NCBI GenBank assembly: GCA_011088105.1
Contig: JAALKI010000021.1
Span: forward strand, 1 to 45,164
DNA length: 45,164 nt
Direction: 5' to 3'
Source: Nitrospirota bacterium
GTDB lineage: Bacteria; Nitrospirota; Nitrospiria; Nitrospirales; UBA8639
Shown in pieces: positions 1-45,164 of the stretch. Numbering within the stretch: position 1 is the first letter of the stretch; every line of letters begins with the position of its first letter. The notes beneath the pieces were generated by a model, which made no database searches, was not told the DNA's origin, and saw only the letters and a list, made by a program, of their open reading frames with translations. The position numbers and the translations under genes were made by a program.

Positions 1-54
1 CAAAAGGCCGGAAAACTCTATGTTGAACCTGTCCGCTTGACGGGGAAGCTTACA
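1..54. mobile_element. Terminus of an insertion sequence (left window edge)
   Basis: Bases 1-54 are the reverse complement of 45090-45143 with one mismatch (35 against 45109). The match stops exactly at 54/45090. Read outward from the interrupted gene the end begins TGTAAGCTTCCCCGTCAAG, so it has the TG...CA termini common in IS3-like elements; the family name is an inference because no transposase of this element lies inside the window. The junction falls inside the conserved DHH motif of the adjacent cca gene. Confidence 0.7.
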
Positions 55-2384
55 ACCATTCTGATAGCGACATGGACCCACAATCTCCATTGGCAGGTCA
101 GCTTGTCTTCCGGATTATTGAACCAGTTGGAGCCTCGACAACGGTTCTCATTGAACAACTCAAAAAATTGAATATTGCTCTGACTCCTTTTGAAGCAACC
201 GTTCTCGCTATCGGTCTTTATGAAGAAACAGGATTTCTGGCTTATATGTCTACCACCCCACGAGATCTTGACGCTGCGGCTCATGTATTACGAGCTGGTG
301 CCGATTTAAATATGGTGCGAGATACCCTGAGCTCTCACTTAGACCTGGCCCTGTTGCATGATCTCCTGGAATCCAGTGAAACCTACTATGTGGAGGGGCA
401 CAAGGTGCTCTTGGCCTCTAGTACGTATGATCAATGTCGGGGGGACCTGGCTGAAGCCGTTCACAAACTGGCTGAGCTTGAAGGGTATGATGCCGTTCTA
501 GCCGCGATCTGTATGGAAGAGAAGGTAGAAATCATTGGACGCAGTCGATGTGCCCCGATCCATGTCGGACGTATTGCCGAAGCTTTGGGAGGTGGAGGGC
601 ATGCGAGTGCCGCCTCAGCTGTGGTGAAAGGTCAGACACTCTTTGAGGTCAAGGAGCATGTGGCTCGGTTGTTGATGGATTGTCATGCTCCACTTGCCCG
701 TGACGTGATGACAACTCCTGTCAAAGTCATTACCGCAGGGGCTACCGTGAAGGAGACTGAGCATGTGTTAACCAAATATGGAGTCAATGTTCTCCCGGTG
801 GTGGATGCACATATCCGGTATCAAGGGATCGTGACGAGAGAAGCCATTCAGAAAAGTCTATTTCATCAGCTTGGAGCTGCTGAGCTTCATGCTCTCATGC
901 AGACAGATGTGTATACCGCTACGCCGGAAACATCGTTTCATGACATTAAAGACCATATGCTGGAGCGTAACCAACGCTGTGTTCCTATTCTGCAGAACTC
1001 CCACGTTGTTGGGGTGATCACCAGGACCGACCTGCTTCGTGCCGTTCATCGGGACATTCTGCGAGAAGTTTTGGGAAAAAGAAGAGACACATTTCCGCGC
1101 ACGCGGCATCTGCAGGCTCTCCTGAAGCAACGCCTACCAGCTTCACTCTTAGCAGTCTTGGAGGAAGCTGGATCATTGGCTACCCGTCAGCACGTTTCGG
1201 CTTTCGTGGTGGGTGGGTTTGTCAGGGATGTGCTTTTGGGGCAGCCTACACGAGATCTGGATGTTGTCATCGAGGGTGACGCGATGATTTTTGCACGGGT
1301 TTGGGCCTGTCAACATGGTGCACGCGTGACGGTCCATGAAAAATTTGGAACAGCAAAGATCATTTTTCCCAATGGCTTGAAGCTTGATTTGGCGACAGCG
1401 CGCTTAGAATATTATGAATATCCAACGGCCCTTCCCACTGTCGAGCGAAGCTCAATCAAACAAGATCTGTCTCGTCGTGATTTTACTATCAATGCCTTGG
1501 CGATTCAGTTGAACCCGGGACGGTTTGGGGAGTTGATTGATCTCTATGGCGGGCAACGTGATATAAAAGAAAAAAAGATTCGTGTTCTTCACAGCTTGAG
1601 TTTTATCGAGGATCCGACGCGAGTCTTCAGGGCCATTCGCTTTGCCGAACGATTTGGGTTCGAACTGGGTAAAGAGACCCTGAGCTTAATTAAAGCTGCG
1701 GTGGCCATGGATGTGTTTCAGCGCTTGTCAAAATCTCGTGTGTCAGAGGAACTTATCCTATTGCTCTCAGAGGAAGAACCTAGCCACGGGATTGCTTGGT
1801 TAGCTGAGCTGAATGTGCTTCGCTTCATCCATCCTGCCTTGAAGTGGTCGACGAAATTAGAATCATTGTTTCATTCCATTAAAGAAGTCTTGGATTGGTA
1901 CAAGCTTTCATATTTCGACGGGAGTGTGAAGCCATGGGTAGTCTACTTTACGGCTTTGATCGACAGCCTTTTGAAAGGGACTGTTGAAGAAGTACTCAAA
2001 ACCCTTGCTATTCCTGCTGGAGATGGCAAAACAATACAGAAAAGCCAGACGACCGTTCATGTGCTTCGCCGATTGACTCAATGTCCACTACCTCGGCCTT
2101 CCGAAACCTATCATCTCTTGGAAGGCTATGCGGATGAAACGCTGTTGTTCCTGATGGCAAAGTCTCCGGACGAATCGGTTAAACGACGAGTGTCAATGTA
2201 TTTGACCACCGACCGGTACATAAAACCATTGACGACAGGTGATGATCTCAAGGCCATGGGTTTTCTTCCCGGTCCTGGGTTTAAAAGAATACTCACGGCT
2301 TTGCTCGATGCCCGCTTGGATGGTGATGTCCAAACCGAAACAGATGAACGGACCTTGATCAAACGATTACAGAATCAATCCTGA
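55..2384 (+). CDS. cca: CCA-adding enzyme / poly(A) polymerase with DHH and CBS domains, 5'-truncated by an IS
   Basis: This is the long bacterial form of tRNA nucleotidyltransferase, which adds or repairs the 3' CCA of tRNA. Numbering from the first in-window ATG at 72, it has the end of the DHH phosphoesterase domain, a DHHA1 part with GGGGHASA near residue 175, two CBS repeats (about 210-325), and the polymerase head from about 378 with GGFVRD, the catalytic pair D395/D397, RRDFTINA and DPTRVFRAIRF. The native frame is open to base 55, where His-Ser-Asp remains from a DHH motif; about 100 N-terminal residues expected for this family are missing because IS sequence lies upstream. ATG 72 has no evident Shine-Dalgarno site, so translation of the remnant is uncertain. 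The polymerase half is intact, so it could still work if expressed. Confidence 0.85.
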
Positions 2385-2393
2385 GTCTGTGGC

Positions 2394-2723
2394 TCAGCCT
2401 ATCTGTGTTTCGATCAAGGCCGTTTTGAGTATGGTGGTGTGTTGGCATTCTCCACATCTGAACTGAATGTTATCGCCTTCTCGGTCAATGGCTGACATTC
2501 TGATGGACTCTGGATGAGTCCTGGTGCAAAGCAGCAGCGGTGTTAACCCAGAGGCTTCTTCAGGTGCGTGCGCTGGTTGTATCGTGACACGGTGCCGCAT
2601 TTTGCACTGACAACAGAAAACCCCAATCCTATCTGGTGGAATAATTTTTTTGAAGGTCAGTGAGACGGGGTGGACGGCAAAACATTGTTGAAGGAAGGCT
2701 GGACTCTTATATGTGGGAGGCAT
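2394..2723 (-). CDS. Hypothetical zinc-ribbon-like protein
   Basis: A 109-aa protein of unknown function. It has two paired-cysteine knuckles, CCQC near the middle and CGEC close to the C-terminus, typical of a small zinc ribbon. I chose the ATG at 2723 because AAAGGCGG lies just upstream of it; the frame extends to an ATG at 2810, but that would run far into the preceding gene. From 2723 it overlaps the end of the methyltransferase gene by 17 bp, which suggests translational coupling at the end of a minus-strand operon (4569 down to 2394). It converges with cca, leaving 9 bp between stop codons. No family name is offered. Confidence 0.55.
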   Translation of the reverse strand: MPPTYKSPAFLQQCFAVHPVSLTFKKIIPPDRIGVFCCQCKMRHRVTIQPAHAPEEASGLTPLLLCTRTHPESIRMSAIDREGDNIQFRCGECQHTTILKTALIETQIG

Positions 2724-3936
2724 TGGGCCGCCTTTCGTGTTGAAGGGGAGGGGGAGGTTGATGCTGCCGTGTAGACTTTCGATTATGACCTCGAACCATT
2801 TTAAATTCAAACAACCGGCATTCTAAGTCGCCATTATAAAGAGGCGTGCGGCGTGATGCGGCGAGTCCGATCAACTTCGCCAATCGAGCATCAGCTGTGA
2901 GGAAATAGGCTTGCCAGCCAGGGAACTGTTGCTTCAAGTGGTTGCCGAGTTGGGGGTAGAAGGCAGCGAGTTGGTCTCGTTCGCCACTTCGGATGCCATA
3001 GGGCGGGTTTGTGAGGAGGATCCCCTGTTCTGTTGGTGGGTGTATGGTGAGAGCATCGGCTTCTTGGAGATGAATGCCTTCACTCAATCCTGCCGCCTGG
3101 ATGTTGGTTCGAGCTTTTTCAAGTTCGGCGGCATCTCGATCATACCCGTGCAACGTGATGGGCATGGATGGGATTTGCAGGGATTGACTGATTTGGCGCA
3201 ACGCAGTCCATGTTCTCTGGTCAAAGTGTAAAAATTTTTCAAAAGTAAAATGACGATGGAGTCCCGGGGCGATCCGTCTGGCTTTTTGCGCCGCTTCAAG
3301 AAGAATGGTCCCCGATCCACACATGGGGTCCAAGAGGGTCTGATCCGGTGTCCATCCTGAGAGAGCCAGGATGCCGGCTGCAAGATTTTCCCTCAGAGGG
3401 GCATTGCCTTGATCGATGCGAAACCCTCGTTTAAAAAGCGGAGCACCTGAGGTATCGAGATACAAGGTGAATGTGTGTTGATCTACATAAGCATGAATTT
3501 GGATGTCCGGGTCGTCCGTTCTGACATTTGGTCGAGTACCTGTTTCGTGGATGAACTTATCGCATATCGCATCTTTGATGCGAAGCGCCACAAAATTGAC
3601 GCTTCGTAACGGACAATGTTTGGTCTTGACCTTGACCTTGATGGTTGCGCGAGAAGAAAACCAGTGAGGCCATGGGAGTTGGAAGGTTGTTCGATAGATA
3701 TCCTGTTCATGGGCATACGACGTTTGGTCAAGAAACCACAACACGCGACTGGCAATACGACTCTCAAGATTGACGGTATAACAGAGCTTCCATGTGCCTT
3801 GGTAATGGACGCCTCCAGGAATGCTGTGGATCTGTCGGGCTCCTATGTTGTGAAGCTCAGCTTCCAACACGGATTCTAATCCGCGTGGACATGGGGAAAA
3901 AAAATGATGCCGCGTTGAAGGCTTAGCAGGGTTCAC
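2707..3936 (-). CDS. THUMP-domain class I SAM-dependent RNA methyltransferase (RlmL N-terminal / YpsC type)
   Basis: 409 aa. The N-terminal half (about 10-160) has the ferredoxin-like plus THUMP arrangement starting with FSPCPRGLE. The C-terminal half is the UPF0020 methyltransferase fold with the SAM-binding stretch LLDPMCGSGTILLEAA near 205 and the NPPYGIR motif near 310 that marks amino-N methylation of guanine. Family members methylate 23S rRNA (m2G2445 in E. coli RlmL), but here the RlmK half is absent and the length matches the short Gram-positive-like form. The start overlaps the upstream lipoprotein gene by 14 bp and the end overlaps the zinc-ribbon gene, so it sits in a tight operon. 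The exact target guanosine is not predictable from sequence. Confidence 0.88.
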   Translation of the reverse strand: MNPAKPSTRHHFFSPCPRGLESVLEAELHNIGARQIHSIPGGVHYQGTWKLCYTVNLESRIASRVLWFLDQTSYAHEQDIYRTTFQLPWPHWFSSRATIKVKVKTKHCPLRSVNFVALRIKDAICDKFIHETGTRPNVRTDDPDIQIHAYVDQHTFTLYLDTSGAPLFKRGFRIDQGNAPLRENLAAGILALSGWTPDQTLLDPMCGSGTILLEAAQKARRIAPGLHRHFTFEKFLHFDQRTWTALRQISQSLQIPSMPITLHGYDRDAAELEKARTNIQAAGLSEGIHLQEADALTIHPPTEQGILLTNPPYGIRSGERDQLAAFYPQLGNHLKQQFPGWQAYFLTADARLAKLIGLAASRRTPLYNGDLECRLFEFKMVRGHNRKSTRQHQPPPPLQHERRPNASHI

Positions 3937-4360
3937 GCTTCCAGTCTCGTAACACGTTGGTTTTGTCGAAGGTCAAAAGGTAGTGCAGGCAGATGGGTTT
4001 CGCGGCCGCCTGCCCTCCAGATGGTTTGCCAAGCATGGCTGTTGCAGCATTTGCCACATCAGAGATGCCTTTCCCTAGGGTATCCATGCCCATGGGATCA
4101 AGATCTTTTTCCATAAAGGCAAATCGATAGGTCCAGATCGTTTCTCCATCTAGGATGGATTCTTTCTCACGGAAGGGTGGCCCCAGCTTTTTTTCGATCT
4201 CTTCTTTGGTGATTATTTCGACACCACCTTTGAGGTAGGACTCTCGCCAAGGATCGCAACCGGTTACGAAGATCCAGGCCCCTAGTAAAAGAACGGTCAG
4301 TATCCACGTGGCCCCATGTCTGATGGCTGTATATCGAGTAAGCGGTGTCAGAAGGGTCAT
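3923..4360 (-). CDS. Putative outer-membrane lipoprotein
   Basis: 145 aa. A short basic N-region is followed by a hydrophobic stretch (about 18-32) ending in a VTGC lipobox, so Cys35 should be lipidated and the mature protein anchored on the periplasmic side. The mature part is hydrophilic, has a segment resembling SmpA/OmlA-type small lipoproteins (the EEIEKKLGPP stretch with a later YRF), and contains a flexible Gly/Ala patch. The gene overlaps the membrane-protein gene upstream by four bases (ATGA) and the methyltransferase downstream by 14 bp. The relation to OmlA-like proteins is only a resemblance, and function is unknown. Confidence 0.65.
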   Translation of the reverse strand: MTLLTPLTRYTAIRHGATWILTVLLLGAWIFVTGCDPWRESYLKGGVEIITKEEIEKKLGPPFREKESILDGETIWTYRFAFMEKDLDPMGMDTLGKGISDVANAATAMLGKPSGGQAAAKPICLHYLLTFDKTNVLRDWKREPC

Positions 4361-4569
4361 GGTTCTTTTTTAGGGGGATTTGGTGGATTGGGACGTGTTA
4401 GTGTTCTAATCAGGGCATAGCTTTGAGCCAGGAGTCCCGTCACAATCAATCCAAGTGCGGTCTGGAGCCAGTCCGTATCCGGGTGATCGAGGCCATGCAT
4501 GCCAAGGATAAACCCCAGGGCTATGCAGATAATGCCAACGGTCCGTGCGATGAGAACGTCAGGATACAT
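4357..4569 (-). CDS. Small two-helix membrane protein
   Basis: 70 aa with two predicted transmembrane helices (about 8-27 and 36-55) and a Pro/Lys-rich cytoplasmic-looking tail (PNPPNPPKKEP). It is the first gene of the minus-strand group that continues into the lipoprotein (ATGA overlap) and the RNA methyltransferase. No family is recognised. The coupling supports a real gene despite its size. Confidence 0.55.
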   Translation of the reverse strand: MYPDVLIARTVGIICIALGFILGMHGLDHPDTDWLQTALGLIVTGLLAQSYALIRTLTRPNPPNPPKKEP

Positions 4570-4737
4570 AGCGAAATGAGCCTACCCTCCATGGTGCTTT
4601 TCGTCGGGTATTGCGTTGAATGGATCCATCAGGACTCCGTAGCAACTGAAGGATAACAGGGCCTCAGCGTATCGTGTTTGATAGGCAGAAAGCTAGTGTG
4701 GTCTGGCCTGTCAGGTTTTTGTGAAGGTCGATTGCCT

Positions 4738-6423
4738 CTACTCTCTGGCTAACTTTCGATAGCGAATTCGATGAGGATGCTCGGCAGCCTTGCCGAGCCG
4801 TTTTTTGCGGTCAGTTTCATAATCACTGTAATTACCTTCAAACCAGATCACCTGACTTTCGCCTTCAAAGGCTAGAATGTGAGTCGCAATGCGATCCAGG
4901 AACCAACGATCGTGACTGGTGACCATGGCACAGCCACCAAAGTTTTCCAGCCCTTCTTCCAACGCACGCAATGTATTGACGTCTAAATCATTGGTAGGTT
5001 CATCGAGTAAGAGGAGATTGGCTTCTTCCTTGAGCATGCGTGCTAGGTGTACACGATTGCGTTCGCCACCGGATAAATCTTTGACCTGTTTTTGTTGATC
5101 AGATCCACCGAAATTAAACAGGCCAACATAGGCCCGAGAATTGATCTCGGATTTTCCTAGCTTGATAAACTCGGTACCATCGGAAATCGATTCCCATACG
5201 GTCTTGTTCATGTCCAGCGTTCGGCTCTGGTCAACATAGCCGAGCTTGACCGTTTCTCCAATGGTCAAAGATCCTTCCTCTGGTTTAACCTCGCCAGTGA
5301 TCAAGCGAAAAAGTGTGGTTTTGCCAGCCCCGTTTGGACCAATGACTCCAACAATGCCGCCTTTGGGCAAGTTGAAAGAAACCTGTTCAAAGAGAAGCTT
5401 CTCTCCGAAAGCCTTTTTAAGATTCTTGGCTTCGACGACCATGTTTCCCAAGCGAGGGCCTGGTGGAATGTAAATCTCCAAATCTCGTGACGCTGATTCC
5501 TGCCGGTCATCAAGCAGTTCTTCATAGCGAGTCACTCTGGCTTTGCCTTTGGCTTGTCGCCCTTTCGGTGACAGACGGATCCACTCAAGCTCTCGCTTTA
5601 ACGTTTTTCGGCGCTTGGATTCGGTTTTTTCTTCTTTTGCGAGGCGTGCTTGTTTTTGTTCTAGCCATGTCGAGTAATTGCCTTGAAAGGGTATGCCTTG
5701 TCCGCGATCTAATTCCAGAATCCAGCCCGCGACATTGTCAAGAAAATATCGATCATGGGTTACCGCGATCACTGTCCCCTTGTAGTGTTGCAGATGGTGT
5801 TCTAACCATTGCACGGATTCGGCATCCAGGTGGTTAGTCGGCTCATCTAACAACAAAATGTCTGGCTCTTGAATAAGCAGACGACAGAGAGCGACCCGCC
5901 GTCGTTCTCCTCCAGAGAGAATGCCAATTTTTGTGTCAGGCGGGGGACATCGTAGGGCATCCATGGCCAATTCCAAATGGTTTTCCAACTCCCAGCCATT
6001 GACAGCTTCAATACGTTCTTGCAACGAACTTTGTTTGTCCAGAAGCGTTTCCATTGCCTCCGGTTCTATAGGCTCACCGAGCTTGTTACTGACAGCTTCA
6101 TACTCTGACAACAAGGACAGGATATCCTGTCGCCCTTCTTCGACGATGGCCTTGACTGTTTTTTCTGGGTCGAGTTGCGGGTCCTGGTCGAGCATGCCAA
6201 CGGAATAGCCCTTGGAAAAGGTCACTTCTCCAATATAATCTTTGTCTATTCCAGCAATAATGCGTAGCAAGCTGCTTTTCCCTGAGCCATTTAAGCCAAG
6301 CACGCCAATTTTGGCTCCGTAATAAAAGGATAGATAAATATCCTTGAGCACTTGTTTCTTGGGAGGGTGAATGCGCCCAACACCAATAAGGGAAAAAATA
6401 ATTTGCTTGTCATTTGTGCTCAT
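4738..6423 (-). CDS. ettA: Energy-dependent translational throttle protein EttA (ABC-F ATPase)
   Basis: 561 aa, the usual EttA length. Two ABC domains are in tandem: Walker A GLNGSGKS (43-50) and GPNGAGKTT, signatures LSGGERRRVALCRL and LSGGERNRVHLARM, and Walker B followed by DEPTNHLD and DEPTNDLD. There are no membrane segments, as expected for ABC-F proteins that bind the ribosomal E site and gate the first peptide bond according to ATP/ADP level. The start at 6423 is preferred over an upstream in-frame ATG at 6534 because AAAGGA lies at the right distance and the protein then begins at the conserved N-terminus. It lies between the RRM gene upstream and the membrane-protein operon downstream, all on the minus strand. 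Confidence 0.93.
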   Translation of the reverse strand: MSTNDKQIIFSLIGVGRIHPPKKQVLKDIYLSFYYGAKIGVLGLNGSGKSSLLRIIAGIDKDYIGEVTFSKGYSVGMLDQDPQLDPEKTVKAIVEEGRQDILSLLSEYEAVSNKLGEPIEPEAMETLLDKQSSLQERIEAVNGWELENHLELAMDALRCPPPDTKIGILSGGERRRVALCRLLIQEPDILLLDEPTNHLDAESVQWLEHHLQHYKGTVIAVTHDRYFLDNVAGWILELDRGQGIPFQGNYSTWLEQKQARLAKEEKTESKRRKTLKRELEWIRLSPKGRQAKGKARVTRYEELLDDRQESASRDLEIYIPPGPRLGNMVVEAKNLKKAFGEKLLFEQVSFNLPKGGIVGVIGPNGAGKTTLFRLITGEVKPEEGSLTIGETVKLGYVDQSRTLDMNKTVWESISDGTEFIKLGKSEINSRAYVGLFNFGGSDQQKQVKDLSGGERNRVHLARMLKEEANLLLLDEPTNDLDVNTLRALEEGLENFGGCAMVTSHDRWFLDRIATHILAFEGESQVIWFEGNYSDYETDRKKRLGKAAEHPHRIRYRKLARE

Positions 6424-6513
6424 GCAAAATCCTTTGGGATCATGTATGTGGGTAACAGAGAAAAAAGAGCGGGGGAAAATGTTCTTTATTATGAGGGGGA
6501 TGCGGTCAATGAA

Positions 6514-6545
6514 GCAGGGGGGTGAAATTCCCACACCCCCCCTGC
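6514..6545 (-). terminator. GC-rich hairpin downstream of the RRM gene
   Basis: An inverted repeat with arms GCAGGGGGGTG and CACCCCCCCTGC (one bulged base) and a nine-base loop. It sits 20 bp after the RRM stop codon and upstream of ettA. On the minus strand no clear U tract follows, so it may be a weak or factor-assisted terminator, or an RNA-stabilising hairpin. Confidence 0.45.
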
Positions 6546-6565
6546 TCGTTGTATACTAGAGGAAG

Positions 6566-6889
6566 TTACCAACGGCCTCCACCCTGGTCCCCTCCACGTC
6601 CTCCACCTCCATCAAACCTGCCTCTTCCACCCGTTCGAGGTTCTTGGGGTCTGGCTTCGTTGACGGTTAAGGTTCGCCCTTCCAACTCTGTCCCATGTAA
6701 GGCAGAAATAGCTGTTTGGGCTTCTCCTTCAGAAGACATTTCCACAAAGCCGAATCCACGAGAGCGACCGGTAAATTTGTCGGTAATGACCCGCGCTGAT
6801 GTTATGGCGCCATGTGTAGAAAACAAATCATTCAATTGTTGGTCGTCGACTTCATACGGTAATCCGCCGACGTAAATCTTTGAACCCAT
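6566..6889 (-). CDS. Glycine-rich RRM RNA-binding protein
   Basis: 107 aa. A single RNA-recognition motif spans about 3-80, with RNP2 KIYVGGL (4-10) and RNP1 RGFGFVEM (44-51), followed by an Arg/Gly-rich tail (GGRGRFDGGGGRGG type). This is the layout of cyanobacterial cold-induced Rbp proteins, which bind single-stranded RNA in the cytoplasm. A strong Shine-Dalgarno site (AAGGAGGGA) precedes the ATG. It is followed by a GC-rich hairpin and then ettA. Cold induction is known for some relatives and is only a suggestion here. Confidence 0.9.
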   Translation of the reverse strand: MGSKIYVGGLPYEVDDQQLNDLFSTHGAITSARVITDKFTGRSRGFGFVEMSSEGEAQTAISALHGTELEGRTLTVNEARPQEPRTGGRGRFDGGGGRGGDQGGGRW

Positions 6890-7093
6890 GAGTCCCTCCT
6901 TAAGAATATAACCTGACAGTAGAGCCTGCTTGATTGATGTCTGCCGTACGGCTCATGACGCTCAGACCAGAAAATCATAGCATAGCAGGTATCATAAGGA
7001 AACTAGGCGATTCAGAAAATATGATTCATAACGAACATTGTGGCATGCAGCTTAACGTGGACAGCGGCAAAAAAGGTTCGTTATGATCTTGAC

Positions 7094-7561
7094 ATGGCAC
7101 CCGTACATTATGTTCAGGCTTGGCGACAGGCTCGTCAATATACTATTACGGCATTGGCCACCAAGTCTGGCATAGAGCCCAAGGTGCTTGAGGCGTTTGA
7201 AGCAGGAGCGATTGATCCACCAGTGTCAATGCTTCAAACCGTTGCACAGGTATTGGCGATTCCTCTTGGGTGGCTCTTTAGCTCTCCTCAATCGTTTGAG
7301 GCTCTCTTTTCTGATCCTGATGAAGATGAAACAAGTTTTTCTGCAATTAATAACCCTGACCCTGTGACGGAACGTATTCTTCTGGCTTCCCAACATGAAC
7401 AAGAAATATATGTTTTGTTGACGGCGCTTTTGCAGAGCGGAGACCCTAAACTTGTTCGTGCTGCTGAAGTGAGCCTCCGCAGTCTCTTGAAGCAAGCCCG
7501 TCTCTCTGCCATTCCTTGGGGGGCTCGCCCTTCCGGCCACTTTGAACCACCCAACGATTAA
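7094..7561 (+). CDS. XRE-family helix-turn-helix protein
   Basis: 155 aa from the ATG at 7094; an in-frame ATG at 7040 would add 18 residues but has no ribosome site. The N-terminal ~60 residues fit a Cro/CI-type HTH (QAWRQARQYTITALATKSG...VLEAFEAG...PPVSMLQTVAQVLAIPLGWLF). The rest is an acidic linker and a helical C-terminal part of unknown role, perhaps for dimerisation. The gene is transcribed away from the RRM gene and its stop codon overlaps that of the convergent membrane-protein gene (7558-7561). The DNA target is unknown. Confidence 0.7.
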   Translation: MAPVHYVQAWRQARQYTITALATKSGIEPKVLEAFEAGAIDPPVSMLQTVAQVLAIPLGWLFSSPQSFEALFSDPDEDETSFSAINNPDPVTERILLASQHEQEIYVLLTALLQSGDPKLVRAAEVSLRSLLKQARLSAIPWGARPSGHFEPPND

Positions 7562-8961
7562 GGGCCGGTGCGCGGCATAGTTTTTTCAGGCTGTGCCCGC
7601 GAAACTGTAAGCCGATCAAGTATGGGTTGACTGTGACGATGTAGCCAGATGGTTTGCATGAGAAATCCCAAAAACGTTGCGCTGACACTAACATAGAGGC
7701 CGGGGCTCAAGCCTGAGACGACACCTGTGAGTAAAACGGAGGTTGTGACCACTAGATAGACAAAAACTGATTTCGTCACAGCACGTGTCATATGACTGTG
7801 AACCAAGAGGCCTTGATACCAACTTTCCATCACGGTTAGTGCTGGAAGGAAAACCACCAGCCATAACGCATTTTCTCCCAACGTTGTTAATGGTGGTGAG
7901 AGTCCGGCCACGGTCGAGAACCAGATGTGCGAAAGGGGTGTAGCTGTGATCGTGAAGAGTAGGCTGCTTGTCCCTATGGCAAGAAAGCGTGCGAACTGTT
8001 GAAGAGAAGGGATGACATCAGGCTGATCAAGATAGGTCAGAACCACTTCATGAAATGCCAATCCCATACTTCGAATGGTGAATGATAATCCCATTAATAC
8101 GGGTAAGACGGCTAAGGACTCCACCGCCATGGGCATTCGACTTAAGGCAGCGCTTGCAAGAGGTAGCACCATGAGGTTGAGCATAGGCGTGAGGGCCAAT
8201 GGGGCATAGAATTGTGTTAAGGTCTTTATGGTAAGCGGTGTGTGTTGAGGCAGCGCCGTGTGTGGCATCTGACGAAGAATTGGCTGAACAAATCGATTGA
8301 TCAATATCGCTTCTGCAATCACTCCTGCGACCATGGCGCTGGTGGCTACGATGATACCAGGCAACGTCCCAATCATATACCCTGTGGTGAGGGCACTGAT
8401 ATGAGTGATTAAGCGAACGGCTGTTCCACTGGCCACGACGCGTGATTTCCCAAAACGAATGAGTACCCCTTGCTGAAAACGACGGAGAGCGATGGCGGCC
8501 GTCCATGGCGTCATAAGCTGTAACCCATCCCTTCCCGGTGCGATGATATCGCTTGGCACACCCAGCATATCAATGACAAGAATGTCATAGAGTGGTGTGA
8601 AGGCAATGAGGATATGGAGACCAGTAAGACAGGTTGCCGCTTGTATCATAAAGCGACGCAGGAGCCGATAGGCTTGCCAATTTTGAGAAAGGGCTGTTGA
8701 TGCTGCCAACATCATGATAATTGGGGCTTCAATCAATAAAGAAAGTGGAAAGACGATACCCCCATAGGCAGCTAAGTGAATTTCTGGATCTGCTAATCGT
8801 CCCATGACGACACTGACGAGTGGCAGCTCAATGCCCATGAGCATCCAACTTCCAGCCAATGGCCACCAGGTTTCGAAAATTTGCCTCGTTCCAATTGTGT
8901 GGGCGGTATGAGGAGCTGACATAGAACTAATGAGCACTGTGGTTATAATGGGCCATCCCAT
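7558..8961 (-). CDS. Polytopic membrane protein, ANKH/MATE-like transporter
   Basis: 467 aa with about 12 hydrophobic segments over its whole length and a short polar tail. Its opening (an amphipathic FETWWPLAGSWMLMGIELPLVSVVMGR region) and a repeated PLALTP segment near the middle resemble MATE-fold exporters and especially the bacterial relatives of progressive ankylosis protein ANKH. The substrate cannot be predicted. The start at 8961 has AGAAGGA about ten bases upstream; the ATG at 8922 is an alternative with no such site. Its stop overlaps that of the convergent XRE gene. Confidence 0.6.
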   Translation of the reverse strand: MGWPIITTVLISSMSAPHTAHTIGTRQIFETWWPLAGSWMLMGIELPLVSVVMGRLADPEIHLAAYGGIVFPLSLLIEAPIIMMLAASTALSQNWQAYRLLRRFMIQAATCLTGLHILIAFTPLYDILVIDMLGVPSDIIAPGRDGLQLMTPWTAAIALRRFQQGVLIRFGKSRVVASGTAVRLITHISALTTGYMIGTLPGIIVATSAMVAGVIAEAILINRFVQPILRQMPHTALPQHTPLTIKTLTQFYAPLALTPMLNLMVLPLASAALSRMPMAVESLAVLPVLMGLSFTIRSMGLAFHEVVLTYLDQPDVIPSLQQFARFLAIGTSSLLFTITATPLSHIWFSTVAGLSPPLTTLGENALWLVVFLPALTVMESWYQGLLVHSHMTRAVTKSVFVYLVVTTSVLLTGVVSGLSPGLYVSVSATFLGFLMQTIWLHRHSQPILDRLTVSRAQPEKTMPRTGP

Positions 8962-9302
8962 ACTAGTTGATTCCTTCTGAGGTTGCTATGAGGGCAGTGT
9001 GTTGGCCAACAAGAAGAACAACATTCGGGGAGGTTAGTTAATAGAGGATAATTGTATTTAATCTGTGGTTCTGATATGATTAAAAGGTTTTGCTGCGTTT
9101 TTATGCAATATGAACACTACAGCTGCACCCCTCTTCGTTTATAACAGAAGGTTCTTGAACATTTAACACAGATATTTAGGGTTTCTTAACAAGGGTTGCC
9201 AGTAAGATTATTTGGGAAGACTGTCGTGATTTGCCACATAACCTCGCTTGAGCTGGTGAGTTCACGGAGATATGTTGGTTATGTGAAGGAGCGTTGATTC
9301 CG
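8962..9302 (+). promoter_or_regulatory. rpoD upstream region with candidate promoter and leader stem
   Basis: 341 bp without a gene. It holds TTGTAT (9052-9057), a 17-bp spacer and TATGAT (9075-9080), a plausible sigma-70 promoter for rpoD. Nearer the gene there is a perfect 9-bp inverted repeat, CACATAACC at 9235-9243 and GGTTATGTG at 9277-9285, whose 3' arm touches the Shine-Dalgarno site AAGGAG (9286-9291). That placement could make ribosome access depend on RNA folding. Neither element is proven. Confidence 0.45.
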
Positions 9303-11204
9303 ATGACAAAAAAGCCGTCATCTCAAGGAAAACCAAAAGAAAAGAAAGAACCGAGAGCTAACCCTGATAGGCCAGTTGCTTCAAAGACGAAGGCCAGAGT
9401 GGGGTTGAGTGGAGATGTCAAACGTCTGATTTCCATGGGAAAGGAAAAAGGGTATTTGACCTATGAAGATGTCCATAGCTCCCTGCCGACAGATGGAGCG
9501 TCCACTGAACAAATGGAAACACTGTTGACAGCCTTTGGGGAGATGGACATTGATGTGATCGCGGCTGCCGAGGCTGATCGGTATCATGTTCAACCTGCCT
9601 CAGAAAGCTTAGGGAACGAAGAATCTGACAATACGGAAGAAATTGATGAGGCAACTGAAGAAACTGATGCGGATATTGACCTGACCCCAGGAGAGTTGAG
9701 TCGGATCGATGATCCCGTCCGGTTATACTTAAATGAAATGGCCAGTGTGTCGTTATTGAGCCGTGAAGGTGAAATTGAACTGGCCAAGCGGATTGAAGAA
9801 GGCAAACAAGAGTTAGCGACAGTCGTCTATGGGATGCCAATGACGTTGATAGCCCTTAATGAGTTGCGCGTGCAATTGAAACGGGGAGACATTTTGGCCC
9901 GAGACTTGGTCGTTGGGCAAGAAGTGAGTGACGATGAGGAGCCTGCCGAAGAAGTGACGACCCAAGATGAAGAAGAACTTCGTCAGCAAACCATCGGAGA
10001 ATTAGAGCGTGTGCGGAGATCGGGAAAGACATTGGTGGAGTCTTATGCACGGCGACGAGGGCCTGGGGTCTCATCACGGCTTGAAAAACAAAGACAGACC
10101 GTATTACGGCAAGTTGTGGAGCGTGTCGAAGGATTGAATTTGCAGCCGACGGTGAAAGAACAGCTTTTGAAGCAAATCAAAGATGCCGGGGCTGAAGTCT
10201 GGCAGGCTGAGCGCCAAATTGCGGAATGTTGTCGTCGGGTTGGGAAGCCGGGCCGGGAAGGGGTCAAGTTAATTCGACAGATGGCTCGGGAACGCACCGT
10301 GTATCTCACTGTTCGTCGAAAGACGAAAGCATCTGATGAAGCATTACGGCAGATGCAGGAAACCTTTCAGAAGGCTCAAGCGACATTTCGACGCATTGAG
10401 CGGGACGTGGCACATCTTCCCGTGGCTGAGTTCCAGGGGGCATTGCGGGAATTAGACCGAGCCGAAGAAAAGATGAAACGAGGCAAAGCCGAGCTCATTG
10501 AAGCAAACTTGCGGCTGGTTGTCAGCATTGCTAAAAAATATACCAATCGAGGCTTGCAGTTTTTGGATCTCATTCAAGAAGGCAATGTCGGATTAATGAA
10601 GGCCGTTGATAAATTTGAATATCAGCGGGGGTATAAATTCAGTACCTATGCTACATGGTGGATTCGACAAGCAATTACCCGAGCGATTGCCGATCAGGCC
10701 AGAACAATCCGTATTCCCGTTCATATGATTGAAGCCATTAATAAACTGGTGCGAACGTCACGACATCTTGTCCAACAGTTAGGGCGTGAACCAACTCCAG
10801 AAGAGATCGGTGTCCGGATGGAAATTCCGTTAGAAAAAGTTCGGAAAATCTTAAAGATCGCAAAAGAGCCGATTTCGTTGGAGACACCAATTGGGGAAGA
10901 AGAAGATAGTCACTTGGGCGATTTTATTGAGGATAAGAAGGCCGTGTCGCCGTTGGATGCAGCCACTCGGTATGATCTCCAGCGTCAGATTTCAAATGCC
11001 TTAGGGACATTGACGCCCCGTGAAGAAAAAATTATCAGAAAACGGTTTGGAATTGGAGAGAGCACAGATCATACCTTGGAAGAAGTGGGACAGGATTTTG
11101 ATGTGACAAGAGAGCGAATTCGGCAGATTGAAGCAAAGGCGTTGCGCAAATTACGCCATCCGACTCAAAGTAAAAGGCTTCGGAGTTTTGCCGAGGGATT
11201 TTGA
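9303..11204 (+). CDS. rpoD: Primary RNA polymerase sigma factor RpoD (sigma-70)
   Basis: 633 aa from ATG 9303; a TTG at 9294 is also in frame but leaves only two bases after the ribosome site AAGGAG. After a basic N-terminus and a region 1.1-like segment (about 35-95) come an acidic linker, region 1.2 ([11 protein letters not shown] near 135), a long non-conserved insert, region 2 (about 400-465, with the -10-binding [10 protein letters not shown] stretch), region 3 (IRIPVHMIE...), and region 4 (about 570-630) with the -35 helix-turn-helix [11 protein letters not shown]. The full set of regions including 1.1 and the large insert marks the housekeeping sigma factor rather than a group 2-4 paralogue. 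A 48-codon zinc-ribbon gene follows 63 bp later. Confidence 0.96.
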
Positions 11205-11267
11205 TGGCAATGGTGCATAGTTTCTGGATGAGCATCTGAATTGTATAATATAAAAGGAGACAGGGGA

Positions 11268-11414
11268 ATGAGACCATGTGAAAAATGTCAGGGATCAATG
11301 GTCATTGAACGAGCTGTTGATATGGAATCAGGCTTGGCCATCCTTGTGTATGCGTGTTTGAATTGTGGTCGTCGGTCAACTGCGCAAAAAGAGCCGCAAC
11401 CCGTATCTCTCTAG
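11268..11414 (+). CDS. 48-residue zinc-ribbon protein downstream of rpoD
   Basis: A very small gene with a strong ribosome site (AAAAGGAGACAGGGGA before the ATG). The protein starts MRPCEKCQGSM and has a second knuckle CLNCGRR, so it has two CxxC pairs 23 residues apart, a typical minimal zinc ribbon. The C-terminal ten residues look unstructured. It lies 63 bp after rpoD on the same strand and is probably co-transcribed. Function unknown; such ribbons often bind nucleic acid or RNA polymerase, but that is only a suggestion. Confidence 0.7.
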   Translation: MRPCEKCQGSMVIERAVDMESGLAILVYACLNCGRRSTAQKEPQPVSL

Positions 11415-12185
11415 TGTTTGCCTCTGGACTTTTCGTGTCCTTGTCTGAAGGTTCTTGTCGGTTTGTATGAAAAACATTGATGGTGTGTGAGAGATTGTTT
11501 TCCAGAACTGCAAGGATGACATTGATTGTCTTGGCAAATGTGGATCAATAGGTGAGTGTTCGCTTGATCTGCATTTGACCAGATTTCTTTCATGGATGGA
11601 GAGAGTGTAGAGCCTCCTATTGGGAAGGAGGTCTCTGCGCATGTTCCTCTGCTGCGACTGCAAGTTCCTCAAATTGCTGGCTCTTTAGCGTTTTATTCTG
11701 TTTTATCTCTTTGTAATCTCACCAGCTCTTTGCTCTCAGAATGATTTCCTGCCTTCGCAGTCTTTTCGTTGAGCTTTATCCACAGCTAGGCAGTCTTCAG
11801 TTGGTGCACCGATTACCGCAAGAGAAGTATAGATTCCCTTGGCTTTAGCCGGGGGAATCTATGTCAGAAGAACAAGCAAGAATGGTGCATCTGGCAAGGA
11901 TGGATGTCGTCATCTGAGTCGAAGGTTGTCATGCATTTTTGTGAGCAATGAGATGTGTAGCGAAATGGAGCATAGGGAAAGACAGGACATTGAGTCTCTT
12001 GATATGTGGGGAAGATGCCTCAGCGGAAACCGTCGTGTAGCCTCTATTGACGCTCTTGATACAACGATTCAGCGTGGGCCATGAGATCAAAGGTTTTTTC
12101 TTGCGATGTCAGAAGGGGCTATGCTAGATTCCGACGCCCTCTATTTACATTTCCCTAATGTTTAATTGAGCTGTCGTGAGGTTGC
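11415..12185. other. Long intergenic region between the small zinc ribbon and argS
   Basis: 771 bp with no convincing gene. Frames open here have poor starts and no family resemblance. It contains a short CCTCC/GGAGG hairpin (11613-11631) and the strong 34-base hairpin at 11829-11862 described separately. The last ~100 bp presumably carries the argS promoter, but I see no good -35/-10 pair. Confidence 0.5.
11829..11862. repeat. 15-bp perfect hairpin with TTTA loop, IS200/IS605-end-like
   Basis: Left arm ATAGATTCCCTTGGC, loop TTTA, right arm GCCGGGGGAATCTAT. All 15 pairs form, two of them G-T wobbles on this strand. No T run follows on either side, so it is not an intrinsic terminator. The core, GATTCCC...GGCTTTAGCC...GGGGAATC, resembles the subterminal hairpins at the right ends of IS200/IS605-group elements, where it is also the 3' part of the TnpB guide RNA. 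No tnpA or tnpB is recognisable next to it, so at most it is a remnant. The resemblance is from memory. Confidence 0.5.
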
Positions 12186-13943
12186 ATGCCGGAAGGAATT
12201 GTTCAGACACAGGTCAAGGATGCTATTCACCATGCCTTGAGTATGGCTAAAGAACAGGGGCAACTCACTGCATCATCCTTGCCTTCTCCCACCTTGGAGT
12301 TACCAAAACGGGAAGAATGGGGTGACTTTGCGTGTAATGTCGCCATGGCCATGGCCAAGGTTGAACATCGGTCTCCTGTTGAAATCGCCAGTCTTCTCGC
12401 TGAACATCTGAAGGAAGCCCGGACAGTCATTGAGCATGTTGAAGTTGCCAATCCAGGATTTCTCAATCTCACGCTTGTTCCTAGTGTGTGGTTTGCCGTC
12501 TTGTATGATATTGAGGAAAAGGGAAAGGATTATGGGCGGAGTGAGATGGGACACGGACAGCGGGTGTTACTGGAATATGTCAGTGCAAATCCAACGGGGC
12601 CGTTACATCTTGGGCATGGCCGAGGGGCAGCATTGGGTGATGCCCTCTCTCGAATGTTACAGGCTGTAGGATATGAGGTTGAGCGAGAATATTATATCAA
12701 TGATGCTGGTCGTCAAATAAAACTCTTAGCGGCTTCGGTCTTTGCGCGGTACCAAGAACTGCAAGGTCGATGCGTGACGTTTCCGGAAGACGGATACCAT
12801 GGGCATTACATTCAAACGGTTGCGAAACATATTGCTGATCAGTTTGGGGCGAGTTTGTTGGATATCTCGGCTTCCGAGGCCGAAGAGCGTTGCGGACGAC
12901 TGGCCTATGAAGAATTGTTAACAAGCATCCGAGAAGATCTCCGATCATTTCGTGTAGAGTTTGATTCGTGGTTTAGTGAGGCTGAACTCTATGCTTCTGG
13001 AAAAGTTCAGCAGGCGCTTGCAACGCTGAGGGAACGGGAGTTGGCTTTTGAACAGGAAGGGGCCTTGTGGTTTCGGTCATCGCAATTTCAGGATGACAAG
13101 GATCGAGTGGTCTGTAAGCAAGATGGTGATTATACCTATCTCGCCTCGGATATCGCCTATCATCAAGACAAATTGAAGCGAGGGTTTGATCGGTTGCTCA
13201 ACGTGTGGGGCGCCGATCATCATGGGTATGTGTCTCGCATGCAAGGTGCTGTTCAGGCATTTGGCTACCCCAAAGATCGGCTTCAGATGGTCTTAGTTCA
13301 AATGGTGAGTTTGTTGCGTGATGGGAAAAAAGTTGAAATGTCCAAACGATCTGGGGAGTTTGTGACGCTGCAAGAAGTGGTGAAGGAAGTGGGGGTGGAT
13401 GCCGCCAGGTTTTTTTTTCTCATGCGTCGTGCCGACTCCCATCTCGAATTCGATGTGGAATTAGCCAAACGGCAATCAACCGAAAACCCAGTGTATTACG
13501 TGCAATACGCACATGCTCGGCTCTCCAGTCTTTTTCGGACGGCTCAAGCACGTGGGGTTGTAATGTGCACTGGCCGAGATGTGACATTAACAGCTTTGAC
13601 CCAACCAGAGGAATTGCGACTCATCAAGCATCTGTCACAGTTTCCAGACCTGGTCGAATCCTGTGCCAGGTTCTTGGAACCGCATCGGCTACCATTTTAT
13701 TTGCAGGAATTAGCTGGGAATCTTCATGTATTTTATTACAAACATCGTGTACTGCCATTAGACAAAGAAGACGAAGTCGCCGGCCAGCCATCCATCGTTG
13801 GGGCAAAGGCATATTCTGCAAAATCTCGAGAGGTTTTTTCCTTTGAAGTAATGCAAGCAAGACTATTTCTGCTTCAACAAGTACAGACGGTCCTTCGCAA
13901 TGGATTGGAGCTTTTAGGTATTCGTGCTCCTGAACAAATGTAA
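12186..13943 (+). CDS. argS: Arginyl-tRNA synthetase
   Basis: 585 aa class Ia synthetase that charges tRNA-Arg in the cytoplasm. The N-terminal additional domain (1-110) is followed by SANPTGPLHLGHGRGA, which holds the HIGH-type motif as HLGHG at 141-145, and by EYYINDAGRQI. The KMSKS-type loop is VEMSKRSG near 385. The C-terminal anticodon-binding DALR domain ends with the typical LLGI.APEQM. GTGAGGT lies upstream of the ATG at 12186. Full length, nothing missing. Confidence 0.96.
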   Translation: MPEGIVQTQVKDAIHHALSMAKEQGQLTASSLPSPTLELPKREEWGDFACNVAMAMAKVEHRSPVEIASLLAEHLKEARTVIEHVEVANPGFLNLTLVPSVWFAVLYDIEEKGKDYGRSEMGHGQRVLLEYVSANPTGPLHLGHGRGAALGDALSRMLQAVGYEVEREYYINDAGRQIKLLAASVFARYQELQGRCVTFPEDGYHGHYIQTVAKHIADQFGASLLDISASEAEERCGRLAYEELLTSIREDLRSFRVEFDSWFSEAELYASGKVQQALATLRERELAFEQEGALWFRSSQFQDDKDRVVCKQDGDYTYLASDIAYHQDKLKRGFDRLLNVWGADHHGYVSRMQGAVQAFGYPKDRLQMVLVQMVSLLRDGKKVEMSKRSGEFVTLQEVVKEVGVDAARFFFLMRRADSHLEFDVELAKRQSTENPVYYVQYAHARLSSLFRTAQARGVVMCTGRDVTLTALTQPEELRLIKHLSQFPDLVESCARFLEPHRLPFYLQELAGNLHVFYYKHRVLPLDKEDEVAGQPSIVGAKAYSAKSREVFSFEVMQARLFLLQQVQTVLRNGLELLGIRAPEQM

Positions 13944-14117
13944 CTCAGGCGCAAGATCCATATGGCGTGTCATGGTCTGATGCGCATGATGTCTGTCAGT
14001 TGAATAGGTTTTCTGCGTTTTCTTAGAACAAATAATGGGGATTTTTGAGCAAGACTTGGAAAATAACATGGTTCCCCAATATGATCATCTTCTTAGCGTG
14101 ATAGACACAGAGTCTCC

Positions 14118-15302
14118 GTGGTAACCTTTTCAATTCAACATCGTCAGGACCCTGGTGAAGCCAGAGTCGGAGTACTCGAGACGCCACATGGTGTGATCGA
14201 GACACCTACCTTCATGCCTGTTGGATCATTGGGTGTTGTGAAAGGCATTGATCCAGAGGAACTGCATCGTTGCGGATTCGGTCTCATGTTGAGTAATGCC
14301 TATCATCTCTATCTTCGTCCTGGGCATGCCCTGATAGCTGGTCAGGGTGGGCTTCATAAATTTTCTGGTTGGTCTGGGGCCATTTTAACGGATAGTGGCG
14401 GCTTTCAGATGGTGAGCCTATCGGGGCTGTGTCAGGTGAAGGAAGATGGTGTCGAGTTTGCGTCTCATTTGGATGGATCCCGTCATCACCTGACCCCTGA
14501 ACTCTGTATAGAGACCCAGTTGGCATTGGGTTCGGATATTATGATGGTTCTGGATGAATGTCCGCCTTACCCTTGTTCTCCAGAGCAAGCTCGTGACGCG
14601 GTTCATCGGACGACGAGGTGGGCGCAACGGTGCCGAATGGCTTCTCAGGGAGTCTCTAATGGGTTGTTTGGCATTGTGCAAGGCGGTGTGGATAAAGACC
14701 TAAGATGCCGTTCAGCTAGAGACCTGGTTGATATTGGGTTTGACGGGTATGCTCTTGGCGGGTTGTCACTTGGCGAAGCGAAGCCGATGATGTTTGAAAT
14801 GATCGAAACCACTGTGGCAGAGCTTCCCAAAGATCGTCCTCGATACTTGATGGGTGTGGGAATGCCTGAGGACCTTGTCGAAGGGGTGTGCCGAGGCGTG
14901 GACATGTTTGATTGTGTGCTTCCATCACGACATGGTCGTACGGGCTGGTTGTTTACATCAACGGGCCGCGTTCTTATTAAACAAGCCCAATATGCGCGCG
15001 ATGAATCACCGATTGATCCACACTGTAAATGTACTGTGTGTCAGCGGTTTTCTCGTGCGTATTTGCGGCATTTGTTTGTCTCCAATGAGATGTTGGGATG
15101 TCGTCTCAACACGCTCCATAACTTATGGTACTATGGGACGTTGATGGCCGAATTACGAGCGGCTATTCAAGCCAATCAACTTCAGGCCTATTGTTCTGCC
15201 TTCTATGCGAAACGGCAAAGGGCTTCCGTTACTCGCTCCGCGGAGGGCAGGGCAAGTTCGGATGATCTTTCCCAGAAACACGCAACGGTGGTTTCAGCGT
15301 AA
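14118..15302 (+). CDS. tgt: tRNA-guanine transglycosylase (queuine/preQ1 insertion)
   Basis: 394 aa. It exchanges guanine 34 of GUN-anticodon tRNAs for preQ1 in queuosine synthesis. Seen in sequence: TPTFMPVGS near the N-terminus, the ILTDSGGFQMVSL substrate loop near residue 91, GIVQGG and YALGGLSLGE, DCVLPSRHGR (nucleophile region) and the zinc site CKCTVC plus a later His in LHNLWYY. The C-terminal ~35 residues extend beyond the core and look unstructured. The start is a GTG at 14118, because no suitable ATG precedes the conserved N-terminus; its ribosome site is weak. It leads the tgt-yajC-secD-secF order common in bacteria. Confidence 0.95.
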   Translation: MVTFSIQHRQDPGEARVGVLETPHGVIETPTFMPVGSLGVVKGIDPEELHRCGFGLMLSNAYHLYLRPGHALIAGQGGLHKFSGWSGAILTDSGGFQMVSLSGLCQVKEDGVEFASHLDGSRHHLTPELCIETQLALGSDIMMVLDECPPYPCSPEQARDAVHRTTRWAQRCRMASQGVSNGLFGIVQGGVDKDLRCRSARDLVDIGFDGYALGGLSLGEAKPMMFEMIETTVAELPKDRPRYLMGVGMPEDLVEGVCRGVDMFDCVLPSRHGRTGWLFTSTGRVLIKQAQYARDESPIDPHCKCTVCQRFSRAYLRHLFVSNEMLGCRLNTLHNLWYYGTLMAELRAAIQANQLQAYCSAFYAKRQRASVTRSAEGRASSDDLSQKHATVVSA

Positions 15303-15317
15303 GGAAGGAATGTACTC

Positions 15318-15641
15318 ATGTTGACATCTATGGCTTGGGCTCAAGGTGGGGGTGGGGCGGGGAGTGACCCCTCAGCATCCCTGTTGTCCTTGATTCCATT
15401 TCTACTCATTTTCATCATTTTTTACTTCTTGTTGATCCTGCCGCAACAACGGCGGCAAAAAAAACAGCGGGAAGTCCTTGCGGCTTTGAAGAAGGGCGAT
15501 AAGGTTGTGACGTCTTCTGGTATATGGGGGACGATTTCGAATTTAGATAAGGAAACGGTAACGCTTCAGATTGCCGATAATACGAAACTTAAAATGCAAC
15601 GAGACAATATTGCTCGTTTACGAGGAGATGATGAATCCTGA
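15318..15641 (+). CDS. yajC: SecDF accessory membrane protein YajC
   Basis: 107 aa with one transmembrane helix (about 22-44), preceded by a Gly/Ser-rich periplasmic N-terminus and followed by the family stretch LPQQRRQKKQRE and a small cytoplasmic beta domain (GDKVVTSSGIWGTI). YajC is part of the SecDF-YajC complex that helps late steps of Sec export. AAGGAAGG upstream sets the start. It lies 15 bp after tgt and 24 bp before secD, so the four genes are probably one operon. Confidence 0.95.
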   Translation: MLTSMAWAQGGGGAGSDPSASLLSLIPFLLIFIIFYFLLILPQQRRQKKQREVLAALKKGDKVVTSSGIWGTISNLDKETVTLQIADNTKLKMQRDNIARLRGDDES

Positions 15642-15665
15642 GATGTACGTTGTAAAGGAGACAGC

Positions 15666-17300
15666 ATGAAGCCGGTTCGTGGACGGATCATCTTATTGGT
15701 CCTTATGACCTTGACGTCAGTGATTTTGTCCATTCCGTCTTGGCCGGATTTGGTCCGTCAACTTCCTGAAGGGTTGCAAACCATGTTGCCTGGTCGTGGA
15801 ATTTCCCTCGGGCTCGATTTACAGGGAGGGATTCATTTGGTGTTGGAAGTTGAGGAAGATCGCGCGGTGGAAATTGCCGTGGACCGAATGGCAAAAGCCG
15901 TGCAGGATGCGCTGACAGATCAAGAGATTGCGTTTGAATCAGTTAAACAGCAGGAGCGAGTTCAACTACACCTTGTGCTATCGGAGGAAAATCGGGTTGA
16001 GGATGTGCAGCAGCTCATGACTGATGGTTTTCCGGCGTTTCTCCAAGACTCTCAAGCTGGGACCACTCTCATCTATGCCTTGCGAGGCACGGAGGTCGAT
16101 CGGATTAAAAGTTCAGCCATGAATCAAGCGTTGGAAACAATTCGTAACAGAATTGATCAATTTGGCGTGGCTGAACCATTGATCCAACGTCAGGATCGGA
16201 CGCAGATCGTTGTCCAATTACCCGGGATTAAAGATCCGCAACGGGCAAAAGCGCTTATCCAAGAAACGGCTCTACTGGAATTTAAAATGCTGGATGAGTC
16301 GAGTACCCTGCCGCTTGAGTTTCCGTCACAAGTGATCCGTGGTGAAGAGTCGACCGTTTTGAAGAAGTTTGCTGATCAGGTGCCTGAAGGCTCTGAGATT
16401 CTTTTTGAACATGTCTCGGATGATCAAGGAAACGCCTACAGCATTCCTTATCTTGTGTATGAGAATGCCGTGTTAACCGGTGATGTGTTACAGGATGCCC
16501 GGGTTTCGATTGGTGACTTCAATGAGCCGTATGTCTCCGTGACGTTTGACAGTAAAGGGGCTCAAGAGTTTGATCGCATTACGCAAGCGAATGTCGATAA
16601 ACGGATGGCTATTGTTCTCGACCAAACAGTGTATTCGGCCCCTCGGATCAATGAGCGGATTAGCGGTGGTCGTGCTCAAATTACAGGAAGTTTCACCACA
16701 GATGAAGCGAATGATCTTTCCATTGTGCTCCGAGCTGGTGCGCTTCCGGCGCCAATGCGCACTTTGCAGGATTTGATGGTTGGCCCATCGCTTGGCCAAG
16801 ACTCTATCGACAAAGGACTTCGTTCGATGTTCATCGCTGGCCTCTTGGTGCTGCTCTTTATGGTCGTCTATTATCGGCTTTCTGGGGCCATTGCCGATTT
16901 TGCGTTGGCGCTCAATCTTCTCTGTCTTCTTGGGGCATTATCCGGGTTGAATGCAACGCTAACGTTGCCGGGCATTGCGGGAATTATTTTGACTATTGGC
17001 ATGGGTGTTGATTCGAATGTGCTGATTTTTGAACGGATTCGAGAAGAACTTCGTCAGAGTCGTCCTGTGCGCCTGGCTGTGGATGGAGGCTATGAGAAAG
17101 CGCTCTTGACCATTGTGGACTCGCATGTCACAACACTGATCACGGGCTTGGCGCTGTTCTTATTTGGGACTGGCCCTATTAAGGGATTTGCGGTGACCTT
17201 GTGTTTGGGGATTGCGATTAACTTATTTACGGCGCTTGTCGGCACAAAGGTCATTTTTGATATGATCAATCGGAAACGGTTGAATCACTTGAGCATTTGA
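15666..17300 (+). CDS. secD: Protein translocase subunit SecD
   Basis: 544 aa inner-membrane RND-type subunit that uses the proton gradient to pull exported proteins from SecYEG. TM1 lies at about 8-27, then GLDLQGGIHLVLEV opens the periplasmic domain (about 45-370), and five C-terminal helices follow with IGMGVDSNVLIFERIREE carrying the conserved Asp of the proton path. AAAGGAGACAGC precedes the ATG. SecF follows after 63 bp as a separate gene. Confidence 0.95.
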   Translation: MKPVRGRIILLVLMTLTSVILSIPSWPDLVRQLPEGLQTMLPGRGISLGLDLQGGIHLVLEVEEDRAVEIAVDRMAKAVQDALTDQEIAFESVKQQERVQLHLVLSEENRVEDVQQLMTDGFPAFLQDSQAGTTLIYALRGTEVDRIKSSAMNQALETIRNRIDQFGVAEPLIQRQDRTQIVVQLPGIKDPQRAKALIQETALLEFKMLDESSTLPLEFPSQVIRGEESTVLKKFADQVPEGSEILFEHVSDDQGNAYSIPYLVYENAVLTGDVLQDARVSIGDFNEPYVSVTFDSKGAQEFDRITQANVDKRMAIVLDQTVYSAPRINERISGGRAQITGSFTTDEANDLSIVLRAGALPAPMRTLQDLMVGPSLGQDSIDKGLRSMFIAGLLVLLFMVVYYRLSGAIADFALALNLLCLLGALSGLNATLTLPGIAGIILTIGMGVDSNVLIFERIREELRQSRPVRLAVDGGYEKALLTIVDSHVTTLITGLALFLFGTGPIKGFAVTLCLGIAINLFTALVGTKVIFDMINRKRLNHLSI

Positions 17301-17363
17301 GGTTAGAGCGAACAATGTCTCTAGGAATGATAACAAGGGGTGTGTTGATGGTTAGGACAAACC

Positions 17364-18284
17364 ATGCTTGAAATATTAGGAAAAACCAACATTGATTTTA
17401 TGGGCCGCCGAAAGGTGGCCTTTATGGTGTCGGCGGTGTTTGTGATCGTTGGTGGGTTTGCGCTTGTGCAGATTGGTTGGGGGTCGGCGAATCTCGGAAT
17501 TGATTTTGCAGGCGGCACAGCTGTGCAATTAAAGTTCGATAAACACATGCCTATCGAAGATGCGAGAAAAGCACTGGCGGCTAATGGGCTTGATGATGCC
17601 GAACTTCAGGAATTTACCCAAGACAACAAGTTGTTAATCAGGAAAAAAATTGGCTCAACCATTGAAGAGAAAACCGCTGACCATATTGTCCAGGTCTTTA
17701 AAGAGCAGTTTCCCAACCATCATTTTGTCATTGATTCAAGCACTTCCATCGGTCCGACGATTGGCAAACGCTTACAACAGGACGCGCTGATTGCCATTAT
17801 GATTTCTCTGATCGGCATCATTCTGTACATTGCGGTTCGGTTTGAATTTCGATTTGGCGTGGCAGCAGCGATTGCCACCTTTCATGATGTCTTAGCAGTC
17901 TTAGGTTTGTACTATGTCATGGATAAGGAAATTACGCTTTTGGTTGTCACTGCATTGTTGACGCTTGCCGGCTATTCCCTGACGGATACTGTTGTGGTGT
18001 TTGATCGGATTCGGGAAAATCTGCGCGGACGTCGACGGATTTCTGTAGAGACTATTATCAACAATGGGGTGAATCAAGTTTTAAGTCGGACGCTGGTCAC
18101 GACGTTAACGGTGGTGCTAGTTCTCATTCCTTTAACGTTAATGGGTGGGGAAGTGCTCCATGATTTTTCGTTAGCTCTTCTCTTGGGCGTGCTTGTTGGG
18201 ACGTATTCCTCTGTCTTTGTGGCTAGTCCGCTTTTATTGATCTGGCCTGGTTCGGAAGGCCGCCTCTTGAGCCGGGGGAGTTGA
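17364..18284 (+). CDS. secF: Protein translocase subunit SecF
   Basis: 306 aa partner of SecD in the inner membrane. It has TM1 (about 18-38), the GIDFAGGTAVQL motif, a short periplasmic domain, and five more helices with ALLTLAGYSLTDTVVVFDRIREN, the conserved SecF signature. AGGACAAACC precedes the ATG at 17364. A small CCGCC-TAGT-GGCGG hairpin follows at 18301 without a T run. The histidine kinase gene begins about 100 bp later and may be a separate unit. Confidence 0.95.
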   Translation: MLEILGKTNIDFMGRRKVAFMVSAVFVIVGGFALVQIGWGSANLGIDFAGGTAVQLKFDKHMPIEDARKALAANGLDDAELQEFTQDNKLLIRKKIGSTIEEKTADHIVQVFKEQFPNHHFVIDSSTSIGPTIGKRLQQDALIAIMISLIGIILYIAVRFEFRFGVAAAIATFHDVLAVLGLYYVMDKEITLLVVTALLTLAGYSLTDTVVVFDRIRENLRGRRRISVETIINNGVNQVLSRTLVTTLTVVLVLIPLTLMGGEVLHDFSLALLLGVLVGTYSSVFVASPLLLIWPGSEGRLLSRGS

Positions 18285-18380
18285 TCGATTGTGGTGTCCG
18301 CCGCCTAGTGGCGGTTATGGAAATAATGGCATACAATACGTATGTTCAGATGATTGCCTCTTTTTCGGTTTATTCCCTCA

Positions 18381-21300
18381 ATGAAACTGTGGACGTGGAA
18401 GCACAGTATTCAGCACAAGACCATCTTAGCTGTGGTGCTTGTTGGTCTCTTACCTGCTCTCCTCCTGCTCCTGCTGACGTATATTGAAGAACGAAAGGCT
18501 CTTCGCGAAGCCATTGGGTCAAACTTCAAGGGTATGGCCGTTGAAGTCGCTCGAAAGATCGAGACCCAGATTATTCGTGGCGTGAATGAAGCTCAGCAGT
18601 TAGCCACGATTCCCTTCATTCGTTCAGCTGTCACCGAAGCGAACCGAAGTTACGAAGGCAAAACGGCAGAGCAAGTTCAGACATTTATTGCTGAATGGCA
18701 AGAACGGTGGCGCCAACGCACGCATCCTGATCAATTCCCAGCTTTTGTGAATCAAATCGCAATAAATTATTTGATCGATTGGCATGCTGTTCGAAAATCC
18801 GACTATTTAGCCATTGTTGTGACAGACAATCAGGGTGTGCTTGTCCTGAGTTCTTTCCCACAAGTGAAATTTTATCAAGGTGATGCTGTGTGGTGGCGGG
18901 CCGCCTTTCACGAAGGGCGTGGGCAAACGTATGTGAGTGACCTCTCATTTGACCCTTCATTTGGCACGCATGTGTTACATGTCGCGGTGCCTATTTTTGA
19001 TGAACGATTTGAAGGTGTCGTGGGAGCCATTAGCATTCTTTTACGCAGAGATTCCCTCTTTCGGTCCATTTCGGAGGTCAGCGCAGGGTCGACAGGCCAT
19101 GCGATGTTGATGGCGTCTAATGGGGTTCCGCTAATTTGTCCCGTTCGGTCGTTAGAAGAACATTCCATGCTTCCCTCATTGGTTGATGCGATCAATAAAA
19201 CACCATCCGGCTGGGTGCAGGCCGTTCAAGATTCTCATGGCGCCCAAGATGCGCTTGTGGGATTTGCCCGTTTGCGATTTGGCGATACTGTGGCTCCGGA
19301 AAGTTTTGGCGGACAATCCTGGGTAACCTTTGTCAGGCAAGATCCTGAGGAAACCTATGCCCCACTTGGGCAACTTCTTGCCAAAGTGGCGGTCTATGGC
19401 ATCATGGTGTTTGTGCTTCTGTGGTTAGCGGGGCTATTTGTCGCGCGTAGAATTGTGCACCCTATCCAATCGCTTCATGAAGGGGTTCACCGAATTGGAC
19501 GTGGCAATCTTGATGATCAACTTGTTGTGACAACGGGCGATGAAATTGAAGATTTAGCCCATGCCTTTAACAAGATGGCCGCCAACTTAAAGCAGTCGTT
19601 TGCACAACTCAATGAGCAAATGCAGGAGATTCGTCAGTTGGAAGAGAAGTATCGTGACCTCATTGAGCATTCCCCCGAAATGATCCATCAAATCGATAAG
19701 GATGGACGCTTTGTCCATGTCAATAAGACGGAATTGGACAAATTAGGCTATACCCTTGACGAAATGTTGCAGATGAATTTATGGGATATTGTGCCTCTTG
19801 AACAGAAGCCTGCCATCATCGCGTATTGCCAACATTTACCACGACAAGGAAAGAATATAATCGAAACAATCTTTGTCTCTCGGGATGCGGTTTCGATTGA
19901 TGTCGAAATTCATTCGACAGCGCTGATTGATTCAACCAGTAGGGAGTTGGTCTATACTCGTGCCTTTGTGCGGGATATCACCGAGCGGCGTATCCTGCAA
20001 ACCAAAGTTCAGCGATATACGACCGAATTAGAAGAAGAAGTTTCCAAACAAACCCAACAACTCTCTGAATCGGAGCAGCGCTATCGGGTGCTGTTTAATC
20101 TTGCGGCTGATTCTATTGTGGTTGTCGATGCCGATGGGTGCATCACAGCGGCCAATGAACGAGAACAAGAGGTGTTTGGGTACACAGAATCTGAACTGCT
20201 TGGCCGATCATTCCTGACATTTGTCTGTGAGAACGGGCAATCTGAAGTGAAAAGCTTATTCGAACAAGTGGTTCATGGTGCACAACAAATTCCGACGAAA
20301 GAAATCTTGGTGTCTGATGTGCATCATGAGATTCGGCCTGTGGAAATGGACATGATTCGGGTGGGCGAAAAGGCCGAGCTGTTTGTGATTGTGCAGCTTC
20401 GTGATATTACCGAACGCAAACAATTGGAAAAGCAACTTCGAAAGTACCGTGAGGAGTTGGAAGAAAAAGTCCAAGAACGAACCAAAGAAATCCAACAAAC
20501 GAAATACTACTTGGAAAGTTTATTGGAAAATGCAAATGATGTCATTTATACCTTAGATATCGATCAGCGGTTTACCTATGTCAACAGCCAGGTGGCCATG
20601 TGGGGGTATCGCAAGGAAGATCTCATTGGGCGTCCATATTTATCTCTTTTGTCCAAGCGACACCGGGGACGGCGACTCAAAGACACGTTAGATATTGGTG
20701 CCAAACAGGAATATGAAGTCGAATTTGTGAGTCGGGCAGGGGAACATCGGTCGGTCGTGGTGAGTGTTTCTCCTCTTCGAAATGAGAAGGGCGCAGTTTC
20801 AGGTGTATTAGGGATTGCCCGTGATGTGACGGAACGCAAGCGCTTTGACCGGCAGATTCGCAATACGGAACGCTTGGCCTCAGTGGGTAAACTCGCGGCT
20901 GGCGTCGCGCATGAAATCAATAATCCCTTAGGCGGCATGTTAAATTGCTTATATAACATTCGGAAAGGGACGCTTTCCCCGGCTCGCCAGGAAGAGTACT
21001 TAACGTATATGGATGATGGGTTGCGGCGTGCACAACAGATTGTGCGGCAGCTGTTAGACTTTTCCCAACAACATGAGCCCGAACCAACATTGAGCAATCT
21101 GATGACCATTGTGGAACGTGTGCTTGTGCTCACCGACCATACAATCACTGAAAAACACCTGACGTTGGTGAAAGAGTATGATCAGGGTTTACCGCAGGTC
21201 TTGGTCGATCCACACATGATTCAACAAGTGGTGATGAATCTTGTCTTGAACGCGGTCCAAGCCACAGCTGAAGGTGGGCGCATTACCATTCGGCTTCGAA

Positions 21301-21560
21301 GACAGGATGATGCGTGTGAAGTTGATGTGGTAGATACGGGGGCAGGCATTCCTTCAGACATTCGTCCACATATTTTTGATCCGTTTTTCACAACGAAGCC
21401 AACCGGAGAAGGCACAGGCCTCGGCCTCTCCGTCAGCTTGGGTATTGTGGAACGACATGATGGTCAGCTCTTAGTGGAAAGTGAAGTGGGTATTGGGACT
21501 ATATTCACGGTACGACTTCCTATTGTGGCCGGAGCCTTTACCATGGTGAAAGGACGATGA
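18381..21560 (+). CDS. Membrane sensor histidine kinase with Cache-like sensor, HAMP and three PAS domains
   Basis: 1059 aa from the ATG at 18381; a TTG nine codons earlier is also possible and neither has a clear ribosome site. Order: TM1 (14-34), periplasmic double-Cache-like sensor (about 40-335), TM2 (336-356), HAMP (about 355-410), PAS1 (from ~423), coiled coil, PAS2 (from ~567), coiled coil, PAS3 (from ~709), HisKA with phospho-acceptor H844 in HEINNPLGG, and HATPase with N-box NLVLNA, DTGAGIP and GEGTGLGLS. The kinase core is the NtrB/AtoS type. It overlaps the response regulator by ATGA and surely acts on it. The ligand is unknown. Confidence 0.92.
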
Positions 21561-22999
21561 ACCCTCGAACCGTTTTGATTATTGATGATGAGCCATTGAT
21601 GCGTATGTCTATGGTGGATGCGCTCAATGCTGTAGGGTATGAGGTGCAAACCGCGTCGACAGGGGATGAAGGTTTGGCGAAAATTCAGGCGGCTTTGTTT
21701 GATGTAGTGATCACGGATCTTCATTTGCCTGGTGCAAATGGGTTGCAAATTGTGCAGGCCTGTAAACAACGGTCCTCGACGACCGAAGTCTTAGTGATTA
21801 CCGCCCATGGTTCTGTGGATACTGCAGTCCAAGCGATGAAATCAGGCGCACATGACTATATTACCAAGCCATTTTCTATGGATGAGTTACTCTTGATTAT
21901 GGATCGAGCCACCAGTGTCATTGCCCTTCGACAGGAAAATGTCCAATTACGCCGTGAATTGGAAGGGACGTTCAGCTTTGAGGGGATTGTCGGGAAGAAT
22001 ACACGGATGAGGGAAATCCTTGAGAAAATGAAGTTGGTTTCTACGTCAATTGCCACGGTGCTGATTATTGGTGAAAGTGGTACGGGGAAAGAATTAGTCG
22101 CAAATGCCATTCATCGAAATAGTCCTCGTCGTGATCATGCCTTAGTAAAAGTTAGCTGTGCGGCTCTTCCAGAAACGCTGTTAGAGGCAGAGTTGTTTGG
22201 CCATGAAAAGGGGGCGTTTACTGGGGCCTTGAAGCAGCGTCGCGGGCGATTTGAACTAGCTCATAAAGGCACATTGTTTCTAGATGAAATTGGAGAGATT
22301 GCCCCTGTTGTCCAAGTGAAATTACTTCGAGTTTTGCAGGAACGGCAATTTGAACGAGTTGGGGGAAATGAAACCATTGAATGTGATGTGCGGTTAGTAT
22401 GTGCAACACAGAAAGATCTGCAAACCGAGGTTGCGCAAGGACGATTTCGCGAGGATTTATTTTACCGATTAAATGTGGTGCCGGTCTTGTTGCCACCATT
22501 GCGAGAACGCCGAGAAGATATTGTCATGCTTGCAGAGCATCTGCTTGCTAGGTGTATTGGGCGGTTTGATGGAAATATAAAGGGATTTTCAAAGGATGCT
22601 TGTGAAGTGTTGCTGCGATATTCTTTCCCCGGAAATGTTCGGGAACTTGAAAATACCATTGAACGGGCTGTGGCCTTGGCGCAACATGAAGGGGAAGTGC
22701 AAGTCTGGCATCTGTGTGGGCAAACCACGTGTCCATATTTGGGAGGGGCAGCTCAACCAAGTTGTGGTTTTTGTCAGGAGGGTCTGTCCTTGCCGACACC
22801 AATGGCTCATCCTCACGAGAGCTTAGCCCTTGCTCGGGAGCAGTTTGAACGAGAGTACATCCTTCGGGTGTTGGAACGAACAGAGGGAAGTAAAATCATG
22901 GCCTCCAAGCTTCTTGGACTGTCAAGAAAATCCTTATGGGAGAAGTGTAAACGATATGGGATCTCGACTGATGGCGAAGGCAATAGCGAGCCTGTCTGA
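21557..22999 (+). CDS. NtrC-family sigma-54 response regulator with a four-cysteine linker
   Basis: 480 aa. Receiver domain with phospho-acceptor D54 and KPFSMDE, AAA+ domain with Walker A GESGTGKE (about 171), the sigma-54-contacting GAFTGA loop (about 219), and a C-terminal Fis-type helix-turn-helix (SKIMASKLLGLSRKSLWEKC). With GAFTGA intact it should activate sigma-54 promoters after phosphorylation by the kinase encoded just upstream (4-bp overlap). Unusual: between the AAA+ and HTH domains lie C387, C392, C403 and C406 (CGQTTC...CGFC), which could bind zinc or an Fe-S cluster and add a second input. It converges with the WD40 gene six bases further on. Confidence 0.94.
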   Translation: MNPRTVLIIDDEPLMRMSMVDALNAVGYEVQTASTGDEGLAKIQAALFDVVITDLHLPGANGLQIVQACKQRSSTTEVLVITAHGSVDTAVQAMKSGAHDYITKPFSMDELLLIMDRATSVIALRQENVQLRRELEGTFSFEGIVGKNTRMREILEKMKLVSTSIATVLIIGESGTGKELVANAIHRNSPRRDHALVKVSCAALPETLLEAELFGHEKGAFTGALKQRRGRFELAHKGTLFLDEIGEIAPVVQVKLLRVLQERQFERVGGNETIECDVRLVCATQKDLQTEVAQGRFREDLFYRLNVVPVLLPPLRERREDIVMLAEHLLARCIGRFDGNIKGFSKDACEVLLRYSFPGNVRELENTIERAVALAQHEGEVQVWHLCGQTTCPYLGGAAQPSCGFCQEGLSLPTPMAHPHESLALAREQFEREYILRVLERTEGSKIMASKLLGLSRKSLWEKCKRYGISTDGEGNSEPV

Positions 23000-23005
23000 T
23001 CCCTG

Positions 23006-24073
23006 TTAGTGCTCCTCGCCTTCCCATAGTTTGATTGTTCGGTCCCAAGAGGCGCTGGCCAAAAACCGGCCATCAGGGGAAAACGCTACTCCACGTACGG
23101 GGCCGGAATGCCCGGTCAGAGTTTTGAGCAGTCGACCAGTTTCAAGGTTCCACAGTTTGATCGTATGGTCATCGCTTGAGCTGACGAGGACTTTTCCATC
23201 TGGTGAAATAATCAAACATCGAACCCATTCGGTATGGCCTCTCAGGGTTCTCATATCACGAAAACTCGGCATCTCAAAAAATTTAATGGTGGTATCGCGA
23301 CTTCCCGTGATCAGCACCTTCCCGTCAGGTGTAAAGGTCATGGCTCCAATCCAATATTCCATGGGCTTCTGAAATCCTCCATGTTCATCAACATAGAAGC
23401 CTCTGGATTCTGTTTCTTCATCATCGGCTTCATCGCGCCAATGGCCATTGTGCACAGCAATTTCTTCACCACTGGGAAGGACTTCATAGAGTTTTAATTT
23501 GCCAATGTCGCTTCCGCCAACAAGGTGTAGGCCATCGGGTGAAAAGGCAGTGCACACGGTCCAATGCATGTCGAATTGATCTTTGCCAAGAAGCGACATA
23601 AGGTCTGTGCCGGTGGTAACTTCCCAAATTTTAATGTCTTTATTTTGTCCCGCCCTGGCTAACATCAGTCCATCGGGAGAAAAGGAAAGACTCGCGACCG
23701 CATGGTCATAGCGAGTAAAGAGTAATCGGGTGGTTTCGCCTGTTTGTGGGTCCCAAAGCCGAATGGTTCGATCATCGCTGCCTGTTGCCAACATTTGACC
23801 GTCAGGGCTGAATACCACTTGGCGGATGTCCTGGGTGTGGCCACGAAGTGATTTGAGCAATCGTCCCGTTTCAATGTCCCATAGACGGACATACTGATCG
23901 GCTCCTCCGGTGGCAAGGGTTGTGCCGTCGGGCGAATAGGCGATACTCCAAAGGCCATGAGAATGCCCACGAAATGTTTTAACCACTCGGCCTCCCTTTC
24001 CCCAGTAGTCAAGCATATCTAAGGAGGCAACGGGTTCCGCGAGTGTGTTTGGTGTATGGCTTTCATAGTCCAT
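23006..24073 (-). CDS. WD40-repeat beta-propeller protein
   Basis: 355 aa made almost entirely of seven WD40 repeats, enough for one closed propeller. Repeats 1, 2, 6 and 7 are canonical (RGH...FSPDG...ATGS.D.TIRLWD); 3-5 are diverged and repeat 5 has an acidic insertion (RDEADDEETESRG). There is no signal peptide or membrane segment, so it is probably cytoplasmic and acts as a scaffold. AAAGGAG precedes the ATG. It is transcribed away from the respiratory block and its role is unknown. Confidence 0.88.
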   Translation of the reverse strand: MDYESHTPNTLAEPVASLDMLDYWGKGGRVVKTFRGHSHGLWSIAYSPDGTTLATGGADQYVRLWDIETGRLLKSLRGHTQDIRQVVFSPDGQMLATGSDDRTIRLWDPQTGETTRLLFTRYDHAVASLSFSPDGLMLARAGQNKDIKIWEVTTGTDLMSLLGKDQFDMHWTVCTAFSPDGLHLVGGSDIGKLKLYEVLPSGEEIAVHNGHWRDEADDEETESRGFYVDEHGGFQKPMEYWIGAMTFTPDGKVLITGSRDTTIKFFEMPSFRDMRTLRGHTEWVRCLIISPDGKVLVSSSDDHTIKLWNLETGRLLKTLTGHSGPVRGVAFSPDGRFLASASWDRTIKLWEGEEH

Positions 24074-24132
24074 GATGAAGTAACTCCTTTAGTGAGGCTC
24101 TTTGGTCTGAAGGCTTGTGATTTCGAGTATGA

Positions 24133-24162
24133 TTGCGAATAGTGTAATCAAGTGACTATAAT
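24133..24162 (+). promoter_or_regulatory. Candidate sigma-70 promoter of the first accessory respiratory unit
   Basis: TTGCGA (24133-24138), an 18-bp spacer and a perfect TATAAT (24157-24162), in the 249-bp gap between the divergent WD40 gene and the HExxH gene. It would give a leader of about 150 bases before the ATG at 24323. The only strong -10 in the gap on this strand. Confidence 0.5.
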
Positions 24163-24322
24163 TTAGAACGTTTGGTGATACTACTGATCAGATCGAAACC
24201 GAGTCAAGGTGAGTACCCGCATATAGAAAAATTGATTAACGTTTTATGGGCGAGATGAGTGGTGTCACCGGAGTGATCAATGTGTTTCGGTGTCTTAATG
24301 AACTTGCCTAAAAGGATGTGAA

Positions 24323-25321
24323 ATGGAAATCCGCTTTCAACCCGCCCTGCTTCAAGAAGTTGTTGATTCATTTGCAGAGAAAACTGAACGAGAAGGTGAT
24401 CCAACGTATTATAACGAGTTTCATGAGTTAGCCGATCCCGTGTATGAGAAGTTTTCTCTTGATGATCGTGAACCGGAGTTTAAAAAACTCTATCAGCATT
24501 TATTTGCTAAATGGGGGTTTGCAGACATCCTGCGTGATGCTTTTAATGAGGATCCTGTTGTCAAGGCCAAGATAGGCATTGTCTTAGTCCGTGGGGTGCT
24601 CAAGGAAGATCAGGAAGGTGTCGATATTCTGAGGAAATGGGGGGTTGTTGAAGAAAAGCTTGCCAAAAAATTTGAAGCCCAGGGCCTGAAAGGCATTGGC
24701 ATTAAATTGATTCCCCGTCGTTTTTATGATCCGGCACTCAGTCGATATTTCCGTCATGAGCTGACGCATATTGCCGATATGTTGCATGACGATTTTGGGT
24801 ATGATCCTGATACGAAAGTTGGGTTCAATCCAGGTGAAGAGCATCTTATCTTAAATCGATACCGTATTTTGTGGTGTCTTCACATTGATAGTCGACTGGC
24901 TCGTGACGGAAAAGAACCGATGTTTAATCGAGAACATCGGTTCCGGGAGTTTCGGTCTTGGTATCGGAAAATTCCTCCGACCCAAGTTGAGTCAGTCTTT
25001 GAAGGTCTTTGGCAGACAGACTACTTGACGCATGCCGAATTAGCCGAAATGGCCGCAGATACGATGCGTGTCATCGAACGGGCAGTTGAGATGGAAGAGG
25101 GCGAAGCGCCGAATCTTCCAACCAAACCATTATTGATGCCGGGGTTCCCATGTCCGCTTTGCCGATTTCCTACCTACTCTTGGGTAGAGGATTTAGATGA
25201 GAAAGTCGAAACCTATGTGCTCGATTTCATCCGAGAAAATCATCCAGGCTGGGATGTTGAATATGGAGCATGCGATCGATGCGTGGAAGTCTATAAATTG
25301 CGGGCTGCAGGGGTGGTCTAG
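24323..25321 (+). CDS. HExxH-motif protein with C-terminal CxxC/CxxC ribbon, unknown function
   Basis: 332 aa soluble protein with no signal peptide. The centre contains HELTHIADMLH (H145, E146, H149, D152, H155), a zinc-protease consensus with the third His at metzincin spacing but Asp in place of the usual Gly. The C-terminus has two cysteine pairs (C277/C280 and C317/C320), probably a zinc ribbon. The N-terminal 140 residues are helical and acidic. I do not recognise a named family. It is the first gene of the unit leading to the ferredoxin, TorD-like chaperone and NxrC-like subunit, so a role in maturation or quality control of that enzyme is a reasonable guess only. AAAAGGATG lies before the ATG. 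Confidence 0.75.
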   Translation: MEIRFQPALLQEVVDSFAEKTEREGDPTYYNEFHELADPVYEKFSLDDREPEFKKLYQHLFAKWGFADILRDAFNEDPVVKAKIGIVLVRGVLKEDQEGVDILRKWGVVEEKLAKKFEAQGLKGIGIKLIPRRFYDPALSRYFRHELTHIADMLHDDFGYDPDTKVGFNPGEEHLILNRYRILWCLHIDSRLARDGKEPMFNREHRFREFRSWYRKIPPTQVESVFEGLWQTDYLTHAELAEMAADTMRVIERAVEMEEGEAPNLPTKPLLMPGFPCPLCRFPTYSWVEDLDEKVETYVLDFIRENHPGWDVEYGACDRCVEVYKLRAAGVV

Positions 25322-25420
25322 CTGCTGTTGCTCGTGGCTCATTAGGTTTGGTAAGGGATTCGGTCAATTTCCATTTGGTGTCTTCAATTATCCAGCGTCT
25401 AACATTCTGTTAAGGTAATT

Positions 25421-26053
25421 ATGGCTCTTGCCTCTTCCGAAGATGCTCAAAAACGACAGGACTTTTCCCCTAGTCGTCGAAATTTTATTAAACAATCAGT
25501 AGTTTCATTAGGCTTGACTGTCCGTGAATACGTCCATCATCGGAATGCCCCAGCTGAAAAGAAAACAGGTACTACGGAAATTATCGAAAAAAAGAATTGG
25601 TTGCGGCCACCTGGGGCTGTTGAGGAACAGGAGTTCCTTGAACGCTGCACGAGCTGCGGAGATTGTGTCAGTGCCTGTCCTTATGGAAGCATTCGAGAAC
25701 AGGAGCCAGATTACACGCCTGTTATTTTCGCAGATGAATCTCCCTGTTATGTCTGTAAGGATTTACCTTGTATTCGGGCTTGTGAAACAGATGCATTGCT
25801 TCCTCTTGACGATGTAAGTCAAGTTAAGATGGGGCTTGCCGTTGTTTCCCCACAACGCTGTACGGCAGAGCAAGGCTGTCATACGTGTGTGTCAAAATGT
25901 CCGACACAGGCGTTGGACATGGATTTCTCCAATTTCCGTCTTGCCGTTGCTGAAAATCGATGTGTCGGCTGTGGAGTCTGTGAACATGTCTGTAAGACGG
26001 TGAATGACCGAGTGGCCATTGTCGTGATTCCGCTGATGCCTTCTACTGAGTAA
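25421..26053 (+). CDS. Ferredoxin-like protein with four [4Fe-4S] sites (NapG/NapF type)
   Basis: 210 aa. Sixteen cysteines in four groups: 76/79/82/86, 109/112/117/121, 147/153/156/160 and 181/184/187/191, enough for four [4Fe-4S] clusters as in NapG/MauM electron carriers. The N-terminus has SRRNFIK (18-24), a twin-arginine motif, but the following hydrophobic stretch is short, so Tat export is possible rather than certain. AAGG precedes the ATG. Between the HExxH gene and the TorD-like chaperone it probably serves electron transfer or maturation of a molybdoenzyme. Confidence 0.85.
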   Translation: MALASSEDAQKRQDFSPSRRNFIKQSVVSLGLTVREYVHHRNAPAEKKTGTTEIIEKKNWLRPPGAVEEQEFLERCTSCGDCVSACPYGSIREQEPDYTPVIFADESPCYVCKDLPCIRACETDALLPLDDVSQVKMGLAVVSPQRCTAEQGCHTCVSKCPTQALDMDFSNFRLAVAENRCVGCGVCEHVCKTVNDRVAIVVIPLMPSTE

Positions 26054-26163
26054 CTGTATGGGGATAATGTATCGTCTAGTATGGTGTGCAATGTGAGAGA
26101 CCTTGACTTCAACGTTCAGTTGGCCTATGATCGGCCTTCCCCATATGGGGAAGTAGAAGTCGA

Positions 26164-27168
26164 GTGTCAAAAGTCTTTACCAGAAAGTTTTTGGTGAGGG
26201 AAGCTGTGGCAACAAAATTACAAGAAAATCCTGTTTCTGAGGTTGATTCTGAAATGGGAAATAATGTCTCTGGAAGTGGAGTCATGAAAGACTCTCCAGT
26301 TGTAGAGAGGGCTTTATCGAGAAGCAAGCTTTACCTCTTGTTATCTTGGAGCTATTTATATCCAGAAGATGATGAGTTTTTGGAATACTTGCAAAGCGGA
26401 GAATTTGTTGAGGATGGTCGAGTTTCCCTTGCTTCTCTGAAAAAGACAGTGGATGGAGAAGGTGGGGAAGATGCTGAAGAGCATTTGGACTCCCTAAATA
26501 GTTACTTTGATGAAATAGAAGAATGGGTTTCCTCTGAAGGAATCAATTGGAATATCCAAGATCTCCGTGATGACCATCGTCGTGTGTTTAGCAATGTTAT
26601 TTCACTAGACTGTCCTCCCTATGAGACCCTCTTTGGAAATGACCATATTTTTGGTCAATCCTACGTGATGGGAGATATCTCAGGTTTTTACAATGCTTTT
26701 GGCCTTCAGATGTCGCAAGATATTCATGAACGTCTGGATCATTTAAGCGTTGAGCTTGAATTTCTTCATTTTTTGGCCTACAAAGAATCCTACGCCTTAT
26801 GCCATGACACTCAAGAAAAACTGCAGACAGTCGTGGATGCTGAAAAAAAGTTTGTTAAAGAGCATGTTGGTCGTTGGGTGCCCTTGTTCTCTGGCATGTT
26901 AAAGAAGAAGGCAGACTTTGGTTTTTATCGCATGCTCGCAGATCTGACTTCCGCCTTAGTTGCTTTCGAAATTGGATTTTTAAATGTTACCCCACAGCCT
27001 TATTCCGAAACAGATTATCGTCCTGCTCACTTTATGGGGCCAGAAGGTCAATCATATGAGTGTGGCGCTCAAGATCAGGGCAATGAGTTGAATTTGTTAA
27101 TGAATGAAGTGGGTGCACAAGAGTTTCTTGACAAAGGGAACCAAGATCAAGAAGATTCTGGGTCTTAA
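26164..27168 (+). CDS. TorD/NarJ-family molybdoenzyme chaperone
   Basis: 334 aa, all helical, acidic. Family marks are the central DCPPYETLFG followed by the GFYNAFGL segment and the ERLDHLSVELEFLHFLAYKE helix seen in TorD/DmsD-type chaperones, which bind the Tat signal and apo-form of DMSO-reductase-family enzymes until the cofactor is loaded. It is longer than usual: a disordered N-terminus (from a GTG at 26164) and a Glu/Asp-rich tail. An ATG at 26284, with GGAG just upstream, would remove 40 residues and may be the true start. No catalytic molybdoenzyme is encoded in the window, so its client lies elsewhere. Confidence 0.82.
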   Translation: MSKVFTRKFLVREAVATKLQENPVSEVDSEMGNNVSGSGVMKDSPVVERALSRSKLYLLLSWSYLYPEDDEFLEYLQSGEFVEDGRVSLASLKKTVDGEGGEDAEEHLDSLNSYFDEIEEWVSSEGINWNIQDLRDDHRRVFSNVISLDCPPYETLFGNDHIFGQSYVMGDISGFYNAFGLQMSQDIHERLDHLSVELEFLHFLAYKESYALCHDTQEKLQTVVDAEKKFVKEHVGRWVPLFSGMLKKKADFGFYRMLADLTSALVAFEIGFLNVTPQPYSETDYRPAHFMGPEGQSYECGAQDQGNELNLLMNEVGAQEFLDKGNQDQEDSGS

Positions 27169-27179
27169 TGAATATTCAT
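27168..27179. repeat. 12-bp perfect palindrome before the NxrC-like gene
   Basis: ATGAATATTCAT overlaps the last base of the chaperone stop codon and lies about 100 bp upstream of the next gene. It could be an operator for internal transcription of that gene, or chance in AT-rich DNA. Confidence 0.3.
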
Positions 27180-27276
27180 GGGTTTATGTGTGTGGAGTTG
27201 TTTTCATTCTAGTGTTAGGAAGTTTTTATCCTGTTTCTTTTTGTTTTAATCTTTTATTAAAGGAGGATGCGTCATT

Positions 27277-28230
27277 ATGAGAGTGGTGCAGACGCGTAAC
27301 AAACGGCTGGTTTTCGGCATTCTTCTCTCTGCATTCGTTGTGGGAGTTATGTTGACATTAGGGCAGGTGCCCTTGGCAGTCAGTCAACCAGTAACTATCC
27401 CAGTCGGTAAAATTTCAGGTACAATTCCCATGGATGCAGCGAATCCTGTTTGGGAAACTGTGCCTGGTATCGTGGTTCCTCTGAGTGGCCAAACAATTAC
27501 CACTCCGATGCATCCAAACATTTCAGTGAAGACCGTAATGGTTAAAATGGCCACGAATGGTAAGGAAATTGGTGTATGGGCTAACTGGGGTGATCAGACC
27601 CTCAACAATACGACTATTGGCCCACAAGATTTTCGTGACCAGGTAGCCGTACAGTTCCCTGTCCAAACTTCTGGTGCGCCTCCCTTTCAATGTATGGGGC
27701 AATCCGGAGGAACCGTCAACATTTGGCGTTGGAATGCGGAATGGCAAAAAGACCTTGGAGCAGGCGTCGCTGGGATGTGGGATGTTGACAACCAATATCC
27801 TTCCATTGCTTGGGACTTCTATTATGAAGAACCTGCTGGCGGTGTGACGTATCCTGACCGAATTGGGCGAAGCCTTGGGCCATTCAACCCAGGTATCTGG
27901 TCTGGTAACATCATGTCTGACCCAGATCTTCGAGTCAGTTCTGTAGAAGATTTGAATGCCAATGGATTTAGTACTTTGACGACTCAGGCAACCCAAAATG
28001 TCATGGGAAATGGGCTTTGGGAACCATATGGGGCGTTAAAAGGTGGTTGCTGTAGCGGACCAACATGGCGTGTGGTCATGAAAAGATCTCTGACAACAAC
28101 TGATTCGAATGACGTTCAATTCAAATCTGGAATGTCTTTCCCTGTGGCATTTGCAGTCTGGGATGGACAAAATGTTGAGCGAAATGGGATGAAAGGAATC
28201 TCAACCTGGTTTACGGCAAAAATGCCATAA
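27277..28230 (+). CDS. nxrC: NxrC-like heme-binding gamma subunit (ethylbenzene dehydrogenase-related)
   Basis: 317 aa exported protein with a signal peptide (basic start, hydrophobic 11-30, probable cleavage near 37). The mature part fits the type II DMSO-reductase gamma subunit, which binds one heme b and carries electrons from the Fe-S beta subunit. Ligand candidates known for EbdC, one Met and one Lys, match M140 in FQCMGQ and K269 in VVMKRS; the family end AVWDGQNVERNGMKGIS is present. A CC pair (258-259) is unusual. The ribosome site is very strong (AAAGGAGGATG). It is followed by an intrinsic terminator. Naming it nxrC rests on the Nitrospira-like context; nxrA/B are not here. Confidence 0.75.
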   Translation: MRVVQTRNKRLVFGILLSAFVVGVMLTLGQVPLAVSQPVTIPVGKISGTIPMDAANPVWETVPGIVVPLSGQTITTPMHPNISVKTVMVKMATNGKEIGVWANWGDQTLNNTTIGPQDFRDQVAVQFPVQTSGAPPFQCMGQSGGTVNIWRWNAEWQKDLGAGVAGMWDVDNQYPSIAWDFYYEEPAGGVTYPDRIGRSLGPFNPGIWSGNIMSDPDLRVSSVEDLNANGFSTLTTQATQNVMGNGLWEPYGALKGGCCSGPTWRVVMKRSLTTTDSNDVQFKSGMSFPVAFAVWDGQNVERNGMKGISTWFTAKMP

Positions 28231-28261
28231 ATTAGCGTAAAGATTCGTCGAAGCAATATTG

Positions 28262-28313
28262 AACCCTGGTTGACCTCTACTGTAACTGTGGAGGTCTTCC
28301 AGGGTTTCTTTTT
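28262..28313 (+). terminator. Strong intrinsic terminator after the NxrC-like gene
   Basis: Long stem: AACCCTGG (28262-28269) pairs with CCAGGGTT (28299-28306), then a TT/TT internal bulge, then GACCTC with GAGGTC, and a short loop; TTCTTTTT runs directly after the stem. It separates the first accessory transcription unit from the radical SAM gene. Confidence 0.88.
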
Positions 28314-28361
28314 ATAAGAAGACATCTCCGTATGTAATAACTTTTCTCGTGTCTAGCGCGG

Positions 28362-28391
28362 TTGCATTCATTACCGTGGCCCGTGTATAAA
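28362..28391 (+). promoter_or_regulatory. Candidate promoter of the second accessory unit
   Basis: TTGCAT (28362-28367), an 18-bp spacer and TATAAA (28386-28391), placed between the terminator at 28262-28313 and the radical SAM start at 28444. The position makes a promoter necessary here; the exact boxes are a reading of the sequence. Confidence 0.5.
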
Positions 28392-28443
28392 ATAAAAAAC
28401 ACGTAAATTTATGATACTGATTTGAACGATATGAGGGGTCTCT

Positions 28444-30225
28444 ATGAGGGTTTCCCTGTTATTTCCACCTAGCTGGCATCCTTCTCAACCATATTTGAGT
28501 CTTCCCTGCCTCACGGCATTTCTTGACCAAGCAGGCATTTCACAGAAAAGCCAACGCGATCTCAACATCGAGCTCCTTGACACAATCCTGACAAAGTCTT
28601 ATGGGCTTGAGGTCTATGAAAAGCTTATTGCGAAACTTAAAACACTTGAAAGTTCTACTTCTGGTGACACAGGTCCCAATAGCACTGAGCATTATGGTCG
28701 TTTGGTCGAGGCACTCGATCGTTTTCCTAATCTGATCGATGAAATAGAACCAGCCAAGTTTTCCTTACGAAGCGAAGACTTTTTCGATGTCGATCGGTAT
28801 CGGGAGTGCTTGTTCTTGATTGACCGATGGTTGGAGGTTGTCTCTGCTCTTTATTTTCCTACGAGAATCACGGTTGTTGATAACCAGTTGAGTTATTCCA
28901 TTTATTCTTCTCGGGATATCATGAAAGCGATTCAGGATGAAGAGCAAAATCCGTATATTGATTTATATCGACAACATTTTCTCAACTCTATTCTGAGTGA
29001 AGCGCCAGACTTAATAGGGGTTTCTATTACAGCAACGTCTCAAATTATTCCTGGTCTCACCCTCTGTCGGCTTCTTAAAGAAGGGAATCCGGACATTCAT
29101 GTTACGATTGGCGGAAGCATTTTTACGCGACTAGTTGATAATGTTCGACGGTGTGAACGCCTGTTCTCAGTGGTGGATGATTTTATTGTCTTTGAGGGAG
29201 AGACTGCGTTATTGGAACTTGTGAATCAACTTGAAGGGAAACGAGACTTTTCAAAAGTCCCGAATCTTATTTATCGTGAAGATGGAAAAGTTCGTGTTAA
29301 TCAGCCATTTTATTCAGAGAATTTAGCTCAGCATCCTGCGCCAAACTATGATGGGTTTCCACTTGATCGATACCTGGCTCCTTATACAGTATTGCCTGTC
29401 CAATTTTCTCGTGGGTGTTATTATAAAGATTGTGCCTTTTGCGCATTGACCCTTGACCATCAAAACTTTAGGCAGAAAGATCCGATAAAAGTGGTTGATG
29501 AGTTAGAGTCTCTTTCAAAGAAATATGATACGCCGTACTTTTTTTTCACGGATGAATGTTTAGCTCTCTCGCCGACCAGGCGACTATGTAAGGAAATGCT
29601 AAATCGGAGTTGTAATTTTCAATGGACGGCCGAACTACGGTTTGAAAAGAATTTATCTCGAGAGCTTTTGTCTCTCATGCGTGATGCGGGCTGTCACAAA
29701 ATCGTCTTTGGGTTAGAAACATACAATACACGAATGATGGATTTCATGAAGAAGGGTATTACCCAAGAAAGCGTCCAGCGCATTTGTTCAGACTGTGTCG
29801 ACCTTGGGATTGGCGTGCATTGTTATATTATTGTTGGGTTCCCAACAGAAACGGAAGAGGAAGCGTTGGAAACTATGAATTTTATTGTCAAGAATGACAA
29901 GCTCAACTCTTCTTATGGATTTTCCTGTCAGCCGTGTTTGTTTGACCTTGAGAAAGAGGCCCCAATTATGAATGATCCGGGTGGGTATGGGATCCGACGG
30001 ATCATGCGCCCGGCTTCAGAGGATTTGAGTTTGGGGTTTTTCTATGAGGTTCAACAGGGTATGTCGCCTCAAGAATCAGAAAAACTCTATCAACATGTGT
30101 ATGAAAAAGTCAGTGAAGTTGTTTGTGAATTGCCGTTCAATTATTCAATGGCCGATGGACTTCTCTATATTGCCCGGCATCATAATATGATCGAACGGTC
30201 ACAAGAGCAGCAAATGCCGGTGTAA
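28444..30225 (+). CDS. B12-binding-domain radical SAM protein
   Basis: 593 aa. The N-terminal ~300 residues include a cobalamin-binding-like Rossmann segment (LIGVSITATSQIIPG... and VTIGGSIFTR) without the DxHxxG base-off histidine motif. The radical SAM core follows with C325, C330 and C333 in RGCYYKDCAFC, that is Cx4Cx2C instead of the usual Cx3Cx2C, then FFFTDECLALS, TAELRFEKN and GLETYNTRMMDFMKKG typical of B12/rSAM enzymes. The substrate is unknown. It is the first gene of the unit with TatA, gamma-like subunit and cytochromes, so it may modify a cofactor or protein of that system; this is inference. GAGGGG precedes the ATG. Confidence 0.85.
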   Translation: MRVSLLFPPSWHPSQPYLSLPCLTAFLDQAGISQKSQRDLNIELLDTILTKSYGLEVYEKLIAKLKTLESSTSGDTGPNSTEHYGRLVEALDRFPNLIDEIEPAKFSLRSEDFFDVDRYRECLFLIDRWLEVVSALYFPTRITVVDNQLSYSIYSSRDIMKAIQDEEQNPYIDLYRQHFLNSILSEAPDLIGVSITATSQIIPGLTLCRLLKEGNPDIHVTIGGSIFTRLVDNVRRCERLFSVVDDFIVFEGETALLELVNQLEGKRDFSKVPNLIYREDGKVRVNQPFYSENLAQHPAPNYDGFPLDRYLAPYTVLPVQFSRGCYYKDCAFCALTLDHQNFRQKDPIKVVDELESLSKKYDTPYFFFTDECLALSPTRRLCKEMLNRSCNFQWTAELRFEKNLSRELLSLMRDAGCHKIVFGLETYNTRMMDFMKKGITQESVQRICSDCVDLGIGVHCYIIVGFPTETEEEALETMNFIVKNDKLNSSYGFSCQPCLFDLEKEAPIMNDPGGYGIRRIMRPASEDLSLGFFYEVQQGMSPQESEKLYQHVYEKVSEVVCELPFNYSMADGLLYIARHHNMIERSQEQQMPV

Positions 30226-30263
30226 ATATCCCCTGTTCGTCTTTCACTCAGAGGATCAATCCT

Positions 30264-31388
30264 ATGCAGCTTGGTGATAACCTGGCCCCTCGCCAGGCAG
30301 TAGATGCTACTGAAGGCCACGGTCTTCTCTTTGAATATACCCTGAAATGTCTCTTATTTGCTGGATTTTTTGAACTCGTTCTTTATCGACTTGTCTCGCG
30401 CCTAGGCATGCATCTTTCCAAATTGGCTGAAAAGTCAGAGGCTGTTCGGATCACCCTCCAAAGTTTATCCTCTTTGGGATTCGTGTTATTGAATCTCACG
30501 GCTATTCTCTTATTCCTCTTTATCTTTCTCCTCCTTGCACACAAGTTGAAGCAAACTCTGTATGTTGGGAAACTAGATGCCGTCGTGGTGCCTGCCGTTT
30601 CCATGCTTGTCCTCCTCACCGTCGTGTATTTAGTTTTTCCTCCAGCCATGCTTGGGTCTGTGATCTATAACGTCATTTTTATGGTTGTTTTATGTTTGTT
30701 AACGATAGAATTTATGCTCAGTCACCACGTGTGGTCTCAACGAATCATGGTAGGGTGTTTTGTCCTAGGGATTAGTGGGTGGGTCTATTACCAAATACTT
30801 TCTACAGGATATGGGCTCTTACGCATATTAGATGCGCCTCCGTTGGTCCATGAGATCAGCCGAGCCGGGGAAGCGCTGATGGTGGTCGCAAGCATACTCG
30901 TATTTTGGGCCTATGGCGGAACATCATTTTTTTCTAAAAACAAAGTGCAGCGCCACCGCGCCATGACATTGTTAGCGAGTGGAGGCGTGACATTTTTAGC
31001 GCTCTTGTTTTTGGACTATTTCCTCTCGCTCTTCAGCGCGGAAACTGCCTATGAAGTGCGGAAGGCTGGTGAAGGCATTGGGTGGATATTTCAAATGGGG
31101 ATGGGCTATACCTTTTATTTGCCATTTGCCTTATATATGGCAGGACTCATTTGTTGGTCCTATACCGTCGTAAAGTTGGTACTCATTGGTCGCATGGCGG
31201 GGTTTGGCCTCGGGTTGATGTTTATTGCAGGGTATGCCTTGCAACTGTCTCATTTGACACTGATGGTGGTTGTCGGGATGATGTTATTGAATATTGATAA
31301 ACGGGGCATTCTTGGAAAGTCGAAACCACGAGTCGATGAACGTGTCGCCTTTTCTCATGTCACGACAGCAGTTGGGGAAACTTCGTAA
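30264..31388 (+). CDS. Polytopic membrane protein of unknown function
   Basis: 374 aa with about ten hydrophobic helices spread from residue 25 to 350, short loops and a polar C-terminal tail. No cofactor motif is obvious; scattered His residues (for example MLSHHVW and QLSHLTL within or next to helices) could in principle bind heme. It lies 38 bp after the radical SAM gene, with GAGG before the ATG, and 31 bp before the TPR gene, so it is in the same unit. No family recognised. Confidence 0.7.
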   Translation: MQLGDNLAPRQAVDATEGHGLLFEYTLKCLLFAGFFELVLYRLVSRLGMHLSKLAEKSEAVRITLQSLSSLGFVLLNLTAILLFLFIFLLLAHKLKQTLYVGKLDAVVVPAVSMLVLLTVVYLVFPPAMLGSVIYNVIFMVVLCLLTIEFMLSHHVWSQRIMVGCFVLGISGWVYYQILSTGYGLLRILDAPPLVHEISRAGEALMVVASILVFWAYGGTSFFSKNKVQRHRAMTLLASGGVTFLALLFLDYFLSLFSAETAYEVRKAGEGIGWIFQMGMGYTFYLPFALYMAGLICWSYTVVKLVLIGRMAGFGLGLMFIAGYALQLSHLTLMVVVGMMLLNIDKRGILGKSKPRVDERVAFSHVTTAVGETS

Positions 31389-31419
31389 GAGTGAGCCATT
31401 AAAAGGGAAGGGATACACA

Positions 31420-32214
31420 GTGAGTAATGAAGAAGGAACAACGTCAGTGGGAGAAGTCGCCGAGTCTCAGTTGAGCCAGGATGAAGAAATTGCAGAAATC
31501 GAAAAATTGTTAGGGGAAGACCCTGATGACTTTCAGGCTCGATGCCGGTTAGGTGAATTATATTTTAGTAAGGGCCGTTTGGATGATGCTTTGGCCGAAG
31601 TCAAAAAGGCGATCGAAGTGGCTGAGAGCTTGCGAGTTGAAATGGATCGGTCGCTGGCCATGTATTATTCCAACCTTGGTACGATTTATGGGACCAAGGA
31701 GATGACCGAAGATGCGTTGCCACAGTTTAAGCGAGCGCTGGAGCTCAATGCTTATGACGTGTTGGCATTGTTTAATATGGGGAGATTGCATAGCGATAGG
31801 AAAGAATATATGCAGGCCAAGGAGTGTTTAGAACGGTTGATTGAAGTCACACCGGAAGACCCTGTTGCCTGGTACAACCTTGCTGGGGTATACGAGCAGC
31901 TCGATAACCCACAGGTTTCCGATTATAATACGTTGGATATGGCATTGCAGGCCTATATGAAAGTGTTGGAATTTGATCCAACTCATTTGGAATGTAGTTT
32001 TAAATTGATGGAAATTTCCCTGTCTGTCAACAAAACCGACTTAGCCATCACTGTGATGGAAGAAGCGGTCGAGCACAATCCTGATGAGCCATTGGCTTAT
32101 TATAATCTGATCAATACCTATGAAAAATGTAAATTGTTTGAAAAGGCTGAAGAGACGAGACAGCGTCTCAAACAGAGGTTTGCCAAACGGGCGCGAGAAG
32201 CCTCAACGACATGA
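31420..32214 (+). CDS. TPR-repeat protein
   Basis: 264 aa from the GTG at 31420, chosen because AAAAGGGAAGG lies just upstream and longer in-frame starts would overlap the membrane-protein gene. After an acidic N-terminus there are about five tetratricopeptide repeats (ARCRLGELYFSKGRLDDALAE, YSNLGTIYGTKEMTEDALPQFKRAL, and so on). No signal peptide, so cytoplasmic. TPR proteins are docking platforms; in this operon it may help assemble the exported respiratory proteins. It is 30 bp upstream of tatA. Confidence 0.8.
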   Translation: MSNEEGTTSVGEVAESQLSQDEEIAEIEKLLGEDPDDFQARCRLGELYFSKGRLDDALAEVKKAIEVAESLRVEMDRSLAMYYSNLGTIYGTKEMTEDALPQFKRALELNAYDVLALFNMGRLHSDRKEYMQAKECLERLIEVTPEDPVAWYNLAGVYEQLDNPQVSDYNTLDMALQAYMKVLEFDPTHLECSFKLMEISLSVNKTDLAITVMEEAVEHNPDEPLAYYNLINTYEKCKLFEKAEETRQRLKQRFAKRAREASTT

Positions 32215-32244
32215 TGCCGTCTTGCTAAAAAGGAGAGTGGACAG

Positions 32245-32508
32245 ATGTTTGGAAGTCTTGGTTTCACCGAACTTGTACTGATTCTGTTTATTGTGTTGAT
32301 TATTTTCGGGGCAGGGAAATTGCCACAATTAGGAGAAGGTGTTGGAAAAGCCATCAAAGGGTTTAAAAAGTCAGTTGAGGTTGATCCTCTTGAAGCAGAC
32401 GTGCAACATTCTGTTTCATCCACTCAGACTGCCCCAGTGAATGAGCCTGTTGCTGAAGCAAGTATGCCAGCACACCAACCAGAACCAGTATCAGTTTCAA
32501 AGGGCTAG
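32245..32508 (+). CDS. tatA: Twin-arginine translocase subunit TatA
   Basis: 87 aa. A single N-terminal helix with the TatA pattern [26 protein letters not shown] (in pieces: FGxxGxxEL, then [10 protein letters not shown]) is followed by the amphipathic [11 protein letters not shown] helix and a disordered tail. Phe-Gly before the lysine and the short length favour TatA over TatB. AAGGAG lies upstream. Its place next to gamma-like subunits and a TorD-like chaperone suggests a Tat pore component produced along with a folded, cofactor-loaded enzyme. No tatB or tatC here. Confidence 0.92.
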
Positions 32509-32595
32509 TATGTTAGAAATAAGATGATTAGCTATATGTCGCAACAGTGTAAAAAGCCACAACATTTAGAGGCTATTTAGGGTGAGGGACACGTA

Positions 32596-33849
32596 ATGGA
32601 AACAATGGTCATTCCGGAAATTGGAAAGATTGAAACCTTTGCAGGCAATGGAAAATCCAGAAGCACGGGAGATGGAAAGCGTGCAGTCAAGGCAGGGATT
32701 CCCTTGCCAAATCATATTGCCTTGGACCGCGAAGAACGATTTTTATATGTGGCCGAATGTGGATCGGATCGTGTTCGGCGTGTGGATCTAGAAACCGGCA
32801 TTATGCACAACTACGCGGGTACTGGAGAGACTTGCTACAGTGGCGATGAAGGACCTTGCGGAGAAGCCGGGCTCTATTTGCCGCTTGGCGTGGCCTGTGA
32901 TTCCCATAATGACGTGTATATTTGTGATTCAGGAAGCAGCCGCATAAGAAAAGTTGATCATCAGACCGGGATTATTACCACGGTTGTGGGAACAGGACAG
33001 TGGGGATTTAATGGTGATGGGCCGGCCCTGGAAGTGAACCTCACCTACCCGGCTGCGATCGCCTTTGGTCACCACGATGTTCTGTATATTGCGGATACCC
33101 AGGCGCATCGTATCAGGCGATATGATCCAACCACGGGCATGGTCACGACGATAGCAGGAACATGGACAACAGAAGATGAGGACCGAATCAGCCCACTGAC
33201 CGCCCAAAACCTTATTGTCTTATCCGGCGATGCCATTGGTATTGACTTTAGTGATGACCAAGGTTGGTTGCGTCCACAATGTTCAGATGGATTAGATCTT
33301 TCCTTATATCTCGATGATGGGCATCCAGCTCTGGAGGCGCGTCTTTATGATATTGTGGCTTTAGATGTTGATGCGCAGGGAAATCTCTTTGTCACAGATA
33401 AAGGCAGCAATCGAATTCGAAAGATTGATACCCAAACAGGAATCATTTCAACGGTGGCGGGTGTGTGCCGATACGGATATGATGGGGATGAAAAGTCGGC
33501 TGTGATGGCCATGCTCAATGTTCCAGAAGGGGCCGTGGTCGACCCACAAGGGCACCTCTACATTGCAGATTCTCAAAACCACCGTGTGCGGAAGGTGGAT
33601 GCACAGACAAACATGATTTCCACCATTGCCGGGAATGGCGACAGTGGCTACGATGACAAAAACATGGGAGGCTGTGGCGCTGCCCGGTTTGTTGCTAAAG
33701 AAGATGCGGGAATGCTCAAACATGGCGATGGGCGTCTGGCCGTTGAGGCCGTAGTCAACTCTCCCGCAGGCCTGACGCTTGATTCTCAAGGGCATTTGTA
33801 CATTTGTGAACGGAATGAAAATAAAATCCGGAGGGTAACGTTGTCGTGA
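32596..33849 (+). CDS. NHL-repeat beta-propeller protein
   Basis: 417 aa with about six NHL repeats of the form RIRKVD..TGIISTVAG followed by G..GDG and L..P.G/A (L/A.LDSQGHLYICE). That fills one six-bladed propeller. An insertion at about 195-235 (EDRISPLTAQ...LDLSLYLDDG) breaks the repeat spacing. No signal peptide or lipobox is visible although the neighbours are exported, so it appears cytoplasmic. Its role is unknown, perhaps as a binding surface in assembly. GTGAGG precedes the ATG. Confidence 0.85.
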   Translation: METMVIPEIGKIETFAGNGKSRSTGDGKRAVKAGIPLPNHIALDREERFLYVAECGSDRVRRVDLETGIMHNYAGTGETCYSGDEGPCGEAGLYLPLGVACDSHNDVYICDSGSSRIRKVDHQTGIITTVVGTGQWGFNGDGPALEVNLTYPAAIAFGHHDVLYIADTQAHRIRRYDPTTGMVTTIAGTWTTEDEDRISPLTAQNLIVLSGDAIGIDFSDDQGWLRPQCSDGLDLSLYLDDGHPALEARLYDIVALDVDAQGNLFVTDKGSNRIRKIDTQTGIISTVAGVCRYGYDGDEKSAVMAMLNVPEGAVVDPQGHLYIADSQNHRVRKVDAQTNMISTIAGNGDSGYDDKNMGGCGAARFVAKEDAGMLKHGDGRLAVEAVVNSPAGLTLDSQGHLYICERNENKIRRVTLS

Positions 33850-33952
33850 GATGGGTTCGGAGCTTCTGCCATCGTTGTTCTCCGCCACAGACAATGTATC
33901 GGGTCTACAGCAGTGATCATCCTTGGGGTATAATGGTTGACGGTGCACAGGG

Positions 33953-34807
33953 ATGAGAGGAGGGTGGCGCAGATGTCAACGATCCCGACTTGTCAGCCTG
34001 ACCACATTGGTGATTCTGAGTGCGGTTGTCGGTCTTGTTTGGTTTGATATCCCGATAGTCAGTTCCCATGGCGTCATTGTCCGGTCGCATTATGTAGCCG
34101 GAGACGTTCCTACCCATCCGACCGATGAGGCTTGGGCCTCTATCCCGCCGATGCCTATTCCCATGAGTGGGCAAATTGTGACTCGACCCGTATGGCCTGA
34201 GCCAAGTGCAAAGGCCTTATCCGTTCGCTCTCTTCACAATGGAAAAGAGATTGCCTTTCTGTTGGAGTGGCGGGATGCCACTGTCAATGAACGGCTCACG
34301 CCAGGTGTGTTTCGAGATGGGGTGGCTATCGCTCTACCCTTAGGAAATGCCCCAGCATTTTTTTGTATGGGGCAATTAGATCATTATGTGAACATTTGGC
34401 ATTGGAAAGCAGATTGGCAGAGTGATATCAATCGGCGAGTCGCGAGAGCGCAAGAAAAAGGTCGGAAGCGAAAGGGGATTCGACGATTTGAAGTAATCCC
34501 ACGACGACCTTCTTCTGTCGAGGATTTAATTGGTGGGGGATTTAGCACGCTCACTAGCAAAAAACGTCAGGGACGAATAAAAGGCCAAGCCCAATGGAAA
34601 CGTGGTTTTTGGCAAGTAGTTATGAAACGACCGCTCAGTCAAGAAACCGATGATCGAGAAAATGAGGCGATGTTGGAACCTGGTCGGCTGCAATCTGTGG
34701 CCTTTGCCATATGGAATGGTGAAAACCAAGAACGAAACGGTCAAAAAGCTGTTGCGACATGGATGCAGCTCATCATTGATCCGGTCAAAAAGGCGAATAA
34801 AGAATAG
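33953..34807 (+). CDS. Second heme-binding gamma-subunit paralogue (EbdC/NxrC-like)
   Basis: 284 aa. The N-terminus is Arg-rich with a hydrophobic segment (about 13-32), a signal peptide or anchor. The rest is colinear with the NxrC-like protein encoded at 27277: ligand candidates M139 in FFCMGQ and K225 in VVMKRP, NIWHWKADWQ, SSVEDL..GGFSTL, and the end AIWNGENQERNGQKAVATW. It differs by a basic Arg/Lys patch (about 160-185) where the other has a Tyr/Pro-rich loop. Presumably a periplasmic heme-b electron carrier for an alternative or second complex. TATAAT at 33929 lacks a matching -35 box. Confidence 0.78.
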   Translation: MRGGWRRCQRSRLVSLTTLVILSAVVGLVWFDIPIVSSHGVIVRSHYVAGDVPTHPTDEAWASIPPMPIPMSGQIVTRPVWPEPSAKALSVRSLHNGKEIAFLLEWRDATVNERLTPGVFRDGVAIALPLGNAPAFFCMGQLDHYVNIWHWKADWQSDINRRVARAQEKGRKRKGIRRFEVIPRRPSSVEDLIGGGFSTLTSKKRQGRIKGQAQWKRGFWQVVMKRPLSQETDDRENEAMLEPGRLQSVAFAIWNGENQERNGQKAVATWMQLIIDPVKKANKE

Positions 34808-34875
34808 CCCTATTTGCTTCAAATGGGCATATGTCCTCGTCTATCCGTTATGAGACGGAGGAAGAAAAGGAAAGA

Positions 34876-35316
34876 ATGATGTCCCTTTATCGATGTCTGG
34901 CGTCACTATTTCTCATGTTCTGCGTCATGAGTAGTCTTGTATTTGGAGCCGTCCAATCAGAAAAGAGGGCAGTCTCTGAAGAACAGGCTTTGGAACTTGG
35001 CGAAGAATTTGGAATTGTTGTTGGTGCCGTCGATCAAGAAATCCAAGAATTTTTAGGGCTGACTCGCGCGGAAGGTGTTGTGGTCTTTGAAGTCATTGGA
35101 GGCACCCCTGCAGACTTGGCGGGCATTAAATCTCGGGCGATCATCAAAGAAGTGGATTCCATGGAAATTAAAACGCTCGCCGACCTTGGACGTGCGCTGA
35201 AAGCCGCAATGCCGACTCAAAACTTTACCGTCGCCACATATGAACCCGCTGACTCAAATGACCAAGGGGTCTCTGGCGGTATTAATTTTCACTTTGTCAG
35301 AATTTTGAAGGATTAG
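34876..35316 (+). CDS. Exported single PDZ-domain protein
   Basis: 146 aa from the first of two ATGs at 34876, with AAAGGAAAG just upstream; a longer frame from 34831 has no ribosome site. Signal peptide about 1-26. The mature part is a PDZ-like fold with GVVVFEVIGGTPADLAGIKSRAIIKEVD and a following LADLGRAL helix, as in HtrA-type proteases, but without a protease domain. It may bind C-termini of periplasmic partners. Three bases separate its stop from the GTG that begins the next frame, so it is co-transcribed with the cytochromes. Confidence 0.75.
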   Translation: MMSLYRCLASLFLMFCVMSSLVFGAVQSEKRAVSEEQALELGEEFGIVVGAVDQEIQEFLGLTRAEGVVVFEVIGGTPADLAGIKSRAIIKEVDSMEIKTLADLGRALKAAMPTQNFTVATYEPADSNDQGVSGGINFHFVRILKD

Positions 35317-35334
35317 ATCGTGTTGAGGCAAAAA

Positions 35335-36642
35335 ATGTCTCTGGCGAGGTGCTGGTACAAGCAGAGCGGGATGATTGCTCTGGCTCTGTGTGTACTGCTG
35401 ATCTCTATGCAGATTGCCCTCGCCCAGGATCCAGTCTCATCACCAAACGATGAGGCGTGGCTCGAAGAAATTCAACACATTTTCGTGCCTTCAGATCAGT
35501 GCAAACAATGTCACGATCGGCATTATGAAGAATGGAAAGGGATGCGCGAACAGACGCCGGACCTGAAATCCTTTGGACGAGTTGATGGCGCGCTCTTACA
35601 TGGAACGGCCTTGACGTCGCCGGTGTTTCAAACGGTGTTGGGACTATGGTTAGAAACAGATCCGACGCAAGAAGAACGAACCAAATGTTTATCGTGTCAT
35701 GTCCCTGCAGTAACAGTCTTTCCCCAGCATACCGACAACGTGATTGCTCAGGTCATGGCTGGCCCCAAACACGTAAAAGTCGAAGGCATTGGGTGTTCAG
35801 CCTGCCATCTCATTAAGTCGACAGTGGATCATGCGGGGTCTCCTCCAACGTTTAAGATCGAGCCAAGTGCCACGATGTATGGGCCATATGATCAGCCAGA
35901 AGAAAACTTAGTGCACCCCTCCCATCAAGCACAGATATATAATGGCGCGAACTACTGTGCGGCCTGTCATTTTAGTAAAGTGAAGGATGTTACAAGTCCT
36001 AGTTTATCTGGTGAAATTCTAAAAGGCACCATTTGTCAGGATTGTCACATGGAACCATCGACGGGAAGCTCGACCTCCAAACGAGGAGCCCTAACCAGAC
36101 CCATCGGGCGCCATTGGTTTCAAGGTATTGTGATTCCAGGGATTATGTTGAGTAATCGTAATCTTCAGGCAGAGTGGTTTTCTCGGGTCGATATTGATGT
36201 TACCAAGATGACGAATGGAGTGGGCGGCACGGTGTTGGTGCGCAATGGAAGCCTCCCACACATGTTTCCCGGTGGAGATCCAGTCTTAAAACAGTTTTTT
36301 GTAACCATCCACATCAAAGACCAGGATGGGAACCTCTTGGCAAAAGAGGAAAAACGTTTTGGTTTAGGGTTTGATGAAATCCTTCGTGGTCCCATTCCAA
36401 CGCCTCTTGTGAACGGCGGAGTCACGCGAAAGATTCCATTTTTTCTCAATGTCCCAGAAGGAAAAACAGCCTCTTTGGTCGAAGCCGTTTTAAGCTATGC
36501 GCTAATCCCAAAACCGGATGAGGCAGTGAAAAGTCGATATATCGCAACTCTGAAAACCGAACATGAAAAAAAGTCCGCACACAATATTATTGAAGACTAC
36601 TCTACGGCAAGGCTATTAACATTCCGAACGAAAGACCTATAA
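35335..36642 (+). CDS. Five-heme cytochrome c (c554-like) with C-terminal beta domain
   Basis: 435 aa from the ATG at 35335, preferred over a GTG at 35320 because GAGG lies six bases upstream of it. Signal peptide to about residue 30. Five CxxCH sites start at C56, C118, C154, C208 and C234, in the layout of the cytochrome c554 family (CKQCH, then EEW, CLSCH, G..CSACHLI). The last ~170 residues have no heme site and look like a beta-sandwich. A periplasmic electron carrier, probably accepting electrons from the gamma-subunit complex. A close paralogue follows. Confidence 0.88.
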   Translation: MSLARCWYKQSGMIALALCVLLISMQIALAQDPVSSPNDEAWLEEIQHIFVPSDQCKQCHDRHYEEWKGMREQTPDLKSFGRVDGALLHGTALTSPVFQTVLGLWLETDPTQEERTKCLSCHVPAVTVFPQHTDNVIAQVMAGPKHVKVEGIGCSACHLIKSTVDHAGSPPTFKIEPSATMYGPYDQPEENLVHPSHQAQIYNGANYCAACHFSKVKDVTSPSLSGEILKGTICQDCHMEPSTGSSTSKRGALTRPIGRHWFQGIVIPGIMLSNRNLQAEWFSRVDIDVTKMTNGVGGTVLVRNGSLPHMFPGGDPVLKQFFVTIHIKDQDGNLLAKEEKRFGLGFDEILRGPIPTPLVNGGVTRKIPFFLNVPEGKTASLVEAVLSYALIPKPDEAVKSRYIATLKTEHEKKSAHNIIEDYSTARLLTFRTKDL

Positions 36643-36801
36643 ATGTTTGATTGTGCTTCAGCATGCGCATCTCTAATTCTAAGGCGATGCGATTGCTGTC
36701 CTTGATGTGTATACGTCGGAACACAGGCGTCACATGGTCGAATGCTCTGTGCCATACCCTGTGTCTTGCCTAGAACTTATGCAACCTGACTCATAACGAC
36801 T

Positions 36802-38037
36802 ATGTGGAAGTACCGAAAGTTATTAATAAGCGTTGTTGGCGGACTTGGAATTATAGGAGTCTGGTCTGGGGGGAATGGGTTTCCGGTCGATGCGGCGGAA
36901 GGTATGACCAAGGACAAAAAACCCTTGGAGCGAGCGTTTCCCCATTCTAATAAGTGTAAACGTTGTCATGAACGCGTGTTTGAAGAATGGGAGGCTTCGC
37001 CACTGTCACAATCGATCCATTCTGCCCCATTTCGTGTCGCCCTTGATCGGTATCTTGATACTGAAAGGAATCGTGACCGTACCTTCTGTTTCCGTTGTCA
37101 TGCTCCCCATATCCTTGAATATCCCGAACAAGCTGACCATTTCACGAAAGAAGTCCAGTCACGAGATCCCTTGATTGATGGTGTAGGCTGTGCCCAGTGT
37201 CATCTCGTCAACACGGTTGATTCGACTGTCAAGCCACCGCATCCTCATTTTGCGTTAGGTAAAACGGTATTTGGGGGCTACAAGAAACCTGTCTCAAACT
37301 TGGCACATCAATCAAAGGCACTCGATCTTTTCAAAAGCTCGACGTTCTGTCTTATGTGTCATGAGGCATTGCCCGATAGAGACAAAGAACATCAGATGCC
37401 GGGATTACTGGGAGATTGGAAGAACACACAGGCCAACCAGAAAGGGAAGGCTTGTCAATCATGTCACATGCCAGAGCAATTTGGCGAGTCAGCCAATGGG
37501 GAGCGGAATCGAAAAGTTGCCAATCATACCTTTCCTGGTCGACTAGGGAAACTTCAGCAAGAAGCTGCAGAGTTGGACATTCAGACGGAAGTAAAAGGAA
37601 AGACCTCTGTGGTCACGGTAACGTTGCAAAGCCTAGTGCCTCATAATTTGCCCTTGCCACATCCAGGATGGGTGAGTGTGATTTTAGACTTGACGATCAA
37701 AGGAAAAAATTTGCGGAAGGTCTATGGAGAGAATCGGGTCTATACTCGAGTCTTTGCTGATGCCAAAGGCAAGGAAACCGTCTTTGATTTTGAAGGTGTG
37801 ACCGTTGTGAAGGATACGGTTCTCAAGCCAGAAGAAACGAGGGTGGAAACCTTTTCATTTCCAACACCCAAAGATGCGCCATCCATGGATGTGATTGTCA
37901 CATTGCGATATGAGCCTGTAAAGGGACCGTCGGACTTTCTTAAAGCCATTGAACAAGCATCCAGCCGAGGATCCAAAGATCCTGTCTTCCAGTCAATCGA
38001 CATTGTTCAAAAGAAAATCAATGTCCTTCTTAAATAA
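36802..38037 (+). CDS. Second five-heme cytochrome c of the same family
   Basis: 411 aa with signal peptide (about 1-32). CxxCH sites start at C52, C96, C130, C183 and C218, the same order and similar spacing as in the protein encoded at 35335, so the two arose by duplication but have diverged well beyond simple copying. The C-terminal ~180 residues are heme-free. The 159-bp gap from the first cytochrome holds no obvious terminator or promoter. A hairpin follows at 38096. Likely a periplasmic electron carrier. Confidence 0.88.
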   Translation: MWKYRKLLISVVGGLGIIGVWSGGNGFPVDAAEGMTKDKKPLERAFPHSNKCKRCHERVFEEWEASPLSQSIHSAPFRVALDRYLDTERNRDRTFCFRCHAPHILEYPEQADHFTKEVQSRDPLIDGVGCAQCHLVNTVDSTVKPPHPHFALGKTVFGGYKKPVSNLAHQSKALDLFKSSTFCLMCHEALPDRDKEHQMPGLLGDWKNTQANQKGKACQSCHMPEQFGESANGERNRKVANHTFPGRLGKLQQEAAELDIQTEVKGKTSVVTVTLQSLVPHNLPLPHPGWVSVILDLTIKGKNLRKVYGENRVYTRVFADAKGKETVFDFEGVTVVKDTVLKPEETRVETFSFPTPKDAPSMDVIVTLRYEPVKGPSDFLKAIEQASSRGSKDPVFQSIDIVQKKINVLLK

Positions 38038-38095
38038 GAAGACTGCCGATTCCTTTTCCTTGACGGTCTCAACGAGACAATAACAGAGAGATCTC

Positions 38096-38123
38096 AAGGC
38101 CTACCCAACTATGGGCAGACCTT
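38096..38123 (-). terminator. Hairpin between the convergent cytochrome and bfr genes
   Basis: On the minus strand AAGGTCTGCCCA and TGGGTAGGCCTT pair over 12 positions (two G-U) around a TAGT loop; on the plus strand the two wobbles become A-C mismatches. It therefore best serves bfr transcripts. No U tract follows, so efficiency is doubtful. Confidence 0.4.
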
Positions 38124-38180
38124 AAAACGAGGGGGCTGATATCTACCGGTCTAGGAAGTTGGTAAAAAGAAGAAGACTGC

Positions 38181-38657
38181 TTAGCTCTCTTTTTTAATCT
38201 GTTCACTCAAGTAATTTTCTAACCCAACCTGTTTGATAATTTCTAACTGTGTTTCAAGCCAATCAATGTGCGAATCTTCATCCTTGACCATCTCTTCCAA
38301 CATGTGGCGTGTGGTAAAGTCGCCGACCTTGGTGCAGTGATAAATACCGTCCGTCAATAAGACGACCATGGCCTTCTCCTTCTCTAAATCAGCGGTAAGC
38401 TGTTCCGGCACAGTTTCCCCAATTTTCACGGTCCCTAACCGTTGCATGTTGGGCAACCCTTCTAAGTACAGGATTTGCTCAATGACCTCATTTGCATCTT
38501 TCATCTCTCCCATACTGCGTTCTCGAACATGGTGATGCAATCGTTCGTATCCCCAGTTCTCGCACATTTTGGCGTGCAAGAAATATTGGTTGATGACCGT
38601 CAGTTCTTCAGTCAGAATTTTGTTCAGGAGATCAACGACTCCCTCTTTAGCTTTCAT
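38181..38657 (-). CDS. bfr: Bacterioferritin
   Basis: 158 aa, the same length as E. coli Bfr and alignable without gaps. Bfr forms 24-mers that oxidise and store iron in the cytoplasm. Heme ligand Met52 is present, as are ferroxidase ligands E18, E51, E94, E127 and H130, but residue 54, His in the usual EMKHAD, is Asp (EMKDAN). The ends LEGLPN and HIDWLETQ are conserved. AGGAGA precedes the ATG. Upstream are a candidate promoter and a 9-bp dyad. It probably supplies or buffers iron for the many heme and Fe-S proteins encoded nearby. Confidence 0.94.
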   Translation of the reverse strand: MKAKEGVVDLLNKILTEELTVINQYFLHAKMCENWGYERLHHHVRERSMGEMKDANEVIEQILYLEGLPNMQRLGTVKIGETVPEQLTADLEKEKAMVVLLTDGIYHCTKVGDFTTRHMLEEMVKDEDSHIDWLETQLEIIKQVGLENYLSEQIKKES

Positions 38658-38698
38658 AGCCAGTCTCCTTTCATGAGTTAACGAGTTAGAGCCTTGCC

Positions 38699-38723
38699 CA
38701 TAACTGGCATGATTCCAGTTATG
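38699..38723. promoter_or_regulatory. Dyad-symmetric operator-like site upstream of bfr
   Basis: Perfect 9-bp inverted repeat CATAACTGG-N7-CCAGTTATG, 41 bp before the bfr start and just downstream of its candidate -10 box. The position around or after the transcription start suits a repressor. It is unlike the Fur consensus. Confidence 0.55.
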
Positions 38724-38728
38724 TATTT

Positions 38729-38758
38729 CTTATAACACTATAGTGATTTCGTTCCCAA
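38729..38758 (-). promoter_or_regulatory. Candidate bfr promoter
   Basis: On the minus strand TTGGGA (38758-38753), an 18-bp spacer and TATAAG (38734-38729), immediately upstream of the dyad at 38699-38723. The surrounding DNA is AT-rich. Confidence 0.45.
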
Positions 38759-38847
38759 GAAATCAATATTTTTATTTAGGAAAATAAACTTAATTTTGAT
38801 TCTCTGTATCAATCTCGCTGATTCAGATTTTCAACATCATTATGATG

Positions 38848-39645
38848 TGACTGGCTGCCCCATTTTGAGGCCACAAGGAAGGTGAGTTTCTGGCAGAATC
38901 TCCGAACAGGAGAAAGGGGAGAGGCCATGAAACAGAAACGATTTTCGATCGAACACATTATGGCGGTCGTGAAGTAAGCGAATATCGGGACACCCGTGAC
39001 CGAACTGATTCGCAAGGTGGGAATCAGTAAACGAACTTTTTATCGGTGGAAGAAACAGTACCAAGGGATGGAAGCAGACCACGTGTGGGAATTGAAACAC
39101 CTGCAAGAGGAGAACACCCGGCTGAAACGGGTGGTGGCCGATCAATTGGTGGATGGCCGCCGGTTTCGAGCCCTGACAGTGGTCGATAATTATAGTCGGG
39201 CCTGTCAAATCATAGAGGTCGATGCCACGCTCACCGGACGGAAGGTGGTAGGAGCGTTGGATCGGGTGGTGAAGCGAACAGGTTATCTCAAGATGATTAC
39301 TGTGGATAATCGCAGTGAATTTACTTCGAAGGCCCTAGATGCGTGGGCGTATGAACATGGCGTGAAGCTGGATTTCATTCGACCGGGAAAACCCGTGGAG
39401 AACGCGGTGATTGAGAGCTTCAATGGGCGATTACGGGATGAGTGCTTAAATACCAATGTATTTATTTCCTTGCACGATGCGAGACAGAAGATTGAAGCGT
39501 GGTGCATCGATTATAATGAGCACCGGCCGCATGGCTCCTTAGGCCATCTGACGCCTGTGGAATTTGCGAAAAAAGGGGCACAAACAAGTATCTCAGCAGT
39601 GCAGAATTTCTAACCACGGTTGGCTCAGTTTCTGGGGAGGGGTCA
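38848..39645 (+). mobile_element. Degenerate IS3-type element with an internal deletion
   Basis: Imperfect inverted ends begin TGACTGGCTGCCCCA on the left (38848) and read TGGGGAGGGGTCA at the right (about 39633-39645), both with a GAGGCCA/GAGCCA block a few bases in. Intact IS3 elements are about 1.2-1.4 kb; this one is about 0.8 kb. The transposase is a pseudogene. These ends differ from the 54-bp IS termini at the window edges, so it is another element. Confidence 0.75.
38927..39613 (+). pseudogene. IS3-family transposase: OrfA with a nonsense codon fused in frame to the OrfB C-terminus
   Basis: The OrfA part begins at ATG 38927 (MKQKRFSIEHIMAVVK) and has a TAA as codon 17, where a Gln codon is expected. 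It continues in frame (TELIRKVGISKRTFYRWKKQY) to LKRVVADQ and passes directly into the OrfB core at QLVDGRRFRALTVVDN. The OrfA end, the frameshift region, the OrfB N-terminal HTH and the first catalytic Asp are missing. The second Asp (TVDNRSEF, usually VDNGPEF) and the Glu region (IESFNGRLRDEC) remain. A GTG at 38996 gives an open frame of 205 codons, but it cannot be an active DDE transposase. Confidence 0.88.
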
Positions 39646-39762
39646 GTCAGTCTAACGAAGATTAATGCGCCTGGTATGCAAGTAGATGTGTCGAGTCAAT
39701 GGAAAAAGTGAAAATTTTCTAGAGTTGACCAACTTTCTTCCTGAGTGGTACGGTCCTCCCTT

Positions 39763-42700
39763 ATGTCTGAACCTTCTGCTAAGCACACTCCCAATCGGTT
39801 AATCCACGAGACCAGTCCTTATTTGTTGCAACATGCCTATAATCCTGTGGATTGGCATCCATGGGGTGAAGAGGCTCTTCAGCGAGCGAAACAAGAAAAT
39901 AAGCCAATTTTGCTCTCCATTGGGTATTCGGCTTGCCATTGGTGTCATGTCATGGAACATGAATCTTTTGAAAATGAGCAGATTGCCGCGCTCATGAATG
40001 CCAGTTTCATTTGTATCAAAGTCGATCGTGAGGAGCGGCCTGATCTCGATGACATTTATATGCAGGCGACATTAGCCATGAATCAAGGAAATGGTGGGTG
40101 GCCGATGACGGTGTTTCTGACGCCGGCGCAAGAGCCAGTTTTTGCGGGCACCTATTTTCCTCCTACGGATCGGTGGGGGAGACCGGGGTTTGCCACAGTC
40201 CTGCAGAAAATTGCTGAGGGGTGGGGGAAAGATCGAGAAGAGATTGTCCGTTCGGCGGAACGCTTTACCACCAGGTTGAAAACAGCAATGAATGTGTCAT
40301 CATCCATGGCTGTTGGACAAGCAGAAATCGAATTGGGTGCGGAACAATTTTCTGAGGATTTTGATGCTCGTTATGGTGGGTTTGGTCGAGCGCCAAAGTT
40401 TCCGGCGGCGACGGGCTTATCGTTCTTGCTCCGCCACTATTATCGCACCGGGCAGGAGGGCATCCTGCAGATGGTCACCAAAACGCTTGATGCCATGGCT
40501 GCTGGTGGGATGTATGACCATATCGGTGGTGGGTTCGCTCGATATTCTACGGATGAACGTTGGTTGGTCCCTCATTTTGAAAAGATGTTGTATGACAACG
40601 CATTGCTGGCTCGGACATATGTAGAAGCCTACCAGGTCACACAGGATCCGAATTATCGCCGAGTTGCCACAGAGACGCTGGATTATATCCTAGAAGAAAT
40701 GACGGCGCCTGAAGGAGGATTTTACTCAGCCACCGATGCAGACTCAGAAGGGGTAGAAGGCAAGTTTTTTGTCTGGACCCCCGACCAAATTCGTGAAGTT
40801 CTTCAAGACGATGAGAACGCGAAATATTTCTGCGCGTATTATGATATTACGCCTGAAGGCAATTGGGAACAGGCCAGTATTCCGAACACGCCCAAGTCGT
40901 TGGCCCAGGCGGCCGAGGAGCTAGGCTGTTCAGCGGACGCCTTACAAAAGACGTTGGCACAGACCCGTCCATTGGTGTATCACGCCCGGTTAAAGCGAAT
41001 TCCTCCAGAATGTGATGATAAGATTATCACTGCCTGGAATGGCATGATGATCAGCGCCATGGCGGAAGCCGCACGTGTCTTGAATGACGCTCGATATTTG
41101 GAAGAAGCCAAGCGTGCGGCAGAATTTGTCTTGGGGCCTCTTTCTCGAAAAGATGGAGGGCTCTATCGCACCTATCGTAAAGGCAAAGCCCATCTCTCAG
41201 CCTATCTTGAAGACTATGCCTTCATGATCGAAGCGCTCATTGATCTCTATGAGGCAGGCGAAGCAGAGCGGTATTTGAATGAAGCCCTTCGACTGGCAGA
41301 ACTAGTACTCAGTGATTTTTCCGATCAAGAACAGGGAGGGTTTTTTACAACGGCCAAGGATCATGAAGCCTTGATCGTTCGTGGCCGGGAAGGTCCCGAT
41401 GGGGCAACGCCAAGTGGCAATGCGGTTGCGGCCATGGCGCTGGCCCGATTGTCCTATCATGTCAACCGTGACGATTTGCGAGAAGCCGCAGGGCAAGCGA
41501 TTCGTGCATATGGCAAACAAATCGCTCGTCATCCTCGCGCATTTGCCAAAAGTCTGATGGCGTTGGAGCTTTTGCTCAATGGGCCTGTAGAATTGGCGTT
41601 GGTGGGAACCCCCACCGATCCTCATTGTCAAGAACTGCGTCATGTGATCAATCAGGCCTATATTCCCAACCGAATCCTGGCTTGGCATCATCCCGACGAT
41701 CCAGAATCGACCCACCCCCTGCTAAAAGGCAAAACACTCGTGAATGGACAAGCGGCACTCTATGTGTGCCGGAACTTTGCCTGTCAGACGCCCATTACCG
41801 ATGTAGAGCATATTGCTGCTGCACTTGAACAATCACGAAATCCAGCCACAATCACCAATGATTCAACAGCTGGGAATACCCTGAAGTCAGAAGGATTACA
41901 GGGGATGGCCACGCCGGAAGGCACAGGTCGCTATGTGGCGAGGATGTTGGGTGGATACATGCCCCTGAAGCCTTCGCAACATGGCTTCACGGCGTTAGGG
42001 CGTACAGGCTTCACCACATCACGACTTGGGTTTGGATGCTATCGAGTGGATATAGAACAGGATGGCTATCGACAGGCTCTACGAAAAGCCATGTTAGAAG
42101 GTTGCAATCTCTTGGATACCTCTACCAATTATGCCGATGGAGATAGTGAACAGTTGGTTGGCAGCGTCATCCAAGAGTTGATTGATCAACAACAACTAGC
42201 ACGGGAAGAAGTGATCGTTGTTTCAAAAATTGGATATATCCAAGGGAAGAATCTCAAACGGGCTATAGCGCGTGAACGAGGAGGGAAACCGTTCCCAGAG
42301 ATCGTGAAATATAGTGAAGGCATTTGGCATTGCCTCCATCCTGAATTCCTGGCTGACCAACTGACCTTGTCCATGAATCGATTGGGTGTGGCGACTTTAG
42401 ATGTATGCCTTCTGCATAATCCCGAATACTTTTTATCAGAGGCTAACAAGCGAAAATCAGATCAACTGCTTGATGATGTACGGCAAGAATTTTACCGTCG
42501 GCTCGAACAAGCCTTTGTCTATTTGGAGAAGCAAGTCTTAGAAGGACGCATTCAATGTTATGGTGTTTCGTCCAATACGTGTACGGGAGAACTGGATGAC
42601 CCAGAGGCGACGTCAGTTGCTCGTATGCTGGATGCTGCCCAGCGTGCAGCCCAGGTCACTGGCCAGCCAAATCACCATTTCCATGTGCTGCAGCTTCCTA

Positions 42701-43458
42701 TGAATCTTATGGAATCAGGAGCGCTGTTCGTTCCTAATACCGGTGCACGTAACCAGCAGACCGTGCTCGACTTTGCCCAGCAAGAAAAGTTAGCCGTGCT
42801 GGTGAATCGTCCTCTCAATGCCATGCCTGCCAAACGTGGAGGAATGGTTCGGTTGGCTGAGCCAATGGTGGAATCCGTAGATGTTACCTTTGAAGACCAG
42901 CAACAAAAAGTCCAAACGCTAGAAGATGAATACCGTCAAGGATTGGCTCATGCCATTCCTTACTCTGGAAAAGGGTTAGAGCCGAAAGATTTTTTCTTGT
43001 GGGCAGAAGAGATGACACGCCTTCGATCGGGAGTCCACAATCTTCAGCATTGGGATCAAATTGAATCACAGGTGATTGCCCCACATATTAATCAAGCCAT
43101 GCAGGTGTTGATGAAACAATTGACTGAGGAACAGTCAAAAACATTTCAGGAATGGCGAGATCGATACATTCCAGAGTTTGTGGCTCTCCTCCGCGTCCTT
43201 CGCCAGGAGGCTGCGATGAAAAGTCATCAGCAGATTGCACAACTTAGCCAATTGCTGGATCCTCTTCTTCCTTCTATACGAGTGCAGGAATCCATCTCGC
43301 GAAAATCACTCTGGATTCTTGCCAGTACCCCCGGGGTGACCTGTGTGCTCAATGGCATGAGACAGCCAGCCTACGTTGAAGACTCTTTGGCCATTTTGGG
43401 GTGGGAGCTTGCTGGAGACGTTAGGCTAATCTATGAACGCATTGCCCACGAATGTTGA
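39763..43458 (+). CDS. Fusion of thioredoxin-domain DUF255 (YyaL/SPATA20) protein and aldo/keto reductase
   Basis: 1231 residues from ATG 39763 (an upstream GTG at 39745 is in frame; neither has a good ribosome site). Residues 1-~170 are the thioredoxin-like DUF255 domain with CHWC (58-61) and the usual HLIHE...NPVDW type start; up to about 690 follows the six-hairpin glycosidase-like domain, ending at the normal C-terminus of YyaL proteins. After a ~45-residue linker comes a complete aldo/keto reductase-like domain: [14 protein letters not shown], then the tetrad D785, Y790 (DTSTNY), K822 (VVSKIGY), H885 (LLHNPEY). The K-to-H distance is longer than usual because of an insertion. A two-domain redox enzyme is suggested; substrates are unknown. 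Confidence 0.85.
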
Positions 43459-43500
43459 GTGACAGGCTTCGACCATCTTCCCACTTCAATTACCATCCTC

Positions 43501-43557
43501 TTTAGCCATCCTATTTCTTAGCTTATAATGAATGAAGACATAGCGGGTGTCTTCATT
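43501..43557 (+). promoter_or_regulatory. Decarboxylase upstream region: TATAAT followed by a 10-bp dyad
   Basis: A perfect TATAAT at 43524-43529 with a poor -35 match (TTTAGC, 17-bp spacer). Starting two bases after it is a perfect inverted repeat AATGAAGACA-N7-TGTCTTCATT (43531-43557), covering the expected start point. No T run follows, so an operator or leader hairpin is more likely than a terminator. A further palindrome, AGGACGTCCT, lies at 43571-43580. Confidence 0.5.
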
Positions 43558-43612
43558 GAACAGCAAAAAAAGGACGTCCTGTCTTTTCCTATCGGAGGAG
43601 GTGAGCATCGTC

Positions 43613-45094
43613 ATGAAGCCTCAACACACCATAGGGTCTCTCCTGTTAGCCCGATTACAGCAACTTGGTCTGCATCATATCTTTGGGATTCCCGGTGATT
43701 ACGTTCTCACGTTGTATAAGCTACTAGAAGAATCACCAATTCAGCATATTGGAACTACACGTGAAGATAGTGCGGGATTTGCCGCAGATGCCTACGCGCG
43801 CATTCATGGAATTGGTGGAACCTGTGTCACCTATTGCGTCGGGGGACTCAATATCGTCAATGCCATAGCCTGTGCTTATGCCGAACGTTCGCCTGTTGTC
43901 TTACTGTCTGGCTCGCCCGGGCTTGGTGAACACATTACCAATCCCTTGTTGCACCATATAGTAAAGGATTTTTCCACACAGTATGAAGTCTTCCAACACA
44001 TCACTGTGGCATCGGTGGTCCTCGACGATCCATTAACGGCTGAGCGAGAAATTGATCGGGCGCTTCACGCGCTGATGCGGTACAAACGACCTGTCTACAT
44101 AGAAATCCCTCGAGATCTGGTCCTCGCGCCGGTTGAAAATGTTTCGGCCTATGTGCTGCCTCAAGCAGCCAGTCACAGTGAGCCAGATGCGCTCAAAGAA
44201 GCGGTGGCGGAAGTGCGGGGGATTCTCGCCCAGGCCGAGCGCCCTGTGATTCTTGCTGGAGCGGAGATCTATCGGTTTCGGTTACAAGATGTCCTCACGC
44301 AACTTGTGGAACGGATGAATGTGCCCATTGCCACTACCTTGTTGGGGAAGTCTGTGATTCGTGAAGATCATCCGTTGTATGTCGGAGTCTATGGAGGTCT
44401 GGTTGGTCGAGAGGAGCTCTTGCAATTTGTTCAGGAGGCCGATTGTTTAGTCATGTTGGGAACGATGTTAACCGATGTCGAAGATATCCAAGCCCATCCC
44501 ACCATGCTGGCGGCTGAACGCACTATTCATGCCACGGCTGATGCCATCACAATCAAACATCATCGATATGATCATGTATGGTTTGAAGACTTTGTAAAAG
44601 CTCTAGCAACCACGCCATTACCGGTCTTTGCCAGTCGACCAATTCCGACCTGGGAACAAACGGCATTTACCCCACCGTCTTCAGAATCGCCGGTGACGTT
44701 AAAAAACCTCTTTGGGCATCTTGATAAAATATTAGATGATAAGACACTCATCATTGCCGATGTTGGCGAATCCTTGTTTGCATCAGCCGATTTGCATGTT
44801 CATCAAAGCGCTGAATTTTTATCGCCCGCTTACTATACCTCCATGGGGTTTAGCATCCCGGCGGCACTAGGGGCGGGCTTTGCCGACCCTTCGTTACGAC
44901 CGATTGTATTAGTTGGTGATGGTGCATTTCAGATGACTGGCACCGAACTAGCGACATGCTTGCATCACGGACAGGCCCCCATTGTCTTAGTTCTCAATAA
45001 CCGTGGCTATTCGACGGAACGTGAGATTCTCGATGGGCCATTCAACGATATACATGAATGGCACTACGAGAAAATAGGGGAAGTGATTGTGTAA
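43613..45094 (+). CDS. Thiamine-diphosphate-dependent pyruvate/indolepyruvate decarboxylase, 3'-truncated by an IS
   Basis: 493 residues remain of a ~550-aa enzyme that decarboxylates a 2-keto acid to an aldehyde in the cytoplasm. Seen: the N-terminal pyrimidine-binding domain with the catalytic Glu in TTREDSAGFAADAYAR, a central domain (about 190-330), and the diphosphate-binding motif VGDGAFQMTGTE...VLVLNNRGYSTE. The frame enters IS sequence at 45090 and stops at a TAA formed by the IS (45092-45094), removing about 55 C-terminal residues that close the active site, so it is probably inactive. The start at 43613 follows an exceptionally strong GGAGGAGGTGA; an upstream GTG lies inside the dyad. 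Pyruvate versus indolepyruvate cannot be decided. Confidence 0.85.
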   Translation: MKPQHTIGSLLLARLQQLGLHHIFGIPGDYVLTLYKLLEESPIQHIGTTREDSAGFAADAYARIHGIGGTCVTYCVGGLNIVNAIACAYAERSPVVLLSGSPGLGEHITNPLLHHIVKDFSTQYEVFQHITVASVVLDDPLTAEREIDRALHALMRYKRPVYIEIPRDLVLAPVENVSAYVLPQAASHSEPDALKEAVAEVRGILAQAERPVILAGAEIYRFRLQDVLTQLVERMNVPIATTLLGKSVIREDHPLYVGVYGGLVGREELLQFVQEADCLVMLGTMLTDVEDIQAHPTMLAAERTIHATADAITIKHHRYDHVWFEDFVKALATTPLPVFASRPIPTWEQTAFTPPSSESPVTLKNLFGHLDKILDDKTLIIADVGESLFASADLHVHQSAEFLSPAYYTSMGFSIPAALGAGFADPSLRPIVLVGDGAFQMTGTELATCLHHGQAPIVLVLNNRGYSTEREILDGPFNDIHEWHYEKIGEVIV

Positions 45095-45164
45095 GCTTCC
45101 CCGTCAAGTGGACAGGTTCAACATAGAGTTTTCCGGCCTTTTGGGTTTGTGATACGTACACGGG
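45090..45164. mobile_element. Terminus of an insertion sequence (right window edge)
   Basis: Starts with TGTAAGCTTCCCCGTCAAG at the junction inside the decarboxylase gene. Bases 45090-45143 are the inverted copy of 1-54 (53 of 54 identical); 45144-45164 extend further into the element. No transposase coding is visible in this short piece. Confidence 0.7.

Follow-up and report, generated by a model that had tools for sequence, protein, structure and literature searches.

The window analysed here, a 45,164-nt stretch of Nitrospirota DNA, encodes a 332-aa protein (24323..25321, forward strand) that combines an HExxH motif with a C-terminal four-Cys module and that tracks periplasmic nitrite oxidoreductase (NXR), not type II DMSO-reductase enzymes at large. 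We propose that it is a putative cytoplasmic accessory metalloprotein of NXR, and one that may act on immature NXR as a Glu-type zincin peptidase, a combined reading that we advance tentatively. Among its parts, dedication to NXR is very probable and a metal-binding zincin-like core, as predicted from the motifs, is likely; that the protein is an active peptidase is conceivable, if somewhat doubtful.

The gene was identified as an open reading frame and its relatives were found by homology search. The motif HELTHIADMLH (residues 145-155; 24755..24787, forward strand) contains the residues H145, E146, H149, D152 and H155 which a preliminary description had read from the DNA, together with two CxxC pairs near the C-terminus. 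Both pairs are present, at C277 and C280 (CPLC; 25151..25162, forward strand) and at C317 and C320 (CDRC; 25271..25282, forward strand), so that the span 24755-25282 runs from the codon of H145 through that of C320; the remaining Cys of the protein is at position 185. The same description had taken the protein to belong to an unnamed family and, indeed, the 332-aa protein had no match in Pfam and NCBIfam at E<=1. Similarly, PDB sequence searches with the single sequence and with a profile gave no significant match. The cytoplasmic location also proposed there is a reasonable prediction, since the translation carries no N-terminal hydrophobic signal. The protein was shuffled 100,000 times: 2.9% of the shuffled sequences contained HExxH, 0.07% contained HExxHxxxxxH, and 0.01% had two CxxC pairs separated by 20-60 residues. 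An HExxH in a single protein could therefore be due to chance, and it is conservation that decides.

To this end 99 matches were reduced to 68 distinct sequences and supplemented with the joined protein of the genome G089, giving 69 rows; 68-row counts are those from which one row trimmed to 180 aa was dropped. Matches ending at 329-330 (L035, L038) were excluded from some row sets and L025 from one. The rows represent nearly one bacterial order with G089 as the single outlier, so that the invariance described below partly reflects shared ancestry. The HExxH gene of G089 is split across two contigs (L090/L089; G089:C41, C53), its pieces showing 30% and 40% identity to the protein encoded in the window. 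H145, E146, H149, D152, E172, E173 and D189 were invariant in 68/68 rows and C277, C280, C317 and C320 in 69/69. Mean identity between G089 and the other rows was 24% over residues 1-82, 19% over 83-138, 48% over 139-195, 33% over 196-262 and 39% over 263-332, and the two best-kept 15-residue windows were 273-287 (the CPLC block, 73%, best) and 145-159 (the HExxH block, 72%). Position 155, on the other hand, was D in 61 rows, N in 4, S in 2 and H in 1 (n=68), this sole H being that of the window's own genome, where the codon CAT is a single base away from GAT or AAT (D/N). Thus, among the three His and the Glu for which conservation had been anticipated, H145, H149 and E146 were retained throughout and H155 was found in 1/68 rows only. 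The pattern, G089 included, suggests that the HExxHxxD motif and the Cys module form a functional signature to which the third His does not belong. Poor conservation of E146, which the preliminary description had considered, was not observed (68/68 rows retain it), and this speaks mildly against a degenerate metal-binding protein.

These data bear on the possibility that the HExxH is coincidental, the block doing other work (as an NXR-binding helix, for example) and only the four-Cys module binding metal. The frequency of the motif in shuffled sequences, its occurrence in the window's sensor kinase (HEGVH at 375) and the low confidence of the fold models described below are all compatible with coincidence. 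However, the block 145-159 is among the two best-kept in G089 and its four motif residues are all invariant, and we regard coincidence as very unlikely.

The motif had been described as metzincin-like. Besides HExxH, metzincins need a Gly at +7, a third ligand (His or Asp) at +10 and, beyond it, the methionine of a Met-turn. While HExxH with its catalytic Glu position was present in 68/68 rows, the turn Gly was replaced by Asp in all 68, the +10 position varied as given above, and no Met column beyond 155 was invariant, the best being M243 (65/68) and M200 (59/68), with L and V, respectively, in G089. A metzincin identity was consequently rejected on conservation, the +10 His being private to one genome. 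A broader version, in which zinc has position 155 (D, here H) as its third ligand, like the HExxHxxGxxD/H families, would place the protein among metzincins or Asp-zincins (MA(M)). The +10 residue is a zinc-capable D or H in 62/68 rows, and PMC3890501 describes Asp-zincins with HExxHxxGxxD and reports N, T or W in place of the Gly. Nevertheless, N or S occupies position 155 in 6/68 rows, the Asp at the Gly position and the lack of an invariant later Met both set the family apart, and HExxHxxDxxD also occurs, in the same genomes, in M90 proteins, which appear among the Glu-zincins and not the metzincins in Table 2 of PMC3890501. We consider this version highly improbable.

The true M90/MtfA proteins of these genomes, including that of the window's own (motif HEFAHLLDKSDG; G000:C35, L132:4823-5527, reverse strand, identified by profile match), thus share with the NXR-linked family the local patterns HExxHxxDxxD and N-P-x-E. 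One could therefore expect a divergent M90/MtfA-type Glu-zincin peptidase that was recruited to NXR. In hhalign comparisons of the cores, M90 indeed scored best among three zincin families (25.1, against 18.6 for SprT and 18.0 for M48, these two comparators doing no better than M90). Yet 60 controls with shuffled columns gave a mean of 20.9 (sd 3.5) and a maximum of 28.1, a range that includes the score of 25.1, and comparison of the whole profiles of the family and M90 gave nothing above control; common descent with M90 is therefore not claimed. The M90 profile (PF06167) had no match in any of 21 family members at E<=10, whereas the MtfA protein of the window's genome scored 245.9 bits in the same profile library. 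In M90/MtfA the Glu ligand lies further along than HExxHxxDxxD, and the spacing of 23 from H149 to E172 is much shorter than that from the M90 motif to EFFAV. The NXR-linked family also adds the C-terminal four-Cys module. In spite of a persuasive motif, M90 membership was thus rejected, and recruitment of an M90-type peptidase seems quite unlikely.

SprT-like/Spartan proteins (PF10263) resemble the family in that a zinc ribbon comes after an HExxH domain, but a single member matched, at 14.8 bits (E 0.026) against a cut-off of 25.6, and residues 150-262 contain no invariant His (68 rows) that could serve as the SprT-type third His. More generally, no peptidase-family profile match to family members reached its cut-off. 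What the family does have downstream of the motif is the pair E172-E173 (24836..24841, forward strand), invariant in 68/68 rows, G089 too. The pair comes after N/T/S-P-x and is the natural candidate for the third metal ligand, a role in which it would correspond to the conserved downstream Glu of Glu-zincins; we regard a Glu-type third ligand as an evenly balanced prediction.

Two AlphaFold models were obtained, one of the full-length protein (A2; 40 rows, mean pLDDT 61.2) and one of residues 1-262 of L018 (A3; 39 rows, mean pLDDT 66.3). In these low-confidence models a strand at 84-90 is followed by a helix at 97-119, a strand at 123-129 and a helix at 139-154 that carries HExxH; the next helix begins at 173 or 178, and the loop 160-179 with E172/E173 has a pLDDT <50. 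Foldseek found no PDB match at E<=0.001 with either model (mean pLDDT 61 and 66). With VIA, Z reached up to 4.9 and 7.0 with these low-confidence models, mostly on helical stretches of unrelated proteins, and no zincin was prominent. The predicted order of secondary structure elements suits a zincin, yet it matched no solved structure; both models being of low confidence and without a known-fold match, a zincin fold is a tentative prediction.

The four-Cys module is also encountered alone. A family profile (A1) detected, besides full-length relatives, proteins of ~60 aa with the pattern CPxC...HPEW...GACxxC in G198 (L124:7750-7932, reverse strand) and G089 (L125:362-541, forward strand), for which no Pfam family scored over its cut-off. 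The module thus looks like a mobile zinc module that would have been joined to the HExxH domain.

In the window, the HExxH gene is preceded by a sensor kinase (18354-21560, forward strand, read from its translation), a sigma-54-type response regulator (21557-22999, forward strand; Pfam, NCBIfam) and a divergent WD40 beta-propeller gene (23006..24073, reverse strand; Pfam and adjacency in relatives). It is followed, all on the forward strand, by a NapG/NapF-like 4Fe-4S ferredoxin (25421..26053; Pfam Fer4, best NCBIfam match NapG-type), a TorD-like chaperone (26164..27168; PF02613, TIGR03482) and an NxrC-type heme b subunit (EB_dh; 27277..28230; PF09459, TIGR03477), and then by a radical SAM gene. 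Further along, a second NxrC-like (EB_dh) gene at 33953-34807 precedes genes for a PDZ-type protein and for a pair of multiheme cytochromes (35320-36642 and 36802-38037), and the edge of the cluster is marked by a transposase/integrase-type ORF (rve_3, HTH_Tnp_1; 38996-39613). We surveyed this arrangement at 53 loci, leaving out L090, a partial gene below the BLAST threshold. The WD40 gene was adjacent and in divergent orientation in 49/49 testable loci and the ferredoxin was the next gene in 50/51; the ferredoxin-TorD-NxrC order followed the HExxH gene in 30/32, with the radical SAM gene as well in 25/26. The sensor kinase and regulator kept the same order in relatives. The two exceptions were L039 (11000-11800), where the HExxH gene and the ferredoxin are still paired and TorD and NxrC do not follow, and G089, where NxrB, TorD and NxrC lie on one contig that ends within the HExxH gene and the second contig carries the rest of this gene and then a short 4Fe-4S protein, the TGA stop and the next ATG overlapping by one base. 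By eye, the sequence past the ferredoxin in L039 resembles a tRNA gene. The HExxH gene had been said to head an NxrC-type unit: this holds as gene order, but with gaps of ~100 bp between the genes a single transcript is not proven. The sigma-54 promoter consensus occurred 43 times versus 46.7 expected, with no match within 24074-24322.

We next consider the distribution of the protein. Close relatives were found at 41 GTDB loci, in 55/59 relative genomes and in 77/245 genomes of the phylum, the 55 matching genomes among the 59 relatives searched having exactly one copy each. No relative was found in the viral contigs and plasmids searched. L040 was not counted as an occurrence in another phylum, its contig position coinciding with that of G001, a member of the window's own family. 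Profile A1 had a match in 140/395 phylum genomes, from which G038 and G198 were removed (match to the four-Cys module only). The remaining 138 genomes belong to three families of the order, with the sole exception of G089, from another class.

In the window genome, a different contig encodes NxrA (1145 aa) as well as NxrB (429 aa). When this NxrB was used as a query, 114/395 genomes matched at E<=1e-60: 98 from Nitrospirales families and G089 (71% identical), and 16 from elsewhere, at about 50-55% identity where a value was given. Within the 98, the match of G359 is only 50% identical and the identity for G039 was not given; both genomes have the protein. The HExxH protein was present in 96/98 genomes with Nitrospirales-type NxrB versus 0/16 with the NxrB-like protein. 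The co-occurrence with nxr genes that the preliminary description had suggested is thus strong over the 395 phylum genomes (table 96/2/42/255, Fisher p 3e-55), although the genomes are related and this kinship makes p an overstatement. G296 and G383, the two genomes of the 98 without the protein, do have NxrA, and their contigs break at the expected place: that of G296 stops inside the ferredoxin gene and that of G383 starts at TorD. In G220, NxrA is present and TorD, the regulator and the HExxH gene are all missing, which means that the assembly lacks the entire cluster. Conversely, 42/138 genomes with the protein had no NxrB match; the collapse of multi-copy, near-identical nxrAB in assemblies (MAGs) is a published reason for missing nxr (PMC12342949). 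Family f4 had NxrA in 0/4 genomes and the full-length protein in 0/4, and G038 had a weak four-Cys match only. Family f4 probably corresponds to UBA2166, which PMC12342949 gives as the one clade in the order that lacks NXR.

Outside the class, G089 carries NxrB, TorD, NxrC and the HExxH gene in one run and has no NxrA match in an assembly that is 77% complete. The 16 genomes with an NxrB-like protein (G112, G129, G156 and G167, for example) belong to families without the HExxH gene. By the HExxH-protein marker, their NxrB-like proteins are predicted to be related type II enzymes and not NXR proper.

From the co-occurrence with NXR, the protein is probably a helper in building this enzyme, and from the observed gene order, co-distribution and motif invariance we infer a scheme for its fold, metal binding, catalysis and substrate. 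An N-terminal part (about 1-80) would be helical. The zincin-like core (about 84-195) would hold one zinc by H145 and H149, with E172 or E173 as third ligand in a Glu-zincin arrangement and E146 activating water, and the C-terminal module (277-320), the one also known from small stand-alone proteins, would form a four-Cys zinc site. The protein would act on NxrA/NxrB prior to Tat export, jointly with the NapG-like ferredoxin and the TorD encoded next to it, its most likely role being that of a maturation or quality-control peptidase which clips or removes immature NXR subunits.

The main rival to this scheme is a non-catalytic accessory protein, in which HExxH and the four Cys bind zinc structurally and which serves as a chaperone or scaffold for loading Fe-S or Mo-cofactor into NXR, much as FdhE or NapF-type factors do. 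The HExxH gene has features in common with the accessory factors of Mo-bisMGD enzymes (TorD/NarJ, NapF/NapG and FdhE): it looks cytoplasmic, it lies in the accessory run of an enzyme of the type II DMSO-reductase family, and its product has a putative four-Cys zinc module; to our knowledge, none of these factors has an HExxH core. The rival is favoured by the four-Cys module, by the lack of a peptidase family match and by the ferredoxin being the tightest partner, the next gene in 50/51 testable loci and still paired in L039 without TorD and NxrC. Non-catalytic homologues often lose the catalytic Glu, however, and E146 is invariant even in the ~30%-identical N-terminal piece from G089. A non-catalytic role is thus a real possibility, albeit one that we rather doubt.

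A bolder form of the peptidase reading is suggested by analogy. Specific endopeptidases complete [NiFe] hydrogenases, while we know of no proteolytic maturation step so far for enzymes of the DMSO reductase family. A dedicated metallopeptidase could be a fixed part of periplasmic NXR assembly, cleaving or proofreading NxrA or NxrB as a checkpoint for Fe-S and Mo-cofactor before Tat export; this is speculative and, in our judgement, unlikely.

The gene is already inside published gene sets as one of 'unknown function'. The cluster NITMOv2_3614-3631 of Nitrospira moscoviensis, which resembles that of the window in NxrC, TorD, multiheme cytochromes and a two-component system, is described as diagnostic for nitrite-oxidising Nitrospirales; it encodes several proteins of unknown function, its proteins were found expressed, and the HExxH gene is not named, nor an HExxH or peptidase mentioned, in the accessible part of that account (PMC12342949). 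From the order of NxrC (3624), TorD (3625) and the NapG-like gene (3626) in that cluster, NITMOv2_3627 would be the counterpart of the HExxH gene. Beside this nxrC, the accessible part of PMC8115096 names TorD and the NapG-like ferredoxin only. One putative zinc finger protein common to Kuenenia, Nitrospira and Nitrospina, reported in PMC3578206, may be the HExxH protein; no HExxH or peptidase is mentioned in the part of that account accessible to us. The open literature that we searched contained no account of the HExxH motif of this protein or of the protein as a peptidase.

Virtually all biological nitrate is made by NXR (PMC8387239). The protein described here goes with NXR but not with the relatives of NXR at ~50% identity, and it carries a candidate active-site Glu that can be tested. 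It is a concrete candidate for the component missing in the production of NXR in foreign hosts. As it occurs once per genome (55 genomes), unlike nxrAB with its several near-identical copies, it also offers a single-copy marker.
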